Shown here piece after piece: positions 1 through 64,000 of a DNA stretch of 64,000 bases. Positions within the stretch are counted from its first letter, which is position 1; the number at the start of each line of letters is the position of its first letter. Where the stretch lies: NCBI GenBank assembly GCA_000153445.1, contig CH672398.1:9728-73727 (forward strand), written 5' to 3'. The notes beneath the pieces are model-generated. The model saw nothing but the letters and a program-made list of their open reading frames with translations, was not told the origin of the DNA and made no database searches. A program made the position numbers and the translations under genes. This stretch comes from a gamma proteobacterium HTCC2207 (GTDB lineage Bacteria; Pseudomonadota; Gammaproteobacteria; Pseudomonadales; Porticoccaceae).

Positions 1-179
1 TTATTATTCTGTCTTTATCAGTGATGAATACTACTTGGCCACCTAGTATCAGTCAATAAAAACCATCAAACATGTTTGTTATTTACCTGCGCCATTAGCT
101 GCGGTAACATAAGGCCCAAGTATGACAGCTGCTATTGTTATTCGCTGTCAGGATAATTAATAAATATGGGTATAGGTTT
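1..179. other. Window-edge intergenic region with candidate operator
   Basis: No gene is supported here. The stretch is AT-rich and holds a perfect 12-bp palindrome, CAAACATGTTTG, at 67-78 (listed separately), in a position to control the oxidoreductase that starts at 180. Any gene further left is outside the window. Confidence 0.5.
67..78. promoter_or_regulatory. Palindromic candidate operator, site 1
   Basis: CAAACATGTTTG is a perfect inverted repeat about 100 bp upstream of the first MDR reductase. On the minus strand it reads ACAAACATGTTTGATGG with T-rich flank, and similar strings lie upstream of the E1alpha operon (16451-16470) and of the ferredoxin reductase (18987-19000). Palindromes of this type are typical of TetR- or GntR-family regulators. 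The regulator is not visible in the window, so the assignment is inference from recurrence and position. Confidence 0.45.
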
Positions 180-1196
180 ATGACGCAGATGAACACTCGC
201 GTACTACTGGCACGCAGGCCAGCCGAGCATTTGGTAGCGGCTGATTTTGAGGTAGATACGCAGCCACTGGGCACTATAGAAGAAGGGCAGTTTCTGATTC
301 AGAACACCTATCTGTCGATGGATGCTGGATTTCGCCAGTGGATGAATGAGGGCTCTGGGGATAACTATCTGGCTTCTATGCCGCTGGGTGAGCCGGTCCA
401 AAGCATTATTATGGGCCGCATTATCGAATCGCGTCACAGTGGTTATCCGGTGGGAAGCACGGTGATGGGCAGAACCTCCTGGGAACAATACAGTATTGAT
501 GATGGCACCGACTTTATGGCGATTCTCGATCTGGATCCCGATGTCGAGCCCTATGAATACCTTGCCAGTCTCGGTCCCTCTGGCATGACAGCTTATTTCG
601 GCTTAATGGATATTGGCGCGCCTAAAAGTGGCGATATCTTTGTGATTAATGCTGCTGCTGGTGGCATCGGTTCTCTGGCTGGGCAGATGGCCAAGGCCGA
701 GGGTTGCACCACTGTAGGTATTGCTGGCGGTCCAGCCAAATGTGCTTGGTTAAAAGATACACTCGGCTACGACCATGTGATTGACTATAAATCTGGCGAA
801 TCTCTCGATGATCAACTGCTTGCACTGGCCCCGGAAGGCGCCGACATTATGTTTGATAATGTGGGTGGCCCGATGCTCGGCACTATGCTCGGTCATCTGG
901 CAGAGAATGCGCGAGTGGTTCTCTGTGGCGCGGTCTCTCAATATGAGCGTGAGGGTGGCCATGAAAGTGTTGCCAATATGTGGGAGCTGATCACCAAACG
1001 AGCCAAGGCCGAAGGCTTTATGTTCTCTGACTATGTCGATCGCTATCCAGAAGCCCTCGACTATATTACCGCCATGCTCAAGGCTGATGCGCTGGTTAGT
1101 CCTGTGCATATATCCCAGGGGATTGAATCGTCAGGGCAGGCGTTTATCGATATGTTAGATGGTAATAGCACGGGTAAATGCTTGGTTAAGCTTTAG
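180..1196 (+). CDS. NADP-dependent oxidoreductase, MDR family (PTGR/CurA-like), copy 1
   Basis: This 338-aa zinc-independent medium-chain dehydrogenase/reductase resembles the prostaglandin reductase / CurA / leukotriene B4 dehydrogenase branch, which reduces the C=C bond of alpha,beta-unsaturated carbonyls with NADPH. The N-terminal GroES-like part (about 1-125) is followed by a Rossmann domain whose nucleotide loop AAAGGIGS lies near residue 158. Zinc-binding cysteines of alcohol dehydrogenases are absent. ATG 180 was chosen over an upstream TTG at 135 because family alignment starts around the sequence TRVLLARRP; ATG 189 is also possible. It is the first of three paralogues in the window (also 3787 and 6998). 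The substrate is unknown. Confidence 0.85.
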   Translation: MTQMNTRVLLARRPAEHLVAADFEVDTQPLGTIEEGQFLIQNTYLSMDAGFRQWMNEGSGDNYLASMPLGEPVQSIIMGRIIESRHSGYPVGSTVMGRTSWEQYSIDDGTDFMAILDLDPDVEPYEYLASLGPSGMTAYFGLMDIGAPKSGDIFVINAAAGGIGSLAGQMAKAEGCTTVGIAGGPAKCAWLKDTLGYDHVIDYKSGESLDDQLLALAPEGADIMFDNVGGPMLGTMLGHLAENARVVLCGAVSQYEREGGHESVANMWELITKRAKAEGFMFSDYVDRYPEALDYITAMLKADALVSPVHISQGIESSGQAFIDMLDGNSTGKCLVKL

Positions 1197-1286
1197 ATCG
1201 TAAACGAAAGGCTTTGAAAAATAGTGTTTAGGGCTCTGGAATTGAGAGCTCTACAGCAAGAGCAGTTCCCCCCGATATCTTGCTGG

Positions 1287-1325
1287 CGCCAAAACCCTTC
1301 GTACTCTGTGCGGAGGGTTTTGGCG
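1287..1325. terminator. Strong hairpin after the first MDR gene
   Basis: Arms CGCCAAAACCCTTCG and CGGAGGGTTTTGGCG form a 15-bp stem with one mismatch around a 9-nt loop. No T-run follows directly, so intrinsic termination is plausible but not certain. It separates the MDR gene from the downstream hydrolase and may instead stabilise mRNA ends. Confidence 0.5.
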
Positions 1326-1394
1326 TAGTGGTAATCAAAATTCTTTTAAGTGCTTTTAATAAAAATAAAAATAAAAAAACGCAAGGATAAAACC

Positions 1395-2327
1395 ATGCCA
1401 TTAGAATCTGCTACTGCCGCCATTTTGGCCCATATAGCCGCAGAAGCTGGCCCCGAGTTATACGATATGGCGGTCACCGAAAGTCGTGAAATGTATCGAG
1501 AGATGCAGCCTGATTTACCTGAAATTGTGGTGTATAGCGTCGCAGATACAACCATCGAGGGGCCAGCTGGCCCTATTCCAGTGCGTATTTACCGACCCAG
1601 TGCTGCACCTGCCCCAGTGCATGTGCATTTTCACGGTGGTGGTTGGGTGATTGGTGATCTGGACACCCATGATCGCGACTGTCGTGAAATTTGTGCGGGC
1701 GCAGATTGCATAGTGGTGGCTGTGGATTATCGCCTGGCGCCGGAACATATTTTCCCCGCTGCACCAGAGGACTGTTACGCGGCTCTCTGTTGGGCCACGG
1801 CAAATAAAGGTCTGTTGGGCGGGCTGCCCGGCCCGGTCAGTGTGGGTGGCGATTCTGCCGGTGGCAATCTGGCCGCCGCAGTTGCATTGATGGCCCGTGA
1901 TCGCAACGGGCCCGCTATAGCAATGCAGCTGCTTATTTATCCGGTGATCGATGCAACAATGGAAAGTGAATCCTACCGCGATAATGCCGATGGCTATCTG
2001 CTGTCGAGAACCATGATGGCCTGGTTTTGGGATCTCTACTGCCCGGATGTCGATCTGCGAGCTGACCCCCTAGCCAGTCCCATAACCGCAGAGGATCTAT
2101 CGACACTGCCACCGGCTCTGATGATGACCGCAGAGTTTGATCCCCTGCGGGATGAGGGTGAAGCCTACGCTCAGCGCTTAAAAGCTGCCGGTGTGGAAGT
2201 GGAAGTGCGGCGCTTTGATGGTTTGGTGCATGGCTTCTTTTCCCAGGCGGGGATTATCGAAGCAGCCCGAGAGGGCGTTGATCTTGCCGTGAAGGCACTG
2301 CGCAAGGCGCACAATAGGGCTAGCTAG
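1395..2327 (+). CDS. Alpha/beta hydrolase, HSL-like esterase/lipase family
   Basis: This 310-aa protein belongs to the hormone-sensitive-lipase-like (bacterial family IV) esterases. The oxyanion-hole motif HGGGW is at residues 80-84. The nucleophile is Ser154 in GDSAGG. The likely acid is Asp249 in EFDPL and the likely catalytic histidine is His279 in VHGFF. It should hydrolyse short acyl esters or lactones in the cytoplasm, as no signal peptide is present. ATG 1395 is preceded by AAGGATAA; an upstream in-frame start would add only a lysine-rich tail. The 3' end overlaps the convergent SnoaL-like gene by 8 bp. A role in opening an ester or lactone intermediate of the local catabolic pathway is inference. 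Confidence 0.9.
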   Translation: MPLESATAAILAHIAAEAGPELYDMAVTESREMYREMQPDLPEIVVYSVADTTIEGPAGPIPVRIYRPSAAPAPVHVHFHGGGWVIGDLDTHDRDCREICAGADCIVVAVDYRLAPEHIFPAAPEDCYAALCWATANKGLLGGLPGPVSVGGDSAGGNLAAAVALMARDRNGPAIAMQLLIYPVIDATMESESYRDNADGYLLSRTMMAWFWDLYCPDVDLRADPLASPITAEDLSTLPPALMMTAEFDPLRDEGEAYAQRLKAAGVEVEVRRFDGLVHGFFSQAGIIEAAREGVDLAVKALRKAHNRAS

Positions 2328-2775
2328 GCATTAGCGGCTGTCCTCGCAGAGAGGATATTTTCCAGCTGTCATTAATGCGAGCAAACTCGAGATGGTACTG
2401 CACATAAAACAGTACCGATTCGCTTCCTTTAGATTCAGGTGCAGATGCAGCCGCCGCAGGAACACCCATGCCTATAACGTGGGTTCGCGCCGCAGCGGTG
2501 TCTTGATCCAGAGAATCAATTTTAAAATTGGTCGCGTAATGGGCGCTGTGACTCATGCTGGCAAAGGCGCCGGCAAACAATTCCCGCAATGCCGCCATGC
2601 CCTCAAAGATCTGATATTCCAACGCCGTCATATCGAACACCGCATCTTCGGTGAAGTGGCTGAGCAGCTGTTCTAGATCTGCTGCATCATCCAGTGCAAT
2701 CAGATAGCTGCTAACCCGTTCCTGCAGCGCCTGACGATCTTCGAGAGTCTGAATACGTTGCTCTAAGCTTTTCAT
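2320..2775 (-). CDS. SnoaL-like / NTF2-like domain protein
   Basis: This 151-aa protein begins with a short coiled-coil-like stretch (LEQRIQTLEDRQAL) and continues as a single NTF2-fold domain of the SnoaL-like type (EDAVFDM, FEGMAALRELF, ATNFKIDSL). Such domains serve as small isomerases, dehydratases or cyclases, or as ligand-binding folds; the catalytic role cannot be read here. The ORF extends upstream through the neighbouring monooxygenase gene in another frame, but ATG 2775 gives the domain-consistent start. It is the last gene of a three-gene minus-strand unit (3598-2320). Confidence 0.75.
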   Translation of the reverse strand: MKSLEQRIQTLEDRQALQERVSSYLIALDDAADLEQLLSHFTEDAVFDMTALEYQIFEGMAALRELFAGAFASMSHSAHYATNFKIDSLDQDTAAARTHVIGMGVPAAAASAPESKGSESVLFYVQYHLEFARINDSWKISSLRGQPLMPS

Positions 2776-2830
2776 AGTGGACGCTTTTTCAATAAGTCTT
2801 TTTATATTAGAGATTCTTTTTAAATAAGTC

Positions 2831-3175
2831 TCAGCCGGTAAAGAAATCGGCCCGCGGTGTGCCAGTCTCGTCGTAGACTGGCTCGGCATGATCGATACGG
2901 TACTTAAGAATATCCGTGTCATGAATCTCATACTGATAGAGCAGGGCCAGCATATCAGTGTAATAAGCGCTGCTGAGATGAGCGGCAAGATGCTCGCTGG
3001 ACTCCCAGTTTTCATGGACATAGATGCGCCCGGGCACCGCTGGGTCAAGACTCCAGACATAGTGACGACAGCCTTTTTGAGTGCGGGTATCAATCATTAG
3101 TTGCGCGGTTTCACGCAACACTTTTACCGCATCATCGGGATTGAAGTTAACAGTGCCATTAATTAGAACAGTCAT
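2831..3175 (-). CDS. Antibiotic biosynthesis monooxygenase (ABM) domain protein
   Basis: This 114-aa protein has the ferredoxin-like dimeric alpha-beta barrel pattern of the ABM / quinol monooxygenase family. A beta strand with TVNFNPDDAVKV is followed by a helix, then CRHYVWSLDP and IYVHENWES, the family's usual central signature. Family members oxidise quinols or anthrones without cofactors, or act as small regulators. It lies between two SnoaL-like genes with short gaps (55 and 9 bp), so all three are probably one transcript. A joint role on a cyclic or polyketide-like intermediate is inference. Confidence 0.8.
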   Translation of the reverse strand: MTVLINGTVNFNPDDAVKVLRETAQLMIDTRTQKGCRHYVWSLDPAVPGRIYVHENWESSEHLAAHLSSAYYTDMLALLYQYEIHDTDILKYRIDHAEPVYDETGTPRADFFTG

Positions 3176-3184
3176 AGGACGTCC

Positions 3185-3598
3185 TTATTCACCGTAGAGT
3201 GAGTTGAAAATACGCTCAATAAATAACCACTCGCCATCGACCTTGATTAACTTGTCATCGTACTGGCCGCGGGGTCGAATCTCGGTGCCATCGAGAGTGA
3301 TACCCACCTCAGTGGTATAGGCTCGTGCTGTGGCAGTGTCGCCATCCACCTGAATATCGCCCACTGAAATAGACATAAAGATAAACGGGAACATTGCCAT
3401 CCCGGCATTCCAGGCAGCGACAATATTTTCTTTGCCAGCAACATTTTCCATCCCGGGGATAACCGGCAGTTTCCAACTAGAGCCCTCGGCCCAGGTGGAA
3501 CCCCAGAGTTCAGCATCGCGCTGGTTTACGGCATCGGCGTAGATATCCATCAGCTCACGGATGGCGAGACGGTCTTCGATCGGTCCTGAAAAAGCCAT
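3185..3598 (-). CDS. SnoaL-like / NTF2-like domain protein
   Basis: This 137-aa single-domain protein of the SnoaL_4 type starts with IEDRLAIRELMDIYADAVNQRD, then has WGSTWAEGSSWKL and a C-terminal RGQYDDKLIKVDGEWLF strand pair, all characteristic of the NTF2-like superfamily. The family includes isomerases, dehydratases and the beta-subunit fold of aromatic-ring hydroxylases. The catalytic alpha subunit of this region (8403-9785) has no separate beta subunit beside it, but this protein is not obviously one. First gene of the minus-strand trio, divergent from the MDR gene at 3787. Confidence 0.75.
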   Translation of the reverse strand: MAFSGPIEDRLAIRELMDIYADAVNQRDAELWGSTWAEGSSWKLPVIPGMENVAGKENIVAAWNAGMAMFPFIFMSISVGDIQVDGDTATARAYTTEVGITLDGTEIRPRGQYDDKLIKVDGEWLFIERIFNSLYGE

Positions 3599-3786
3599 AA
3601 TATTACCCCTTAAAATTGTTATTGTTTGATTGCAAAGACTATACAGTAGAGCATGTCAAAAAAACAATCTCAGTTGATTTTTTATTGTTAAAGGGGTACC
3701 TTGAGCTGTAGCTTAAACCTTTGCTGTCGGCTGCTATAAAGAGCAATATCGACAGCCCACTTATTAGAATAAAAACGGGAACTAGC
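3599..3786. promoter_or_regulatory. Divergent promoter region with possible operator
   Basis: This 188-bp AT-rich gap separates the SnoaL/ABM/SnoaL unit from the second MDR gene and must hold both promoters. At 3659-3684 the string AAAAACAATCTCAGTTGATT resembles the candidate operators at 67, 16451 and 18987 in its flanking A and T runs and partial ACAA...GAT core, but the match is weaker. Confidence 0.4.
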
Positions 3787-4797
3787 ATGTCTATCAACTA
3801 CAAACAGTACTACCTCCACCAGCGCCCAGTGGGTGATACGACCGACAGTGATGTTAGAGTCCGCACAGTTGAAGTTGATGGCTTAGCCGATGGCCAGTTG
3901 CTGATTAAAAATGAGTATTTCTCGCTTGATCCAGCGATTCGTGGCTGGATGAGTGATGAGCCCAGCTATATGCCACCGATTGACCTAGGGGATGTGATTC
4001 GCAGCTCTACCGTAGGCACCATTGTTGAGAGCAAGCACCCGGATTTCGCCGCAGGCGAAGTGGTCTACGGGCTTAATGGCTGGGAAGAATACAGTGTCTC
4101 CGACGGCTACTTTTTGACCAAGGTGCCAGAGGACAATCAATTCCCACTGCACTACTATTTAAGCGCCTTTGGTGCTGTTGGCCTGACAGCTTATTTCGGT
4201 ATTACCGATGCCGCCAAGTTAAAGCCGGGTGATACCTTGCTGATGAGTGCTGCCGCCGGAGCGGTTGGTTCACTGGGCGGCCAGTTGGCAAAAAATATGG
4301 GCTGTCGAGTTGTTGGCCTAGCCGGCTCAGACGAGAAATGTCAGTGGCTCACCGATGACCTAGGCTTTGATGCCGTGATCAACTACAAAACCGAACAGGG
4401 CAACCTCAATGCCGCCATAGCCGCAGCCTGCCCCGAAGGTGTAGATGTGTACTTTGATAATGTTGGTGGCGAAATCCTCGATGCGGCCCTGTTAAATATC
4501 AATAGCAATGCCCGGATTGTCTTCTGTGGTTCCATCTCCAGTTACAACGCCTCAGAGCCAGTTCCCGGCCCCTATAACTGGTGGCAGATACTGGCCAAGA
4601 GCGCCACGGTTCAAGGCTTCCTGATCAGCAACTATTTCCCCCAGTTTGAAGCCGGTGCCGCCGCCATTGCCGAATTGCTTACCGACGATAAGCTGCAGTT
4701 TAAGTATGAGATTGTCGATGGTTTTGATAACACCCTAACCGCATTTCACAAACTCTTTGATGGCAGTAATAAAGGTAAGTTGATGCTCAAGGTTTAA
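3787..4797 (+). CDS. NADP-dependent oxidoreductase, MDR family (PTGR/CurA-like), copy 2
   Basis: This 336-aa paralogue of the gene at 180 shows the same layout: an N-terminal substrate domain with EYFSLDPAIRGWMSDEPSY, then a Rossmann domain with the loop AAAGAVGSLGGQLAK and the signature VDVYFDNVGGE. It lacks the structural zinc motif and is expected to reduce conjugated C=C bonds with NADPH. The start at ATG 3787 (GGGAACTAGC just upstream) fits the family better than the longer reading from 3721. It is followed by an SDR in the same direction, with a 15-bp tandem repeat between them that begins at its own stop codon. Confidence 0.87.
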   Translation: MSINYKQYYLHQRPVGDTTDSDVRVRTVEVDGLADGQLLIKNEYFSLDPAIRGWMSDEPSYMPPIDLGDVIRSSTVGTIVESKHPDFAAGEVVYGLNGWEEYSVSDGYFLTKVPEDNQFPLHYYLSAFGAVGLTAYFGITDAAKLKPGDTLLMSAAAGAVGSLGGQLAKNMGCRVVGLAGSDEKCQWLTDDLGFDAVINYKTEQGNLNAAIAAACPEGVDVYFDNVGGEILDAALLNINSNARIVFCGSISSYNASEPVPGPYNWWQILAKSATVQGFLISNYFPQFEAGAAAIAELLTDDKLQFKYEIVDGFDNTLTAFHKLFDGSNKGKLMLKV

Positions 4798-4848
4798 GTT
4801 AAAGAGGTTTAAGTTAAAGAGGTTTAAGTTAAAAAGTTTATATTTAAA
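4789..4848 (+). repeat. 15-bp tandem repeat extending from a stop codon
   Basis: The end of the MDR gene (AAGGTTTAAGTTAA, containing its TAA) is followed by two further near-identical 15-mers, AGAGGTTTAAGTTAA, and a degenerate fourth copy. The unit starts in coding sequence, so the array looks like slippage duplication of the gene's 3' end. It fills the 62-bp gap to the SDR gene. Confidence 0.85.
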
Positions 4849-4859
4849 GGTGCAGGGCC

Positions 4860-5639
4860 ATGTCACAAACAAAACTAGCAGGTAAACGCGCCATAGTTAC
4901 AGGTGGCGCCACCGGTATTGGCTATGGCATTGCCAAACGCTTTCTCGCCGAGGGCGCCGCTGTGATTATTACCGATATAGATGCCGAGGGCGGTGCCAGC
5001 GCCGCCCAAAGACTGGGTGATAACTGCCAATTTGTACACCACGACGTCTCCCTAGCCAGCCAGTGGGATGGCGTGTTTTACTTCGCTGAAAAACACTTTA
5101 GCGGCCTCGATATTATGGTCAATGTGGCCGGCGTCACCCTAATGGGCACCATTGAAGAACTGGATCTAGAGACCTGGGATAAAACCATGGCCATCAACCT
5201 GCGCAGCTGTTTCCTCGGCTGTCAGGGCGCAATCAAATTAATGAAGAGCAACTCAGCGGAAAGCCACGGCGGCTCCATTATCAATATGGCCTCCGTTTCT
5301 GCCGTAAAAGCCAAACCGGAACTGGTGGCCTATAACGCCTCAAAAGCTGGTGTCGATATGATGACCAAATCGGTCGCCCTCCATTGCGCCGTGAGCGGTT
5401 ATGGCATCAATGTGAATTCCATTAACCCCGGTGTAATTGAAACCGATATGCTCAAGAAAGTAATGAGTCAGGTAGAAGATGGCGACGCACTGATGGACAG
5501 TTATAGAGCATTGCATCCCATTGGACGAATCGGCCAGCCGGAAGATGTGGCCGCCATGGCCGTCTATCTGGCCAGTGATGACGCCTCCTTTGTGACAGGC
5601 TCGGCTTTTACTGTTGATGGTGCACTTTCTCTTAATTGA
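4860..5639 (+). CDS. Short-chain dehydrogenase/reductase (FabG-like)
   Basis: This 259-aa classical SDR has the cofactor motif TGGATGIG at residues 14-21, the structural NVAG motif at 88-91, and a catalytic triad of Ser145, Tyr158 and Lys162 (YNASK). The C-terminal signature DDASFVTGSAFTVDGAL is standard. Asp39 after the second strand (ITDID) suggests a preference for NAD(H) over NADP(H). It should interconvert a hydroxyl and a keto group, perhaps on a cyclic alcohol or hydroxyacyl-CoA of the local pathway; the substrate is unknown. Its stop lies 14 bp before the next gene's start, so the two are probably cotranscribed. Confidence 0.9.
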   Translation: MSQTKLAGKRAIVTGGATGIGYGIAKRFLAEGAAVIITDIDAEGGASAAQRLGDNCQFVHHDVSLASQWDGVFYFAEKHFSGLDIMVNVAGVTLMGTIEELDLETWDKTMAINLRSCFLGCQGAIKLMKSNSAESHGGSIINMASVSAVKAKPELVAYNASKAGVDMMTKSVALHCAVSGYGINVNSINPGVIETDMLKKVMSQVEDGDALMDSYRALHPIGRIGQPEDVAAMAVYLASDDASFVTGSAFTVDGALSLN

Positions 5640-5653
5640 ATGAGGAACAACCC

Positions 5654-6067
5654 ATGAATGAAGAAACACGGCAGGGCGGTTGTCTCTGTGGTCAGGTGCG
5701 TTACAGAGTGCCAGCCAAACCAGTAGAAACCGTCGTCTGTCACTGCCGCAACTGCCAAAAGCAGGCCGGTTCCGCGTTCTCCGTGGTGGCGTTTTTTCCT
5801 CGGGATAGTTTGCAGTTAGAAGGCGAGTTACAGACCTTTGAAGATAAAGGCACCAGCGGCCAAACCGTCTTTCGGCGCTTCTGCGGCAACTGTGGTTCAC
5901 CGGTAATTACGGATACAGAGCATGCGCCGGAGATGGGGCTGATCTTTATTAAGGCCGGGACATTGGATGAGGTGGATGATTTGGTGCCGTCGGTGCATGT
6001 CTGGACCGAGCGCAAGCATTGCTGGCTGACCTTGGCAGAGGATCAGGTGCAGTTGGAGCGGGAGTAG
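5654..6067 (+). CDS. GFA family protein (CENP-V/GFA domain)
   Basis: This 137-aa zinc protein of the glutathione-dependent formaldehyde-activating (GFA) family carries GGCLCGQVRY near the N-terminus, then CHCRNCQKQAG and FCGNCGSPV, which together supply the cysteines for two zinc ions. The family's namesake condenses formaldehyde with glutathione, but most members have no proven reaction. ATG 5654 is preceded by GAGGAAC at ideal spacing, so the TTG at 5636 is not used. It follows the SDR closely. A role in handling an aldehyde released by demethylation or cleavage is speculation. Confidence 0.88.
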   Translation: MNEETRQGGCLCGQVRYRVPAKPVETVVCHCRNCQKQAGSAFSVVAFFPRDSLQLEGELQTFEDKGTSGQTVFRRFCGNCGSPVITDTEHAPEMGLIFIKAGTLDEVDDLVPSVHVWTERKHCWLTLAEDQVQLERE

Positions 6068-6127
6068 GGGTCGAATTTACTCCCTGTTAGTCAGGCCTAA
6101 ACCCTTAGATCCCAAACAAAAAAAACC

Positions 6128-6196
6128 GTCATCCTGAGCGTAGCCGAAGGATCTCAATCAGTCGGCAGGAGACCCTTCGACTACGCTCAGGGTGAC
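6128..6196. repeat. Palindromic repeat pair (TCATCCTGAGCG type)
   Basis: GTCATCCTGAGCGTAGCCGA and its near-exact inverse (23-bp arms, two mismatches) face each other across a spacer. Each arm has the small ATCCT/AGGAT stem and ends in GGATCTCA or the equivalent. The arm shares its frame TGTCATCC...GGATCTCA with the other repeats in the window, so it appears to be a subfamily of the same dispersed element. Confidence 0.85.
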
Positions 6197-6281
6197 AAGT
6201 AAGAGGCTAAACTGCGACATTCCAAGCCTAAACTGTCTTATCCCACTAGAGCCCCAGCCAGCCTTCTCGCCGAATGCGTAT

Positions 6282-6345
6282 CCTGTCATCTCGACAGACC
6301 CTACACCCTGTCATCTCGACAGAGCGAAGCGACGAGAGATCTCAG
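6282..6345 (+). repeat. Dispersed repeat, tandem unit plus A-type terminus
   Basis: Two units of CCTGTCATCTCGACAGA in tandem lead into AGCGAAGCGACGAGAGATCT. The second half matches the terminus found at 16668-16704, 17215-17245, 19078-19112 and 24119-24152. Non-coding. Confidence 0.8.
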
Positions 6346-6617
6346 AATCCCAAACGTATCTCGAAACAACCAGCCCGCCAAGGCCAACTCTTAAGTTTTC
6401 AAGCGCCAAGACCTTATGTCTCTTGTTAGCACTATGCTGACCCAGAAAAGTTAGAGTCAAACTAAATTCAATATACGCCTGATTTTATACCTATGATCTA
6501 GTAAGAAACCTGACTAAAGCACTTTAGATGACACATTAAAGATCACCCTAAAACCAAAATTCGAGGTCACGTCCAATTCATCTAGAGAGCCAGTAATAAC
6601 TCGATAAGGATAGCGAT

Positions 6618-7001
6618 ATGAACCTAACAATCTCCATACTTTTGATCACTGTCGGTTTAATTAATTTTTTGCCGGTAATAGGGATTATTTCAGCCGAAAA
6701 ATTATCTGCTGCCTATGCAGTAGAGTTGATTGGTAACGATATAGTTATTTTGATGCGCCACCGAGCATTACTATTCGGACTGATCGGTGGGTTTATGCTT
6801 TATTCCGTATGGAAACCTTCTTATCAATCCGTAGCTATGGTGATGGCGGCTATTTCTATGTTGGGTTTTTTGTTTTTTGTCGCAGCTGCCGATCATTACA
6901 ATGCATCTATAACCAAAATTGCCATTATCGATTTGATTGGCCTAGCAGGTCTCGCGATAGCAGCAGGTCTCAAATATCTCAGTCGAAATAGTCTCTTCTA
7001 A
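6618..7001 (+). CDS. Small multi-pass membrane protein, unknown function
   Basis: This 127-aa protein has four predicted membrane helices: about 4-24 (ISILLITVGLINFLPVIGII), 48-66, 72-90 and 102-121. The pattern LMRHRALLFGLIGG before helix two recurs in small gammaproteobacterial membrane proteins, some of which carry misleading enzyme names in databases. I see no catalytic motif. ATG 6618 has GATAAGGATAGCG upstream. It runs convergently into the MDR gene on the other strand, with a 4-bp overlap at the 3' ends. Confidence 0.7.
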   Translation: MNLTISILLITVGLINFLPVIGIISAEKLSAAYAVELIGNDIVILMRHRALLFGLIGGFMLYSVWKPSYQSVAMVMAAISMLGFLFFVAAADHYNASITKIAIIDLIGLAGLAIAAGLKYLSRNSLF

Positions 7002-8011
7002 ATATCCACCCTAACCAACGCCTTCCCCACAGTCCCCCCCGACATCAGCTCACAAAATGCCCGCGGCGTATTATCAAACCCCTCAGTAATATTCTCCAAT
7101 ACCTTAATATCCCCAGAGCGAATCCACCCCTCCAACTCCGCCATAGCCGCTGGCACCTCATCCTGATAAGTCGGCAATAAAAACCCCTGCATTGTCAGCT
7201 GTCGCGAGACCATCTCCCAGAGATTAGTAATCGGGTTAGGGTTATCCGTACGGTTGTAATCCGAGATCATCCCACAGGCCACAATGCGCCCATAAGTCTT
7301 CATCGTCTTAAGCATGGCATTGAGCACCGGCCCGCCGACATTATCAAAATAGATATCCACTCCCTCTGGGGCAATGGCCATCACCGCTTCAGTGACATCT
7401 TCCGTTTTATAGTTAACCGCGGCGTCAAAACCAAACTGTTCAACAATCAATTCGGCCTTATCATCACTGCCAACAATACCAATAACCTTACAGCCAGTCA
7501 GTCTGGCGATCTGCCCCGCCATGCTGCCGGTGGCGCCGGCTGCGGCACTCACAATGACTGTCTGCCCAGCTTGAATTAAACCCACTTCACGAAGGCCGAT
7601 ATAGGCCGTGGCACCTGCTCCACCCAGAGAACCAACATAATAGGAGAGGGGAATACCCGGCTCTGGCTTAAGTTTTTCTAACAGGATCGCTTCGCTGTGA
7701 CAGAGTGAATAGTCTTCCCACTGGTTGAGGGCGTAGACATATTCGCCCTCGGCGAAATCGGGATTTTTAGATTTAATTACCTGTCCAACCGAGGGGCCGC
7801 GGATCACGCCGCCTATGGGGATAGGTTCAAAATAGTTGGCTTTGCCATCGACCCAGCCGCGTATTGCCGGTTCCATTGAGAAGTACATATTGCGCAGTAG
7901 AAATTCTCCTTCGCTGGGCTCTGGCATGGGTCCTTCAGATAGGGCGAAGTTTTCCGGTTGAGCGGCGTCGGTAACATAGGAGGCGAGTACAACTTGGCGG
8001 TTGGTTGGCAT
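6998..8011 (-). CDS. NADP-dependent oxidoreductase, MDR family, copy 3
   Basis: This 337-aa third paralogue has the N-terminal YFSMEPAIRGWVDGKANYFEP, the loop AAAGATGSMAGQIAR and VDIYFDNVGGP. It is a zinc-free MDR of the PTGR/CurA type that should reduce an enoyl or enone with NADPH. It lies 2 bp after the Rieske ferredoxin gene and is the last member of the long minus-strand operon from 16385. That position places an enone-reduction step in the same pathway as the oxygenase. Confidence 0.87.
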   Translation of the reverse strand: MPTNRQVVLASYVTDAAQPENFALSEGPMPEPSEGEFLLRNMYFSMEPAIRGWVDGKANYFEPIPIGGVIRGPSVGQVIKSKNPDFAEGEYVYALNQWEDYSLCHSEAILLEKLKPEPGIPLSYYVGSLGGAGATAYIGLREVGLIQAGQTVIVSAAAGATGSMAGQIARLTGCKVIGIVGSDDKAELIVEQFGFDAAVNYKTEDVTEAVMAIAPEGVDIYFDNVGGPVLNAMLKTMKTYGRIVACGMISDYNRTDNPNPITNLWEMVSRQLTMQGFLLPTYQDEVPAAMAELEGWIRSGDIKVLENITEGFDNTPRAFCELMSGGTVGKALVRVDI

Positions 8012-8013
8012 AA

Positions 8014-8331
8014 TTAATCCAGTTCTAGATGCAGGTTGCCATCTTCGGCGACACTGACAGGATAGGTTTTTAAAGGCACTCGGGTGAGCTCGCCCTTGGG
8101 CATTCCGGTGCGTAAATCAAAGCGAACACCATGCAGTGGGCATGCCAGATAGCAGTTTCTAATACGACCATTGGTGAGTTCTGCGCGCTGATGGGTGCAC
8201 TGATTATCCACGGCATAATAGTCCCCGTTGGCTTTGCAGATAAGAATATTCTTACCTTCGACTGTGACTGCTACGGTCTGATTGTCGGTGATATCGGTTG
8301 CGGGAATTAGGCTGTCTGCGGTGGTGGTCAT
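8014..8331 (-). CDS. Rieske-type [2Fe-2S] ferredoxin
   Basis: This 105-aa protein is a small soluble Rieske protein. Cluster ligands are Cys45-X-His47 (CTHQRAELTNG) and Cys64-X2-His67 (CPLHG), the standard two-Cys two-His pattern. Length and single domain match electron-transfer ferredoxins of class IIB/III aromatic-ring dioxygenases or the NirD-like group. It sits directly after the oxygenase alpha gene in the same operon and is the likely electron donor. A second ferredoxin of a different class is encoded at 17316. Confidence 0.9.
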   Translation of the reverse strand: MTTTADSLIPATDITDNQTVAVTVEGKNILICKANGDYYAVDNQCTHQRAELTNGRIRNCYLACPLHGVRFDLRTGMPKGELTRVPLKTYPVSVAEDGNLHLELD

Positions 8332-8402
8332 AGAGGTCTCGTCAATATAGGGCAGAGGAAAATGCCGGGCTCAGATAGTCTGATGCCCGGCAGCAAATGC
8401 CT

Positions 8403-9785
8403 TTAGGCATTGAGGTATTTGTCGATACTTTGGTGTAGGTGACGAATACGGCTCTCTTGATAGCTGGCAAGACTCACGGCGCCTTTTCTCGAGGCGATCA
8501 TGCCTTTCTGTACGGCGGCCATATTGCTGTCATCCTGATCAAATACTGGGCCTAGGCCGCCAATTTCTGGGGCTTCACTAAAGGCTTGATCGGGACGTAG
8601 AATATTCTTTTCCGCGGAGTCTGGGCGCTTGGTGCCTTTCTCATAACGGAGCAGGATCATGGTTTCGAAGATACAGCTGTTGTGGTCGTCACCATTGGGC
8701 AGGAAGCGATAGACAATATTGCCGTGATAGCCGGTCCATACCTGAGTGTTGGGGAACAACATATAGAGTATGGCGTCCTCCAGCTCTGACTTGGTGGCGT
8801 GATCCAGTGATTCACCGATAATTTCGCTAAACATTTCTCGATTGGTTTCGGCGACATAGGTCCTTGCGGTGATTCCCTCGGGCATCTCGTGGCCTTCGGC
8901 GCTGTCGGTGGCCATTCGTCCTGACAGCTCGAGAATATCGCGCATGGTTTCGGCTTCAGTTACATGTGGCAAATGCGGGCTGGGAATGCCCATTGGCGTG
9001 ACCGAGCGGCTGACATGGTCACCAAAGGTGTCGTACTGGGAGTTGGCATCGCCGGTAAAGGTCAAAATTTCGCTATGGGTTTCCAAGGTGTGGAAAGACT
9101 CCATAAAGGCTTCGGCACCGACTTTCCAGTTGCACTGGACTTCGCGCTGAACATGAGCGCCTTTGTAATAGTCATGCAGTGGGAAGCGGGAAAAGTGCTC
9201 GGGCAATGGACTCAGGTAGTCATCCAGTGGGATACAGTTCTCGTCGAAGTTGATAAAGATAAAGCCACCCCAGGTGCCTACTTTGACCTGTGGCAGGCTC
9301 ATATCTTTTTCGTCTAGATGGCTAAAGTCCCATTTGCAGGGGATGCCTTTAAACTCACCATTGATATCCCAGGTGGCACCGTGGAAGGGGCAGACAAATT
9401 CGTCGGCATGACCGTCGCAGTCGCGGAGAATGCGGCCGCGGTGTAAGCAGGAATTGATAAAGCCTTTAAATTCATTTTCTCCGGTGCGGGTGACAATAAT
9501 CGACTGGTCGATGATCTCATAAATATGGTGGTCACCGACTTCGGGAATATCTTCTTCGCGACAGGTCATCTGCCAGACTTTGGGCCAGAGTTTCTCTTTT
9601 TCTTTGTCGTGAAAGTCTCGGGAGATCCAGCGATCGACACTGATATCCTCGTCACCCATATAGGGGTTGGTGTCTTCGCGCAGGTAGGCCGGGACCTCAA
9701 TGGTTTCCTCATCAAGTAGATTTTGATAGCTAATACCTTCGCAGCGCTCTTCACCCTGCTGCTTTACTTTGATTAATTCGGACAT
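8403..9785 (-). CDS. Rieske ring-hydroxylating oxygenase, alpha subunit
   Basis: This 460-aa protein has an N-terminal Rieske domain with Cys113-X-His115 (CLHRG) and Cys132-X2-His135 (CPFHG), then a catalytic START-like domain with the mononuclear-iron motif at 229-237, ESFHTLETH, giving His232 and His237. The bridging carboxylate, three residues before the first His, is Glu229 rather than the usual Asp. A strong AGGAGAG precedes ATG 9785. No beta subunit gene is adjacent, as in alpha-only oxygenases. Downstream of the thiolase/DUF35 genes in the operon, it may act on a CoA-activated or free cyclic acid. The substrate is unknown. Confidence 0.92.
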   Translation of the reverse strand: MSELIKVKQQGEERCEGISYQNLLDEETIEVPAYLREDTNPYMGDEDISVDRWISRDFHDKEKEKLWPKVWQMTCREEDIPEVGDHHIYEIIDQSIIVTRTGENEFKGFINSCLHRGRILRDCDGHADEFVCPFHGATWDINGEFKGIPCKWDFSHLDEKDMSLPQVKVGTWGGFIFINFDENCIPLDDYLSPLPEHFSRFPLHDYYKGAHVQREVQCNWKVGAEAFMESFHTLETHSEILTFTGDANSQYDTFGDHVSRSVTPMGIPSPHLPHVTEAETMRDILELSGRMATDSAEGHEMPEGITARTYVAETNREMFSEIIGESLDHATKSELEDAILYMLFPNTQVWTGYHGNIVYRFLPNGDDHNSCIFETMILLRYEKGTKRPDSAEKNILRPDQAFSEAPEIGGLGPVFDQDDSNMAAVQKGMIASRKGAVSLASYQESRIRHLHQSIDKYLNA

Positions 9786-9811
9786 AGAGTCTCTCCTGCT
9801 TTTTATTGTAA

Positions 9812-10954
9812 TTATTTGGTAATGATATTGACGCCACTGAGGCCGGGGGCACCATAGACATGGGTATAGCCAACCTTGGGATTATTCGGTACCTGTCGTG
9901 CGCCGCCTTCACCGCGCAACTGTACGCAGACTTCATAGACTTGGCGCAGGCCTGATGCGCCCACGGGTTCGCCATTGGCGAGACAGCCGCCGTCTGTATT
10001 GATGGGCATTGAGCCATTAATACCGGTGGCGCCTTCGCGCAATAATTTTTCCTGTTCGCCGTGCTCACAGAAACCGTTCTCGGCCATATGGATAATTTCG
10101 GTGCCACTGTCGGTGTCTTGGAGCTGCATCACATCGATATCTTCGGGGCCGATTCCAGCCTGCTCAAAGGCGGCTTTGGAGGCGGTGACCGTTGAGGCGT
10201 CGGCCACATTCATAGCTTGGGAGGGGGCAAAGACTTCAAAGCTGCCGTAGTGGCGGGTGCGCACGGCGGCGGTCTTGAGATACAGCGGTTTGCTGCTGTA
10301 TAGATGGGCTTTGTCGGCATTGCAGATAATCAGTGCGGCGCCACCTTCGGCGGGGCTGCAGAACATATATTTGCGCAGCGGGTCGCTGATCATTGCGGAG
10401 TTGGCAATCTCTTCGTAGCTCAGTGCTTGCTGACGCCAGGCGGTGGGCGTCAGGGAGCCATTGGTAAAGGCTTTTTCTGAGACCCGAATCAATGATTCTT
10501 CAGTGATCCCATGATCGTGCATATAGCGCTGGGTTTTTAGGGCGAAGAACTGGGTGGTGAGCATCATGCCGGTCTCGCCATACCATTCGTCGATTCCCCA
10601 GTCTGCGGGTTTCGGGTTAAAGGCGCCGCGGGGGTGTTTGTCGAAACCGACTACAACACCGACATCGTATTCGCCAGATTTAATTGCGCTGTAAGCGGCG
10701 TGCAATGAGCTACCGCCGGTGGCACAGCCATTCCAGATATTAGTAAATTGCAGGCCAGTAAGACCCAGTTCGTTAACCAGTGCGTCGGCATTGCCAGCAT
10801 CTTGGCTGCCACCGTAGGCAAACTGCATATCTTTCCAGGAGAGTCCGGCGTCGGCCAATGCGTTACGCACTGCGGATGCGCCTTGCTGCATGCCTGAGAG
10901 GCCGGGTGAGCGACCAAAGCGATGAAGTCCTATACCGATAATTGCTACATCCAT
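9812..10954 (-). CDS. SCPx-type thiolase-like protein (lipid-transfer/aldolase family)
   Basis: This 380-aa protein has the thiolase fold of the sterol-carrier-protein X / nonspecific lipid-transfer type. The nucleophile region NGCATGG places Cys77 correctly. However, the segment that normally reads GHPxGATG here reads GEPVGASG, so the conserved His is Glu. The C-terminus shows GYTHVYGAPG. Relatives that pair with DUF35 proteins include aldolases of steroid side-chain degradation (Ltp2) and IpfD of ibuprofen degradation. It lies 3 bp after the DUF35 gene, with AAGGAGG as ribosome-binding site. C-C bond cleavage of an acyl-CoA is the likely role; thiolytic versus retro-aldol chemistry is open. 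Confidence 0.88.
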   Translation of the reverse strand: MDVAIIGIGLHRFGRSPGLSGMQQGASAVRNALADAGLSWKDMQFAYGGSQDAGNADALVNELGLTGLQFTNIWNGCATGGSSLHAAYSAIKSGEYDVGVVVGFDKHPRGAFNPKPADWGIDEWYGETGMMLTTQFFALKTQRYMHDHGITEESLIRVSEKAFTNGSLTPTAWRQQALSYEEIANSAMISDPLRKYMFCSPAEGGAALIICNADKAHLYSSKPLYLKTAAVRTRHYGSFEVFAPSQAMNVADASTVTASKAAFEQAGIGPEDIDVMQLQDTDSGTEIIHMAENGFCEHGEQEKLLREGATGINGSMPINTDGGCLANGEPVGASGLRQVYEVCVQLRGEGGARQVPNNPKVGYTHVYGAPGLSGVNIITK

Positions 10955-10957
10955 GAT

Positions 10958-11398
10958 CTATGCCTCCTTCACTGGGCTAAAACGAAACGTCATTATTTGG
11001 TCGCCGCTGCCGTCAGTGCCATCAGTGCGAAAGGGAATAATATCCAGCTTCATGGGCATACCAATCTGTAAATCTTCTGGCTTATTGGGCAGCAGGCGCG
11101 ATTCGACACGAACGCCGCCGGGCATTTCCACATAGCCAACGCCGTAGGGCTGAAAGGTCTCTGCTGTCTCATCGCTTTTGTAAGGGGCCTTGGGCATAAA
11201 GGTCTGAATGGTCCAGCTCCACAATATGCCCTGATCACCCAATTCAACAATCGTGGTTTCGCGAGAGCCACAGTTGCGGCAGTCTGGCTGGGCCGGAAAA
11301 GCGGTTTCTGCACAGTTGACGCAGCGGCTACCTAATAGCTGGGGCTTGGCGGAAGGCCAGGTAAATAGGCCTTCATGGATGGGGACTTGGTTGCTCAT
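10958..11398 (-). CDS. DUF35 OB-fold protein with zinc ribbon
   Basis: This 146-aa protein has an N-terminal rubredoxin-like zinc ribbon (Cys26, Cys29, Cys40, Cys43: CVNCAETAF...CRNCG) followed by an OB-fold (ILWSWTIQTFMPKAPY, YGVGYVEMPGGVRVESRL). DUF35 proteins act as obligate partners of SCPx-type thiolases and aldolases (for example ChsH2 with Ltp2, or IpfE with IpfD). The gene directly precedes the thiolase-like gene with a 3-bp gap, so a complex between the two products is strongly suggested by known partners. Confidence 0.92.
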   Translation of the reverse strand: MSNQVPIHEGLFTWPSAKPQLLGSRCVNCAETAFPAQPDCRNCGSRETTIVELGDQGILWSWTIQTFMPKAPYKSDETAETFQPYGVGYVEMPGGVRVESRLLPNKPEDLQIGMPMKLDIIPFRTDGTDGSGDQIMTFRFSPVKEA

Positions 11399-11435
11399 AA
11401 TTACACTCTATTGGTGACCAGCTGTTGATGTATCG

Positions 11436-12833
11436 CTATTGATGAAGAGCTATGCCCAGACTGTCCAAGACAGACTCATGCATACTTTCGGAGACCGTGG
11501 GGTGGGCAAAAATACTCTGGGCCAACTCGTGCTCTGTAGCTTCAAGTTGCTGAGCTATGCCAAAACCCTGAATCTGTTCGGTGACCTCTGGGCCGATCAT
11601 ATGGGCCCCAAGCAACTCACCTGACTGCTCGTCAAAGACGGTTTTTACCAGCCCCTCAGCTTCATTGATGGCCAGCGCTTTGCCATTGGCATTAAGGTTA
11701 AAACGGCCAATGCGAGTACTGTGTCCGGCGGCTTTGGCCTGGGCTTCGGTGAGGCCGACACTGGCAATCTGTGGGCGGCAATAGGTGCAGCCTGGCACCT
11801 GATCTTTATTCAGTGGTTTAACAGCGTCAACACCGGCAATTTTTTCTACGCAGATAACGGCTTCATGGCTAGCTTTATGGGCCAGCCAAGGTGGGCCGGC
11901 AACGTCGCCTATGGCATATAAGCCGGCGAGATTGGTTTTGCCAAAGCCGTCGGCTTGCAAAAAGCCTTTTTCGGTTTCAACCTTTAAGGGTTCAAGGCCG
12001 AGATTTTCAATATTGCCGGTAATGCCCACCGCGAGAATCACCTGATCAAACTCTAGGTGCTGCTCGCCATTGGGGCCGCTTATGAGGGCAACTGTGTCTG
12101 CGCCGGAGCTATCCAAAGACTGGACAATACTGTTGGTTAAAATCTTAATGCCGCGCTGGACAAAGGCTTTTTCAGCCAGGGCGGAAATATCAGCATCTTC
12201 TGCGGGCGTAATACGCTGTTCCGCTTCAACCAGCGTGACATCGCTGCCGAGATCATTGTAGAGACTGGCAAATTCAACGCCGATGGCGCCGGCACCAATC
12301 ACCAGCAACTTGCTTGGCAGGGCGGTGGGGGTCATGGCTTCACGAGCACCCCAGACGCGCTCGCCATCGATTTCAATACTCGGCAAATTGCGCGCCCGTG
12401 CACCGGTGGCGAGAATAATATGAGTGGCTTTAAACTGTGTGACCTTACCGTCCTGTTCCACATCTAACAGGCACTTGTCAGCCAGACTGGCGGTACCATC
12501 GATTACGGTGATGCCATTCTTTTGCATGAGATAGGCAACACCCTGGCTAAGTTTGCTGGCCACTGAGCGGCTGTGCTGCACTAGCTTTTTGATATCAAAG
12601 CTAAGGTTGTCGACTGTGAAACCGAAGTGCTCTGCCTCTTTTAAAGTATGGGCAATATCGGCGCCCCGCAGCAGTGCCTTGGTGGGGATGCAGCCCCAGT
12701 TTAGGCACACGCCACCGAGGTGCTGTTTCTCCACTAGGGCAGTTTTGAAGCCCAGCTGTGCGGCGCGAATGGCTGCCACATAGCCGCCGGGGCCGCCACC
12801 TACGACCATTAGATCAAATTGTTGCGTAGTCAC
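11436..12833 (-). CDS. lpdA: Dihydrolipoyl dehydrogenase (E3)
   Basis: This 465-aa class I flavoprotein disulfide reductase reoxidises dihydrolipoamide on E2 with NAD+. The FAD loop is GGGPGG at 12-17 and the redox disulfide Cys43/Cys48 lies in GGVCLNWGCIPTKAL. The second nucleotide motif is VIGAGAIGVEFASLY, and the C-terminal active-site motif is AHPTVSESMHE. Translation starts at GTG 12833, with GGAG upstream. It directly follows the E2 gene (15 bp), so it is the dedicated E3 of this complex rather than the housekeeping copy. Confidence 0.95.
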   Translation of the reverse strand: MTTQQFDLMVVGGGPGGYVAAIRAAQLGFKTALVEKQHLGGVCLNWGCIPTKALLRGADIAHTLKEAEHFGFTVDNLSFDIKKLVQHSRSVASKLSQGVAYLMQKNGITVIDGTASLADKCLLDVEQDGKVTQFKATHIILATGARARNLPSIEIDGERVWGAREAMTPTALPSKLLVIGAGAIGVEFASLYNDLGSDVTLVEAEQRITPAEDADISALAEKAFVQRGIKILTNSIVQSLDSSGADTVALISGPNGEQHLEFDQVILAVGITGNIENLGLEPLKVETEKGFLQADGFGKTNLAGLYAIGDVAGPPWLAHKASHEAVICVEKIAGVDAVKPLNKDQVPGCTYCRPQIASVGLTEAQAKAAGHSTRIGRFNLNANGKALAINEAEGLVKTVFDEQSGELLGAHMIGPEVTEQIQGFGIAQQLEATEHELAQSIFAHPTVSESMHESVLDSLGIALHQ

Positions 12834-12848
12834 TTTGTCGTTACTCCA

Positions 12849-14339
12849 TTAACCCAGCATGGTGGCTGGCTGCTCTAAATAACCCTTGAGAACAGACATA
12901 AATTGCGCCGCGACAGCACCATCAATAATGCGATGATCGCTGGATAGGGTCAGGCTCATCACCGTTGCCACCGCCAACTCTCCGTCTTTTACCACTGGGC
13001 GTTGTTCGCCAGCACCGACGGCCAAAATGGCACCCTGAGGCGGGTTGATAATGGCGTCAAACTGCTTGATCCCATACATGCCAAGATTGGATATACAGAA
13101 GCTGCCACCCTGAAACTCTTCAGGCTTAAGCCGACCGAGTTTGGCTCGAGTAGCCAAATCGCGAGTGGTATTGGAGATCTCCACCAGACCTTTGTGATTG
13201 GCGTCGCTAACAATCGGAGTGATCAAGCCGTCGTCTATGGCCACGGCCACTGAGATATCGGCATTGCTAAAATAGCTCAGTTGCTCGCCATCGAATTGCA
13301 CATTCAGTGCTGGCACTTTTATCAGTGCACTGGCGCAGGCTTTAACAATAAAGTCATTGACCGAGACTTTGGCGTCAGTGTTGCTGCTATTAATCTGCTT
13401 GCGCACGGCGAGCAGGGCATCGATTTCGGCGTCTATATGGACACGGAAGTGCGGAGCAGTTTGTTTCGATGCCTGTAGTCGTGCAGCAATGGTTTTGCGC
13501 ATGCCGCTGATCGGTTGAGATGCAACGGTATTGCTACTCACTGTTGTGTTGCTATCCGTCTGGGTTGGTATTTTATTTTTAAGTGCGGCAACGGCTTCGA
13601 CATCCGCTTTACAGACCCGACCACGATCGCCACTGACACGACATTCGAGCAGGTTAATACCCAGCTGAGTGGCTATGCGACGGGCAACTGGTGTGGCTTT
13701 AACGTTACTGTCATCGCCGTAGCGAACGGCACTTGAGGCGCTACGGTTATTGCCGATTAATTGACCGCCGGCGGCTACTACCGCGGCTTCGAGATCCCGT
13801 TTGGAAACCCGATCATGACGGCCAGTTCCGGTTATATTATTAAGATTGACGCCATATTCGGCGGCCAGTCGACGCGCCACTGGTGATGCGGCAACCAGAC
13901 TGTCATCTTCACCCTCAGCGAGTTTGCTGAGGCCACTGGCGGCCTGTGGAATAGTGGCAGGAGCAGGAGCAGGTGCAGGTGCAGTTTCTACTGCTGCGGC
14001 TACTGGAGCTGAAGCTTCAGTGACAGCCTTTGGTTCAGCTGCTGCACTGCTATTGCTGTTAATAAACGCCTGAATATCCGCATCGCTAGTCTCTGCACTG
14101 GCTATAACACCCAGCAGAGCACCGACTGCATGGGTTTCACCCGTTGCACCCAGTATGGCTCTGAGAATTCCGCTATCTGTTGCGGTGACTGTATTAATGA
14201 TTTTGCTGGTTTCTATATCGACTAAATCATCCCCAGCATTGACCTCATCACCGACGGCGAAATACCAAGCATTGATATCACCTTCAGACATTTCCATGCC
14301 CCACTTGGGCATATTGATCGGCTTGATTTCATTTGTCAT
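12849..14339 (-). CDS. Dihydrolipoamide acyltransferase (E2) with two E3-binding domains
   Basis: This 496-aa E2 component starts with one lipoyl domain (about 1-80, lipoyl-lysine Lys46 in ETSKI). An Ala/Pro linker follows, then two consecutive peripheral subunit-binding domains: ASPVARRLAAEYGVNL...GRHDRVSKRDL (about 151-186) and ATPVARRIATQLGINL...RGRVCKADV (about 215-250). The C-terminal catalytic domain has the active-site DHRIIDG (His469). E2 chains normally have one such binding domain. It fits the acetoin or branched-chain 2-oxoacid dehydrogenase class; the acyl group transferred is not known. Confidence 0.93.
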   Translation of the reverse strand: MTNEIKPINMPKWGMEMSEGDINAWYFAVGDEVNAGDDLVDIETSKIINTVTATDSGILRAILGATGETHAVGALLGVIASAETSDADIQAFINSNSSAAAEPKAVTEASAPVAAAVETAPAPAPAPATIPQAASGLSKLAEGEDDSLVAASPVARRLAAEYGVNLNNITGTGRHDRVSKRDLEAAVVAAGGQLIGNNRSASSAVRYGDDSNVKATPVARRIATQLGINLLECRVSGDRGRVCKADVEAVAALKNKIPTQTDSNTTVSSNTVASQPISGMRKTIAARLQASKQTAPHFRVHIDAEIDALLAVRKQINSSNTDAKVSVNDFIVKACASALIKVPALNVQFDGEQLSYFSNADISVAVAIDDGLITPIVSDANHKGLVEISNTTRDLATRAKLGRLKPEEFQGGSFCISNLGMYGIKQFDAIINPPQGAILAVGAGEQRPVVKDGELAVATVMSLTLSSDHRIIDGAVAAQFMSVLKGYLEQPATMLG

Positions 14340-14341
14340 GA

Positions 14342-15403
14342 CTATGCTCCCGATGGGCCCGCGGCCAGTACTTCCCGAACGGCGACCATCAGCTTCTCTG
14401 CGTTGGGCAGGTAAGCATCTTCCAGTTCTGGGGCGAATGGCACTGGTGTGTGAGGTGCCGTAACGGTGCGAATCGGTGCTTTAAGACTGTAGAAGCCGTG
14501 CTCGGCAACTATGCCAGCAATATCTGTGGCCAGGCCGCAGCGTGGATTACCTTCATCGATAATTACCAGGCGACCGGTGACTTCTACACTTTCAAGAATG
14601 GCTTCGTGATCCAGTGGCGATACCGTGCGGGGGTCGATAACATCACAGCTAATACCTTCTTTAGCCAGAATGTCGGCGACGGTAATGGCATGGGTGACCA
14701 TATTGGATATGGCGACGATGGTGACGTCGGAACCCTGACGGGGAAACGCCGCTTCACCAAAGGGAATGGCATATTGCTCGTCTGGCACTTCACAGGCAAT
14801 GTCGTACATGACCTTGTGCTCGAGGAAGATAACCGGATCATCATCGCGAATCGCCTGCACCATAAGGCCTTTGGCATCATAGGCATTGGCGGGCATCACC
14901 ACTTTAAGACCGGCGATATGGGTAACAATAGAGTGCAGCATACTGGAGTGCTGGGCACCGGCGCGCCAACCGCCACCGACGGTGCCGCGAATAACCATTG
15001 GTGTTTTTGACTTGCCGCCAAACATATAGCGAAACTTGGCTGCCTGGTTAAAGATCTGGTCGAAGGAGACGCCGATAAAGTCGAAGAACATCAGTTCAGC
15101 AACTGGGCGCAGGCCATTGTTGGCGGCACCAGCGGCGGCACCAATAATGGCAGCTTCACTGATGGGCGTGTCGATAACACGCTCGCGTCCAAACTCAGGC
15201 ATTAAGCCTTTGGTAACACCAAAGACACCGCCGTAGGCGTCATCTTCACCTTCACAGCCAGCACCACCAGAGACTTCTTCTCCGAGAACAATAACCGTGG
15301 GATCGCGGCGCATCTCTTCGCGCAGTGCATCATTAATCGCTTCGCGGATTGTCTTAAGGGAAGTTTTGCCGCCAATAGCGGGATTATTAGAATGATTGGT
15401 CAT
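14342..15403 (-). CDS. 2-oxoacid (acetoin-type) dehydrogenase E1 beta subunit
   Basis: This 353-aa transketolase-like subunit has LKTIREAINDALREEMRRDP at the N-terminus, GEEVSGGAGCEGEDDAYGG, DTPISEAAIIGAA and the C-terminal RTVTAPHTPVPFAPELEDAY, typical of AcoB/BkdB/PdhB. With the alpha subunit it forms the thiamine-diphosphate decarboxylase. ATG 15403, preceded by AAGGATACTGAA, was chosen over ATG 15433, which would overlap the alpha gene. The insert around CEGEDDAYGG is common in acetoin-type complexes. The alpha gene ends 10 bp upstream. Confidence 0.92.
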   Translation of the reverse strand: MTNHSNNPAIGGKTSLKTIREAINDALREEMRRDPTVIVLGEEVSGGAGCEGEDDAYGGVFGVTKGLMPEFGRERVIDTPISEAAIIGAAAGAANNGLRPVAELMFFDFIGVSFDQIFNQAAKFRYMFGGKSKTPMVIRGTVGGGWRAGAQHSSMLHSIVTHIAGLKVVMPANAYDAKGLMVQAIRDDDPVIFLEHKVMYDIACEVPDEQYAIPFGEAAFPRQGSDVTIVAISNMVTHAITVADILAKEGISCDVIDPRTVSPLDHEAILESVEVTGRLVIIDEGNPRCGLATDIAGIVAEHGFYSLKAPIRTVTAPHTPVPFAPELEDAYLPNAEKLMVAVREVLAAGPSGA

Positions 15404-15413
15404 TTCAGTATCC

Positions 15414-16385
15414 TTAGTATGAGCAGTAGACATCGGACATAAGGTCCGTGGCGGGGTCTGGGTGCGGTGCCGCTAGGGCATTGACAACAGCGGTTTCAAT
15501 TTCAACCATTACCTCTTTGTCGATGGCGTTCATGGCTGCAGCTTTTAGCCAGCCTTCAGCAATCACTCGCTCACGGAATATTTTTATGCAGTCTTGATTC
15601 TTGCGCGCGTTCTTAACTTCATCTTTTGGACGATAGAGCTGTGGGTCACCGATAAAGTGGCCATCGAAGCGTACACACATGGCTTCGATAGCGGTGGGGC
15701 CGTCGCCATTTCTGGCACGCTCTGTGGCAATCTTGAGTGCTTCATAAGTGGCAAAGAAATCGAGACCATCAATGCACTCGGCAGGCATGCCAAAGCCAGC
15801 ATTACGCTCGGTTAGACTATTGGAGCCGACGGCGTAATTGGCCGCGGTGCCCTCAGCGTAGCCATTGTTTTCGTAGACAAAGACATGGGGTAATTTCAAT
15901 ACCACGGCCATATTCATGGCTTCAAAAACGGTGCCTTGGTTGGCGCTGCCGTCACCATTAAAGGACAGTGCGACATTTTTGGTGCCTAGGGTTTTGGCGG
16001 CTAGGGCTGCGCCATTCACCAGTGGTGGCCCACCGCCAACGATGGCGTTGGCACCGAGCATGCCTTTGTCGATATCGGCAATGTGCATAGAGCCGCCTTT
16101 GCCTTTGCAGAGTCCAGTGGATCGACCCATAATTTCTTTCATCATGCCGCCAACGTCACAGCCTTTGGCGATACAGTGGCCGTGCCCGCGGTGGGTACTG
16201 CCAATAATGTCTTTGTCACTCAGGTCGATACAGGCAGCGACTGCAATCGCTTCTTGACCGTTGGAAACGTGGGTAAAACCGGGGACGTTCCCCCCTTCAA
16301 ATTCTTTGACGCAGCGCTCTTCAAACTCGCGGATGGTCTTCATCGTGCGGTAAGCTGAGAGCAGAAATTCGGTGCTGTATGGCAT
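15414..16385 (-). CDS. 2-oxoacid (acetoin-type) dehydrogenase E1 alpha subunit
   Basis: This 323-aa subunit carries the thiamine-diphosphate motif from Gly144-Asp145-Gly146 (GDGSANQG) to Asn173-Asn174 (YENN). STHRGHGHCIAKG and GRSTGLCKGKGGSMH are typical of AcoA/PdhA of the acetoin group. The cognate E1beta, E2 and E3 follow directly. ATG 16385 has AAGGGGC upstream. This is the first gene of the long minus-strand operon that also encodes the thiolase-like protein and the Rieske oxygenase, so the complex probably oxidises a 2-oxoacid or acetoin-like product of that pathway rather than serving central metabolism. Confidence 0.93.
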   Translation of the reverse strand: MPYSTEFLLSAYRTMKTIREFEERCVKEFEGGNVPGFTHVSNGQEAIAVAACIDLSDKDIIGSTHRGHGHCIAKGCDVGGMMKEIMGRSTGLCKGKGGSMHIADIDKGMLGANAIVGGGPPLVNGAALAAKTLGTKNVALSFNGDGSANQGTVFEAMNMAVVLKLPHVFVYENNGYAEGTAANYAVGSNSLTERNAGFGMPAECIDGLDFFATYEALKIATERARNGDGPTAIEAMCVRFDGHFIGDPQLYRPKDEVKNARKNQDCIKIFRERVIAEGWLKAAAMNAIDKEVMVEIETAVVNALAAPHPDPATDLMSDVYCSY

Positions 16386-16450
16386 AGAGATGCCCCTTTT
16401 TTATGATTAGTATTAGGCTTAAGAAACTATACCGCGTCTGTTTAAAAAAA

Positions 16451-16470
16451 ACAAACAAGATGGATGGTTT
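16451..16470. promoter_or_regulatory. Candidate operator, site 2
   Basis: ACAAACAAGATGGATGGTTT upstream of the E1alpha operon aligns closely with the minus-strand reading of site 1 (ACAAACATGTTTGATGGTTT; 17 of 20 positions by eye), including the A-rich left and T-rich right flank. The shared string in two unrelated promoter regions supports co-regulation. The binding protein is unknown. Confidence 0.45.
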
Positions 16471-16635
16471 TGTGGGTGGTTTTTATTATTTTGCTTTCTG
16501 TGCCTTTTGGTCGGGAAGTGGCATCCTGATGGGGCAGGTTGATTAGGGTTGTGGCTGCTGGTTTTTGAGATCTCTCACGTGCGTTCGAGATGACAGGCTG
16601 GGGGTTGAGATTACAGATTGCGGGCGTTTAAGGTC

Positions 16636-16704
16636 ACAGGTTGAGCGTTTGGGGTGATATACAACAATGTCATCCCGACAGAGCGCAGCGACGAGGGATC
16701 TCAA
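16636..16704 (+). repeat. Left 69-bp inverted repeat of the GIY-YIG element
   Basis: From ACAGGTTGAGCGTTTGGGGT to GACGAGGGATCTCAA it is the exact reverse complement of 17105-17173 as read by eye. Its 3' half is the A-type terminus of the dispersed repeat family. Confidence 0.9.
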
Positions 16705-16823
16705 GGCTAGTTACTACTCCTTACTGAGCATACATTTCCCAGCCTGTCACCAAAACGTGAATCCATACAATCACGCGACTGAAGACAGCAATAGAATAAT
16801 CTTGATCTTATTAACAGCAGCGA

Positions 16824-17108
16824 ATGATGGAAAAACAATACGCGGCTTATATTCTGACAAATAGAAGTAACAAGGTTATGTATGTGGGTGTGACCAGTAA
16901 TTTGGAGAGGCGCTTAGCACAGCATAAAGATAAGTCCGTATCTGGATTTGCTGCTAAATACCGTGTCGATAGGCTGGTTTATTATGAATTGACCAATGAT
17001 GTTTTGTCGGCGATTGCTAGAGAGAAAGAAGTTAAGAAGTGGCGCAGAGAAAAGAAGAACAGGCTGGTGGAGAGTATAAATCCGCAATGGATTGAGCTGG
17101 AAATTTGA
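16824..17108 (+). CDS. GIY-YIG endonuclease superfamily protein (UPF0213-like)
   Basis: This 94-aa protein is a minimal GIY-YIG domain. AAYILTNRSNKVMYVGVTSN holds the paired motif (YIL...YVG), with the conserved Arg after SNLERRL. KYRVDRLVYYELTN and the catalytic Glu region AIAREKEVKKWRREKK follow, and the C-terminus INPQWIEL is the family's usual end. GIY-YIG domains cut DNA in homing enzymes, repair nucleases and some transposons; the small stand-alone group has no settled role. The gene lies inside inverted repeats and its TGA overlaps the right repeat. Two ATG codons (16824, 16827) are adjacent. No good ribosome-binding site is visible. Confidence 0.9.
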   Translation: MMEKQYAAYILTNRSNKVMYVGVTSNLERRLAQHKDKSVSGFAAKYRVDRLVYYELTNDVLSAIAREKEVKKWRREKKNRLVESINPQWIELEI

Positions 17109-17173
17109 GATCCCTCGTCGCTGCGCTCTGTCGGGATGACATTGTTGTATATCACCCCAAACGCTCAACCTGT
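17105..17173 (-). repeat. Right 69-bp inverted repeat of the GIY-YIG element
   Basis: Reverse complement of 16636-16704, starting TTGAGATCCCTCGTCGCTGC. The first bases supply the stop codon of the GIY-YIG gene. It is followed by the B-type end (17171-17200). Confidence 0.9.
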
Positions 17174-17207
17174 CATCTCGAACGCATGTGAGAGATCTCG
17201 TTACCCA

Positions 17208-17300
17208 GCCGGAGATCCCTCGTCGCTTCGCTCTGTCGGGATGACATAAAAGAGCTTCAGCGGGATGGCATAAAAGAGCTCTGTTTGGATGACATGTTCT
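17208..17300. repeat. Further dispersed repeat with 23-25-bp tandem tail
   Basis: CGGAGATCCCTCGTCGCTTC and the rest of the A-type terminus are followed by three imperfect tandem units of about 23-25 bp (CGGGATGACATAAAAGAGCT, CGGGATGGCATAAAAGAGCT, TTGGATGACAT). It directly follows the GIY-YIG element and lies just beyond the ferredoxin gene on the other strand. Confidence 0.75.
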
Positions 17301-17315
17301 AGGTTTCACTTATCC

Positions 17316-17636
17316 CTAAAACTGCGTTGTTGGCAAATGTACCACCAGACCATCAAGGTCATCGCTGACCTTTACCTGACATGACAGGCGGCTGTTATCC
17401 TTTGGCTCACTAACGCAGTCGAGTAAATCCGTTTCCATCTCTTCGGCGGGCTCGACTCTATCGATCCAGTCGGCATCTATATAGCAGTGGCAGGTTGCGC
17501 AGCTGCATGAACCGCCGCACTCGGCGACAATCCCGTCGATCATATTGTCAACGGCACCTTGCATCAGGCTGCTACCGGCTTCCAGGTTAACTTCCTGGCT
17601 CTGGCCATCGGCCTGAATATAAGTGACTCTGGGCAT
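17316..17636 (-). CDS. Putidaredoxin/adrenodoxin-type [2Fe-2S] ferredoxin
   Basis: This 106-aa vertebrate/putidaredoxin-class ferredoxin has ligands Cys40, Cys46, Cys49 and Cys86, that is C-X5-C-X2-C-X36-C, in ECGGSCSCATCHCYID...LSCQV. The family passes single electrons from an FAD reductase to cytochromes P450 or class IIA ring-hydroxylating dioxygenases. GGAG precedes ATG 17636. It lies 44 bp after the reductase gene on the same strand, so the two form an electron-transfer pair. No P450 is present in the window. The partner may be the Rieske oxygenase at 8403 or an enzyme elsewhere. Confidence 0.93.
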   Translation of the reverse strand: MPRVTYIQADGQSQEVNLEAGSSLMQGAVDNMIDGIVAECGGSCSCATCHCYIDADWIDRVEPAEEMETDLLDCVSEPKDNSRLSCQVKVSDDLDGLVVHLPTTQF

Positions 17637-17680
17637 AACTGAACTCCGATAGTAAGTAATTGTAAAAATAAATGATTTAG

Positions 17681-18910
17681 TTAGCTGGTTAAAAGGGTTT
17701 TTAAGGACAGGCTGTCATCTGCTAGCTGAGCCGTATCGAGCTGATTGCCCTGCATAATTAGTTTCTTGCCGAACATAAATTCCTGCGGTCGATTAACGGC
17801 GTCCACTGCGAGCAATTTGCCCTCGCGCATATAAAAGGCAGCAAAGCTTCGACTGCCGTCAATATCGCCGCGCACTACTACATCGGTATAACCTTGGGAA
17901 AGTCCGGCGATCTGCAGCTTGAGGTCATACTGATCAGACCAGAACCAGGGGAGTGCTGAATAGGGTTTGAGATTGCCGCAGATGGTATTGGCTGCCACCG
18001 AGGCTTGATCTAGGGCATTTTGTACGGACTCGAGACGCAGGTGGCGCTGATAGATGGGATTGTAATGTGAGGTGCAGTCGCCAGCGGCCAAAATATCCTC
18101 ATCGCTGGTGCGAGCGTATTCGTCCACCACTATACCGTTATCAATTTTCAGGCCGGCTTGCTCAGCCAGCTCAGTGTTGGGTATGACACCTACACCGATA
18201 ATCACTATATCTGCTTCATATTCAGTGCCATCGTGGCACTGCACCGATTCCACCTGCTTCGCACCACTGATACTTACGGCCTGCACGTCGGCAACAATCT
18301 CAACGCCTTCTTCGGCGTGTATGCGTGAGTAGAATGCTGCCACTTCCGGCGCGGTGACGCGCTGTAAAATACGCGGCATGGCTTCGAGGACGGTGACCTG
18401 CATGCCGAGTTTGCGCAGTGCTGAGGCTGTTTCCAAGCCTATATAGCCGCCGCCTATTATTACTGCGCGCTTATTGGCGCCGGTAAACATTTTGATCTGT
18501 TGGGCATCGTTGAGGTCGCGTAAATAAAATACGCCATTTAAATCCACCCCAGGAATATCTATTTTGCGTACTCGAGCGCCCGTGGTCAGTACCAGCTTGT
18601 CGTAGTCGAGGGCCATGCCATCGTCGAGGAGTAACTGTTTGTTGCTGCGATCAATGGCCGCCGCGGTGACACCCATGGTGATACCAACATTACATTTGCT
18701 ATAGACAGCTGCGGGGCGGATTAGAATTTGCTCGGCAGTTTTTGTTCCAGCTAAATAATCTTTTGATAGTGGAGGGCGATGGTAGGGCAGGGCGTATTCA
18801 TTGGAGATCATTGAGATAGAGCCGGTCCAGCCCTGTTGGCGCAGTGTCGGGGCGAGCTGGGCCGCTGCATGGCTGGCGCCTAAAATAATGCATCTGGACT
18901 TTGCTGCCAT
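17681..18910 (-). CDS. FAD-dependent ferredoxin reductase (putidaredoxin reductase-like)
   Basis: This 409-aa flavoprotein starts with CIILGASHAAAQLAPTLRQQ (FAD-binding variant of GxGxxG), followed by YALPYHRPPLSKDYL, the NAD-binding GGGYIGLETASALRKLGMQV and the FAD-ribityl motif ILAAGDCTSH. These are signatures of putidaredoxin / rubredoxin / dioxygenase ferredoxin reductases. It takes electrons from NADH and passes them to the ferredoxin encoded next (17316). A candidate operator lies about 80-90 bp upstream, linking the pair to the catabolic operon by inferred regulation. Confidence 0.93.
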   Translation of the reverse strand: MAAKSRCIILGASHAAAQLAPTLRQQGWTGSISMISNEYALPYHRPPLSKDYLAGTKTAEQILIRPAAVYSKCNVGITMGVTAAAIDRSNKQLLLDDGMALDYDKLVLTTGARVRKIDIPGVDLNGVFYLRDLNDAQQIKMFTGANKRAVIIGGGYIGLETASALRKLGMQVTVLEAMPRILQRVTAPEVAAFYSRIHAEEGVEIVADVQAVSISGAKQVESVQCHDGTEYEADIVIIGVGVIPNTELAEQAGLKIDNGIVVDEYARTSDEDILAAGDCTSHYNPIYQRHLRLESVQNALDQASVAANTICGNLKPYSALPWFWSDQYDLKLQIAGLSQGYTDVVVRGDIDGSRSFAAFYMREGKLLAVDAVNRPQEFMFGKKLIMQGNQLDTAQLADDSLSLKTLLTS

Positions 18911-18986
18911 TGGCGGGAGAGCTCCTGTGGAAAGTTGGCCAGTGTTTGGCTTCTAATTATCCATAACTATACAGGCTTTAAATAAA

Positions 18987-19000
18987 ACAAACAGGTATGT
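18987..19000. promoter_or_regulatory. Candidate operator, site 3
   Basis: ACAAACAGGTATGT lies in the promoter region of the ferredoxin reductase gene. It has the same ACAAACA(N)G start and the same A-rich left, T-rich right context as sites 1 and 2, but the right half is less conserved. Confidence 0.35.
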
Positions 19001-19077
19001 CTTTAATATTTCGGTGTGTTTTTTTGTGTTGACACTGATTATATAAATGCACAAAAAAGGATCTCTGCCTGCTGGCA

Positions 19078-19275
19078 TGAGATCCTTCGTCGCTTCGCTC
19101 TGTCGGGATGACAGTGGGAGCTGTAATTGCGAACCGCTAGGTTATCGCTCGAATCACTCTACTGTAATCTCGAACCATCCCGCTGTCGCTCGAACCATCC
19201 CGATGTCGCTCGAACCATCCCGATGTCGCTCGAACCTCCCTTCTGTCATCTCGAACGCATGTGAGAGATCTCAAC
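19078..19275 (+). repeat. Non-coding repeat element with A- and B-type ends and 20-bp tandem units
   Basis: It starts with the A end (TGAGATCCTTCGTCGCTTCG...GGGATGACA) and finishes with the B end (CTGTCATCTCGAACGCATGT...GAGATCTCA). Between them lie about seven units of 20-21 bp built on CTGTNATCTCGAACCATCCC; three at 19175-19234 are nearly identical. The two ends are the same as those of the GIY-YIG element, so this looks like a gene-less derivative. Confidence 0.8.
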
Positions 19276-19330
19276 AGTTACTCGTAGATCCCTAGTCGCA
19301 ATGTACTGTCGGCATAATAGGCTTCGCCGA

Positions 19331-19636
19331 TCACTTCAAACCAGCATAGTAAGCCGCCAAGTTAGCAATATCAGCGTCCGACAAACCCTTAGACATAGCC
19401 GACATCATCGCATTGTTACGACGGCCGTCTTTAAACATCTGTAACTGACTGGCGAGGTAGGCTTCTTTCTGACCTGCAAGATTGGGCCACATGCCGTTGT
19501 TACTAATGCCGTTAGCACCGTGACAACCGGCACAGGACATGGCTTTAGCCTTACCTGCCACAGGATCGCCAGCCAGTGCGCTAAAGGATGCTACTGCGAG
19601 GGCGGCTGCTAATAAGGTAGTAGTGAATGTTTTCAT
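19331..19636 (-). CDS. Small periplasmic cytochrome c (class I, c553/c4-like domain)
   Basis: This 101-aa protein has a Sec signal peptide ([18 protein letters not shown], cleavage near 22) and one haem c site, Cys35-Ala-Gly-Cys38-His39. A methionine in [11 protein letters not shown] is the likely sixth ligand. Motifs [20 protein letters not shown] and [13 protein letters not shown] match the c553/c4 single-domain type. It should shuttle electrons in the periplasm. ATG 19636 is chosen; a longer frame runs into the upstream gene. It lies 16 bp downstream of the COX15-like gene. Confidence 0.9.
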
Positions 19637-19652
19637 AGTACTTCTCCAATGG

Positions 19653-20708
19653 TTAATTTGGTTGGCCCGAGCTGTGGAAAAAGCTGTGGCTAATAAATAG
19701 TGAGGCACTCAACAGTGCGACGGCGACGACCTGATGCGCTGCTGCAACCGGCACAGGAACATAAAATATTAATGTGCTGATGCCCAGAGTGACCTGTAAG
19801 GCTAGCAGTCCAAGCAGGCACCAAACGGCAATCTTAACCGGCTTGGAAATCTCTGCACGCAGTGCTTTAAATGCAAAAGTCAGCACCAATGCAACAATCA
19901 AATAGGCAAACATGCGATGGTTAAACTGGATCGTGGTGATATCTTCAAAGGCCGATAACCAAGCGGGTTGCAAACTGTAGAGCCCGGCGGGGATAAAACT
20001 ATCTCCCATCAGCGGCCACGTTGAGTAGGCATGCCCTGCATTGGTGCCGGCAACCAGTCCGCCGGAGAGAATCATTAAGAAAATTAGACCACTCAAGACG
20101 TAGGCAAAACTGTTAAGCCCGGCTTGCTGAGGTTTGGGCGTTGAGAGCAATCCAAGTGCCGTCCACCAGATAAAGCCGAAGATTAAAACCGCATTGCCCA
20201 GGTGAGCCGTTAGGCGATATTGGCTGACGTCTGGGTTGTCCACTAGGCCACTTTTCACCATGTACCAGCCGAGCAGGCCCTGACCGCCGCCGAGCAGCAA
20301 CATCAGCAGGAGTTTTGGCGTCAGACCAGGCTTGATGCGCTTGGTAAAGTAAAAATATAAAAACGGCAGAACAAAAATAATACCAATAAATCGGCCCAGT
20401 ACACGGTGCAGATATTCATACATAAATATCGACTTAAAGGCGTCTAGAGACATGCCAGCATTGATCTTTTGGTACTCGGGAAACTGCTTGTACTTGAAAA
20501 ACAATTCCTGCCAGTCAGCGTGATTTAGCGGTGGAATAATACCCATCAGCGGTTTCCACTCGACCATAGACAGGCCTGAGTTAGTCAGGCGTGTGACGCC
20601 ACCGAGCAGGATCATGCCGAATATAACAGCGGCGCAGGCAAGCAGCCAGTAGGCTATTTGCAGATCATATTGCTTATTAAAGTGCAGAGTTGAATTTGCG
20701 TGAGACAT
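19653..20708 (-). CDS. COX15/CtaA-family haem A synthase
   Basis: This 351-aa protein with eight predicted membrane helices converts haem O to haem A for aa3-type oxidases. Typical COX15 (type with [18 protein letters not shown] after helix one) features are [26 protein letters not shown] and [13 protein letters not shown], which carry the haem-ligand histidines, and [10 protein letters not shown] near the C-terminus. The cytochrome oxidase operon and cyoE/ctaB are not in the window, which is unusual since these genes often cluster. It pairs with the small cytochrome c downstream. Confidence 0.92.
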
Positions 20709-20752
20709 TAATACTTTAACCGTTGACTTATTATCGAAAATTTAGCGACGGA

Positions 20753-22081
20753 TTAATCGTCACCCAACCACGTTTTTTTACGGAACCGCCACATATTTAG
20801 ACTTGCTTTAGTGGCGAAATCGACCAGTGACATGCCGTAGAGCCAGATTACATCGGCGCCCATTTCAATCAGTATCAGCGGCAATACCAATCGCGTTAAT
20901 AGCATAGTAAAAATGGTAACCATCATCGGGAAGCGAGTATCGCCAGCGCCGCGCAGTGAGCCGGCCATGCTGAATTCTACGCCCATAAACGGCAGGCTAA
21001 AACAGAGCACATAGGTGAGGTTGACCATATTCCGCATGACCTCTGGATCGTCGATCATAAATCGCGCAATCTCTTCAGCATAGAAGCCCATGACGAGGCT
21101 GCAGCCGATCATCAAATAGACGCAGGTGCGCATGGTGCGCCAGCCGGCATCATAGGCACCTTCTTTATCGCCAGCGCCGAGATGCTGACTGACCAGTGTT
21201 GCCGCGGAGATCGAGAAGCTAAAGGCGATAACAATAATCAAACCGAGAATCGATAGGCCGATACCATAGGCAGCAAAGGCGGCGTTGCCATAGCTGGACA
21301 GGAAGACCATAAACAGCAGCATGCCGGCTTGAAAAAAGGCCTGCTCAAAGGCGGCGGGCATGCCGATATCAATCAGTGTTTTACCATTTTTGACAATATC
21401 CGGCAGCGGATTTGTCGGCTTAAAGGAAAGCCACCCGAGAACCCAAATTAGTAAATAGGCGGCTATAGTCACGGCGATGCCAATGCCACCACCAATAGCT
21501 ATACCGTTTAGGCCGAGATTGGGCAGGCCGGCCCAGCCAAAGGTTAGTCCTCCACCCAGCGCTATACTCAGAGCAACACCGATTAGGGCTGTCCAAAGTG
21601 GTGTGGTCGCATTGCCGACAGCGCGAAATGACATATTAAAGACTAGTGTGATCAACACTGCCGGTGCATAAACAGCGGTCCAGAAGGTGAACTCTATGGC
21701 CATAATATGCGCTTCATCGGCGAGGCTAAACATCCCGATAAGCTGGTCGAGAAAAGGAATGGCAATCCAGGACAGTAAGGCGCCATCGATAACAAAGACC
21801 AGCACCGAGAGTGCGGCAAAGCGTCCGGCCATCTTTTTATCGTTGGCACCCCAATAGCGTCCGACCATAGCCGTGGTGCCACTGCAGAGGCCCATCATAA
21901 TGGCGTGCAGAACAAAGTAGAGGCGCTGCCCTGTGGTTACAGCGGCAACCGCATCTGTGCCAAAGGTCCCCGCCATCTTCAAAAACGCGACACCCATTAG
22001 CATATAGAGCGTGTTGCTGAGCATGGTTGGCCAAGTAAGACGCCAGATATTGAGTGTTGAGACAGGTTTCATGGCCGGCAT
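20753..22081 (-). CDS. MATE family efflux transporter
   Basis: This 442-aa integral membrane protein of the multi-antimicrobial extrusion family has about 12 helices in two halves ([40 protein letters not shown]) with the family features [14 protein letters not shown] and [18 protein letters not shown]. It exports cationic drugs or metabolites in exchange for Na+ or H+. The start is uncertain between ATG 22081 and ATG 22072; the upstream reading from 22156 would overlap the divergent ung gene. Substrate unknown. Confidence 0.9.
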
Positions 22082-22138
22082 GTTACCATTCGCCGGCAAC
22101 CGGCGGTTAGGAGTTTTAAACTGAAAACAGAATATGAG

Positions 22139-22852
22139 ATGGATATGGCGGATCAAGGAAAGATCAAGCTACACCCAAGCTGGTGTAGCGCAATAGGGGA
22201 AGAGTTTGATAAACCCTATATGGCGCAGTTGCGTGAGTTTTTAATGGCTCAAAAAACGGCGGGGAAAACAATTTATCCGCCGGCGTCACAATGGTTTGGT
22301 GCCTTCGACACCACGCCCTTCGATAAGGTGCGCGTGGTGATTCTGGGGCAGGATCCCTACCATGGGCCAGGTCAGGCTCACGGCCTGTGCTTCTCGGTAT
22401 TGCCCGGTGTCAAAGTGCCTCCCTCGTTGGCCAATATCTATAAAGAATTGCAAGCTGATCTAGATCTGGTGCCGCCGGGTCACGGCTGTCTGACCAGCTG
22501 GGCGGAGCAGGGTGTGTTGCTATTAAACGCCACCTTGACTGTTGAACAGGCCGATGCCGGTGCCCATCAGGGCAAGGGCTGGGAGCAATTTACCGATCGG
22601 GCTATTCGGGCCTTAAATGATCAGCGTGAAGGCATAGTGTTCTTGTTGTGGGGCAGCTATGCCCAGAAGAAGGGCGCCTTTATTGATCAGTCCCGGCATC
22701 TGGTATTGAAGTCTGTGCACCCGTCGCCGCTATCCGCTTATCGTGGCTTTTTGGGCTGCAAGCATTTTTCCAAGACCAATAAATTCTTGCAGCAGCAGGG
22801 CGGAGCGCCTATAGATTGGCAGTTGCCTGCTGAACAAGATATTGGGCGTTAA
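22139..22852 (+). CDS. ung: Uracil-DNA glycosylase, family 1
   Basis: This 237-aa enzyme removes uracil from DNA. The water-activating motif GQDPYHG holds Asp72, and the leucine-intercalation loop [10 protein letters not shown] holds His194. The uracil pocket segment GLCFSV and LLLNATLTV complete the family. Length is normal. It is divergent from the MATE gene with a 57-bp gap and is followed after 23 bp by an MFS gene that may be cotranscribed. Confidence 0.97.
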
Positions 22853-22875
22853 TTTTCAGCTCTGGAGAGTAGTGA

Positions 22876-24078
22876 GTGACGGTTACCGAAAAATCCTGGC
22901 AAACGCCAATGAACCTATTAATTGTTATGTCTGTGGCCATGACGCTGGCCTTCGCAACCTGGATGGCCCTGTTAAATAATTTTGTTATTGAGCGGGCCGC
23001 GTTTACCGGAGCTGAGATCGGCATGCTGCAAAGTATTCGTGAAATTCCTGGGTTTTTAGCTTTTACCGCGGTGCTGGTATTACTGGTTATTAAAGAGCAG
23101 ACCTTTGCTTATCTCTCTCTGGCATTGTTAGGAATTGGGGTAGCGATAACCGGTTATTTTCCCTCGGTGATTGGCCTCTATTTGTCGACCTTTTTGATGT
23201 CTGTGGGTTTTCACTATTTCGAAACCATTAAGCAGTCATTGTCGCTGCAGTGGTTGAGTATTGAGGAAGCGCCGGCGATGCTCGGTCGCTTAATTGCAGT
23301 AAGCTCCATGGCGTCGCTGCTGGCCTATAGTTTTTTATGGCTGGCTCAAGACCACCTTAGTCTTAGCTACGAGATTATCTATGTTATCGGTGGTGGCTGT
23401 TGTCTGGGATTAACCCTGTTTGCCTGGTTGGGATTTCCGCGTTTTCAAGCCAAGACACCACAGCGCAAGCATCTGCTGATGCGCAAACGCTACTGGCTGT
23501 ATTACGCTCTGACATTTATGGGCGGTGCACGGCGACAGATATTTACTGTTTTTGCCGGTTTTTTAATGGTCGAAAAATTCGGCTATAGCGTCAGTAATAT
23601 CGCGGCTTTATTTATTGTTAATCATCTTTTTAATTGGGCCTTTGCCGGTCGCATAGGTGCTCTGGTGGGCCGTATTGGCGAGCGTCGGGCACTGACCTTT
23701 GAATACTGTGGCCTGTTCTGTGTATTTACCGCCTACGCGTTTGTTGAGAGCGCCAACTGGGCAGCAGTGCTCTATGTGGCTGACCACCTATTTTTCTCTC
23801 TCGCCATTGCGATTAAGACTTACTTTCAGAAGATCGCTGATCCGGCGGATATGGCGTCGACTGCTGGTGTGGCGTTTACGATTAACCATATTGCTGCGGT
23901 GGTGATACCGGTGCTATTTGGTTTGGTTTGGTTGGTATCGCCGATGCTAGTGTTTTTGATGGGGTCGGGTATGGCGTTGGTGAGTTTACTGTTGGCGCGG
24001 AATATTCCGTTGGCACCGCGGGCGGGTAATGAGGTGGTTTTTGGAAAGGTGGTTTATTTACCTGAGGTAGCTAGCTAG
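22876..24078 (+). CDS. Major facilitator superfamily transporter
   Basis: This 400-aa protein has about 12 membrane helices in two groups of six. ALLNNFVIERAAFTGAEIGMLQSIREIPGF at the start resembles a group of uncharacterised MFS proteins in marine gammaproteobacteria. Translation begins at GTG 22876 with GGAGAG upstream. It follows ung closely on the same strand. Substrate cannot be inferred. The 3' end is followed by repeat DNA. Confidence 0.82.
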   Translation: MTVTEKSWQTPMNLLIVMSVAMTLAFATWMALLNNFVIERAAFTGAEIGMLQSIREIPGFLAFTAVLVLLVIKEQTFAYLSLALLGIGVAITGYFPSVIGLYLSTFLMSVGFHYFETIKQSLSLQWLSIEEAPAMLGRLIAVSSMASLLAYSFLWLAQDHLSLSYEIIYVIGGGCCLGLTLFAWLGFPRFQAKTPQRKHLLMRKRYWLYYALTFMGGARRQIFTVFAGFLMVEKFGYSVSNIAALFIVNHLFNWAFAGRIGALVGRIGERRALTFEYCGLFCVFTAYAFVESANWAAVLYVADHLFFSLAIAIKTYFQKIADPADMASTAGVAFTINHIAAVVIPVLFGLVWLVSPMLVFLMGSGMALVSLLLARNIPLAPRAGNEVVFGKVVYLPEVAS

Positions 24079-24118
24079 GGGTTGTTGCGGTTGTTGAGTT
24101 TGGGGGTGGGCTGGGAGT

Positions 24119-24215
24119 TTGAGGTCCCTCGTCGCTGCGCTCTGTCGGGATGAGGGTGCATTGTTTTGGTTTAGCAGCATGATTCTGTTATTTCGACCGA
24201 AGGGAGAAATCTCAG
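24119..24215 (+). repeat. Dispersed repeat element, short form
   Basis: An A-type end (TTGAGGTCCCTCGTCGCTGC...GGGATGA) and a divergent B-type end (CTGTTATTTCGACCGAAGGG...AAATCTCA) enclose only about 35 bp. It lies between the convergent MFS and PGPGW-like genes. Confidence 0.75.
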
Positions 24216-24226
24216 GGCTTTTGTAA

Positions 24227-24643
24227 CTACATTATCAGCGGTGGTTTCTTGGCTTTTTTGCGCAACCAATTAAGACTATTTAGTATCGCCGGCGTTTTAA
24301 CCAGCTTCCGCTCTAACCTAAACTTGCCCGGATAGTCGACCAATAGAAGGCCCATCACCAGAGTAAGAATTCCCTGGCCCGGTAAAAACAGCATCAGCAG
24401 GCCGGCCACTATCAAACCATAACCAATCAAATTCTTGCCCATTAAAGCCAGTATTCGAACAGCTGGATGCAGGCGCTTCCACTCTGCAGGTTGGCGCTTT
24501 TTGGGTAAAAAATAATCTTCGGGAATCTGTGCCACTAACCAGGGCAGTGATAAAAGGCTGAGGATAAAAACGACAAATGATACAACGCCCGCCCAGACCA
24601 ATAGTTGCTGATGATCAGATACCCAGCCCAATAACTCGTTCAC
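24227..24643 (-). CDS. Small membrane protein, PGPGW-type
   Basis: This 138-aa protein has an N-terminal helix (LLVWAGVVSFVVFILSLLSL), a charged loop, a second pair of hydrophobic segments (NLIGYGLIVAGLLMLFLPGQGILTLVMGLLLVDYP) and a basic C-terminus (LRKKAKKPP). The LPGQGIL turn and the following GLLLVDYPGK match the putative transmembrane protein family named for a PGPGW-like motif. Function unknown. GTG 24643 overlaps the stop of ygfZ (GTGA), so translation is probably coupled. Confidence 0.75.
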   Translation of the reverse strand: MNELLGWVSDHQQLLVWAGVVSFVVFILSLLSLPWLVAQIPEDYFLPKKRQPAEWKRLHPAVRILALMGKNLIGYGLIVAGLLMLFLPGQGILTLVMGLLLVDYPGKFRLERKLVKTPAILNSLNWLRKKAKKPPLIM

Positions 24644-25401
24644 GGGCTGGTTGGAATCTCATAGGGTAGGGGAAGGTGGGTGACTGCGGTCAGGGCTTGA
24701 TCGCCAATCTGCATTTCATTGCTGTCGCTGTATTTGTCGTTGAGCACTGCCAGTATTTCAACCTTGGTATCCTCAGCTCTAACGGCGCTGGCGATATTAC
24801 CGATGCTCTTGCCCTGATTATCTTTAATTTCGTCACCCGGGCTGGGCAGACTTTCTGTGGTCAGTGCTAGGTGATGCATGCGGCGTTTAACGGCACCGCG
24901 ATAATGAGCGCGAGCGATAATTTCTTGGCCGGTGTAACAGCCTTTCTTAAAATTGATATATCCAAGTGCATCGAGATTGAGCATTTGAGGAATAAACATC
25001 TCGAGAGTCTCAGCCACTACCTCAGCTTTTCCTGCCCGCAATCGCTCGAGATCGGATAGATGGGTCTGGTTGTTCGAATAGCTGTCGCTGATATCGGTGA
25101 TCTCAGTTTTAAAAAACACCCCATATTTTTTTAGATTGGCGAGGGCGCTATCAATGATCGATGGATGAGCTTCCAAGATAATGCTGCCATCTTCATCACA
25201 GTGGGCAGTAAACAGAAACACCATGCGCCCCTTGGGAGTGCAGTGGGCGCCATCAATACTGTTTGATGGGCTAAGGCTATCCATATCGCAGGTGACCTGA
25301 CCCTGCAAAAACTTGCCGCTGTCGGGCCCTGAGAGTCTGATATAGCCACGGGCTGAGGCTGCGAGAGCAGAATTGCCACCGGAAGAAGTTTGCTGAGTCA
25401 T
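24640..25401 (-). CDS. ygfZ: Folate-binding protein YgfZ (iron-sulfur cluster repair factor)
   Basis: This 253-aa member of the YgfZ/GcvT-like family uses tetrahydrofolate to support assembly or repair of certain iron-sulfur enzymes such as MiaB. The signature KGCYTGQEIIAR is present with its conserved Cys155. The N-terminal part LSGPDSGKFLQGQVTCD is the usual GcvT-like start. ATG 25401 with AAGGA upstream is better than TTG 25407. It is divergent from sdhE, an arrangement seen in Escherichia coli and relatives. Confidence 0.93.
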   Translation of the reverse strand: MTQQTSSGGNSALAASARGYIRLSGPDSGKFLQGQVTCDMDSLSPSNSIDGAHCTPKGRMVFLFTAHCDEDGSIILEAHPSIIDSALANLKKYGVFFKTEITDISDSYSNNQTHLSDLERLRAGKAEVVAETLEMFIPQMLNLDALGYINFKKGCYTGQEIIARAHYRGAVKRRMHHLALTTESLPSPGDEIKDNQGKSIGNIASAVRAEDTKVEILAVLNDKYSDSNEMQIGDQALTAVTHLPLPYEIPTSP

Positions 25402-25480
25402 AGCCAATCCTTTGTCGACTGTGTAGGTTATTGCATGATTGTCTCTTATAATACGGCTTTAAAACAATGATTGATTAGCT

Positions 25481-25726
25481 ATGAATAAAAATCGTTTGCG
25501 CTGGGCTTGTCGCCGCGGCATGTTAGAACTCGACCTGATTCTGGAGCCTTTTGTCGAGAATTTTTACGAGACTCTGGAAGAAGCTGACCAGCTGCGTTTT
25601 GAGGTGCTGCTGGAAAGTGAAGACCAGTCTCTGTTTATGTGGCTGATGAAGCGTCAGGCACCGGAAAACCCCGATATGCAAAGGATTGTGCAGATCATTC
25701 ATGAGTCCCGTCCCCAACTCGGCTGA
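25481..25726 (+). CDS. sdhE: FAD assembly factor SdhE
   Basis: This 81-aa protein promotes covalent attachment of FAD to succinate dehydrogenase. The defining RGMLELD motif (R-G-x-x-E) is at about 12-18, followed by FYETLEEADQLRFEVLLESEDQSLFMWLM, the normal four-helix layout. Its 3' end overlaps the ygfX-like gene by 26 bp, which keeps the classical sdhE-ygfX pair. It is divergent from ygfZ. Confidence 0.95.
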   Translation: MNKNRLRWACRRGMLELDLILEPFVENFYETLEEADQLRFEVLLESEDQSLFMWLMKRQAPENPDMQRIVQIIHESRPQLG

Positions 25727-26159
25727 GTTTCAGCTTCGCCCCTCATTCTATTATCTCAGTGCGCGGCTGGTTCTAGTTATCATCGCCAGCGCACTGATTG
25801 CTGCATTGCCGCTATTAATTTGGGTGAAGATAATGGGTCTGCTAAGTCTTGGTTTAGCGGCTCGTTGGCTAATTGTGGATTACCTAGGTCAGAGTCCCGA
25901 GACGCTGATTATGCTGGATGCCAGTGAGGATCGATGGCGATTGGTGTCTGTACTCAAGGCTCTTGAGGCAGTGGAGACATTGGAGACAGTGGAGCTGGTG
26001 TTAGCGCCAACACAGTTTGCTACTCGTTACTTAGTAATCCTGTATTTCAAGTTGCCCCAGGGGCGACAGATCGTTCGGGTACTTCCCAGAGATGCTTTAT
26101 CTGCCCCGCAGCATCGGCTGTTGCGAATGGTGCTGATCGGTCGGGCTTTTGGCTCATAG
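25701..26159 (+). CDS. ygfX: YgfX/CptA-like membrane protein
   Basis: This 152-aa protein has two close membrane helices (SARLVLVIIASALIAALPLL and KIMGLLSLGLAARWLIV) and a soluble C-terminus ending LPRDALSAPQHRLLRMVL, as in YgfX (DUF1434). In E. coli the sdhE-ygfX pair has been described as an antitoxin-toxin module that affects cytoskeletal proteins, though sdhE's main role is in flavinylation. An in-frame 9-bp repeat encodes EAVETLETVE. ATG 25701 lies inside sdhE. Confidence 0.82.
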   Translation: MSPVPNSAEFQLRPSFYYLSARLVLVIIASALIAALPLLIWVKIMGLLSLGLAARWLIVDYLGQSPETLIMLDASEDRWRLVSVLKALEAVETLETVELVLAPTQFATRYLVILYFKLPQGRQIVRVLPRDALSAPQHRLLRMVLIGRAFGS

Positions 26160-26172
26160 TTTCGTTAAGCGC

Positions 26173-27843
26173 CTAATCGAGATTGATAATCACATCCTGC
26201 CCAGCAAAGTTGATCGGCACCAGAATGGTATCTTTGGCGATCGGTGCCAGTTGCGGATAGTCGAGCGTGTAGTGCAGTCCGCGACTCTCTTTGCGTTGCA
26301 GGGCGCAGCGAATAATCAAGTCAGCGACTGTGGTGAGATTGCGCAGTTCCAGCAGATCTCGACCCACTTTATAGTTACTGTAAAACTCTTGGATTTCCTT
26401 TTGCAGCAGTTGGATGCGGTGCTGAGCCCGCTGAAGGCGCTTGTCTGTGCGCACAATGCCGACGTAATCCCACATAAAGCGCCGCAACTCATCCCAGTTA
26501 TGAGAAATCACCACATTCTCATCCGAGTACTCAACCTGTGATTCATCCCAGGGGCGAACAAAGTCTGGCTGTGGAATTTTGTCATTGAGCTGGTTGATTT
26601 CAGTGGCTGCTGCCTGGGCATAAACCAAGCATTCTAATAGCGAGTTACTGGCCATGCGATTTGCACCATGGAGCCCGGTAAAAGCGCTTTCGCCAATGGC
26701 ATATAGATTGCGCAGATCAGTTTGCCCTTTGGTGTTCACCACTATGCCACCACAGGTGTAGTGGGCGGCTGGAACTATTGGGATCGGTGTGGTGGTGATG
26801 TCGATACCAAATTCCAGGCAGCGCTTATAAACAGTAGGGAAGTGCTCGATAATAAATTCAGCTGGCTTGTGGCTGATATCCAAATACAGGCAGTCACTGC
26901 CGAGGCGTTTCATCTCGTGGTCAATAGCTCGGGCCACTACATCCCTTGGTGCCAGCTCGGCATCTGTATGAAAATTCTGCATAAATGGCGTGCCATCGGG
27001 CAGTTTAAGAATCGCTCCTTCACCGCGCAGTGCTTCGGTAATCAGGAATGACTTGGCCTTGGGGTGATAAAGACAGGTAGGGTGAAACTGGTTAAATTCG
27101 AGGTTGCCGACACGGCAGCCTCGACGCCAAGCCATAGCTATACCATCACCGCTGGCGCCGTCTGGGTTGCTGGTATAAAGGTAGGTTTTGCTCGCGCCGC
27201 CGGATGCTAAGACAACGCTCTTGGCCTGCAGCAGTTCAACATCGCCGCTATTAATATCGAGGATATAGGCGCCGGTGCAGCGTATTTTACGCGAGCTTTT
27301 ATCCGCTTGCGTAACGAGGTCGACGGCACAGTGATGCTCAAAGATTTGCACATTTTCGGCGGCCAGAGCGCGCTCGACCAAGGTGCCGGTGATTTCTTTG
27401 CCAGTGGCATCTGCTGTATGCAAAATACGGCGATGGCTGTGACCGCCTTCCTGAGTGAGGTGATAGCTTGGCTCTCTATTCCCCTCTCCATTCCCCTCTC
27501 CATTCCCCTCTCCATTTTCCTCGGCCACTTCCTTGGTAAAGTCGACACCACTGTCGATTAACCAGTGTACCGCCTTGGGCCCATTTTCAACTACAAAGCG
27601 CACGGCGTCTTCGTGGCAGAGACCTGCACCTGCGGCAAGTGTGTCGGCAATATGCGCTTCAGCGCTGTCATCTTTGTCGATAACGGCCGCTATGCCGCCC
27701 TGGGCTAACCAAGAGGCACCCCCTTGAAGGCTGGCTTTACTGATAAGCGCGACGCGCAGACTTGGGTCTAGCTGGAGGGCGACGGTTAAGCCTGCCGCAC
27801 CACTGCCAATAATCAGCACATCATATAGATTGGTTGGTTTCAT
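26173..27843 (-). CDS. nadB: L-aspartate oxidase
   Basis: This 556-aa flavoenzyme oxidises L-aspartate to iminoaspartate in NAD synthesis. The FAD loop [13 protein letters not shown] is at the N-terminus. [38 protein letters not shown] and [27 protein letters not shown] are family signatures, and the C-terminus has the fumarate-reductase-like helical domain. Between strands at about 110-122 there is an inserted GEGN triple repeat encoded by a 12-bp tandem repeat (27469-27516), absent from E. coli NadB as I remember it. It is adjacent to rpoE, divergently, as in many gammaproteobacteria. Confidence 0.96.
27469..27516 (-). repeat. 12-bp tandem repeat inside nadB
   Basis: Three exact copies of CCCCTCTCCATT (plus strand) and a degenerate fourth keep the nadB reading frame and add GEGN repeats to a surface loop near the conserved SYHLT segment. 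Such repeats change length by slippage without frameshift. Confidence 0.9.
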
Positions 27844-27897
27844 TTGCTGGCCACAATAGGTTGACGCGGCATGATAGTATAAGCCAAAGTTGCAAGC

Positions 27898-27924
27898 GAA
27901 CTAAATCGAGACCCAGCGGTCTGT
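27898..27924 (+). promoter_or_regulatory. Predicted sigma-E promoter upstream of rpoE
   Basis: GAACTA (27898-27903), a 16-bp spacer, then TCTGT (27920-27924) match the sigma-E/AlgU consensus GAACTT-N16-TCTGA with two deviations. It lies about 85 bp before the rpoE start, consistent with the autoregulation known for this sigma factor. Position and match only; no transcript evidence. Confidence 0.55.
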
Positions 27925-28009
27925 CTATGATTGGGGTTAACTTTTATCGCACCACGAATGCGGCAGAAAAAGATAATAAACTGGATATGTAGGCTAAATG
28001 GATTGCTAG

Positions 28010-28600
28010 ATGACAGAACAGAAAACAGAACCCACTGACCAACAGTTGGTTGTCAGAGTTCAGAAAGGCGACAAACGCGCCTTTGATCTGCTGGTTCTAA
28101 AGTATCAATATAAAGTACATGCCATCGTGGCGCGGTTTATTCGCGATAGCGATGAGGTGCGCGACGTTGTGCAAGAGGCTTTTATTAAGGCCTACCGAGC
28201 ACTGCCCAAGTTTCGGGGCGATAGCCAGTTTTATACCTGGCTCTATCGAATTGCTGTGAATACCGCAAAAAACTATTTGGTCGCACGCAGCAGAAGACCA
28301 CCATCCTCGGATGTTGATCTAGACGATGCGGAGTATTACTCTGGCAGCGACAGCCTAAAAGATCACAGTTCACCTGAGAACCAGCTGTTTCGCGATCAGC
28401 TTGAAGTGGCGATCAACCAGGCTATTATTGAACTGCCGGAGGACCTCCGAACTGCGGTGACGCTGAGAGAGTATGAAGGCCTGAGCTATGAAGATATTGC
28501 CGCGGTGATGGACTGCCCTGTAGGCACTATTAGATCGCGCATTTTTCGTGGCAGAGAGGCCATTGATGCACGTGTAGTGGAATTAGTTGAAGGTCATTAA
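28010..28600 (+). CDS. rpoE: RNA polymerase sigma factor RpoE (AlgU)
   Basis: This 196-aa ECF sigma factor controls the envelope-stress response. Region 2 contains FDLLVLKYQYKVHAIVARFI and DEVRDVVQEAFIKAYRALPKFRGDSQFYTWLYRIAVNTAKN, and region 4 contains LPEDLRTAVTLREYEGLSYEDIAAVMDCPVGTIRSRIFRGREAI, the strongly conserved RpoE/AlgU signatures. It is followed by rseA, rseB, rseC and a degP/mucD-type protease, the full sigma-E locus as in Pseudomonas. A sigma-E-like promoter precedes it. Confidence 0.97.
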   Translation: MTEQKTEPTDQQLVVRVQKGDKRAFDLLVLKYQYKVHAIVARFIRDSDEVRDVVQEAFIKAYRALPKFRGDSQFYTWLYRIAVNTAKNYLVARSRRPPSSDVDLDDAEYYSGSDSLKDHSSPENQLFRDQLEVAINQAIIELPEDLRTAVTLREYEGLSYEDIAAVMDCPVGTIRSRIFRGREAIDARVVELVEGH

Positions 28601-28726
28601 AAGAATGATGAACCTTTTATATAAACATGGGTCTTACCCACACTATTTGCAAAACCGCGCTATAAGTTCGGCCATTATTAAGGCTAATGTTAAGGTAACT
28701 CACTTTCGTGTTGACGAGGTAAATTA

Positions 28727-29395
28727 ATGAGCGATCACAAAGAACGCTTAGATCAATCACTCTCCGCTCTAATGGATGGAGAGGCGACCGATATGGAATT
28801 GCACCGCCTGCTTAAAGAGGTCTCTGAGGGATCAGAGCTGCGCGACAAATGGAAACGCTACCATATGGTTTCTTCCGCTCTTAAAGGTGATGCGGCCATT
28901 ACCCCAATTGATTACTCCGCTGCTATTTCTGCCGCCATAGATGAAGAATCGTCTCACCGTCAGAGCGTTCTCGCGGGATTCGTCGGATCTGCTGGTCGCT
29001 TTGCTATAGCCGCCTCAGTCGCACTGGTTGCGGTGTTGGGCGTTCAACAACTCAATAGCCCTCTGGACAGCGTTGCACCTGTATCGGAGTTTGCCGGTAT
29101 TGAGCAGGTCGATGAAGAGAATGTTGGCCCGGCTATACAGTTTCCCTCAGGTTTTCAGCCAATTATTAACGCTCGCACCGTCAGTGCTGGCGGCAACAAC
29201 AAGAGTTCACAGTTTGTAACCCCGGTTATTGAAGTTCGTCAACAGGCTGAACGCAACTATTCGGAAGCTCAGCTGCGCGCTTATATGAATGATGTCATGG
29301 CCAGACACTCGAATCATGCGGCGTTAAACAGCAATCAGGGAATGTTGCCATTTGCTCGCTTAAATGAAGCAGAGGCAGCAGCCGAAAAGGAATAA
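28727..29395 (+). CDS. rseA: Anti-sigma-E factor RseA (MucA)
   Basis: This 222-aa single-pass inner-membrane protein has an N-terminal cytoplasmic sigma-binding domain (LDQSLSALMDGEATDMELHRLL), one helix at about 88-105 (GRFAIAASVALVAVLGVQQL) and a periplasmic C-terminal half. It should hold RpoE inactive until cleaved by DegS- and RseP-type proteases. GAGG precedes ATG 28727. The 126-bp gap after rpoE holds no gene. Confidence 0.92.
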   Translation: MSDHKERLDQSLSALMDGEATDMELHRLLKEVSEGSELRDKWKRYHMVSSALKGDAAITPIDYSAAISAAIDEESSHRQSVLAGFVGSAGRFAIAASVALVAVLGVQQLNSPLDSVAPVSEFAGIEQVDEENVGPAIQFPSGFQPIINARTVSAGGNNKSSQFVTPVIEVRQQAERNYSEAQLRAYMNDVMARHSNHAALNSNQGMLPFARLNEAEAAAEKE

Positions 29396-29404
29396 ATCGT
29401 AATA

Positions 29405-30448
29405 ATGGTGTTTTTATCATTCGTTAAAAAAATCAAAGTGGCGGCTCTAGTAGCCGCCGTTTTGCTACATGGACCATTATTTGCGGCGCAGATGGAATCG
29501 GCCCATGATCTGATTTCGAAAATGGCCAAAGCATCACGAGAACTAAATTATCAGGGTTTGTTTACCTACGAGTACCGCGGTAATTTAACCAGCGTAAAAC
29601 TGACTCATGCAGTGCAAGATGGTCAAATCTACGAGCGTATGCAGCATATGGATGGTGTTCAGCGCAATGCTCTGCGTCGCACCGACAATGTCGACTGCCT
29701 GCGCACTGGTGATATGTTGCTCCGCGGCAGCGCCTATAGATTAAACGACCAGAGTTATGCCCGCTTAGAAGATTTCTACGAGTTTCATATCAAGGGCCAG
29801 GGGCGCATCGCCAATCGCCAAGTGGTGATGATCCATGTTCTGCCCAAAGATAAGCATCGCTACGGCTATGTTGTGGCAATAGATAAAGAGTCTGGTTTGC
29901 TCTTGCAGTCAGTATTGATGAGCCATACCGGTAAGCCTTTAGAGCGCTTTCAGTTTGTTGATATTCAGATCGGCGGTTCAATGGCCGAGTTAGGGTTTGA
30001 TTCCGAGGCTAGCGATTTTAGCGATGTTGCCTTGGATCAAGGCAACTGCATCGACAGCAACAGTCAAATTACGACCTCGGCATCTCGTTGGAGCACCCAG
30101 TGGATGCCTCCCGGATTTGTGATGGCGTCTCATAAACTTGTCGATAACCAAGGTCAGGAATCGATGATGTTTACCGATGGTTTGGCGGTTTTTTCGGTGT
30201 TTATCGATATAGATAAAGCGCGTTCTCTACCGGCCATAGAGGCCAATTTGGGGGCCACAGTAGCGGTGTTAACCAAGGCTGAGATCAATAATCAGGAGTA
30301 TGCTATCTGCGTGGTGGGTGAGATCCCACGTGCAACGGCAAGTCAAATTGCCAGTGCTATCTCCATGTCTTCGCCCCCACCACCCTCTTCACCAGCCTCT
30401 AGCTCTCCATCACCCTCTCCATTAACCTCAAAGTCACCTTTACCCTAG
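29405..30448 (+). CDS. rseB: Sigma-E regulatory protein RseB (MucB) with extended tail
   Basis: This 347-aa periplasmic protein has a signal peptide (about 1-26) and the MucB/RseB domains: an N-terminal LolA-like fold (DLISKMAKASRELNYQGLFTYEYRGNLTS) and a C-terminal domain (STQWMPPGFVMASHK, MMFTDGLAVFSVFID). It protects RseA from proteolysis. After the family's normal end (about residue 320) there is a 26-residue Ser/Pro tail (SSPPPPSSPASSSPSPSP), low-complexity and probably disordered, which I do not recall in homologues. It lies 9 bp after rseA. Confidence 0.92.
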   Translation: MVFLSFVKKIKVAALVAAVLLHGPLFAAQMESAHDLISKMAKASRELNYQGLFTYEYRGNLTSVKLTHAVQDGQIYERMQHMDGVQRNALRRTDNVDCLRTGDMLLRGSAYRLNDQSYARLEDFYEFHIKGQGRIANRQVVMIHVLPKDKHRYGYVVAIDKESGLLLQSVLMSHTGKPLERFQFVDIQIGGSMAELGFDSEASDFSDVALDQGNCIDSNSQITTSASRWSTQWMPPGFVMASHKLVDNQGQESMMFTDGLAVFSVFIDIDKARSLPAIEANLGATVAVLTKAEINNQEYAICVVGEIPRATASQIASAISMSSPPPPSSPASSSPSPSPLTSKSPLP

Positions 30449-30461
30449 GGTCGATGCTTCC

Positions 30462-30920
30462 ATGATTCTTGAAAATGGCATTATTGTTGCGGTTGAGGCC
30501 GATGGTCTATGGGTCGAGACGATTCAAAAGTCTGCCTGTGAAGTCTGTGTGGCGGAGAAGGGTTGTGGGCAAAAATTCCTATCCAAGCTGGCGGGAAAGA
30601 CTGTCAGTATCCGGGTGTTGCGCAATAAGAAATCCTCGGCGGAATATTCGGTTGGTCAGTCAGTGACCATAGGTATTCCTGAGGATATTATTGTAATGGC
30701 CTCTCTGCTGGTTTATCTGCTGCCAATTTTTGCTGCCATAGGCGGCGCCTGGCTATTTTCTGGTAGCGACTTGCAGGCTGTTGGCGGTGCTCTTGGGGGG
30801 CTGTTACTGGGCGGCCTAATGGTCAATCTGCACAGTGTGAAACAGCGTGATGATATGCGCTTTAATCCTGTTCTTATCGAAGAGCCGGTTCAACCTAGCA
30901 TTCTCAACTTTCAGCAGTAA
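30462..30920 (+). CDS. rseC: SoxR-reducing system protein RseC (MucC)
   Basis: This 152-aa inner-membrane protein has an N-terminal soluble part with a cysteine cluster (SACEVCVAEKGCGQKF) and two membrane helices (VMASLLVYLLPIFAAIGGAWL and AVGGALGGLLLGGLMVNL). Family members modulate the sigma-E pathway and SoxR reduction, with poorly known mechanism. It follows rseB by 13 bp in the expected position. Confidence 0.92.
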   Translation: MILENGIIVAVEADGLWVETIQKSACEVCVAEKGCGQKFLSKLAGKTVSIRVLRNKKSSAEYSVGQSVTIGIPEDIIVMASLLVYLLPIFAAIGGAWLFSGSDLQAVGGALGGLLLGGLMVNLHSVKQRDDMRFNPVLIEEPVQPSILNFQQ

Positions 30921-31097
30921 GTATCTTCTTAGTCGCTCTTATCAAAAAATGGCTAACTATTTTTTAACCCTGTTGTCTGATCTGTTTACGGGGTTTAAAA
31001 CGTCTAAATCTACTCGGTTAAAGCTTCAACCAAGAACCTTTGAGTAAAAGTCGAAATTCCAGCTCCCGCCGTAACCTAATTTGGCTATGCTTTTTAC

Positions 31098-31150
31098 AGC
31101 GGGTTTTATAGCGGCTTTTTATAGCGGCTTTTCTAAATAGGCTTTTAAGA
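31098..31150 (+). repeat. 13-bp tandem repeat between rseC and degP
   Basis: AGCGGGTTTTAT, AGCGGCTTTTTAT, AGCGGCTTTTCTA and AATAGGCTTTTAA form an array of period 12-13 bp in the 282-bp gap upstream of degP. The core (GGCTTTTTAT) resembles the pilN-pilO and lepB-DUF4845 arrays. Confidence 0.8.
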
Positions 31151-31202
31151 AAGCCACTATGAGTAATAGAGAAAAATTACACTAACTTTTGGAGAACACT
31201 TC

Positions 31203-32585
31203 GTGCTTAAAAGACTTTTGCTTGTTACTTCCTTTGTATGTCTTGTTTTTAACCCTCTCAGTGCGCTTGCTCAGCTGCCAGATTTCACTGAATTGGTTGA
31301 GGATACATCCGCCGCAGTGGTGAAAATCAACACGGTGCAGAAAGCCCGCAAGAACAGGTCGGGGCAGATTGCGCCTGACCAAATTCCGGAGATCTTCCGC
31401 GATCTATTTCAGCAGCGCCAGCGGCCGCAAACCCAACGTCCGGTTATGGCAATGGGCTCGGGCTTTGTGATTTCCGAAGATGGTTACATTATCACCAACC
31501 ACCATGTGATTGATGGTGCTGACGAGATTGTTGTGCGCTTTTCAGATCGACGCGAATTTACTGCCACAGTGGTGGGCAAAGATCGCCGCTCAGATCTCGC
31601 CGTGCTCAAGGTCGAAGCAGATAATTTGCCTACGCTCAAACTTGCCGCGCCAGACCAACTTAAAGTCGGTGAATGGGTGTTGGCCATAGGGTCGCCCTTT
31701 GGTCTCGACTATTCGGCCAGCGTCGGGATTGTCAGTGCCATAGGGCGCAGTATTCCCACAGAAAAAGGGGAGAATTATGTGCCCTTTATTCAGACTGATG
31801 TGGCAATTAATCCAGGAAATTCCGGTGGCCCACTGTTCAATCTGGACGGCGAGGTTGTGGGTATCAACTCACAGATCTATTCTCGCTCTGGAGGCTCTAT
31901 TGGGCTCTCTTTTGCCATCCCCACCAGTGTCGCAGTCGGTGTTATCGAACAGCTTAAGGAAAATGGCGAAGTGCAGCGCGGCTGGCTCGGCGTAGTGATT
32001 CAGGATGTAGACAAAGATTTGGCTCAATCACTGGATCTGGATCGGCCGCAGGGCGCACTCATTAATGCTGTTGAACCGGATAGTCCAGCAGACAAAGGAG
32101 GCATTAAGCCTGGCGATGTGATTGTCCGATTTAACAAACAACAGATCATTGAATCCGGTGATTTACCGCATGTTGTCGGCATGCTGGCGCCTGAAAAAAA
32201 GGCTCCGGTGGAGCTCTATCGCAAGGGCAAGCTAAAGAAATTGACTGTCGCAGTGGGTCGTCTGGATAACGGTGATTCCAGTGTCGCCGGTGGTTCTGAT
32301 GGAAGCGACCGCCTGGGTTTAGTGGTTGCCGATCTCAGTGACCGCGAAAGGAGCTCTCTGGGAATTCGCGGTGGGGTGATTTTGGAGCAGGTTTCGCCAG
32401 ATTCGGCGGGCTCGGAGTCAGGCTTAAATCGCGGTGACGTGATCTTGCAGCTCGGCTACAGTCGTATTGATGACAGCGATGAGTACAAACAAGTTGTGCG
32501 AGAATTACCTGTGGATACGCCAATATTAATCCGATTCTATCGGCAGGGTAGAGCGATCTCACGAACGATTATCCTTGCGAAGTGA
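31203..32585 (+). CDS. mucD: Periplasmic serine protease, DegP/MucD type
   Basis: This 460-aa trypsin-like protease/chaperone has a signal peptide (MLKRLLLVTSFVCLVFNPLSA). The catalytic triad is His101 (TNHHV), Asp131 (RRSDLAVLK) and Ser207 (GNSGGP). Two PDZ domains follow (about 260-350 and 370-455). It degrades misfolded envelope proteins and, as MucD, restrains the sigma-E/AlgU response. GTG 31203 with GGAG upstream is the likely start. It is the fifth gene of the rpoE locus, the position of mucD in Pseudomonas; degP or degQ would be an equally fair name. Confidence 0.94.
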   Translation: MLKRLLLVTSFVCLVFNPLSALAQLPDFTELVEDTSAAVVKINTVQKARKNRSGQIAPDQIPEIFRDLFQQRQRPQTQRPVMAMGSGFVISEDGYIITNHHVIDGADEIVVRFSDRREFTATVVGKDRRSDLAVLKVEADNLPTLKLAAPDQLKVGEWVLAIGSPFGLDYSASVGIVSAIGRSIPTEKGENYVPFIQTDVAINPGNSGGPLFNLDGEVVGINSQIYSRSGGSIGLSFAIPTSVAVGVIEQLKENGEVQRGWLGVVIQDVDKDLAQSLDLDRPQGALINAVEPDSPADKGGIKPGDVIVRFNKQQIIESGDLPHVVGMLAPEKKAPVELYRKGKLKKLTVAVGRLDNGDSSVAGGSDGSDRLGLVVADLSDRERSSLGIRGGVILEQVSPDSAGSESGLNRGDVILQLGYSRIDDSDEYKQVVRELPVDTPILIRFYRQGRAISRTIILAK

Positions 32586-32660
32586 CAAATTGAAGCGCCG
32601 ATCTTGGATGATAATGGCCTTTTAGGCAGTAAACATTAAATCTGATTAGGAAGACGAAAC

Positions 32661-33503
32661 ATGAAATACACAACAAAGACGACAATGCTAGCGTCGTTAT
32701 TGGCTATTACATTTTCATCCCTAGCACTCAATGCCAATGCAGTTTCTAGCGCTGAATCAGCGGTCGGCCCGTTGCTTGACAATGCCATTGCCGGAGATCA
32801 TCGCAGCGCAAAGAATAAGGCTCGCGATAGTCAGCGTCACCCGAAAGAAACTCTGATGTTTTTTGGCGTTAAACCGGATATGAAGGTGCTTGAGATCCTT
32901 CCCGGTGGCGGCTGGTACACTGAAATTCTCGCGCCTGCGTTAAAAGGTCGCGGTCAGCTAACCGTGGCCAGCTTTGGAGCCGATAATCCCTCCGACTATA
33001 TGCGCAATACGCACAACTCTTATGTCGCCAATATGGAGGCTAATCCCCATGTATACGGAGCTGTTAACGTTGCACTGTTCGAAGATGAGGGCTATCTAAC
33101 TAAGATTGCCCGCGACTCACAGGACCTGGTTCTGACCTTTAGAAATAGCCATAACTGGATACGCTTCGGCGGTATAGAGCAAGCCTACAAATCCTTTAAT
33201 CGTGTTTTAAAGAAAGGTGGCGTACTGGGTGTGGTGCAACATCGGGCTGCACCGGACGCCGATGTGAAGCAAGCTGCTGAGAAAGGCTATATCCCTCAAG
33301 CCTATTTAATTGAGTTGGTGGAAAGCATGGGCTTTAAACTGGTGGCTCAGTCTGAAATCAATGCCAATGTCAAAGATACCAAGGATCACTCTAAAGGTGT
33401 TTGGTCTCTGCCGCCCAGTTACCGTGAGAAAGACCAAAATAGAGAAAAGTATCGCGCCATTGGTGAAACCGATCGCATGACATTGCGCTTTGTTAAACTC
33501 TGA
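32661..33503 (+). CDS. Methyltransferase-fold protein with signal peptide
   Basis: This 280-aa protein has a Sec signal peptide (MLASLLAITFSSLALNANA) followed by a class I SAM methyltransferase-like fold: motif I is KVLEILPGGGWYTEILAPAL, then LVLTFRNSHNWIRFGG and FNRVLKKGGVLGVVQHR. A periplasmic location would deprive it of SAM, so its reaction is unclear. Relatives are annotated simply as methyltransferases. RBS AGGAAGACG precedes ATG 32661. It lies between degP and lepA and is not part of the usual locus. Confidence 0.8.
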   Translation: MKYTTKTTMLASLLAITFSSLALNANAVSSAESAVGPLLDNAIAGDHRSAKNKARDSQRHPKETLMFFGVKPDMKVLEILPGGGWYTEILAPALKGRGQLTVASFGADNPSDYMRNTHNSYVANMEANPHVYGAVNVALFEDEGYLTKIARDSQDLVLTFRNSHNWIRFGGIEQAYKSFNRVLKKGGVLGVVQHRAAPDADVKQAAEKGYIPQAYLIELVESMGFKLVAQSEINANVKDTKDHSKGVWSLPPSYREKDQNREKYRAIGETDRMTLRFVKL

Positions 33504-33556
33504 TCACGATCATAATGCAGTCACAAACAAGTCTGTATATCTAAGCTCTCTTTAAA

Positions 33557-33586
33557 CTGCGCCCCTTGATTAATAGGGCGCGCAGC
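33557..33586. terminator. Hairpin before lepA
   Basis: CTGCGCCCC and GGGCGCGCAG form a GC-rich stem (one bulge) around an AT-rich loop. It follows the methyltransferase-fold gene and precedes lepA by about 65 bp. No T-run follows, so its role as terminator is uncertain. Confidence 0.35.
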
Positions 33587-33650
33587 CGATAGCGCAGGGG
33601 CCGCGAATAGGCTAAACTGCGCACGCATTTTCCACTGGCAGCAAATACCC

Positions 33651-35444
33651 TTGACCGATTTAAGTCATATCCGAAATTTTTCAATTATTGCCCATATTGA
33701 CCACGGCAAATCGACCATTGCAGACCGCTTTATTCAGGTCTGTGGAGGCTTGACCGAGCGTGAAATGGCCGCTCAGGTTCTCGATTCTATGGACATTGAG
33801 CGCGAGCGCGGTATCACCATCAAGGCCCAGAGCGTGACTCTGCCCTTTACCTCAAAGGATGGTATCACTTACCAGTTAAACTTTATTGATACCCCGGGGC
33901 ACGTAGATTTTTCCTATGAAGTATCGCGCTCCCTGGCCGCCTGTGAAGGCGCGCTGCTGATCGTTGATGCGGCGCAGGGAGTCGAGGCTCAGTCAGTGGC
34001 AAACTGCTACACGGCGATTGCCCAGGGTCTAGAAGTACTCCCCGTATTGAATAAAATGGATCTGCCCCAGGCCGAGCCGGAAAAAGTGATCAATGAAATT
34101 GAAAATATTATTGGTATTGAAGCTACTGAAGCGGTCCGCTGCAGTGCCAAAACCGGTGAGGGCATCAACGATATTCTCGAAGAACTAGTGCGCCAGGTAC
34201 CGCCGCCAGTGGGAGATGTAGATGCGCCACTGCAGGCACTGATAATTGACTCCTGGTTCGATAACTATCTGGGTGTAGTTTCTCTGGTGCGGGTTATGCA
34301 GGGCACATTGACCACCAAGAGCAAGATTATCGCCAAGACCATAGGCAAGAGTCATGTGGTGGATAGCGTTGGTGTATTCACCCCAAAGCGTAAAGAGACA
34401 GGTATCCTGAGAGCCGGTGAAGTTGGCTTTATGGTAGCCGGCATCAAAGATATTTTAGGTGCGCCAGTGGGCGACACCATCACTAATTTGAGTACCGCTG
34501 AGACGGAAGCACTGCCAGGATTTCAGCGTGTTAAACCCCAGGTCTATGCCGGTATGTTCCCGGTGGATTCAGACGACTTTGAAGACTTCCGCGAGGCGCT
34601 GGCCAAGTTAGCGGTCAATGATGCCTCGCTATTTTATGAACCTGAGAGTTCTGATGCCCTGGGCTTTGGTTTTCGCTGCGGCTTCCTAGGTATGCTGCAT
34701 ATGGAGATTATCCAAGAGCGGCTGGAGCGTGAGTACGACCTCAATCTGATCACCACGGCCCCTACAGTAGTCTACGAAATTCTTACCAACAGTGGCGATA
34801 TCCTGCAGATGTCTAACCCCTCTGCGCTGCCAGATCCGGCTCAGATCGATGAAATGCGCGAGCCAATCTGTGAAGCCAATATTCTGGTGCCGAAAGACTA
34901 TGTGGGCAATGTAATCTCACTCTGTGTCGAAAAGCGTGGTGTACAAAAAGATATGCAATTTGTTGGCGGTCAAGTTTCGATCAGCTATGAGTTGCCCATG
35001 AGTGAAGTGGTTATGGACTTTTTCGATAGGCTTAAATCGGTGAGCCGTGGCTTTGCCTCTCTTGACTACACCTTTGTGCGTTTTCAGGCTGCCTCGCTAG
35101 TGCGTCTTGATGTGCTGATTAACGGCGATCGCGTCGATGCCTTGGCAGCGATTGTGCACCGGGATACGTCACAGAATAAAGGCCGTACCCTAGCGGACAA
35201 GATGAAAGACCTGATTCCACGGCAGATGTTCGATGTTGCAATTCAGGCTGCGATTGGCGGCAGTGTTGTGGCTCGCACAACCGTTAAAGCGCTGCGAAAA
35301 AATGTGACAGCAAAATGCTACGGTGGCGATGTATCGCGTAAGAAGAAGCTGCTTGAAAAGCAGAAAGCCGGTAAGAAGCGAATGAAGCAGGTGGGCAATG
35401 TTGAGATTCCCCAAGACGCCTTCCTCGCCGTATTAAAAAGTTGA
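33651..35444 (+). CDS. lepA: Elongation factor 4 (LepA)
   Basis: This 597-aa translational GTPase has G1 [10 protein letters not shown]3 DTPGHVDF and G4 NKMDLP, then the EF-G-like domains and the LepA-specific C-terminal domain ([21 protein letters not shown]). It remodels stalled or back-translocated ribosomes. The start is TTG 33651, giving [15 protein letters not shown], which aligns exactly with the family; no upstream ATG fits and no clear Shine-Dalgarno sequence is present. lepB follows after 40 bp. Confidence 0.97.
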
Positions 35445-35484
35445 TCAGTCCAGTGCGGGTCAACCAGAAAGGAGCAATATCTCT

Positions 35485-36216
35485 ATGGATTTAAATTTCG
35501 AACTGATTTTAACGGTTATTTTTCTGGTTTCAGCGCTGTTTTGGCTGTTGAATAAATTCGTTGTGCGCCAGACAGAGGGTGCTGTTGAGTTTGTTGCCTC
35601 ACTGGCACCGGTTTTGGGGGTGGTCTTGGTGCTGCGCTCTTTTGTTGTAGAACCGTTTCAGATTCCCTCTTCCTCTATGGTTCCAACACTCAAGGTTGGC
35701 GACTTTATTCTGGTGAATAAGTGGACATACGGTATCAGACTGCCGGTGCTGCGGACTAAAGTTATCGAGCTTAATTCTCCTGAGCGTGGCGATGTGATGG
35801 TTTTCTTTCCGCCCCATGAAGAACGTTATTTTATTAAACGCGTAATCGGCTTGCCCGGTGATGAGATTCACGTATTGGACGGCGTGCTATATATTAACGG
35901 TGATAAAATGAGCCAGAAAGTCCTGCACGGTGAGACTCCTTCCCCCCGTTCAGTGGTGATGACCGAAGATCTAGACGGTGTCGAACACGCTATGCAGAGG
36001 CGCATTTTGCCGACACGCCTGAGCCAAAACTATACTGCCGTGGTACCTCAGGGACATTACTTTATGATGGGTGATAACCGCGATAATTCGAGTGATAGTC
36101 GCGTTTGGGGTCCGGTTCCTGAAGAGCGCATTGTCGGTAAAGCTTTTGCTCGATGGATGTTTTGGGATAAGTTCTTGAGTATGCCAAGTTTTGAGCGAGC
36201 TGGCTCTATAGACTGA
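35485..36216 (+). CDS. lepB: Signal peptidase I
   Basis: This 243-aa inner-membrane protease cleaves Sec signal peptides. Two N-terminal membrane segments (4-22 and 38-53) are followed by catalytic Ser64 in PSSSMVPTL and Lys118 in YFIKRVIGLPGD. The C-terminal box GDNRDNSSDSR is present. AGAAAGGAG lies 8-10 bp before ATG 35485. The order lepA-lepB-(DUF4845)-rnc-era-recO is conserved. Confidence 0.97.
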   Translation: MDLNFELILTVIFLVSALFWLLNKFVVRQTEGAVEFVASLAPVLGVVLVLRSFVVEPFQIPSSSMVPTLKVGDFILVNKWTYGIRLPVLRTKVIELNSPERGDVMVFFPPHEERYFIKRVIGLPGDEIHVLDGVLYINGDKMSQKVLHGETPSPRSVVMTEDLDGVEHAMQRRILPTRLSQNYTAVVPQGHYFMMGDNRDNSSDSRVWGPVPEERIVGKAFARWMFWDKFLSMPSFERAGSID

Positions 36217-36242
36217 GGCTGCTTGCTGGGGTCCAATGTCAG

Positions 36243-36294
36243 GGTTTAAAAGACTCAATTTAGAAGCCAAATTTAAAAGCTCAATTTAAAAGCT
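36243..36294 (+). repeat. 13-bp tandem repeat after lepB
   Basis: Four units of exactly 13 bp (GGTTTAAAAGACT, CAATTTAGAAGCC, AAATTTAAAAGCT, CAATTTAAAAGCT) lie between lepB and the DUF4845 gene. The minus-strand unit AGCTTTTAAATTG resembles the pilN-pilO repeat unit AGCCTTTTAATAG. Confidence 0.9.
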
Positions 36295-36346
36295 AAAAGC
36301 CGCGATTGCAGGATGTAATCAGGACAGCGAAAAGGGAGTTAAGTAT

Positions 36347-36712
36347 ATGAGACGCAATAAGCAGTCTGGCATGACCACAGTGTCGACACTTTTTATGCTC
36401 GCAATAGTCGGGTTGTTTTTTACGGTTGTTTTTAAACTGGCACCCCATTATTTGGATAACAGGATGATTCAGTCGGCCTTTAATCAGGTGGGAGAATCTA
36501 ATATTGGCGGAAAGTCAGATGCTCAAATACGCCACACGATTGCCAATTTTTTTACCATTAACAATATTCGCGATGTCGATATAGCAAAGATCGTCATTGC
36601 CCGTGGCGATACAGCAACCCGCATCAGCCTGGACTATGAAAAGCGCTTTGCCATGTTTGGCAATGTCGATGTGGTGCTTAGCTTTAGCAACCAATATGAC
36701 AGTGCCGAGTAA
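36347..36712 (+). CDS. DUF4845 single-pass membrane protein
   Basis: This 121-aa protein has a short basic start, one membrane helix (TLFMLAIVGLFFTVVFKLAP) and a soluble domain (YLDNRMIQSAFNQVGE, GDTATRISLDYEKRF). It belongs to the DUF4845 family found between lepB and rnc in many proteobacteria. Its function is unknown; position suggests a link to envelope or secretion. AAAGGGAG precedes ATG 36347. Confidence 0.88.
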   Translation: MRRNKQSGMTTVSTLFMLAIVGLFFTVVFKLAPHYLDNRMIQSAFNQVGESNIGGKSDAQIRHTIANFFTINNIRDVDIAKIVIARGDTATRISLDYEKRFAMFGNVDVVLSFSNQYDSAE

Positions 36713-36735
36713 CATAATTAAAGTGAGGATACTTC

Positions 36736-37413
36736 GTGGCGAGCAATGCCAAGCAACTTCAGGATCGCCTGCAATATCAGTTCAGCGATCCCCAGCTACT
36801 GACTCTGGCGCTATCTCACCGGAGCTGCGGCAGCAACAATAACGAACGTCTCGAATTTCTCGGCGATGCTGTTCTTGGCATGGCTATTTCCAGTTTTCTG
36901 TTTCAGCGTTTTCCCGAAGCCCGAGAGGGCGACCTCAGTCGAATCCGTTCACAGGTCGTGCGCGCCGAGTCACTTGCTGAGATCGCACGAAAGCTCGACC
37001 TAGGCCCGGAGTTGTTACTGGGTCCAGGAGAAATGAAAAGTGGTGGTCATCGCCGCGATTCGATTTTAGGTGATACGGTTGAAGCGCTGCTCGGTGCTGT
37101 GTTCCTTGATCAGGGGCTAGTGGCTGTAGAAGCCTGTGTACAAAATTGGTTCGGCGCCTCGCTGAACACCCTAACTTTGGATACCCCGGTTAAGGATGCC
37201 AAAACCGCTCTACAGGAATGGTTGCAGGCCCGCGGTAAGCCCTTACCTGAGTATCGGGTTGTAAAAACCGAGGGAGAGGATCATAGTCGCCTCTTTACCA
37301 TGAGCTGTAAAATCGACGCGGTGGACGAGACTGCCGAGGCAACTGCCAGTAGCCGCCGCAAGGCAGAGCAGTTGGTTGCCGAAAAATTAGTTAAAAAATT
37401 GGAGAATATTTAG
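36736..37413 (+). CDS. rnc: Ribonuclease III
   Basis: This 225-aa double-strand RNA endonuclease has the signature [15 protein letters not shown] with the catalytic acidic residues, [16 protein letters not shown], and a C-terminal dsRNA-binding domain ([23 protein letters not shown]...[17 protein letters not shown]). It processes rRNA and some mRNAs. GTG 36736 is the start, with GTGAGGA upstream. Its TAG overlaps the GTG of era by one base. Confidence 0.97.
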
Positions 37414-38312
37414 TGACAGATACACCAACACGCTGTGGCTATGTGGCCATAGTCGGTCGTCCCAATGTGGGTAAATCGACGCTGCTCAATCATATTTTGG
37501 GGCAGAAGCTGTGTATCACCTCACGCAAACCTCAAACCACTAGACATACTCTCTTGGGTATCAAGACCGTAGACGAAACCCAGGTTATCTTTGTCGATAC
37601 TCCGGGTATCCACACCAATCAAGAGCGTGCGATCAATCGTGTAATGAACCGCTCCGCGGCCAGCGTGATAGCCGATGTGGATGTGGTGATCTTCGTGGTG
37701 GATCGTTTCGAGTGGAGCGAGGCCGATGAGTATGTCGCCAAATATATTGCCAACTATGATGTGCCAGTGATTATTGCAATCAACAAGGTGGATCTCATCG
37801 AAGATAAAGAAGAGCTGCTGCCGCACCTGCAGTTTCTCTCTGACAAAGTTAAGGCAGCGGATTTGATACCCCTGTCAGCTTTGCGTAAAACCAATTTTGA
37901 ACAGCTTGAAGAAAAAATTAGCAGCTTTATTCCTGAAGCCATGCATATGTTCCCAGATGATCAGATTACTGATCGCAGCGAACGTTTTCTGGCAGCCGAA
38001 ATGGTTCGTGAAAAAATTATGCGCCAGTTGGGTGCTGAGGTTCCCTATCAGGTTACGGTTGAAATCGAAGAGTTTCGCGTTGAGCGCAATGTCACTCATA
38101 TCGGCGCGTTGATTCTGGTCGAACGGGAAGGGCAGAAGAAAATTATTATCGGCAATAAAGGCGAGCGTATTAAAAGTATTGGTCAGCAGGCTCGGGCCGA
38201 TATGGAAAGCCTGCTCGACTGCAAAGTCATGCTTAAAACCTGGGTCAAGGTTCGCAGCGGTTGGTCTGATGACGAGCGCGCCCTGCGCAGCCTCGGCTAC
38301 ACCGACAGGTAA
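37413..38312 (+). CDS. era: GTPase Era
   Basis: This 299-aa 16S rRNA-binding GTPase needed for 30S maturation has G1 [10 protein letters not shown]3 DTPGI, G4 NKVD, and a C-terminal KH domain ([22 protein letters not shown]). GTG 37413 overlaps the rnc stop (TAGTG), so translation is coupled. recO follows after 5 bp. Confidence 0.97.
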
Positions 38313-38317
38313 GCGCT

Positions 38318-39046
38318 GTGCGCATTGAGGCTGAGCCGGGATTTTTATTACACTCTACGCCCTATCGTGACACCAGTCTGCTGGTAGATCTGTACACCGC
38401 CAATCACGGACGTGTGCGCTGTGTTGCCAAGGGCTTTCGCAAGCCCAATAAGCAGGGTATCAATCGCAGTATATTCCCCTACACAGAACATCATTTTAGT
38501 TGGCAGGGTCGCGGTGAGCTGAAAACCCTGACCAAAGCAGACGTGGTTCAGGCTCCAGTGTTTCTCAAACAAGAGTGCCTTTTTACCGGGCTCTATATCA
38601 ATGAGTTATTTTACCGTCTGCTTCAAGAACAGGATATTCACCAATACCTCTATCAGCAGTACCAGCAGTTTATGGCTATTCTCTGTGGCGCTCAGCCCGA
38701 CGAAGTGCATTTGCGCCAGTTGGAGATGACGCTGCTTGAAGAGCTCGGTTACGGCCTGGTGTTGGACTGCGAGGGACAAACTGGTACTCCGTTGATTGCG
38801 GACAAGTACTATCAGTATATTCCTGAGCAGGGGCTACTTATGGCGATTAACCAGCGTGAAGCTGCGCCCGGAAGTTACTCTGGTGCTGATCTAATGAATA
38901 TCGCCGCAGGTGATTTTTCTCGTGGCACAGCTCAGAAAACCGCCAAGCAGTTATTGCGCGGTGTGATTAATTTTTACCTCGGTGGCCGACAGCTACACAG
39001 TCGTGAACTCTATCGTCAGCATTTGCAGTCTCAGAGCTCAATGTAG
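38318..39046 (+). CDS. recO: DNA repair protein RecO
   Basis: This 242-aa protein of the RecFOR pathway loads RecA onto SSB-coated DNA. An N-terminal OB-fold (GFLLHSTPYRDTSLLVDLYTANHGRVRCVAKGFRKP) and a helical C-terminal part (LFYRLLQEQDIHQYLYQQYQQF, YGLVLDCEGQTG) match the family. The start is GTG 38318. In E. coli recO is followed by pdxJ and acpS; here pdxJ is absent and acpS follows after a short repeat-bearing gap. Confidence 0.95.
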   Translation: MRIEAEPGFLLHSTPYRDTSLLVDLYTANHGRVRCVAKGFRKPNKQGINRSIFPYTEHHFSWQGRGELKTLTKADVVQAPVFLKQECLFTGLYINELFYRLLQEQDIHQYLYQQYQQFMAILCGAQPDEVHLRQLEMTLLEELGYGLVLDCEGQTGTPLIADKYYQYIPEQGLLMAINQREAAPGSYSGADLMNIAAGDFSRGTAQKTAKQLLRGVINFYLGGRQLHSRELYRQHLQSQSSM

Positions 39047-39054
39047 AATAATGT

Positions 39055-39113
39055 TAATTAAAAGCTGTTAAATCAAACGCTGTTAAATCAAGAGCATTTA
39101 AAGAGAACATTCC
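39055..39113 (+). repeat. 15-bp tandem repeat before acpS
   Basis: TAATTAAAAGCTGTT, AAATCAAACGCTGTT, AAATCAAGAGCATTT and AAAGAGAACATTCCA form four degenerate units of 15 bp that run up to the acpS start codon. Minus-strand core AGCTTTTAATTA is related to the 13-bp arrays. Confidence 0.75.
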
Positions 39114-39491
39114 ATGACCATCGCTATAGGTACAGACATAGTTGAGATCGCGCGCATTGCCAAGGTGTTAGAGCGCCAGGCCGAGCGTTTCGTCGAACGT
39201 ATTCTCTGTCCCAGTGAGCAGGAGCAATACGCCTCTCGAGGTCGTCCAGTAACTTTTGTTGCGACACGCTTTGCCGCCAAAGAAGCGATCGCAAAAGCGC
39301 TGGGTACTGGTATAGGTCATGGCGTAAGCTTTCAGGATATGCAAATCAGTAATGACGAAAAGGGTGCGCCTCAGGTGCACCTATCTGGAGGTGCTGCCGC
39401 AGTAATGCACAGTCGCGGCGGCCGGCGAGTCTTGCTGAGTCTAGCGGACGAGCGCGATTACGCCGTAGCTTACGCCATACTCTCCGAATAA
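39114..39491 (+). CDS. acpS: Holo-[acyl-carrier-protein] synthase
   Basis: This 125-aa phosphopantetheinyl transferase activates ACP. The metal-binding Asp is in AIGTDIVEIARI (Asp8), and the second acidic motif is ATRFAAKEAIAKALGTG. The C-terminal region LSLADERDYAVAYAILSE completes the family. ATG 39114 lies directly after the last repeat unit, in which GAGAAC could serve as a weak ribosome-binding site. Confidence 0.96.
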   Translation: MTIAIGTDIVEIARIAKVLERQAERFVERILCPSEQEQYASRGRPVTFVATRFAAKEAIAKALGTGIGHGVSFQDMQISNDEKGAPQVHLSGGAAAVMHSRGGRRVLLSLADERDYAVAYAILSE

Positions 39492-39633
39492 TTATTAATC
39501 TGGGGCTTAGTGAGTAGCCATATGCCAAACAATTATGGGCTATAACAGTCCTGCAGAGGCAGCAGGGTCAGTGTTCAGGCACAATGGCCAACTGAATTCT
39601 TGATCCATTACAACCTTATAAAGAGTCGCGTTC

Positions 39634-40521
39634 ATGCAGTACCCAACTATTGATCAAGGCATAGGTAACACCAGACTTGTGCAGTTACAGCGTATGCCGG
39701 GCAATACCTCGAATACTATTCTTGCGAAACTGGAGGGGGATAACCCTGCTGGCTCAGTCAAAGATCGTCCGGCCCTGAGTATGATAAAAAAGGCTCAGGC
39801 GCGGGGAGAGATTAAGCCTGGAGACCGTCTGATCGAGGCCACCAGTGGCAATACTGGAATCGCTCTGGCTATGGTTGCGGCGATGATGGGCTACCGTATG
39901 ACCCTTATTATGCCGGCCAATGCAACGGATGAGCGCAAATGGGCCATGACCGCCTACGGCGCCGAATTGATTGAAGTGAGCAAAGAGCAGGGCATGGAAG
40001 GTGCCCGTGATTTGGCCCGACAGATGCAAGAGCAGGGGCTGGGCAAAGTATTGGATCAATTTAATAATCCGGACAATCCTCTGGCCCACTATGAGGGTAC
40101 CGGGCCAGAAATCTGGCGTGACACTCAGGGCTCTATAACCCACTTTGTTAGTTCGATGGGCACCACTGGTACCATTATGGGGACTTCAGCTTATTTAAAG
40201 CAGCAGAATCCGGATATTCAAATTGTTGGCCTACAGCCCCAAGAGGGTGCCTCTATTCCCGGCATTCGACGTTGGCCTGCAGCTTATATGCCGAGTATTT
40301 TTGATGCCGCCAAAGTAGATCAAACCTTAGATATTTCTCAGCAAGCGGCCGAACAGACCATGCGCCGCTTGGCGACAGAGGAAGGGATTTTCTGTGGTGT
40401 TTCAGCTGGGGGTTCTGTATCCGCCGCACTAGAAATCAGTAAGCAGGTGGAAAATGCCGTTATCGTTGCTATTATTTGCGATCGGGGTGATCGTTACCTC
40501 TCATCCGGAATTTACGGATAA
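39634..40521 (+). CDS. cysM: Cysteine synthase B
   Basis: This 295-aa PLP enzyme makes cysteine from O-acetylserine and sulfide or thiosulfate. The PLP lysine is Lys43 in NPAGSVKDRPA, the substrate loop is EATSGNTGIALAM, and the phosphate-binding loop is SSMGTTGTIMGTSAYL. Features MQYPTIDQGIGNTRLVQLQR and QPQEGASIPGIRRWP favour CysM over CysK. It lies between acpS and relA, each with gaps of about 85-140 bp. Confidence 0.95.
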   Translation: MQYPTIDQGIGNTRLVQLQRMPGNTSNTILAKLEGDNPAGSVKDRPALSMIKKAQARGEIKPGDRLIEATSGNTGIALAMVAAMMGYRMTLIMPANATDERKWAMTAYGAELIEVSKEQGMEGARDLARQMQEQGLGKVLDQFNNPDNPLAHYEGTGPEIWRDTQGSITHFVSSMGTTGTIMGTSAYLKQQNPDIQIVGLQPQEGASIPGIRRWPAAYMPSIFDAAKVDQTLDISQQAAEQTMRRLATEEGIFCGVSAGGSVSAALEISKQVENAVIVAIICDRGDRYLSSGIYG

Positions 40522-40606
40522 GGTTCTATCACCGAAAATATCTATAGGCGCGTGAGCAATAAGTTAAAAAGGATAAGGTACAGCGCCGCAATTCGAGATC
40601 AAGGAA

Positions 40607-42898
40607 ATGGTCAAAGTTCGTCAACAGCATCCTCAGGATGACGCCGATCAGGTTGATATTCAACGCTGGACTAATGAGCTTATTCAACGCCATGAAATGG
40701 CTGAGAGCGATGCCAAATTACTGCTTCACGCCAGCGAATTCACCCGTCGGGCTCTAACTGACGAATTTGATCCTGAACGGCTGTGGAACTCTGCCACTGG
40801 CTGCCTTAACACTGGTCTTGAAATGGCCGAAATTCTCGCTGAACTATCTCTTGATACAGCCGCTCTTCAGGCAGCAATACTCTATCGTGCCATTCGCGAA
40901 GGTCGGATCTCGCTGGATAAGGTGCGCCGTGAGTTTGGTAATGAAGTCGCAGGGCTGATCGATAAGGTGCTGCGCATGGCGGTGATTAGCACTATCAGTA
41001 ACGCCGAGGGTGAGTCGGTTTTCGGTCATGTTGTTGGCCAGCAGGCGAATAAAACCCGTGAAATGTTAGTCTCAATTATTGACGATATTCGCGTGCCACT
41101 AATCAAAATTGCCGAGCGCACCTGTGCTATTCGTGCCGTTAAAACGGCCAGTTCAGATAAGCAGATCCGCGTTGCCCGGGAAGTTGTGGATGTCTATGCA
41201 CCCCTGGCTCATCGCCTGGGTCTCGGCAACCTTAAATGGGAGCTTGAAGATCTGGCCTTTCGTTACCTTCAACCTCTGGACTACGCAACAGTTGCAAGCC
41301 TGCTGGCAGAAAAGCGCCGCGATCGCCAAGCCTATATTGCCGAGACGATTCGACAGGTGGAAGCCCAGTTAAACAGCCTTAATATAGAGGGTGAGGTAAG
41401 TGGGCGCCCAAAACATATCTATTCGATCTGGTCAAAAATGCAACGTAAAAATCTGAGTTTTACTCAGGTCTATGATATTCGCGCGCTGCGTGTTTTGGTG
41501 CCGACGGTGGCGGACTGTTATGCGGTTTTGGGTTGGATGCACAGCCGTTGGGAAAACCTGCCTAGTGAATACGATGACTATATAGCCGCGCCCAAAGAAA
41601 ATGGTTACAGGTCATTGCACACAGCCGTTATTGGGCCCGAAGAAAAAGTTTTAGAAATTCAGATTCGCACTTTCGATATGCACAATGCCGCCGAGTTGGG
41701 TGTCTGTGCCCACTGGCGTTACAAAGGCGGTAGTGTAAAGAGCGCAGATAAAAGCTATGAAGAAAAAATTGAATGGCTGCGCCATGTTCTCGATTGGTCA
41801 AAGGAAATTGAGCGTAAAGAGTCGACAGCGCAAGCACAGCAATCAGTAAGTGAAGGTCGCGTTTATGTATTCACGCCTGAGGGGCATGTAGTCGATCTTC
41901 CGGTTGGGGCAACGCCACTGGATTTTGCCTATTACGTGCATACAGATCTCGGCCATCGCTGTCGTGGTGCGAAAGTAAATGGCCGCATTGTGCCCCTGAG
42001 TCGCGCACTGCGCACTGGTGATCAAGTCAGTATTATTACTGCCCGTCAGGGTGAGCCCTCCCGAGACTGGTTGTCCGCATCCATGGGTTATCTGAAAACT
42101 AGCCGTGCTCGCAGCAAAGTTCAGTATTGGTTTCGCAAACAAAACCAAGAGCACAATCAGATAGAGGGGAAAAAGCTTTTAGAGCGTGAGTTGGCCCAGT
42201 TAAATATCAGCGGAATTGATCTGCAGAAAGCCGCCCAACGATTTAACAAGCAGGGTATATCTGGTTTGTATGCGGCTATCGGCGCCGGCGATGTAGGGGT
42301 AGAGCAGGTGATTAATTCACTGCAGAGCCGTCAGGGGAAAAACAGAAGTTTGGGGGCTCTTGATTCAATTAGTTCCCTAAAAGCTTTCGACTCCACTGCT
42401 GGCGAGGATCTCTCGACAGCCCAGCGTTTTAAATCCTCGGATGTCTTTATCCATGGTGTCGGTAATCTGCTCACTCAGATGGCCCGCTGCTGCCGCCCAC
42501 TGCCCGGTGATGGTATAGGGGGTTATATTACTCAGGGTCGTGGTATTTCTATTCACCGTCAGGATTGTGGCAACTTTTTACGCTTACAGGGCGCCGAGCC
42601 CCAGCGTATTATTAAAGTTGAATGGGGCGGGCAGCCACAAAAAAACTACCGAGTAAAAATTGCTTTGGACACCTATGATCGAAGTGGGCTGTTATTGGAT
42701 ATTACTAAAACCGTTGATCGCCTGGGTTTGCATATAGCCTCAATGACTAGCGATGCAAAAACTCGACGTAAAAGAGCCATGAATAGCTCACATATTTTGC
42801 TGGCACTAGATGTACCCAGTCTCGATCAGCTGAGTGCAGTATTATCGCAGTTAAATCAAATCCCCAATGTGGTGGCCGCTAGACGCGTCAGCGACTAG
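40607..42898 (+). CDS. relA: GTP pyrophosphokinase RelA
   Basis: This 763-aa ribosome-associated (p)ppGpp synthetase has an N-terminal HD-like domain in which the catalytic HD pair is replaced (AAILYRAIREGRIS), so hydrolysis is not expected. The synthetase domain has GRPKHIYSIWSKM and YIAAPKENGYRSLHTAVIGP. TGS (VYVFTPEGHVVDLPVGATPLDFAY), zinc-finger-like (CCRPLPGDGIGGYITQGRGISIHRQDC) and ACT domains follow. It responds to uncharged tRNA on ribosomes. AAGGAAATG marks the start. mazG follows, as in E. coli. Confidence 0.96.
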   Translation: MVKVRQQHPQDDADQVDIQRWTNELIQRHEMAESDAKLLLHASEFTRRALTDEFDPERLWNSATGCLNTGLEMAEILAELSLDTAALQAAILYRAIREGRISLDKVRREFGNEVAGLIDKVLRMAVISTISNAEGESVFGHVVGQQANKTREMLVSIIDDIRVPLIKIAERTCAIRAVKTASSDKQIRVAREVVDVYAPLAHRLGLGNLKWELEDLAFRYLQPLDYATVASLLAEKRRDRQAYIAETIRQVEAQLNSLNIEGEVSGRPKHIYSIWSKMQRKNLSFTQVYDIRALRVLVPTVADCYAVLGWMHSRWENLPSEYDDYIAAPKENGYRSLHTAVIGPEEKVLEIQIRTFDMHNAAELGVCAHWRYKGGSVKSADKSYEEKIEWLRHVLDWSKEIERKESTAQAQQSVSEGRVYVFTPEGHVVDLPVGATPLDFAYYVHTDLGHRCRGAKVNGRIVPLSRALRTGDQVSIITARQGEPSRDWLSASMGYLKTSRARSKVQYWFRKQNQEHNQIEGKKLLERELAQLNISGIDLQKAAQRFNKQGISGLYAAIGAGDVGVEQVINSLQSRQGKNRSLGALDSISSLKAFDSTAGEDLSTAQRFKSSDVFIHGVGNLLTQMARCCRPLPGDGIGGYITQGRGISIHRQDCGNFLRLQGAEPQRIIKVEWGGQPQKNYRVKIALDTYDRSGLLLDITKTVDRLGLHIASMTSDAKTRRKRAMNSSHILLALDVPSLDQLSAVLSQLNQIPNVVAARRVSD

Positions 42899-42952
42899 AC
42901 TGCCGCCGCTCAAACTATTTAACAGACTCAAATCTCTGACAAGGTTATCTCA

Positions 42953-43777
42953 ATGGCTAGACAATACACGGTTGATGATCTGCGTTATTTAATGCAGCGA
43001 CTGCGAAATCCTGAAAGCGGTTGTCCTTGGGATTTAAAACAATCGTTTTCCAGTATCGCCAAACATACCTTGGAAGAAGTCTATGAGGTTATAGATGCCA
43101 TTGAGCGCGATGATCTTGATCATTTGGGTGAGGAATTAGGCGACCTATTATTTCAGGTTATTTTTTACGCAGAGCTGGGCGCAGAGCAGAAGGTTTTTGA
43201 TTTCGATACTCTGGTACAAGGGCTGGTAGAAAAGCTTGTGCGTCGTCATCCCCATGTCTTTCCCCTGGGTACCCTTGAGAGCGAAATTGAGCCGGACAGC
43301 CGAATGGATAATGCTGCGGAGGAGGCGCGGATCAAAAAAGTCTGGGAAGAGATAAAAGCTGAGGAGCGGGCAGCAAAGGGCGAGAGCAAAACGTTGGATG
43401 ATATTCCTCTGGCGATCCCGGCGTTGAGTCGCGCCCAGAAGTTGCAAAAAAGAGCGGCGACTAAAGGCTTCGACTGGCAGTGTCTTAATCAAGTGGTGGA
43501 AGTGGTCCGCGAGGAGCTCGAAGAGCTAGAGGCAGAGATTGCAGTCAATGATAGGGCTGCCATTGAAGATGAGCTGGGTGATCTATTATTTAGCTGCGTT
43601 AACTTGGCGCGCCATTTAGAGGTGGATCCAGAGCGTGCACTGCGTCAGGCCAATGGCAAATTCCAGCGACGTTTTCAAGCTATGGAACAGCTGGCACAGC
43701 GGGCTGGGAACGACTTTTCTGAGCTAAGCACAGAAAAAATGGAACAGCTCTGGGTTGAGGTCAAGTTGGCCGAGTAA
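42953..43777 (+). CDS. mazG: Nucleoside triphosphate pyrophosphohydrolase MazG
   Basis: This 274-aa protein has two MazG domains: an N-terminal one with CPWDLKQSFSSIAKHTLEEVYEVIDAI and EELGDLLFQVIFYAELG, and a C-terminal one with FDWQCLNQVVEVVREELEELE and EDELGDLLFSCVNLARHL, whose EEx2E/ExxD metal sites are intact. It hydrolyses NTPs and dampens the stringent response. Directly downstream of relA (54 bp), a conserved pairing. Confidence 0.96.
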   Translation: MARQYTVDDLRYLMQRLRNPESGCPWDLKQSFSSIAKHTLEEVYEVIDAIERDDLDHLGEELGDLLFQVIFYAELGAEQKVFDFDTLVQGLVEKLVRRHPHVFPLGTLESEIEPDSRMDNAAEEARIKKVWEEIKAEERAAKGESKTLDDIPLAIPALSRAQKLQKRAATKGFDWQCLNQVVEVVREELEELEAEIAVNDRAAIEDELGDLLFSCVNLARHLEVDPERALRQANGKFQRRFQAMEQLAQRAGNDFSELSTEKMEQLWVEVKLAE

Positions 43778-43855
43778 GAGCTAGCACTATACTGCTGCTT
43801 GTCTGACTAATTTAATCCGTGTATTGTGTGCGACCTTTTTCGGGATCGAAGATGT

Positions 43856-43880
43856 TTAAAGGTGTTGTATAAACCTTTAA
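43856..43880. other. Small hairpin in the adk leader
   Basis: TTAAAGGT and ACCTTTAA are exact inverse repeats around an 8-9-nt loop, about 85 bp before the adk start, in a 188-bp gap. Function unknown; it could be an operator or a leader stem. Confidence 0.35.
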
Positions 43881-43965
43881 GTCTCTAGCCTCTAGAATAT
43901 TAGTTTCTAGCTTATTCATCTGCTCGGCATCCCATGTAGTTTTAACTGTTCAAGGAATCATATTG

Positions 43966-44616
43966 ATGAGAGTTATTTTGTTAGGGCCTCCAGGCGCAGG
44001 TAAAGGTACTCAGGCACAGTTTATTACTGATAAATATTCAGTACCTCAAATTTCCACTGGCGATATGCTGCGAAGTGCAGTCAAAGCAGGTACCGAACTG
44101 GGTCTTAAAGTGAAAGACATTATGACTTCTGGTGGCTTGGTGTCCGATGAAATTATTATTGCACTAGTTAAAGAGCGTATAGCGCAACCAGACTGCAATG
44201 GCGGTTTCTTATTTGACGGCTTTCCGCGCACGATTCCTCAGGCGCAGGCTCTAGTAGATGCCAATGTACCGATTGAATATGTTGTTGAAATTGCTGTCGA
44301 CGATGAACAGATTGTCTCGCGTCTCAGTGGCCGTCGAGTGCATGAAGATTCCGGTCGTGTTTATCATATTGAACACAATCCGCCAAACACTGCCGGGCTT
44401 GATGATGTGACCCAAGAGACATTAATTCAGCGTCCAGACGATAAAGAAGAAACGATTCGCAATCGTCTGAGTATTTATCACAGTCAAACCAAACCATTAG
44501 TTGAATTTTATCAAGGCCTGTCAGCCAAAGACGCTGATGCGCCGAAATTCTCAACTGTAGATGGTCTTGGTAGTCTCAATGATGTGCAGGCTAGATTGGT
44601 TTCCGCATTAGCTTAA
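43966..44616 (+). CDS. adk: Adenylate kinase
   Basis: This 216-aa enzyme interconverts AMP, ADP and ATP. P-loop [10 protein letters not shown] lies near the N-terminus, followed by [31 protein letters not shown] and the long-lid segment [20 protein letters not shown]. The lid lacks the four zinc cysteines, as in most gammaproteobacteria. ATG 43966 follows AAGGAATCAT; the adjacent TTG 43963 would add one residue. A hairpin follows the gene. Confidence 0.97.
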
Positions 44617-44620
44617 TTTT

Positions 44621-44654
44621 TTAATAAGCAGTGAGTAAAAACGCTGCTTATTAA
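44621..44654. terminator. Hairpin after adk
   Basis: TTAATAAGCAG and CTGCTTATTAA form a perfect 11-bp stem around a 12-nt loop just after the adk stop. The stem is followed by AAAACTATTTC rather than a T-run, so it is a weak terminator candidate or an mRNA-end structure. Confidence 0.45.
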
Positions 44655-44824
44655 AACTATTTCTTCAAAACCTGTTTTTTTGCAATTAAAACCCTATTTT
44701 CGTCGAAAATCGGTGTTTTAATTGGAAAAAAATCCCACAACTGCTTAAACTCGCGCCTTACATGACCTAAAGTCTTTTTATCGAGATGGTAAAACCTTTA
44801 TTTATTTACGTGAGGAACGCATAA

Positions 44825-45859
44825 ATGAAACGTCCAGCCAAGAAAGCAGTATCTAAATCAAAAGCGAAAGCAAAATCACCAGTTTCACCTGTAGTAGCTG
44901 CAGCTAAACTTGTCGATTCCGTTAAAAAGCAAATCGTAGCTCATGAGAAAAAACATGCTGCTGTTGTGGTTAAAGTTAATAAAGCTAAAGCAAAAATTGC
45001 CGCCAAGGCGACCCCTGCTGCTAAGACTGGATTGGCTACAGCTCGCACGCAAGCTTCCGCCAGCCGTAAAGTTGCAGCTGCACTGCGCGACGGTTTGCGC
45101 TCTGCGAAGGTTGAACTTAAAGCGACTCAGTTAAAGCATAAAGTTGCAGCTGCTGAAACTGCAGCCAAAGCGTCTGTGTTGAAGGCAGAAGCGCGATTGC
45201 AGGCAGCTCAGGATGCTGATCTTGCTGCAGCAATGAAACGATTCGAAAAGCGTTGGTTAAAGGCTCGTGCTAAAGCAACGTCGAAAAAAATGAAGTTAGC
45301 TGAAAAGAAAGCAGCGCTTAAATTACAGGCAGCTGAGAAAGCTGTGGCAGCCAAACTTAAAGCTGCGGTTAAAAAAGCTGCAGACAAAAATCCAGCTGCT
45401 AAAAAAGCGATAGCTAAGACAGTTGTAGCGAAGAAAGTTGTTGCTAAGAAGCCAGTAGCTAAAAAAGCGACGGCTAAGAAAGTTGTCGCTAAGAAGCCAG
45501 TAGCTAAAAAAGCGGCAGCGAAGAAAATTGTAGCCAAGAAGCCAGCGGTGAAAAAAGCGACAGCTAAGAAAGTTGTCGCTAAGAAGCCTGCGGCTAAAAA
45601 AGCGACAGCGAAGAAAGTTGTCGCTAAGAAGCCTGCGGCTAAAAAAGCGACAGCTAAGAAAGTTGTAGCCAAGAAGCCAGCGGCTAAGAAAGCAACGGCC
45701 AAGAAAGTTGTCGCTAAGAAGCCAGTGGCAAAAAAAGCGCCGGCTAAGAAAGTTGTAGCCAAGAAGCCAGCGGCTAAAAAAGCCACTGTTAAGAAAGCAG
45801 TTGCCAAGAAGCCAGCGGTTAAGAAAGTCGCAGCACCAGCACCAGTCGTTGAAAAGTAG
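44825..45859 (+). CDS. Ala/Lys-rich histone H1-like protein (AlgP-like)
   Basis: This 344-aa highly basic protein has an N-terminal helical part (about 1-200) rich in Ala, Lys and Gln ([22 protein letters not shown]) and a C-terminal part of nine 15-residue repeats (about 202-336) with consensus [15 protein letters not shown], ending [10 protein letters not shown]. The pattern is that of AlgP/AlgR3 of Pseudomonas and bacterial H1-like proteins, which bind DNA through KPAA-type repeats. A role in nucleoid structure or regulation is expected; the target is unknown. GTGAGGAACGC precedes ATG 44825. A terminator follows. Confidence 0.85.
45428..45832 (+). repeat. 45-bp tandem repeats in the histone-like gene
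   Basis: Nine in-frame units of 45 bp encode [15 protein letters not shown]. Units four to six are identical in protein sequence and nearly so in DNA, which points to recent expansion or ongoing homogenisation. Copy number may vary between strains. Confidence 0.9.
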
Positions 45860-45927
45860 TACTGGTATCCCAGCTGCCAGGTTCTTAAGACGGTAAATTG
45901 TAGATAGTTTAATTGTCTTGAGACCTG

Positions 45928-45960
45928 TAAAATCCCTCGCCTAATGGTGGGGGATTTTTG
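45928..45960 (+). terminator. Intrinsic terminator after the histone-like gene
   Basis: AAAATCCCTCGCC and GGTGGGGGATTTTT pair across a TAAT loop with G-T wobbles, followed by T-rich sequence. This is a standard rho-independent terminator for the gene ending at 45859. Confidence 0.85.
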
Positions 45961-46037
45961 TTTCTGCCCAATTAAAACCAAGCTCTTCTTTTGTACCTTT
46001 GGCTGCATTGATGAGCCCTAGTTACGGCATTGTATTA

Positions 46038-46742
46038 ATGGCATCCATTCTAGCGATTGAGACATCTACGGCTGCATGCTCGGTTGCGCTGAGTGTTGGC
46101 GATTCGATATTTTCGCGCTATTCGGAAGAGCCCCGCTCCCACACCAAGCTAATTATGGCTATGGTCGACGCAGTGCTAGTTGAGGCGGGTATAACAGTCC
46201 CTATGCTCGATGCCATTGCGGTTACTGTTGGGCCGGGTTCGTTTACTGGTCTGCGTATTGGTTTTGCTACAGCCCAGGGGTTGGCCTTTGGTGCTCAGCT
46301 GCCGGTTATTCCAGTTTCTACACTGCAGGTAATGGCTGAGACCTATAAACGCAAATACAGTGAAAACGATCAGCACCCGGGGATAGTGATGCCGCTATTG
46401 GATGCGCGTATGGGCGAATTCAACTGTGGTGGCTACCAGCTAAATAGCGATGGACAGTATAAATCTGTTATCGAAGACCAATTGCTCACTACAGATGCCG
46501 CAGGGCAGCTTGTGGAGCGATTGAAGCCGCAGGTTATTGTCGGTGATGCTTTGGCTCTCATAGATACTGCTGGGCTTCAGCAGTACAGTTATCAGAGTCT
46601 TCACCCGGACGCCTTAGACCTACTAGAAATTGCATTAATTAAACAGGCTCGCAACGAAGCCGTGGATATTGGTTCGGTTGAGCTGGTGTACTTACGCGGC
46701 ACTGATGCATGGAAGAAACATACTAAGTTAAGGACCGTTTAA
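46038..46742 (+). CDS. tsaB: tRNA threonylcarbamoyladenosine biosynthesis protein TsaB
   Basis: This 234-aa ASKHA-fold protein is a partner of TsaD and TsaE in t6A synthesis. SILAIETSTAACSVAL is the usual start, followed by HTKLIMAMVDAVLVEAGI, VGPGSFTGLRIGFATAQGLAF and PLLDARMGEFNCGGY. ATG 46038 matches the family start; the frame is open from 45999. It is followed by uppP after 2 bp, so they are cotranscribed. Confidence 0.95.
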   Translation: MASILAIETSTAACSVALSVGDSIFSRYSEEPRSHTKLIMAMVDAVLVEAGITVPMLDAIAVTVGPGSFTGLRIGFATAQGLAFGAQLPVIPVSTLQVMAETYKRKYSENDQHPGIVMPLLDARMGEFNCGGYQLNSDGQYKSVIEDQLLTTDAAGQLVERLKPQVIVGDALALIDTAGLQQYSYQSLHPDALDLLEIALIKQARNEAVDIGSVELVYLRGTDAWKKHTKLRTV

Positions 46743-46744
46743 AA

Positions 46745-47551
46745 ATGGATTTGATGCAGGCTTTTTGGCTGGCCGTTATTCAGGGATTGTCTGAGTTTTT
46801 GCCGATCTCCAGTTCCGCTCATCTTATTTTGCCCTCTGCTGTGTTGGGTTGGCCGGATCAGGGTCTTGCCTTCGACGTGGCGGTGCATGTGGGTTCTCTG
46901 ATCGCCGTGGTGGGCTATTTCCGTCACGATGTGGCAGCACTCACTCGCGCTTGGCTGGACAGTATTTTTCTGCGTCGCCACAGTCCCGAAAGCCATCTTG
47001 CCTGGTACATTGCTCTGGCAACCTTGCCAGCGGCTTTAGCCGGTCTGTTACTGAGTGGTTTTATTGAAGCTAATCTGCGGTCCATGGCTGTGATTGCCTT
47101 TACCAGCATATTTTTTGGATTGATGCTAGCTTGGGCTGATCGTCGCGGCGGCGGTGGTCGGGGTATTGATCAATTTAATTGGCGCACCGCACTGGTTGTA
47201 GGGGCAGCCCAAGCTTTGGCCTTGGTTCCCGGCACCTCTAGGTCGGGTATTACTATTACCGCAGCACTGGCTCTAGGTTTTGATCGCGAGACCGCAGCGC
47301 GCTTTTCCTTTCTGCTGGCGATCCCGATCATTATGTTGAGCGGCGGCTACAAAGGGTCGCAGTTACTCGGTACTGAGTCGGTTGACTGGATATTAATTGC
47401 TGTTGGCACTGTCTTGTCGGCGATCACTGCCTATCTTTGTATTACGCTGTTTTTGAAAGTGATTCAGCGGGTCGGCATGATGCCCTTTGTGATCTATCGA
47501 ATGGTCTTGGGTGCTGTGCTTATCGGCTTGATCTATTCTCAATCTGTATAA
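46745..47551 (+). CDS. uppP: Undecaprenyl-diphosphatase (BacA type)
   Basis: This 268-aa inner-membrane enzyme recycles undecaprenyl pyrophosphate for peptidoglycan synthesis. The two conserved motifs are present: FWLAVIQGLSEFLPISSSAHL with the catalytic Glu, and LALVPGTSRSGITITAAL with the Ser/Arg motif PGTSRSG. About seven to eight helices follow the family layout. It directly follows tsaB. Confidence 0.97.
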   Translation: MDLMQAFWLAVIQGLSEFLPISSSAHLILPSAVLGWPDQGLAFDVAVHVGSLIAVVGYFRHDVAALTRAWLDSIFLRRHSPESHLAWYIALATLPAALAGLLLSGFIEANLRSMAVIAFTSIFFGLMLAWADRRGGGGRGIDQFNWRTALVVGAAQALALVPGTSRSGITITAALALGFDRETAARFSFLLAIPIIMLSGGYKGSQLLGTESVDWILIAVGTVLSAITAYLCITLFLKVIQRVGMMPFVIYRMVLGAVLIGLIYSQSV

Positions 47552-47582
47552 ACTGAATTTAAGTGCTGAAGAGGAAACTGTG

Positions 47583-48467
47583 ATGCAAACGGCGGTGACA
47601 TTTTTAGGTCTTGGCGTTATGGGATACCCCATGGCTGGATGGCTTAGTCAACGTGGCTATGCAGTGACTGTCTATAATCGCACCCAGGCAGTGAGTCAAC
47701 GTTGGTTGAGTGACTACAGTGGCACATCAGCGGATACGGTAGCTGAGGCTGTTGCAAGTGCCGACATTGTTTTTAGCTGCCTTGGCAATGACGACGATGT
47801 TCGAGCTGTAGTGATCGGTGAATCTGGCGCATTAGCTACTATGAAATCGGGTTCAATCTTGGTCGATCACACTACCACCTCTGCGCTTTTAGCTCGCGAG
47901 TTGGCAGAGCAAGCTTATGCATTGGGGATTGGATTTGTCGACGCCCCAGTATCTGGTGGTCAGCAAGGCGCAGAGAACGGCCAGTTAACAGTGATGTGTG
48001 GTGGCCAGCAGGCGCATTTCGGTAGAGTGCAGCAAGTGATTCAGAGTTACGCCAAATCTCTTCAGCTGATGGGTGATGTAGGCAGTGGTCAACTGTGTAA
48101 GATGGTCAATCAAATTTGTATTGCCGGTGTGGTTCAAGGTCTTGCCGAAGGGCTTAACTTTGCCAAGCGTGCCGGTCTTGATGCGCATCAGGTTGTTGAG
48201 GTTATCTCCAAAGGTGCAGCACAGTCTTGGCAGATGGAAAATCGTTACCAGACTATGTTGGGCAGTAAATATGACCATGGCTTTGCGGTGCAGTGGATGC
48301 GTAAAGATTTAGCCTTTGCCCTAGATGAGGCAAGAGCTAATGGCAGTGACTTGCCTGTGACCCAAATGGTCGATAGTTTCTATGAGGAAGTTCAGGAGAT
48401 CGGCGGCAACCGCTGGGACACTTCGAGCTTGTTGGCTAGACTTGAACAAGATGTCGACAAGTCTTGA
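47583..48467 (+). CDS. Beta-hydroxyacid dehydrogenase (3-hydroxyisobutyrate dehydrogenase family)
   Basis: This 294-aa NAD(P)-dependent enzyme has the cofactor loop FLGLGVMGYPMAGWL at the N-terminus, the substrate-binding FVDAPVSGGQQGAENG, and the catalytic-lysine region GQLCKMVNQICIAG (Lys about 172). The C-terminal helical domain has YDHGFAVQWMRKDLAFALDE. It may oxidise a short hydroxyacid or reduce succinic semialdehyde/glyoxylate-type substrates; which one cannot be read. GAGGAAACTG precedes ATG 47583. Confidence 0.92.
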   Translation: MQTAVTFLGLGVMGYPMAGWLSQRGYAVTVYNRTQAVSQRWLSDYSGTSADTVAEAVASADIVFSCLGNDDDVRAVVIGESGALATMKSGSILVDHTTTSALLARELAEQAYALGIGFVDAPVSGGQQGAENGQLTVMCGGQQAHFGRVQQVIQSYAKSLQLMGDVGSGQLCKMVNQICIAGVVQGLAEGLNFAKRAGLDAHQVVEVISKGAAQSWQMENRYQTMLGSKYDHGFAVQWMRKDLAFALDEARANGSDLPVTQMVDSFYEEVQEIGGNRWDTSSLLARLEQDVDKS

Positions 48468-48506
48468 GTAAAATATTTTATAGCGAGCAGAGAACAGGAA
48501 TTGAAA

Positions 48507-49835
48507 ATGGACATGGTTAATACCCCTGCAGAAAACTTTAATAAGCAGTTAGCGGAGTTTATTGATGGTTCACCAACACCATTTCATGCTGTAGCCAATA
48601 TTGCGACTTTATTGCTTGAAGCTGGATTCCAGGTTTTGAGCGAATCTGAAGACTGGACTCTCAAGCAGGGTGAAAAATATTTTGTCACCCGCAATGGCTC
48701 ATCGATTATCGCCTTTGTGGCGGGTAGCGAAGATCTGGCTGAGAGCGGTATTCGCATGGCTGGCGCGCATACTGATAGTCCCTGCCTGATGGTTAAACCG
48801 CAGCCAGAGATGCTTAACAATAAATACTTTCAGCTCGGTGTTGAGGTATATGGCGGAGCGTTGCTCAATCCCTGGTTTGATCGCGACCTGTCCCTTGCTG
48901 GGCGCCTGGTATACAGCGACGTCAGTGGTCAGTTAAAACAGAAGCTGGTTAACTTTGATGAGGCGATTGCGATTATTCCCAGTTTGGCGATTCATTTGGA
49001 TCGCACTGCTAACAAAGATCGAACGATTAATTCTCAAACTGATATTCCGCCAATCTTAATGCAGGCTGAGGAAACAACGGATTTCCGTGAGTTACTGGCT
49101 CAACACTTTTTGTCTGATAATGAAAAGGTAATGGATTACGAACTCTGCTTTTATGATGTTCAGGGTGCAGCAATGGTTGGTTTAAAGAAAGAATTTTTCG
49201 CTGCAGCGCGTTTGGATAACCTGCTCAGTTGTTTTGTTGCCACCAAAGCACTTATTAATGCCGATACAGTTAGCACATCGGTCTTGGTCTGCAATGATCA
49301 TGAAGAGGTCGGCAGCGTTTCCTCTGTGGGCGCTGATGGGCCATTCTTGGAATCGGTCGTCGATCGTCTGTGCAATGAACTGTGCCCTGGTGAGCGCGCC
49401 AGTAATAAAGCCCGGGTATTAGATGGCTCGCTATTAATCTCTTGTGACAACGCCCATGCAGTGCATCCTAATTTTGCTGATAAACATGAGGCGGGTCATA
49501 AGCCAGAGTTAAATGGCGGGCCGGTAATCAAGGTTAACTCCAATCAGCGTTATGCCACCAACGGTGTTACCTCCAGCTTATTTCGTCAGCTCTGTGATCA
49601 GGTCGATGTGCCTGTGCAGTCATTTGTAACCCGAACTGATCTCGGCTGCGGCAGCACCATTGGTCCAGTTACCGCGGCAAAATTAGGTATCCCAACACTG
49701 GATGTGGGCATTCCCCAGCTGGCCATGCATTCCTGTCGTGAGCTGACGGGTGCATTGGATCCCGAGCGACTGAGCAGAGTGCTAACAAGGTTTTTCAATC
49801 AACCTGGGCGCTTGCAAATAACTGTCGGTGGCTGA
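48507..49835 (+). CDS. apeB: M18 family aminopeptidase
   Basis: This 442-aa metalloaminopeptidase of the aspartyl-aminopeptidase-like M18 family has AGAHTDSPCLMVKPQP, which holds the first metal His and Asp, DNDHEEVGS-like VCNDHEEVGSVSSVGADGP with the catalytic Glu pair, and the C-terminal TRTDLGCGSTIGPVTAAKLG and QLAMHSCREL with the last His. It trims N-terminal residues in the cytoplasm. ATG 48507 has AGGAA upstream; TTG 48501 is an alternative. Confidence 0.93.
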   Translation: MDMVNTPAENFNKQLAEFIDGSPTPFHAVANIATLLLEAGFQVLSESEDWTLKQGEKYFVTRNGSSIIAFVAGSEDLAESGIRMAGAHTDSPCLMVKPQPEMLNNKYFQLGVEVYGGALLNPWFDRDLSLAGRLVYSDVSGQLKQKLVNFDEAIAIIPSLAIHLDRTANKDRTINSQTDIPPILMQAEETTDFRELLAQHFLSDNEKVMDYELCFYDVQGAAMVGLKKEFFAAARLDNLLSCFVATKALINADTVSTSVLVCNDHEEVGSVSSVGADGPFLESVVDRLCNELCPGERASNKARVLDGSLLISCDNAHAVHPNFADKHEAGHKPELNGGPVIKVNSNQRYATNGVTSSLFRQLCDQVDVPVQSFVTRTDLGCGSTIGPVTAAKLGIPTLDVGIPQLAMHSCRELTGALDPERLSRVLTRFFNQPGRLQITVGG

Positions 49836-49937
49836 GCGTTGTCAGGGAAGTTAAGAATTAAGCTTTAACTGCAGTCTGATGCCGAATCGATTATTATAAT
49901 TAGCATTATTTTCAACCTGAAAAATTATTGAGCCAAT

Positions 49938-50945
49938 ATGAGCAAGCAGCGCGTTTTAACCGGTATTACCACTTCCGGAACTCCCCACTTGGGCAACTAC
50001 GTGGGTGCTATTCGCCCGGCGATTGAGGCTAGTCGCAGCGGCGATTTTGAGTCGTTCTTCTTTTTGGCTGATTACCATTCGTTGATCAAATCCCAAGACC
50101 CCGAAATGGTGCATCGTTCGACCATGGAGATCGCTGCCACTTGGTTGGCCCTGGGGTTAGATCCAGACAAGGTGACGTTTTATCGCCAGTCTGATATTCC
50201 AGAAATTCCTGAGCTAACGTGGTTTCTCACCTGTATGACCGCCAAGGGATTAATGAATCGTGCGCACGCCTATAAGGGCGCCGTGCAAACCAATGAAGAG
50301 CAGGGTGAAGATGCCGATCATGGCATCAATATGGGACTGTTTAGTTATCCGATACTGATGGCTGCGGATATTTTGATGTTTAATGCTCACAAAATTCCTG
50401 TTGGCCGAGATCAAATCCAGCATGTGGAGATGGCCCGTGATGTAGCTCAGCGTTTTAATCACCACTATGGAGAGCACTTTGTGCTGCCGGCGGCAGTGGT
50501 CGATGACAAGGTTGCCGTGTTGCAGGGTTTAGATGGCCGCAAAATGAGTAAAAGTTATGGCAATACCATCCCGCTATTTCTAGGGGAGAAGCAGTTGAAG
50601 AAGCATATCAATAAGATTAAAACTAACCTACTTGAGCCGGGTGAGCCCAAAGATCCTGATTCATCCGCGGTGTTTCAGATTTGGAAAGCCTTTGCTACAG
50701 AAACTCAAACCGCTGCTATGCGAGAGCAGTTTGCCAACGGTATTGCCTGGGGTGAAGCCAAAAAGCAGTTGTTTGAGCTGGTTAATAGCCAGTTAGCCGA
50801 TGCTCGCGAACGTTATGAGACGCTGATACAAGACCCAGCTGAAATAGAAAAGATCCTGCAACAAGGTGCTGAAAAGGCGCGAACTGAAAGTCAGGAGTTG
50901 ATCGCCAAAGTGCGTCAAGCGGTTGGAATCAGACCACTGGTCTAG
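49938..50945 (+). CDS. trpS: Tryptophanyl-tRNA synthetase
   Basis: This 335-aa class I aminoacyl-tRNA synthetase has the HIGH-like motif [14 protein letters not shown] and the KMSKS motif [14 protein letters not shown]. The tryptophan pocket segment [28 protein letters not shown] is present. Length and layout match bacterial TrpS. The gaps on both sides contain no other feature. Confidence 0.97.
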
Positions 50946-51130
50946 GTCGTTTGTAAGAATATGTTCAGTGCGCCGATACGAAGACAAAAATTCAACGTAT
51001 TGGTAATGAGAAATTAATCATTGCGCGCTATAATGCCGCCAAAATTTGCTACTAAGCTTGGCTTTCTCGAGATTTTTTCGAGCTCAACAACCAAGTTATT
51101 TAATTAAGTTTCAACCGGAGATGACCTTTG

Positions 51131-51577
51131 ATGAATACAATCATGAGCAGTCGATTAAAGAACCTCGTTTTGATCACTATCGCCAGTGCCGTTTTATGGG
51201 GCTGTGGAGCCGGTGATAAGACGGTTAGTTTGACCGCCAATCAGGAACAACAAGTTGCTTCCAGAATCGCTCCAGCAGGCCATGTCTCCATGGCGGGTCA
51301 GGTTGCGGCCGTGGTTTCGGGTGCTGTAGCATCAGCTCGTACCGGCGGTGACATCTATGCGGTCAACTGCATTGCCTGTCACAGCTCAGGCGTTGCAGGC
51401 GCACCTGTAATGGGTGACGTGGCTGCCTGGTCTGCTCGTCTTGAGCAGGGTTTGGAAACTGTTTATACCAATGCGATTAATGGTATTCGCGGTATGCCTA
51501 TGCGTGGTACTTGCATGGATTGTAGCGATGACGAAGTTAAGGCTGCAGTAGATCATATTCTTGATGGCAGCAAGTAG
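51131..51577 (+). CDS. Cytochrome c5-family lipoprotein
   Basis: This 148-aa protein has a lipoprotein signal (SAVLWGC, lipidated Cys25) and one haem c site, Cys80-Ile-Ala-Cys83-His84. The C-terminal GMPMRGTCMDCSDDEV holds the Met ligand and the Cys pair typical of cytochrome c5 (disulfide). It is probably anchored at the inner or outer membrane, facing the periplasm, as an electron carrier. A longer TTG start at 51128 is unlikely. A terminator follows. Confidence 0.9.
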   Translation: MNTIMSSRLKNLVLITIASAVLWGCGAGDKTVSLTANQEQQVASRIAPAGHVSMAGQVAAVVSGAVASARTGGDIYAVNCIACHSSGVAGAPVMGDVAAWSARLEQGLETVYTNAINGIRGMPMRGTCMDCSDDEVKAAVDHILDGSK

Positions 51578-51606
51578 AGCCCTCAAGTCAGAACTGCCAC
51601 AGATTA

Positions 51607-51632
51607 AAGAACCCGCTCAGGCGGGTTTTTTT
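51607..51632 (+). terminator. Intrinsic terminator after cytochrome c5 gene
   Basis: AACCCGC and GCGGGTT pair across a TCAG loop and are followed by a run of T (TTTTTTTA). Standard rho-independent terminator for the plus-strand gene ending at 51577. Confidence 0.9.
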
Positions 51633-51664
51633 ACGCCTGCTGTTTATAGGTCGAAAACGAGGGC

Positions 51665-51698
51665 AAAAAAATACCCGCTTTTTAATAGGCGGGTATTT
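51665..51698 (-). terminator. Intrinsic terminator of pckA
   Basis: On the minus strand AAATACCCGC pairs with GCGGGTATTT across a short AT-rich loop and is followed by T residues. It lies 30 bp after the pckA stop and back-to-back with the terminator of the cytochrome gene. Confidence 0.88.
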
Positions 51699-51726
51699 AG
51701 TTTCTGGCTGATGCTTGCGGCTTAAA

Positions 51727-53274
51727 TTACAGCTGCGGACCTGCATCAATAATATCCTGAGAGGGTGCAAAGCTGACGATGTTCTCTACGAACAGCTTGG
51801 CCAAGGTTGCCGCCTTTTGATCATAGGCGTCCTTGTCGTCCCAGGCATTGCGTGGGTTGAGATACTTGCTATCAACGCCGTCAATCGCGGTGGGAATATC
51901 AAGATTCAACAGATCCAAGTGTTCCGACTCACAGTTTTCGAGAGAGCCGCTAGTAATTGCAGTGACTACAGCGCGGGTTACCGGTATAGGGAATCGGTTT
52001 CCTTCACCGCCAGCACCTCCAGATCCGCCAGTCCAACCGGTATTGACCAGATAGACTTTAGAGCCAAAGTCTTCGATACGCTTCATAAGTAGCTCTGCAT
52101 AGACACTTGCAGGGCGCGGCATAAAGGGTGAGCCAAAGCAGGTTGAGAAGGTCGGGTGAATACCGGCTTCCGCACCCAGCTCAGTGGATCCCACTCGCGC
52201 GGTATAACCACTTAAAAAGTGGTAGGCAGCGGCCTCTTTACTGAGCATTGAAACCGGAGGCAATACGCCAGTCACGTCACAGGTGAGGAAGATAATATTT
52301 CTCGGTTCACCGGATTGATTTTCTACGCAGCGCTTTTCCACATGTTCAAGGGGGTAGCTGCAACGGCCGTTCTCGCTTAGCGATGTATCTGAATAATCAG
52401 CGGTTCTCTGACCCTCTGAAATCACCACATTTTCAATAATCGAACCAAAGCGAATGGCGTCCCAGATAACCGGTTCGTTTTTCTGACTGAGATCAATTGT
52501 TTTGGCGTAGCAGCCGCCTTCAATATTAAATACTGTGCCCTTGCCCCAGCCGTGTTCGTCGTCGCCGATTAGGTAGCGATCTGGGTCTGCTGAGAGGGTG
52601 GTTTTACCTGTGCCTGAGAGACCAAAAAACAGCGCAGTATCGCCGTCTTCACCGACATTGGCGGCACAGTGCATAGACATAACCTGCTTTTCAGGGAGCA
52701 GGAAATTCTGCACTGAGAACATGGCTTTTTTCATTTCACCTGCATAGCGCATACCGGCCAAAAGAACTTTGCGCAGGGCAAAGTTGATCAGCACTACGCC
52801 ATCGCTGTTAGTGCCATCGAGCCCTGGCTCGCAGACAAAGTTAGCCGCATGGAGAATTTTCCAGGGCGCTTTGTTGGAGGGATTATATTTGTCGGTGCGA
52901 ATAAACATATTGCGGGCGAACAGGCTGTGCCAAGCAGTCTCGGTAGTGACCTGGACGGGTATATAGTGCTCCGAGTCCTGACCAACATGGAGCTCTGAAA
53001 CGAAACGCTCACGGTCGGCGATATATTCAGAGACACGCTCCCAGAGTGAGTCAAAGCGGGCTGCATCAAAGGGTCGGTTGACTGAACCCCAGTCTATGGC
53101 GTCGGTCGAGCTGGGCTCGTCGACTATAAATCTATCGGCGGGAGATCTCCCGCTGCGATGGCCTGTGGTCGCGACAAATGCACCAGTATCGGCAAGATGT
53201 CCCTCCCCGCGTTTAATAGCCATTTCAACAAGCTCACTGGAGCCGGGATCTCTGTGTACAGCAGCGTCGGTCAT
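51727..53274 (-). CDS. pckA: Phosphoenolpyruvate carboxykinase (ATP)
   Basis: This 515-aa gluconeogenic enzyme converts oxaloacetate and ATP to [29 protein letters not shown] contains the P-loop and the metal-binding Asp residues, and the adenine/substrate motifs [16 protein letters not shown]-like [19 protein letters not shown] and [13 protein letters not shown] are present. ATG 53274 has AGAGGAAGAGA upstream; 53292 would be a longer start. The neighbourhood hslO-hslR-yrfG-mrcA is the conserved enterobacterial order. Confidence 0.97.
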
Positions 53275-53401
53275 TCTCTTCCTCTCTTCCAAAGGGTGAA
53301 CGATTTTAGGGTGTTTCTTAGAGTCTAAAAGTGAACGTCAAGTATGCCAGAAAAGCGCAGTGAATCTAAGTGCGCTTAAGCAATGGCATGGGCAGACAGA
53401 A

Positions 53402-54277
53402 TTAGTGTAGCAGAGGTTGTGGGGGGTCAAAGAGTTGAGTTACGTCAGCCGCCGTAAAGCGGTATTCCTGTGAGCAGAATTGGCAGTGAATCATAATCAG
53501 GCCCTGCTCTTCGGACAGTTCCATGACCTCCGTGCGTCCCAGAGAAAGCAGTGCATTTTCGGTTCGCTGACGTGAACAGCTACAGGAAAATTGCATTGGT
53601 TTGGCGTCGAATAGGCGTAATTCTTGTTCGTGGAATAATCGATATAACTGGTCATTATGAGACAGTTGCAGCTGTTCGTCGCAGGAGAGTGTTTCAAACA
53701 GAGTTGAAACTCGCTGCCAGTCTTCTTGGCTTTTCTCTAGATCGCCGGATGAGGGTAACTGTTGAATAAATAATCCTGTAGCAGCCTCAGAGTTCGACGC
53801 CAGTTTTATCTTGGTCGGCAGTTGTTCAGATTGATAAAAATAAAATTCGAGGCACTTACTGAGATTGTCTTCATCCAGAGGCACTACACCCTGGTAGCGC
53901 TCTCTGCCCTCTGGTTCAAGAGTAATAGCCAGTGTCGCTTTGCCGAGCAGTTCTTGCAGACTGCTGAGGTCGCCGAGATTATCAAAGTTGCCGCGCACTA
54001 TGCCGCGCAGTTTATTGTCCTGTGAGCATTCAGCCATGATCGCTGTTATGGGGCCATTGCCATTGGCTTGCACTGTGATCATGCCGCGGTGCTTTAGACT
54101 CGAGCTCAAAAGGCTAGCCGCAGCGAGAAATTCGCCAAATAACAGCGCCACCTGAGGGGGATATTTTTGTAGCGCTAAGAGATCCAGATAGCTTGAGGAT
54201 AGAGTGGTGATTTCACCACGGATATCGGTGCTTTCAAAGATGAAGCGCTGGAGTGTGTCATTGTCTTTATTATTCAT
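53402..54277 (-). CDS. hslO: Redox-regulated chaperone Hsp33
   Basis: This 291-aa holdase chaperone is activated by oxidation. The C-terminal zinc centre is present: CSCSRQRTENALLSLG and MIHCQFCSQEYRF give the CxC...CxxC cysteines. The N-terminal domain has LLGEFLAAASLLSSSLKHRGMITVQANGNGPI. The start is uncertain (ATG 54277 or 54286); the frame is open to 54334. It is downstream of hslR and yrfG on the same strand. Confidence 0.95.
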   Translation of the reverse strand: MNNKDNDTLQRFIFESTDIRGEITTLSSSYLDLLALQKYPPQVALLFGEFLAAASLLSSSLKHRGMITVQANGNGPITAIMAECSQDNKLRGIVRGNFDNLGDLSSLQELLGKATLAITLEPEGRERYQGVVPLDEDNLSKCLEFYFYQSEQLPTKIKLASNSEAATGLFIQQLPSSGDLEKSQEDWQRVSTLFETLSCDEQLQLSHNDQLYRLFHEQELRLFDAKPMQFSCSCSRQRTENALLSLGRTEVMELSEEQGLIMIHCQFCSQEYRFTAADVTQLFDPPQPLLH

Positions 54278-54359
54278 GGGCAGCATTGTACTGATATTTT
54301 GCAACGGGCCCACTTTAATTTGGGCAAAATCCAAGGCTTATTGAGTGAAACTCCCTGCC

Positions 54360-54734
54360 TTAATTACTTAAAAACCGGTGAATCTGACGGCGCTGTTTTT
54401 TGTTCGGTTTGCCGTCGCTGATCGACGAGCCATTGGCGGCTTTACGTAGGGCACTGTCTTTCTCTCTCAGGGCGATGCTCTCTGCGGTCTCTGTGTAAAG
54501 TAACAGTGCTTCTGGTGCGCCGCGGCGCTGCTCTGATAGGCCAATAACCTCCACGGTTTTACTGTCAAAGCCCTGGCGAATGGTCAAAATTGTACCCAGT
54601 TCTAACTGCCGGCTGGCTTTGGATTTATTGCCATCTATCTGCACCTTGCCGCCTTCGATAGCTGATTTCGCCAGAGACCGTGTTTTAAAAAAACGTGCGG
54701 CCCAGAGCCATTTATCGATACGCACCTTGTCCAT
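54360..54734 (-). CDS. hslR: Heat-shock protein 15 (S4-domain RNA-binding)
   Basis: This 124-aa protein rescues stalled 50S subunits carrying peptidyl-tRNA. The S4 domain is clear at the N-terminus (VRIDKWLWAARFFKTRSLAKSAIEGGKVQIDG), followed by the basic C-terminal part (GKPNKKQRRQIHRFL). It lies 3 bp after yrfG, so they are translationally coupled or cotranscribed. Confidence 0.93.
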   Translation of the reverse strand: MDKVRIDKWLWAARFFKTRSLAKSAIEGGKVQIDGNKSKASRQLELGTILTIRQGFDSKTVEVIGLSEQRRGAPEALLLYTETAESIALREKDSALRKAANGSSISDGKPNKKQRRQIHRFLSN

Positions 54735-54737
54735 AGT

Positions 54738-55406
54738 TTAATTCAATCCGTCGCGGGTCATAAGATGGGCAAATGAATCGAGCATTGGGAAGTTGGACGG
54801 CTGGCGTCGGACATTCTGACTGTCCGGTTGTTCTATGGAGAGCAGGTTAGCAATACCAAACTTCTCGGCAGAGCGCAGCACCGGTTCCGAGTCGTCGATA
54901 AACAATGTGCGTTTTGGGTCGAAGCGAATATTCTCCTGCAACTGCTGCCAGAAGCGCTGGTCTTCTTTTGGTTGACCATAGTCATGGGAAGAGATGACCG
55001 AATCCAAATGAGCATCAATGCCGGTTAGGCCGAACTTCAGGTCAACACTGTCGCGATGAGCATTGGTCACCAGTACGCGCTGTTTGTTGTGAGTTCCCAG
55101 GGCTTCAAGAAATGAGCGGGCATGTGGACGGTAGCCAATAAGATGATCAATCTCCTGCTTCAGGGCAAGAATATCCAGATCAAATTCCTCAGACCAGAAA
55201 TCGGTGCAATACCAGTTTAGGGTTCCCTGAAAGTCGTTCATGCGTCTGGCGAGCTTCTCGGCAACCTGCTCCAAAGACATATTATGTTGTTCGGCATAGC
55301 GTTTGGGCAGATGCTGCATCCAGAAAAAGGTATCGAAATGCAGGTCCAACAATGTGCCATCCATGTCCAAGAGTACAGTGTCGATGTCGCGCCAATTTAG
55401 CATCAT
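54738..55406 (-). CDS. yrfG: GMP/IMP nucleotidase YrfG (HAD family)
   Basis: This 222-aa HAD-superfamily phosphatase has motif I LLDMDGTLLDL (nucleophile Asp and acid Asp), motif II LVTNAHRDSV, and motif IV LFIDDSEPVL. The cap segment LHFDTFFWMQHLPKRYAEQHN is typical of YrfG, which dephosphorylates GMP and IMP. It is the first of three genes with hslR and hslO. Two adjacent ATG codons (55406, 55403) are possible starts. Confidence 0.9.
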   Translation of the reverse strand: MMLNWRDIDTVLLDMDGTLLDLHFDTFFWMQHLPKRYAEQHNMSLEQVAEKLARRMNDFQGTLNWYCTDFWSEEFDLDILALKQEIDHLIGYRPHARSFLEALGTHNKQRVLVTNAHRDSVDLKFGLTGIDAHLDSVISSHDYGQPKEDQRFWQQLQENIRFDPKRTLFIDDSEPVLRSAEKFGIANLLSIEQPDSQNVRRQPSNFPMLDSFAHLMTRDGLN

Positions 55407-55442
55407 TATTATTAATCCAGCAATTACATAGGGTTGTTGTGA

Positions 55443-57986
55443 CTAAAACAGATCATCTGGCAAGCTATTGTCAGCGCCGCCGGGCAGTGTTTCACCACCG
55501 ATTAATTCAGGTACATTTTCTGTTCTAAAAAATTCAAAAATACCGCTTTGGTTTGGTGCCACACGGTTACCGGTTTTGGCGTCAACTTTTACCATAACGA
55601 TTCCATCTGGCTGCGGTCGTTCTATATTGGGCTTGCCATCAAGTGCCTCACGGGCAAAGTCGATCCAGATCGGCAGCGCGGCTGAGCCGCCGTATTCATT
55701 GCGACCAATCTTCGAATTGTCATCGAACCCAACCCAGGTGGTTACGGTCAGATGCGGCGAGTAGCCAGAAAACCATGCGTCTCTGGGGCCATTGGTGGTG
55801 CCGGTCTTGCCCGCAAGGTCGGTGCGGTTCAGCACTTTTGCTTTGACGCCAGTACCGCGTGAAATAACATCTTTTAGCATTGAGTCGATCAGAAAAGCAG
55901 TCTGTTTATTGATGACTCTATCGGCTCTGGGTTTAGCCGTCTCGTCGGTTGGTCGCTGCTGCAGTACGCGCTTAATCACCTCTAAGCTCTTGCGCTCTTC
56001 TTCGGCTATAGATTCATTGGCGAGGCTATTGAGCAATTCTTCCAACTGAAGGTCCACTTGATTAACCGCAGCAGAATAGGTTTCTGCGTTAGTTTCAGAT
56101 TGATCTGCAGTCATAGCTTTAAAGCTAGTTTGGCTATCATCTGTATCGGTTTCACAGCTGTCGCACCGCGTCTTTGGCGTCGCCTGAAAGATAATATTGC
56201 CGTCGCGGTCGATTACAGTGTCCAACACATAGGGCGAAACACTGTAACCTCCGTTGGCGAGGATATTGTAGGCGCTAGCCACCTTGAGTGGTGTCAAAGC
56301 GTGGCTTCCCAAGGCAAGGGAAAGATCTATAGGCATATCGCCTGTATTAAAGCCGAATGCCTGCAGTCCCTCTAGAGTGCGATCAATACCCATGCGTCGC
56401 AGCAGCCTGATCGATACCATATTACGCGAGCGATAGAGTGCTTCACGCAAACGGGTCGGGCCGTAGAATTTACCGCCGTCATTTTCCGGTCGCCACATAT
56501 CCTCTAAATTTTTGTCGTTAAACACTACCGGCGCATCATTGATAATTGAAGCCGGCGTAAAACCGCTGTTAAGAGCAGCTGCGTAAATAAACGGTTTGAA
56601 GTTTGAGCCTGGCTGACGCAGAGCTTGGGTGACTCGGTTAAAGCGACTGTGGCGGAAATCAAAGCCGCCGACCAGCGTGCGGATAGCGCCGTCCTGAGGA
56701 TTGAGTGCCACCAGTGCAGCCTGTACTTCGGGCATCTGCGCCAGTGTGGGAGAACCGTCAACTCGGCGAATTATACGGATCAGATCGCCGCGGCTAAACA
56801 GATCTATGGCACTGGTAATAGGCGCGCTGCGGGCATTAACCGTTTTATATAGGCGTAGATTTTTAAGCCCATCCAGCCAGTTTAGTTCTTCAATATCGCC
56901 ACTGCGGTTGAGTACCCAGAGACGGTCATCGGCCACATCGCTGACAATAACGGGCTCAAGTGCTCCAAAGGTGGCAGTCTTGCTGAGCAGTTCAAGCCAC
57001 TCTTGTTCCGCGACAGCAGAGACTTCCGGACCTCTATAGCCGTGTCGCTGATCATAGGCAAGTATGCCCGCCTGCAGAGCATCGACGCCCTGCTTTTGCA
57101 TGGTTGAATCAATAGTGGTGATTGCGGAATAGCCTTCGGTGTAGGCCTTGAGTCCAAATTTATCCACAACTTGCTGACGCACCATCTCGGCAATATAGGC
57201 GGCACTGAGTTCTGATATAGAGCCGTGATAAGACGCTTGATCCGGTTCCGCTAGCGCTATTTGATACTGTTCCTCGGTGATATTATCCAGGGACAGCATG
57301 CGCTTGAGTATCCAGTTACGGCGAATCAGTGCGCGCTCGGGATTGGCAATTGGGTTGTAGGATGAGGGTGCTTTAGGCAGGCCTGCAATCATTGCGCTTT
57401 GCGCCAAAGTTAGCTGGTCGAGTTTTTTGCCGTAGTACACATTGGCTGCGGCGCCAATGCCATAGGCTCTGTTGCCGAAGTAAATCTTATTGGTATAAAG
57501 AGAGAGGATCTCCTGTTTGCTGAGGCCCTCTTCAATCTTAAAGGCGAGCAGTATCTCGTTAAACTTGCGCGTAAATTCTTGACGATTACTAAGAAAGAAG
57601 TTGCGCGCCACCTGCATGGTGATAGTGCTGCCACCACTGCGTATTTGGCCGGTTGTAATCAGTTCACTCGCAGCTCGAAGCAGGCCAGTTACAGCAATTC
57701 CGCCGTGTTCAAAGAAACCGTCATCCTCGGCAGCTAGAAACGCATCAATCATTGGTTGGGGTATTTCGTCGAATGATACCGGCGAGCGCTTCTTTTCGCC
57801 GAACTCCGCAATAACTTTCAAATCTTGTGAATAGATTCGCAGTGGAATTTGTAACTCGATCTCCTTTAGTTCCTCGACTGATGGGAGTTTTGGGCTAAGG
57901 TAGAGGTACAAACAAGAGGCGACAACGAGAAACCCGCCTATTCCAAGGAGGGCTAGCAGGGCTAGGGGTTTAATCAGTTTTCGCAT
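55443..57986 (-). CDS. mrcA: Penicillin-binding protein 1A
   Basis: This 847-aa bifunctional peptidoglycan synthase has an N-terminal membrane anchor (LALLALLGIGGFLVVASCLYLYL). The glycosyltransferase domain has AAEDDGFFEHGGI and QEILSLYTNKIYFG. The transpeptidase domain has the serine motif GSNFK, SRNMVSIRLLRRMG (SxN) and KTGTTN. An OB-like PBP1A insert lies between the two. It is divergent from pilM, an arrangement seen across gammaproteobacteria. Confidence 0.96.
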   Translation of the reverse strand: MRKLIKPLALLALLGIGGFLVVASCLYLYLSPKLPSVEELKEIELQIPLRIYSQDLKVIAEFGEKKRSPVSFDEIPQPMIDAFLAAEDDGFFEHGGIAVTGLLRAASELITTGQIRSGGSTITMQVARNFFLSNRQEFTRKFNEILLAFKIEEGLSKQEILSLYTNKIYFGNRAYGIGAAANVYYGKKLDQLTLAQSAMIAGLPKAPSSYNPIANPERALIRRNWILKRMLSLDNITEEQYQIALAEPDQASYHGSISELSAAYIAEMVRQQVVDKFGLKAYTEGYSAITTIDSTMQKQGVDALQAGILAYDQRHGYRGPEVSAVAEQEWLELLSKTATFGALEPVIVSDVADDRLWVLNRSGDIEELNWLDGLKNLRLYKTVNARSAPITSAIDLFSRGDLIRIIRRVDGSPTLAQMPEVQAALVALNPQDGAIRTLVGGFDFRHSRFNRVTQALRQPGSNFKPFIYAAALNSGFTPASIINDAPVVFNDKNLEDMWRPENDGGKFYGPTRLREALYRSRNMVSIRLLRRMGIDRTLEGLQAFGFNTGDMPIDLSLALGSHALTPLKVASAYNILANGGYSVSPYVLDTVIDRDGNIIFQATPKTRCDSCETDTDDSQTSFKAMTADQSETNAETYSAAVNQVDLQLEELLNSLANESIAEEERKSLEVIKRVLQQRPTDETAKPRADRVINKQTAFLIDSMLKDVISRGTGVKAKVLNRTDLAGKTGTTNGPRDAWFSGYSPHLTVTTWVGFDDNSKIGRNEYGGSAALPIWIDFAREALDGKPNIERPQPDGIVMVKVDAKTGNRVAPNQSGIFEFFRTENVPELIGGETLPGGADNSLPDDLF

Positions 57987-58202
57987 AACTGTCGCTTAAC
58001 CATTTGGTTGCTGTGGCCTAAATGTTATTTCACTCTCATCCAATTGAAGGCACCAATTTCGGGCATCAGCGAGATCAGTGACTATTATAGTGTGTAGAGA
58101 ATGTGAAGTGCATCATTTGCAAGGATACCGTCGGTTGTTACCTTGAGCCGCCACTTAGGATTGTGAGCAAGAGTAGCCTAAATAAAGGACTGATATAAGA
58201 AA
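57987..58202. promoter_or_regulatory. Divergent promoter region mrcA/pilM
   Basis: This 216-bp gap must drive mrcA leftward and the pil operon rightward. I found no clear operator or sigma-54 element; nothing else is seen. Confidence 0.5.
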
Positions 58203-59270
58203 ATGGAATTTTTCGATTTTTTCACCAAGCCCTCAAAGGCCATGCTGGGATTGGATATCTCCTCGTCGGCGGTCAAGCTAATTGAACTGAGTAAGACCGG
58301 AGGGAGTTTTAAAGTGGAGGCCTACCGGGTGCTTCCACTGCCTCCCAATACTATTGTCGACAAAAATATAGCTGATCTCGATGCCCTGTCAGAGACTATT
58401 ACCGCAGTGGTCAAGCGCTCAGGTAGCAAACTCACAGACATAGTGGCAGCAGTTTCTTCATCCTCAGTAATCACCAAAGAGATTGAATTGCCGGCGGGCC
58501 TCACTGAATTGCAGATGGAAATGCAAATCGAAGTGGAAGCCGATCAATACATCCCCTACCCAATGGAGGAAGTGGCGTTTGATTTCGATGTCTTGGGTGA
58601 AGCGGAAAATAATCCCGATCTAGTCCGAGTGCTTTTAGCCGCCTGCCGCCAAGAAAATGTTGAACATCGCCGTCTGGCTCTAGAGATGGCTGGTTTTAAT
58701 CCCAAAGTCATCGACGTAGAAAGCTTTGCCGTGGAGCGCGCCTATAAACTTATTGAGGGGCAGTTGGATGAGGTCAGTGATCAGGTGGTCGCCATTGCCG
58801 ATATAGGGGCAAGCGTCTTTAGCTTTACTGTGCTGGTGGACGGCAAGATTATCTACAGCAGAGAGCAGCAGTTTGGTGGTAAACAGCTTACCGAAGAAAT
58901 TCAGCGCCGCTACGGGCTCTCCTGGGAAGAGGCTGGAGAGGCAAAGCGCAAAGGCGGGCTACCTGAAGACTATGCCACTGAAGTCTTGGCGCCGTTCAAA
59001 GAGTCCCTGGTGCAACATATCACCCGCTCACTGCAATTTTTTTACAGTTCCAGCCACTTTAATTATGTCGACCAGCTGTTTTTGGCTGGCGGTGTCTCAG
59101 CTCTAGAGAGGCTGGTGGATGAAGTAGAGCAGGTTATAGGTCTGCCGACAGCCGTAGCCAATCCCTTTGCCAATATGCAGTTACACAAGTCGATCAACTC
59201 CACTGCGCTGGCCAATGATGCGCCGGCCATGCTCCTCGCCGTGGGTCTAGCGATGAGGAGTTTTGAGTAA
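58203..59270 (+). CDS. pilM: Type IV pilus assembly protein PilM
   Basis: This 355-aa actin-like cytoplasmic ATPase fold protein binds the N-terminal tail of PilN and links the alignment complex to the motors. MLGLDISSSAVKLIELSK at the start and LFLAGGVSALERLVDEVEQ near the C-terminus mark the nucleotide fold, and IADIGASVFSFTVLVDGKI is the second phosphate loop. pilN starts directly after its stop codon. Confidence 0.96.
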   Translation: MEFFDFFTKPSKAMLGLDISSSAVKLIELSKTGGSFKVEAYRVLPLPPNTIVDKNIADLDALSETITAVVKRSGSKLTDIVAAVSSSSVITKEIELPAGLTELQMEMQIEVEADQYIPYPMEEVAFDFDVLGEAENNPDLVRVLLAACRQENVEHRRLALEMAGFNPKVIDVESFAVERAYKLIEGQLDEVSDQVVAIADIGASVFSFTVLVDGKIIYSREQQFGGKQLTEEIQRRYGLSWEEAGEAKRKGGLPEDYATEVLAPFKESLVQHITRSLQFFYSSSHFNYVDQLFLAGGVSALERLVDEVEQVIGLPTAVANPFANMQLHKSINSTALANDAPAMLLAVGLAMRSFE

Positions 59271-59843
59271 ATGACAAAGATTAATTTACTTCCCTGGCGG
59301 GAAGAAGCCCGTGAACTGGAGCGAAAAGCGTTTCTCGGCAAGTTAGTAGCGTCGGCGCTCAGCGGTTTTGCGCTGGTTTTCTTATGGGTTTTATTCGCCC
59401 AGAACCAATTGGACAACCAGAACTCACGCAACAGCTACCTGCAGTCAAATATCGCCGAGATGGATAAAAAAGTTGCCGAGATCAGCCAGTTAAAAGGCAA
59501 AAAGCAGGAAATGCTGTCGAGAATGAAGGTTATTCAGGATCTGCAGGGTAATCGCTCTGAGATTGTGAAGATCTTTGATGAGTTAGTTCGTGCAGTGCCC
59601 GATGGTACCTATCTGGATTCACTGGAGCTCAACAACGCCAGCTTTAAAGTGTCTGGTTATTCTGAGTCCAATAATCGTATTTCTGCTCTTATGAGAAATC
59701 TGGATATGTCGAATAAATACGCCAATTCAAATCTCACCAAAGTACAGCACGACGCAAGGATGGGAGAGCAGGGCAGCGTTTTTGATTTGCAGGTGGAAAT
59801 AGAGAGGCCAGCCGCGGCAGTGTCAGAGAAAACACTTCAGTAG
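59271..59843 (+). CDS. pilN: Type IV pilus assembly protein PilN
   Basis: This 190-aa inner-membrane protein starts with INLLPWREEAR, the conserved PilM-binding tail, has one helix (LVASALSGFALVFLWVLFAQ), a periplasmic coiled coil and a ferredoxin-like domain (VPDGTYLDSLELNNASFKVSGYSES). The start abuts the pilM stop. The stop codon is the first part of a 13-bp tandem repeat that separates it from pilO. Confidence 0.95.
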   Translation: MTKINLLPWREEARELERKAFLGKLVASALSGFALVFLWVLFAQNQLDNQNSRNSYLQSNIAEMDKKVAEISQLKGKKQEMLSRMKVIQDLQGNRSEIVKIFDELVRAVPDGTYLDSLELNNASFKVSGYSESNNRISALMRNLDMSNKYANSNLTKVQHDARMGEQGSVFDLQVEIERPAAAVSEKTLQ

Positions 59844-59933
59844 AGCTCTTCGATTGAGCTCTTTAATCGAGCCTTTTAATAGAGTCCTTTAATCGAGCCT
59901 TTTAATAGAGCCCTCTAATAGGGCTTTTTAAAC
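59843..59933 (+). repeat. 13-bp tandem repeat between pilN and pilO
   Basis: Seven consecutive units of 13 bp start at the last base of the pilN stop codon: GAGCTCTTCGATT, GAGCTCTTTAATC, GAGCCTTTTAATA, GAGTCCTTTAATC, GAGCCTTTTAATA, GAGCCCTCTAATA and GGGCTTTTTAAAC. pilN-pilO are usually adjacent or overlapping, so the 143-bp gap is unusual. Confidence 0.95.
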
Positions 59934-59986
59934 AGATTACTGCACGCTAATTAAGACAACAGAACAAAATTACTAGCAGGGATGTT

Positions 59987-60598
59987 ATGTCATTTAAAGA
60001 GAATCTAAGTGAACTCAAGGATATCGACTTTGCCGATCTGGATATTCAGCAGATTGGCGTTTGGCCCGCGGCATTAAAAACCATTTTAGTCGTATCAATC
60101 GTGCTGTTGATCATTGGCTTGGGGTATTTTTTAAAGGTCAAAGATATCAGTCTGTTGACTGATCGCGCTGCTACTCAAGAGCACGAGTTACTGCAGCAGT
60201 ACCAGAGTAAAGCCTTTCTCGCCGCCAATCTGGATGCCTACCGCCAGCAGATGATTGAGTTGGATGAAACCTTCGGCGCACTGCTCAAACAGCTTCCCAA
60301 AGATACCGAGGTGCCAGGGCTGTTAGAGGATATTACTGAGGTGGCCTATGACAGTGGTCTTGTGATGAAGTCGATCAATCTGCAACCGGAAAAGATTTCC
60401 GAGTTCTATGTGGAATTGCCGATCAAAATCGATGTCACGGGTGACTATCATGATTTTGGCTCCTTCGCCAGTGGCGTAGCCTCCCTACCTCGCATAGTTA
60501 CGCTACATGATTATGTGATCAAGCAATCTGATGGCTCTCGTTTAAATATGCAAATTGATGCCAGGACTTACAGATATAAAGCAGAGGCAGAGCAATGA
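59987..60598 (+). CDS. pilO: Type IV pilus assembly protein PilO
   Basis: This 203-aa inner-membrane protein pairs with PilN. One helix (ALKTILVVSIVLLIIGLGYFL), a coiled coil (RAATQEHELLQQYQSKAFLAAN) and a ferredoxin-like fold (LPIKIDVTGDYHDFGSFASGVASLPRIVTLHD) match the family. GCAGGGA precedes ATG 59987. Its stop overlaps the pilP start (ATGA). Confidence 0.95.
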   Translation: MSFKENLSELKDIDFADLDIQQIGVWPAALKTILVVSIVLLIIGLGYFLKVKDISLLTDRAATQEHELLQQYQSKAFLAANLDAYRQQMIELDETFGALLKQLPKDTEVPGLLEDITEVAYDSGLVMKSINLQPEKISEFYVELPIKIDVTGDYHDFGSFASGVASLPRIVTLHDYVIKQSDGSRLNMQIDARTYRYKAEAEQ

Positions 60599-61119
60599 GT
60601 AAATGTTTTATAGCAATCGCATTAGTCTTTGTGGTGAGTCTTGCAGGCTGTTCGAGCGATCGCCAGCACAGTGATCTGGATAAGAAAATGAGCGATGCGC
60701 GCACTAGGCCTCAGGGGGTTATAGAGCCGCTCCCTGAATATCCAGAGCCAGATCGCTTTAATTATTCTGCACTGGCTCTGCGCAGTCCGTTTGAAGCACC
60801 CGCTATTTTCACTGGAGACGAAAAAGTTTCTGGCAAGTCAGTGTCGGCCCCAGATCAGTCAAGAATCAAAGAACCCCTCGAATTGATTAGTTACACATCG
60901 CTCTCCATGGCCGGTATTTTGGCCAGAGGTAATCAGATGTGGGCGCTTGTGGATGACGGTGATGGCAAGGTCCATCGTGTTAAAGCTGGAAATTATATAG
61001 GCAGGAATTTTGGATTAATTACGCTTATAAATCGCCGTGAGATCGAGGTTATGGAAACCGTTCCAGACGGTAAAGGCGGATGGATTAACCGACCGCGCAC
61101 ATTGGCCATGGAAGAATGA
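60595..61119 (+). CDS. pilP: Type IV pilus lipoprotein PilP
   Basis: This 174-aa lipoprotein bridges PilN/PilO to the secretin. The lipobox is SLAGC with Cys19, followed by a disordered linker (PLPEYPEPDRFNYSALALRSPFEAP) and the beta-sandwich domain (LARGNQMWALVDDGDGKVHRVKAGNYIG). Its gene overlaps both neighbours. Confidence 0.95.
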   Translation: MSKCFIAIALVFVVSLAGCSSDRQHSDLDKKMSDARTRPQGVIEPLPEYPEPDRFNYSALALRSPFEAPAIFTGDEKVSGKSVSAPDQSRIKEPLELISYTSLSMAGILARGNQMWALVDDGDGKVHRVKAGNYIGRNFGLITLINRREIEVMETVPDGKGGWINRPRTLAMEE

Positions 61120-61142
61120 GTAACTCGCTAGGGAATCGAAAA

Positions 61143-63407
61143 ATGATCAGTCGAATCAAATGCAACATCTATTTTTTATTGGCGCTATTGCCGGGACTTG
61201 CTGGTGCTGCAACTCAGGTGACAGATATTGAATTTGCCTCTCTGCAAGGGGATCAGTTTGAGATCAGACTGCAGTTCTCCGAGCAGCCACCGCAGGCCAA
61301 CGCCTATGAGATTGGCAATCCTGCTCGTTTGGTTGTGGATTTTCCGGGAGTGGAAAGCAGTTTGCCGCAGAAAAAATATGCCCTGGGCTTCGAGAATGCC
61401 AATGAGGCTGTGATCATTTCCGATGGCAGTCGAATGCGACTTATAGTTAATCTGAATCAATCAATACCTTTTGAGATCGACAGTGAAAATAACAGCGTTA
61501 CTGTTCGCGCAGGTGCTGGAACTAAAAGTACTCTTTCTGCTCAGTCTAACTCATTGTCGGAAGATGGCTCTCAATTAGTGCGAGCGCCAGTATCAAGCGC
61601 CCAGATATCTAGTGCCACCAATATCGCCGATGCTGGCCAGTTTAAACGCAATGCTTTAGCTGTAACCGATGTCGATTTTCGTCGCAGCGAAGATGGCTCA
61701 GGCAGCATAGTTATTGGTCTCAGCCAGCCCTCAGTCAATGTGGATATCAATCGTAGCAATCATCAGATTCAGCTATCTTTTTATCAGACTGAATTGCCTG
61801 ATCAATTTGATAGGCGCTTGGATGTTGTGGATTTCGCGACACCTGTTAAAACCATCGATAGCAAGCAGGTCGGCACTACCACCACTGTTACTATTGATGC
61901 CTCTGGCCAATATGACTATCTAGCTTATCAAGCCGATGGTCAGTATGTGGTTAATATCAAACCACTCACCGATGCAGAAGTTGAAGAACAGTCGAGAAAA
62001 TTTGCCTTTAATGGTGAGCGCTTAACCCTTGATTTCCAAGATATTGAGGTGCGCTCAGTACTGCAAATTATCGCTGAATTTACCTCGCTCAATTTGGTCG
62101 CCAGTGACACAGTCACGGGCAATATTACGCTGTGGTTGGACGATGTGCCCTGGGATCAGGCCCTGGAGATTATTCTTAAAGCCAAGGGTTTAGATAAGCG
62201 TCAGGAAGGCAATGTACTCATGGTGGCGCCGGCGGCTGAAATTGCTGAGCAGGAGCGCCTGCAGGTCGAGGCCAACAAACAGCTGCAGGAACTGGCACCA
62301 TTGGAAACAACGTTCGTTAGAATTAAATATGCTGACGCCGCAGAAATTTTTGAATTGTTTACTGCAAGTCGCGGTGATGAGGGTCAGTCCAGCAGCGGAG
62401 GTCGGGAAGGTAATGCCACAACCACCATATTGTCGGAGCGCGGCAGTGCCATAGTTGACGAGCGTACTAACACCATTATTCTCACCGACACAGAAGATAA
62501 AATTAACGCCTTTAAGCGTTTGATCGATGAAATTGACGTGCCGATTAAACAGGTGTTGATTGAAGCGCGCATTGTTATCGCCAATACCGATTTCAAAAAG
62601 GAACTGGGTGTAACCTGGGGCTTGGCGGGTATAGAAAAGCTGACCGGTGGCACTATTGGTAGCCCATTTGGCGATAAAACTCTGGGCTTTTCGGGACGTA
62701 GGTCTGGGTTAACGCCAGGCGCTGGCGTAAAGGAAACCTTTACTTACTCGGCTGATGAGATTGAAACAGACGATGACGGGATTACGACTTATACTCGAAA
62801 CTATGATATTGGATTGGGTGACAGTCTGGCGGTGGACTTAGGAGTTGATAATCCAACTGGCTCATTTAGTCTCGGGTATCTAACCGATAATTTCCTGATT
62901 GATCTGGAGTTGAGCGCACTGGAGTCTGATGGCTTTGGCGAAATTGTTTCCCAGCCAAAAGTACTTACCGGTGACAAACAGCAAGCGGTGATTAAGTCGG
63001 GAACTGAAATAGCCTACCAAAAGGCTACCTCGAGCGGCGCAACTAGCATAGAATTCAAAGAGGCGGTGTTGCAGCTTGAGGTTACGCCTCAGATTACACC
63101 GGACAACAGAATTATTATGGATCTGCTGGTTTCGCAAGACTCAGTAGGCGCCTTTACTCCCACAGGTGAGCCATCGATCGATATCACTCAGATTGAGACT
63201 CAGGCATTGGTTGGCAATGGGCAGACACTGGTATTGGAGGGTATTTTCCAAACAGAAGAAGTTAATGGCACAGACAAAGTGCCATTGCTGGGCGATTTAC
63301 CCTTTTTGGGTAAGCTGTTTCGAAATGACCTGCGCAATATTGAAAAACGTGAAATACTCAGTTTTATAACACCAAAAATAATTGACGATAATTTGCTGGA
63401 TCGATGA
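61143..63407 (+). CDS. pilQ: Type IV pilus secretin PilQ
   Basis: This 754-aa outer-membrane secretin has a signal peptide (CNIYFLLALLPGLAGAA), two AMIN domains (about 25-125 and 180-280), the N0 STN domain (FNGERLTLDFQDIEVRSVLQIIAEFTSLNLVASD), an N1 domain, and the secretin barrel (VLIEARIVIANTDFKKELGVTWGLAG...LLGDLPFLGKLFRNDLRNIEKREILSFITPKII). ATG 61143 is chosen because AGGGAA lies 8 bp upstream and it begins a proper signal peptide; ATG 61116 overlaps pilP. It ends overlapping aroK. Confidence 0.96.
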   Translation: MISRIKCNIYFLLALLPGLAGAATQVTDIEFASLQGDQFEIRLQFSEQPPQANAYEIGNPARLVVDFPGVESSLPQKKYALGFENANEAVIISDGSRMRLIVNLNQSIPFEIDSENNSVTVRAGAGTKSTLSAQSNSLSEDGSQLVRAPVSSAQISSATNIADAGQFKRNALAVTDVDFRRSEDGSGSIVIGLSQPSVNVDINRSNHQIQLSFYQTELPDQFDRRLDVVDFATPVKTIDSKQVGTTTTVTIDASGQYDYLAYQADGQYVVNIKPLTDAEVEEQSRKFAFNGERLTLDFQDIEVRSVLQIIAEFTSLNLVASDTVTGNITLWLDDVPWDQALEIILKAKGLDKRQEGNVLMVAPAAEIAEQERLQVEANKQLQELAPLETTFVRIKYADAAEIFELFTASRGDEGQSSSGGREGNATTTILSERGSAIVDERTNTIILTDTEDKINAFKRLIDEIDVPIKQVLIEARIVIANTDFKKELGVTWGLAGIEKLTGGTIGSPFGDKTLGFSGRRSGLTPGAGVKETFTYSADEIETDDDGITTYTRNYDIGLGDSLAVDLGVDNPTGSFSLGYLTDNFLIDLELSALESDGFGEIVSQPKVLTGDKQQAVIKSGTEIAYQKATSSGATSIEFKEAVLQLEVTPQITPDNRIIMDLLVSQDSVGAFTPTGEPSIDITQIETQALVGNGQTLVLEGIFQTEEVNGTDKVPLLGDLPFLGKLFRNDLRNIEKREILSFITPKIIDDNLLDR

Positions 63408-63922
63408 AATCACAACATATTTTTCTCGTTGGCCCCATGGGTGCCGGCAAAACTACTATAGGAAAACACCTGGCAGGATTGCTGGGGACAGCCTTTATTG
63501 ATGTGGATTCTGAAATTGAGGCCCGAGCTGGAGCCGATATTCAATGGATATTCGATATGGAAGGTGAGGCCGGTTTTCGCGAGCGTGAGAGCAAGGTGCT
63601 AATCGATCTGGTGGCGGACAAACAGCCAAAAGTCATAGCCACCGGGGGTGGAATTATTCTCAGCGGTGATAATCGTGGAATCCTTCAGTCCAGTGGCTTA
63701 GTCGTTTACCTCTCTGCCACCTTCGAGCAGCTAGTCGAGCGCACCAAGCGAGATAAAACCCGACCGTTGCTGCAGGTTGATGATCGTGAAGCAGTGATTA
63801 AGCAGCTTATCGAAACTCGCAGTCCGCTATACCACCAGGTCGCTGATCTGGTATTTCCTTCAGGGTCCACACAGCCCCTCAAGTTGGCAAAGAAACTGGC
63901 TGAAGCTGTTTCTGCCCTATGA
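63404..63922 (+). CDS. aroK: Shikimate kinase
   Basis: This 172-aa kinase phosphorylates shikimate in chorismate synthesis. The P-loop is GPMGAGKTTIGKHLA, followed by FIDVDSEIEARAGADIQWIFDMEGEAGFRERE and ATGGGIIL, and the lid Arg in RDKTRPLL. ATG 63404 overlaps the pilQ stop (ATGA), a conserved junction. aroB would be expected next but no start is visible before the window ends. Confidence 0.96.
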   Translation: MKSQHIFLVGPMGAGKTTIGKHLAGLLGTAFIDVDSEIEARAGADIQWIFDMEGEAGFRERESKVLIDLVADKQPKVIATGGGIILSGDNRGILQSSGLVVYLSATFEQLVERTKRDKTRPLLQVDDREAVIKQLIETRSPLYHQVADLVFPSGSTQPLKLAKKLAEAVSAL

Positions 63923-64000
63923 TAAACTCCTGATTCTATTTTTCGTCGCCACCCTGTGGCTGCGCCCTTTACTAGTCTCAGTCAGAGTGATTCATGGCCT
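63923..64000. other. Right window edge, no gene called
   Basis: The final 78 bp after aroK hold one open hydrophobic frame (LLILFFVATLWLRPLLVS) without a recognisable start. It does not resemble the AroB N-terminus. Nothing can be assigned. Confidence 0.4.

What the first reader, a model, noticed from the sequence alone, without database searches (positions are those of the whole stretch)
16566..17200. GIY-YIG nuclease inside a 635-bp inverted-repeat element related to dispersed intergenic repeats
A 94-aa GIY-YIG gene lies between exact 69-bp inverted repeats (16636-16704, 17105-17173), and the whole unit has further inverted ends (TGAGATCTCTCAC...). Its stop codon is within the right repeat. 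The same termini occur in gene-less repeats at 6282, 17208, 19078 and 24119. The arrangement resembles the relation between RAYT transposases and REP sequences, but with a GIY-YIG nuclease. I infer that the nuclease recognises or mobilises the repeat family, acting as the autonomous member. I do not know of a characterised system of this kind.
Basis: partly seen in the sequence, partly recalled or inferred. Interest (0 to 1): 0.85.

Follow-up and report, generated by a model that had tools for sequence, protein, structure and literature searches.

The report
GIY-YIG nuclease paired with CGTC REPs
A tiny DNA-cutting enzyme gene sits between two mirror-image copies of a short hairpin repeat scattered through this genome, and its relatives in many bacterial phyla often sit the same way, so the enzyme is probably the long-missing partner that spreads a large class of bacterial repeats.

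Summary
A 94-aa GIY-YIG gene (16824-17108) lies between exact 69-bp inverted repeats, which contain hairpins of the published CGTC-tagged REP type (here TGTC-tagged). Heads-outward REP pairs flank 39 of 87 homologues from many phyla, against 0 of 308 other ORFs in the same loci. A sister GIY-YIG subfamily (UPF0213-like) lacks them (13 loci). In the window's genus, 8 of 8 gene-bearing genomes are REP-rich, against 2 of 42 gene-less ones. Nuclease and REP sequences co-vary (Mantel r=0.51). In one alphaproteobacterial-looking genus the gene lies in a multicopy ~510-bp element whose ends lie just outside the CGTC heads; some species lack it at the same sites. Its intact copies are under purifying selection. 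RAYT-type transposases were not found in 12 of 18 genomes examined. Di Nocera et al. 2013 stated that CGTC REPs lack a dedicated transposase; the GIY-YIG protein is a strong candidate for that enzyme. Cleavage and movement are inferred, not shown. Ten searches of an open paper library found no such link.

The parts
16824..17108 (+). 94-aa GIY-YIG nuclease gene, proposed dedicated enzyme of the CGTC/TGTC REPs
16668..16702 (+). inner left REP (TGTC head outwards, hairpin ATCCC...GGGAT, tail CTC)
17107..17141 (-). inner right REP, inverted copy of the left one, TGTC head outwards; overlaps the stop codon
16636..16704 (+). left arm of the exact 69-bp inverted repeat (spacer plus inner REP)
17105..17173 (-). 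right arm of the exact 69-bp inverted repeat
16570..16595 (-). outer left REP of a second subtype (ATCTC...GAGAT), head towards the gene
17171..17196 (+). outer right REP of the second subtype, head towards the gene
17215..17246 (-). further REP of the inner subtype downstream; with 17171-17196 it forms a short gene-less heads-out pair
6127..6152 (+). dispersed gene-less REP; a degenerate inverted partner follows (seen by eye)
6284..6340 (+). dispersed REP (6309-6340) preceded on its head side by a 5' half-REP (6284)
19080..19112 (-). dispersed REP at an intergenic site that holds one REP-like sequence in relatives G023 and G041
19244..19269 (+). dispersed REP, second subtype
24107..24153 (-). 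degenerate REP; relatives G023 and G041 hold a REP pair at the same site

Best explanation
This is one member of a widespread family of minimal repeat-nuclease units: CGTC/TGTC-headed hairpin (REP), a ~95-aa GIY-YIG nuclease gene, inverted REP, with the heads at the outer ends. The nuclease is the dedicated enzyme of the CGTC-tagged REP superfamily, as RAYT (TnpA-REP) is of the GTAG-tagged REPs, but with an unrelated fold. The unit with the gene is the autonomous form; short gene-less heads-out REP pairs are the non-autonomous, MITE-like form. Proposed mechanism: a REP folds into a hairpin or cruciform during replication, and the nuclease, whose model resembles UPF0213 and the branched-DNA nuclease Slx1, recognises the hairpin with its YGTC head and cuts at the hairpin base or apex. 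Repair of the break, or rejoining of the ends, then copies or moves the REP unit. SHOWN by comparison: the arrangement, its specificity to this subfamily, co-variation, co-abundance, species differences in occupancy, the ends of one multicopy element, purifying selection. INFERRED: REP recognition, cleavage, movement, cut position.
For: (1) Flanks: heads-out REP pair within 150 bp of 25 of 51 genes against 0 of 257 other ORFs; enlarged set 39 of 87 against 0 of 308, Fisher 6e-30. A test without REP definition, inverted repeat score >=14 across the gene: 42 of 86 against 3 of 298. (2) Orientation: nearest REPs point heads away from the nuclease gene in 54 of 67 upstream and 54 of 72 downstream cases; around other ORFs the nearest REPs point heads towards the ORF on 96 of 124 sides, counted from the same table. 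(3) Control fold: 13 UPF0213-like loci hold 1 REP in all, about 1 kb from the gene; the label rests for one of them and on resemblance for the rest. (4) Genus: 8 of 8 against 2 of 42 genomes with >=50 REPs; phylum sample medians 19.3/Mb (76 genomes) against 9.0/Mb (223). (5) Co-variation: Mantel r=0.51, n=79; p=0.0002 with permutations kept within host groups. (6) Element: 8 copies in two genomes (two of them the same site in both) align from just outside one CGTC head; the mirrored right end is intact in 6 of 8. (7) Occupancy differs between species at three sites. (8) dN/dS 0.04-0.16 in 15 pairs of 6 copies; the 2 copies with deletions in the gene were left out. (9) No Y1_Tnp match in 12 of 18 genomes, the window's own included; the 12 Y1_Tnp loci of the other 6 hold 8 REPs, in 3 loci, and no heads-out pair around the gene.
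Against: 48 of 87 genes lack a strict heads-out pair and 8 of 87 have no called REP within 150 bp. Some carry CGTC hairpins that the finder misses (L117, L133, L139; outside the 87: L174, L176, L178, L216, L219, L220), but L042 and, outside the 87, L222 and L223 showed no inverted repeat, and L034, L118 and L177 none better than shuffles. Neighbouring REPs within 200 bp are heads-out 79 times, heads-in 74 times and in one direction 47 times, so pair counts alone do not single out the heads-out unit. 16 of 223 gene-less genomes in the phylum sample are REP-dense (>=25/Mb) and 14 of 76 gene-bearing ones have <12/Mb. Co-abundance tests were not corrected for shared ancestry. Co-variation is not significant within Bacteroidota (n=9), Firmicutes (n=7) or the mixed rest (n=9). 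Empty sites are not always clean: at the window's own site two of the gene-less relatives hold what looks like a decayed REP, and at the L162 site the junctions could not be aligned base by base. No target-site duplication was seen. No cleavage or transposition was observed.
Confidence: 0.75

Rival explanations
1. Homing-type parasite: the nuclease gene is a free-standing homing endonuclease that uses pre-existing REPs as landing sites or shelters; REPs are its target, not its product.
For: Genes often sit in REP clusters. At 19.1 kb the window has extra REP material where relatives hold one REP-like sequence. Several copies in G145/G258 lie beside another, larger palindromic repeat. Free-standing GIY-YIG homing enzymes are known (recalled).
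Against: REP numbers follow the gene in the genus (8 of 8 against 2 of 42). The multicopy element ends just outside the CGTC heads at sites with unrelated flanks (L162, L164). The geometry is heads-out on both sides, not gene-in-one-REP. REP subtype co-varies with the enzyme.
Confidence: 0.15
2. Passenger: the nuclease gene was caught between REPs that another enzyme (RAYT/IS200-type or unknown) mobilises, and has its own unrelated job.
For: A minority of homologues have no REP nearby. Some REP-dense genomes lack the gene.
Against: Same arrangement in many phyla with median gaps of 33 and 32 bp; 0 of 308 other ORFs are so caught; Y1_Tnp not found in 12 of 18 genomes. Di Nocera et al. report that no RAYT or IS200-type gene is flanked by CGTC units.
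Confidence: 0.08
3. Host function: REPs are regulatory or terminator hairpins and the nuclease is a host repair enzyme that trims them; the neighbourhood is vertical inheritance.
For: Strong purifying selection on the protein; a fold related to Slx1 and UPF0213.
Against: The position differs between species, sites without the element exist, and the distribution is patchy: 13 of 94 relatives, 76 of 299 in the phylum sample.
Confidence: 0.04

Closest known systems
RAYT (TnpA-REP) with GTAG-tagged REPs, REPtrons (PMC2817692, PMC8266576, PMC3733652)
   Same: Small nuclease gene between two inverted REPs; enzyme and REP co-vary; REP abundance follows the gene; hairpin REPs with a conserved unpaired tetranucleotide head.
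   Different: GIY-YIG nuclease instead of a HUH/Y1 transposase; YGTC instead of GTAG heads; no RAYT-type gene found in the window's genome; no biochemistry yet.
CGTC-tagged REPs (Di Nocera et al. 2013), including neisserial dRS3 and rickettsial RPE-4/RPE-6
   Same: CGTC/TGTC head, stem usually starting AT, CC(A) or CT tail, dimers, intergenic location; flanks of several genes match the published form.
   Different: The published account found no associated transposase; here a GIY-YIG gene lies between the REPs. Several hairpins here have longer, imperfect arms.
UPF0213 proteins (PDB 1zg2, 1ywl)
   Same: Closest solved sequence and fold relatives; single GIY-YIG domain of about 95 aa.
   Different: The 13 UPF0213-like loci examined held one REP in all, and none near the gene.
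Free-standing GIY-YIG homing endonucleases and GIY-YIG-bearing Penelope-like retroelements (recalled)
   Same: GIY-YIG nucleases tied to mobile DNA.
   Different: No intron, no reverse transcriptase, flanked by inverted REPs, with many gene-less relatives in the same genome.

Membership tests
CGTC-tagged REP superfamily | unpaired CGTC (or TGTC/CCTC) head | tested here: met
   YGTC heads required by my finder and found far above shuffles (290 against about 20 in 57 loci); definition read
CGTC-tagged REP superfamily | stem of 8-9 bp almost invariably starting with AT, loop of 4-5 bp | tested here: inconclusive
   Met by many flanks, e.g. CGTC-ATTCCCGC-GAAG-GCGGGAAT-CCA (L120, L125). In the window 5 pairs starting AT are contiguous, with longer imperfect hairpins
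CGTC-tagged REP superfamily | CCA-like tail | tested here: inconclusive
   CCA in many Pseudomonadota loci; CTC or CTT in the window and many others
CGTC-tagged REP superfamily | high copy number, intergenic | tested here: met
   120 pattern matches in the genome; 6 of 9 window matches intergenic, 3 only in a shadow ORF
RAYT / REPtron | gene flanked by two inverted REPs | tested here: met
   Met in the window; 39 of 87 homologues strictly, 79 of 87 with some REP within 150 bp. RAYTs are reported as always so flanked (abstract)
RAYT / REPtron | enzyme co-varies with flanking REPs; REP abundance follows the gene | tested here: met
RAYT / REPtron | IS200/IS605-like HUH Y1 transposase | tested here: not met
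   Pfam GIY-YIG; AlphaFold model matches UPF0213 and Slx1; no Y1_Tnp match in G000
RAYT / REPtron | GTAG head | tested here: not met
   TGTC heads beside the gene
GIY-YIG nuclease superfamily | GIY-YIG fold with conserved Tyr, Tyr-x-Gly, Arg, Glu, Asn | tested here: met
   Y9, Y20, G22, R30, N86 invariant and E67 nearly so in 21 sequences; their catalytic roles are recalled; pLDDT 93
Transposable element with autonomous and miniature forms | dispersed copies with defined ends | tested here: met
   8 copies in G145/G258, L163 and L169 being one site in both; mirrored right end intact in 6 of 8
Transposable element with autonomous and miniature forms | empty and filled sites | tested here: met
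   Filled in 2 of 8 (L162 site), 3 of 8 (L164 site), 2 of 14 (window's site) genomes; junctions not all clean
Transposable element with autonomous and miniature forms | target-site duplication | tested here: not met
   None seen by eye beside the aligned copies; some element types make none (recalled)
Transposable element with autonomous and miniature forms | observed movement | not testable with these tools
   -

The most novel reading that the evidence does not exclude
Single-gene units with a GIY-YIG nuclease between CGTC/TGTC REPs are a separate chemical class of bacterial transposable element, whose only protein is a ~95-aa structure-selective GIY-YIG nuclease. Together with its non-autonomous REPs it would have produced the CGTC/TGTC superfamily in many bacterial phyla (including neisserial dRS3), independently of HUH transposases. 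Half-REPs that end near the hairpin apex would be scars of its cuts.
Probability: 0.5. Interest if true: 0.95.

Novelty: new variant of a known kind. Interest (0 to 1): 0.9.

Why it matters
CGTC/TGTC-type REPs are abundant in many genomes and spread over several phyla, yet the paper that defined them concluded that they lack a dedicated transposase (PMC3733652; abstract and sections read). A specific, tiny, expressible candidate makes that open question directly testable. If right, GIY-YIG chemistry joins HUH chemistry as an independent source of bacterial REPs, and many small genes annotated 'GIY-YIG nuclease family protein' or 'excinuclease ABC subunit C' (names as) gain a probable function.

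Tried and rejected
Chance inverted repeat: rejected (69 bp exact; 290 REPs in the 57 loci against about 20 in dinucleotide shuffles). First REP finder (stem of 6 or more with a mismatch allowed): too strict for hairpins with 5 contiguous pairs; replaced by one requiring a perfect 5-bp stem starting AT, which still misses stems not starting AT and some decayed ones. RAYT as mobiliser: rejected for the window's genome and 11 other of 18 genomes. REP-rich gene-less genomes explained by a divergent homologue: not supported; six such genus members hold a UPF0213-like protein without REPs nearby, G021 had no match, and a second weak match in G012 (L082) was not examined. Exact insertion junction at 19.1 kb: not an empty site, since relatives hold a REP-like sequence there. 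Joined-head palindromes as a general excision scar: G258 has a 57-bp one; with arms of 12 nt none was found in the 175 or so other loci scanned (the scan finds the G258 one), and with arms of 9 nt 3 in 2 loci, so it is reported but not generalised. NCBIfam gave no name for three sister-subfamily proteins. Paper searches for a prior link between GIY-YIG and REPs. Only listed titles and abstract openings were seen for most hits (30 of 315 listed, 40 of 85, 30 of 41). Of the 10 papers, most by title about fungal mitogenomes, only PMC9465073 was opened, by passages; it lists RayT and a GIY-YIG endonuclease as separate clade-specific genes of Moraxella catarrhalis without linking them. bioRxiv and most subscription papers are not held.

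Full report
WHAT IS THERE. A 94-aa ORF at 16824-17108 is a GIY-YIG protein (PF01541, E 1.6e-16). It lies between exact 69-bp inverted repeats, in the intergenic region between a gene I read as pyruvate dehydrogenase E1 alpha and one I read as a 2Fe-2S ferredoxin (names recalled, not searched). Each repeat holds an imperfect hairpin TGTC-ATCCC...GGGAT-CTC; farther out lies a second hairpin subtype TGTC-ATCTC...GAGAT-CTC. The genome has one close copy of the gene but 120 matches to a REP pattern, against 1 for the reversed pattern. Contigs of G040 and G044 equal in length to named Porticoccaceae records suggest that family for the window's genus.

WHAT THE REPEATS ARE. Di Nocera et al. 2013 (PMC3733652; abstract and sections 6, 14 and 17 read) define CGTC-tagged REPs: an unpaired CGTC, often TGTC or CCTC, an 8-9 bp stem almost invariably starting AT, a loop of 4-5 and a tail mostly CCA; the dRS3 repeats of Neisseria and RPE-4/RPE-6 of Rickettsia belong to them. 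They state that these REPs seem to lack a dedicated transposase and that no RAYT or IS200-type gene is flanked by CGTC units. The window's hairpins share the TGTC head and the AT start but have longer, imperfect arms and a CT tail. Flanks of many homologues are of the published form, for example (C/T)GTCATTCCCGCGAAGGCGGGAATCCA on both sides of the gene at 28 and 27 bp in L125, and at 24 and 25 bp in L120, whose gene carries an in-frame stop.

FLANK TEST. A protein-only search fetched 57 loci. With REP defined as [CT]GTC plus a perfect 5-bp stem starting AT, 25 of 51 usable genes (window included) have a heads-outward pair within 150 bp, against 0 of 257 other ORFs in the same loci; median gaps 33 and 32 bp. 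Adding loci from the genus and family search and from 299 Pseudomonadota genomes (only the best-scoring loci were fetched; 29 analysed) gave 39 of 87 against 0 of 308; 10 of 97 loci were dropped because the match was short or near a contig end. Any REP within 150 bp: 79 of 87 against 114 of 308. A test that needs no REP definition gave 42 of 86 against 3 of 298. Of 24 loci re-examined, mostly ones without a called pair, several carry CGTC hairpins the finder misses (L117, L133, L139, L174, L176, L178, L216, L219, L220), while L042, L222 and L223 showed nothing and L034, L118 and L177 nothing better than shuffles. Thirteen loci of the sister UPF0213-like subfamily, 12 of them from the window's genus, hold one REP in total, about 1 kb from the gene; one of these proteins matches the UPF0213 structure 1zg2 at E 1e-11, the others were assigned by resemblance.

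GEOMETRY. Around the nuclease gene the nearest REP points its head away (54 of 67 upstream, 54 of 72 downstream). Around other ORFs heads face the ORF on 96 of 124 sides, counted from the table. That fits gene-less units being heads-out pairs too, but neighbouring REPs within 200 bp are heads-out 79, heads-in 74 and same-way 47 times, because arrays alternate; pair counts alone do not decide the unit. In G023 a short heads-out unit is repeated in tandem beside the gene. The working picture is that long units hold the nuclease gene and short ones do not.

CO-ABUNDANCE. In the window's genus the gene (E <= 1e-10) is in 8 of 50 genomes. All 8 have 57-120 REP-pattern matches; of the 42 without it, 2 have 50 or more (median 4). 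In 299 Pseudomonadota genomes, 76 hold the family, some with up to 5 copies; REP density medians are 19.3 and 9.0 per Mb (p 1e-14). Exceptions: 16 of 223 gene-less genomes have 25/Mb or more, and 14 of 76 gene-bearing ones fewer than 12/Mb, partly because the pattern misses some REP types (inference). Neither test is corrected for ancestry.

CO-VARIATION. Protein distance and distance between flanking REP arms correlate (Mantel r=0.51, 79 genes that have at least one REP in the expected orientation within 200 bp). With permutations kept inside host groups p=0.0002; gamma r=0.71 (n=24), other Pseudomonadota r=0.62 (n=20); Bacteroidota (n=9), Firmicutes (n=7) and a mixed rest (n=9) not significant. 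Host groups were assigned by hand from record titles and kinship labels.

MOBILITY. In two genomes of one unnamed, alphaproteobacterial-looking genus (G145, G258) the gene occurs in 8 copies of a unit of about 510 bp; L163 and L169 are the same site in both genomes. All 8 align from TTCGTC, just outside the REP head, and 6 of 8 keep the mirrored end GACGAA; flanks of L162 and L164 are unrelated. At the L162 site the unit is in G145 and G141 and not in the other 6 of 8 genomes (for G281 and G284 only parts of the flanks matched, and the junction in G258 does not align base by base). At the L164 site it is in G145, G160 and G211. G258 has a single 57-bp palindromic hairpin TTCGTC...GACGAA at exactly the same left junction, and G361 a hairpin of about that size; G141, G281 and G284 have neither, although their flanks match less far. 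The window's own site, between the two genes named above, is filled in 2 of 14 genomes with that gene order and has one REP without the gene in G041; in the other 11 the finder calls no REP, but G002 and G039 hold a sequence that looks like a decayed REP. In Azospirillum lipoferum 4B the gene and REPs lie between sufB and sufC. Six intact copies of the G145/G258 unit show dN/dS 0.04-0.16 in 15 pairs, so the protein is maintained; two copies with deletions in the gene were left out.

ENZYME. The AlphaFold2 model has mean pLDDT 93. The best solved matches are the UPF0213 protein 1zg2 (E 1e-4) and, more weakly, the branched-DNA nuclease Slx1 (E 0.008 and up). Tyr9, Tyr20, Gly22, Arg30 and Asn86 are invariant and Glu67 nearly so among 21 sequences; their catalytic roles are recalled from other GIY-YIG enzymes. 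No Y1_Tnp (RAYT-type) match was found in 12 of 18 genomes including the window's; the 12 loci found in the other six carry 8 REPs in all, in 3 loci, and none has a heads-out pair around the gene.

A CLUE TO THE CUT. Beside full REPs lie tandem half-REPs: head plus 5' arm, with a peak of match length at 14 nt (20 of 174) and a break at a median 0.40 of the hairpin length, a little before the apex; then a short spacer, with a period of often 21-24 nt. Of 91 with a match of 9 nt or more, 69 lie on the head side and 22 on the tail side; those within 80 nt on the head side occur in 27 of 97 loci. Cutting near the apex followed by repair would give this; replication slippage is an alternative. I treat it as a lead.

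MECHANISM, NOVELTY AND CONFIDENCE. I put 0.75 on the GIY-YIG protein being the dedicated enzyme of the CGTC/TGTC REPs, acting on the folded hairpin. The anatomy, specificity, co-variation, co-abundance and occupancy differences are shown; recognition, cutting and movement are inferred. It works like a RAYT-REP system (PMC2817692 and PMC8266576, abstracts and outlines seen) but is not a member, because the enzyme is not HUH and the head is not GTAG. Ten searches of the open paper library showed no paper making this link in their listings. In PMC12306157 and PMC6006769 term searches found CGTC only in reference lists and no GIY; PMC5082802 describes Bradyrhizobium REPs without a GIY term; PMC9465073 names RayT and a GIY-YIG endonuclease without linking them (passages seen). 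Work outside that library cannot be excluded. I rate it a new variant of a known kind (REP-nuclease units); if movement by a GIY-YIG enzyme alone is proven, it would be a new chemical class of transposable element.

Noticed in passing
window 6284-6340; L004, L020, L062, L019, L132 and others: Tandem 5' half-REPs on the head side of full REPs (period often 21-24 nt, ending a little before the hairpin apex), in 27 of 97 loci.
   Followed up: partly
window 6065-7004: About 940 bp with REPs and a 127-aa ORF that reads like a small membrane protein (6618-7001); G023 and G039 have about 39 bp at this site, G041 and G002 other sequence.
   Followed up: partly
window 44825-45859: Lys/Ala-rich 344-aa protein resembling histone H1-like proteins (recalled), with long tandem 45-nt repeats at about 45318-45857.
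   Followed up: no
L165-L168 (G145, G258): Several copies of the GIY-YIG element lie beside or inside arms of a different, larger palindromic intergenic repeat, as if that were a preferred target (by eye).
   Followed up: no
L216, L219, L220 (Novosphingobium, Sphingobium plasmids): Homologues flanked by inverted CGTC hairpins whose stems start GCCCC or ACCCC instead of AT, a REP variant missed by my finder.
   Followed up: partly
L224, Planktothrix agardhii plasmid p1: A homologue among TGTC REPs between an MmeI-type restriction enzyme gene and a DISARM drmA gene.
   Followed up: no
L214, Neisseria gonorrhoeae record filed as a plasmid (2.17 Mb): A record of chromosome size labelled a plasmid; it holds a homologue within a dense array of dRS3-type CGTC REPs (11 in 3.3 kb).
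   Followed up: no
G034, G032, G021 (same genus as the window): REP-rich genomes (78, 72 and 49 matches) in which no member of this nuclease family was found; possibly gene loss after REP spread or incomplete assembly.
   Followed up: partly
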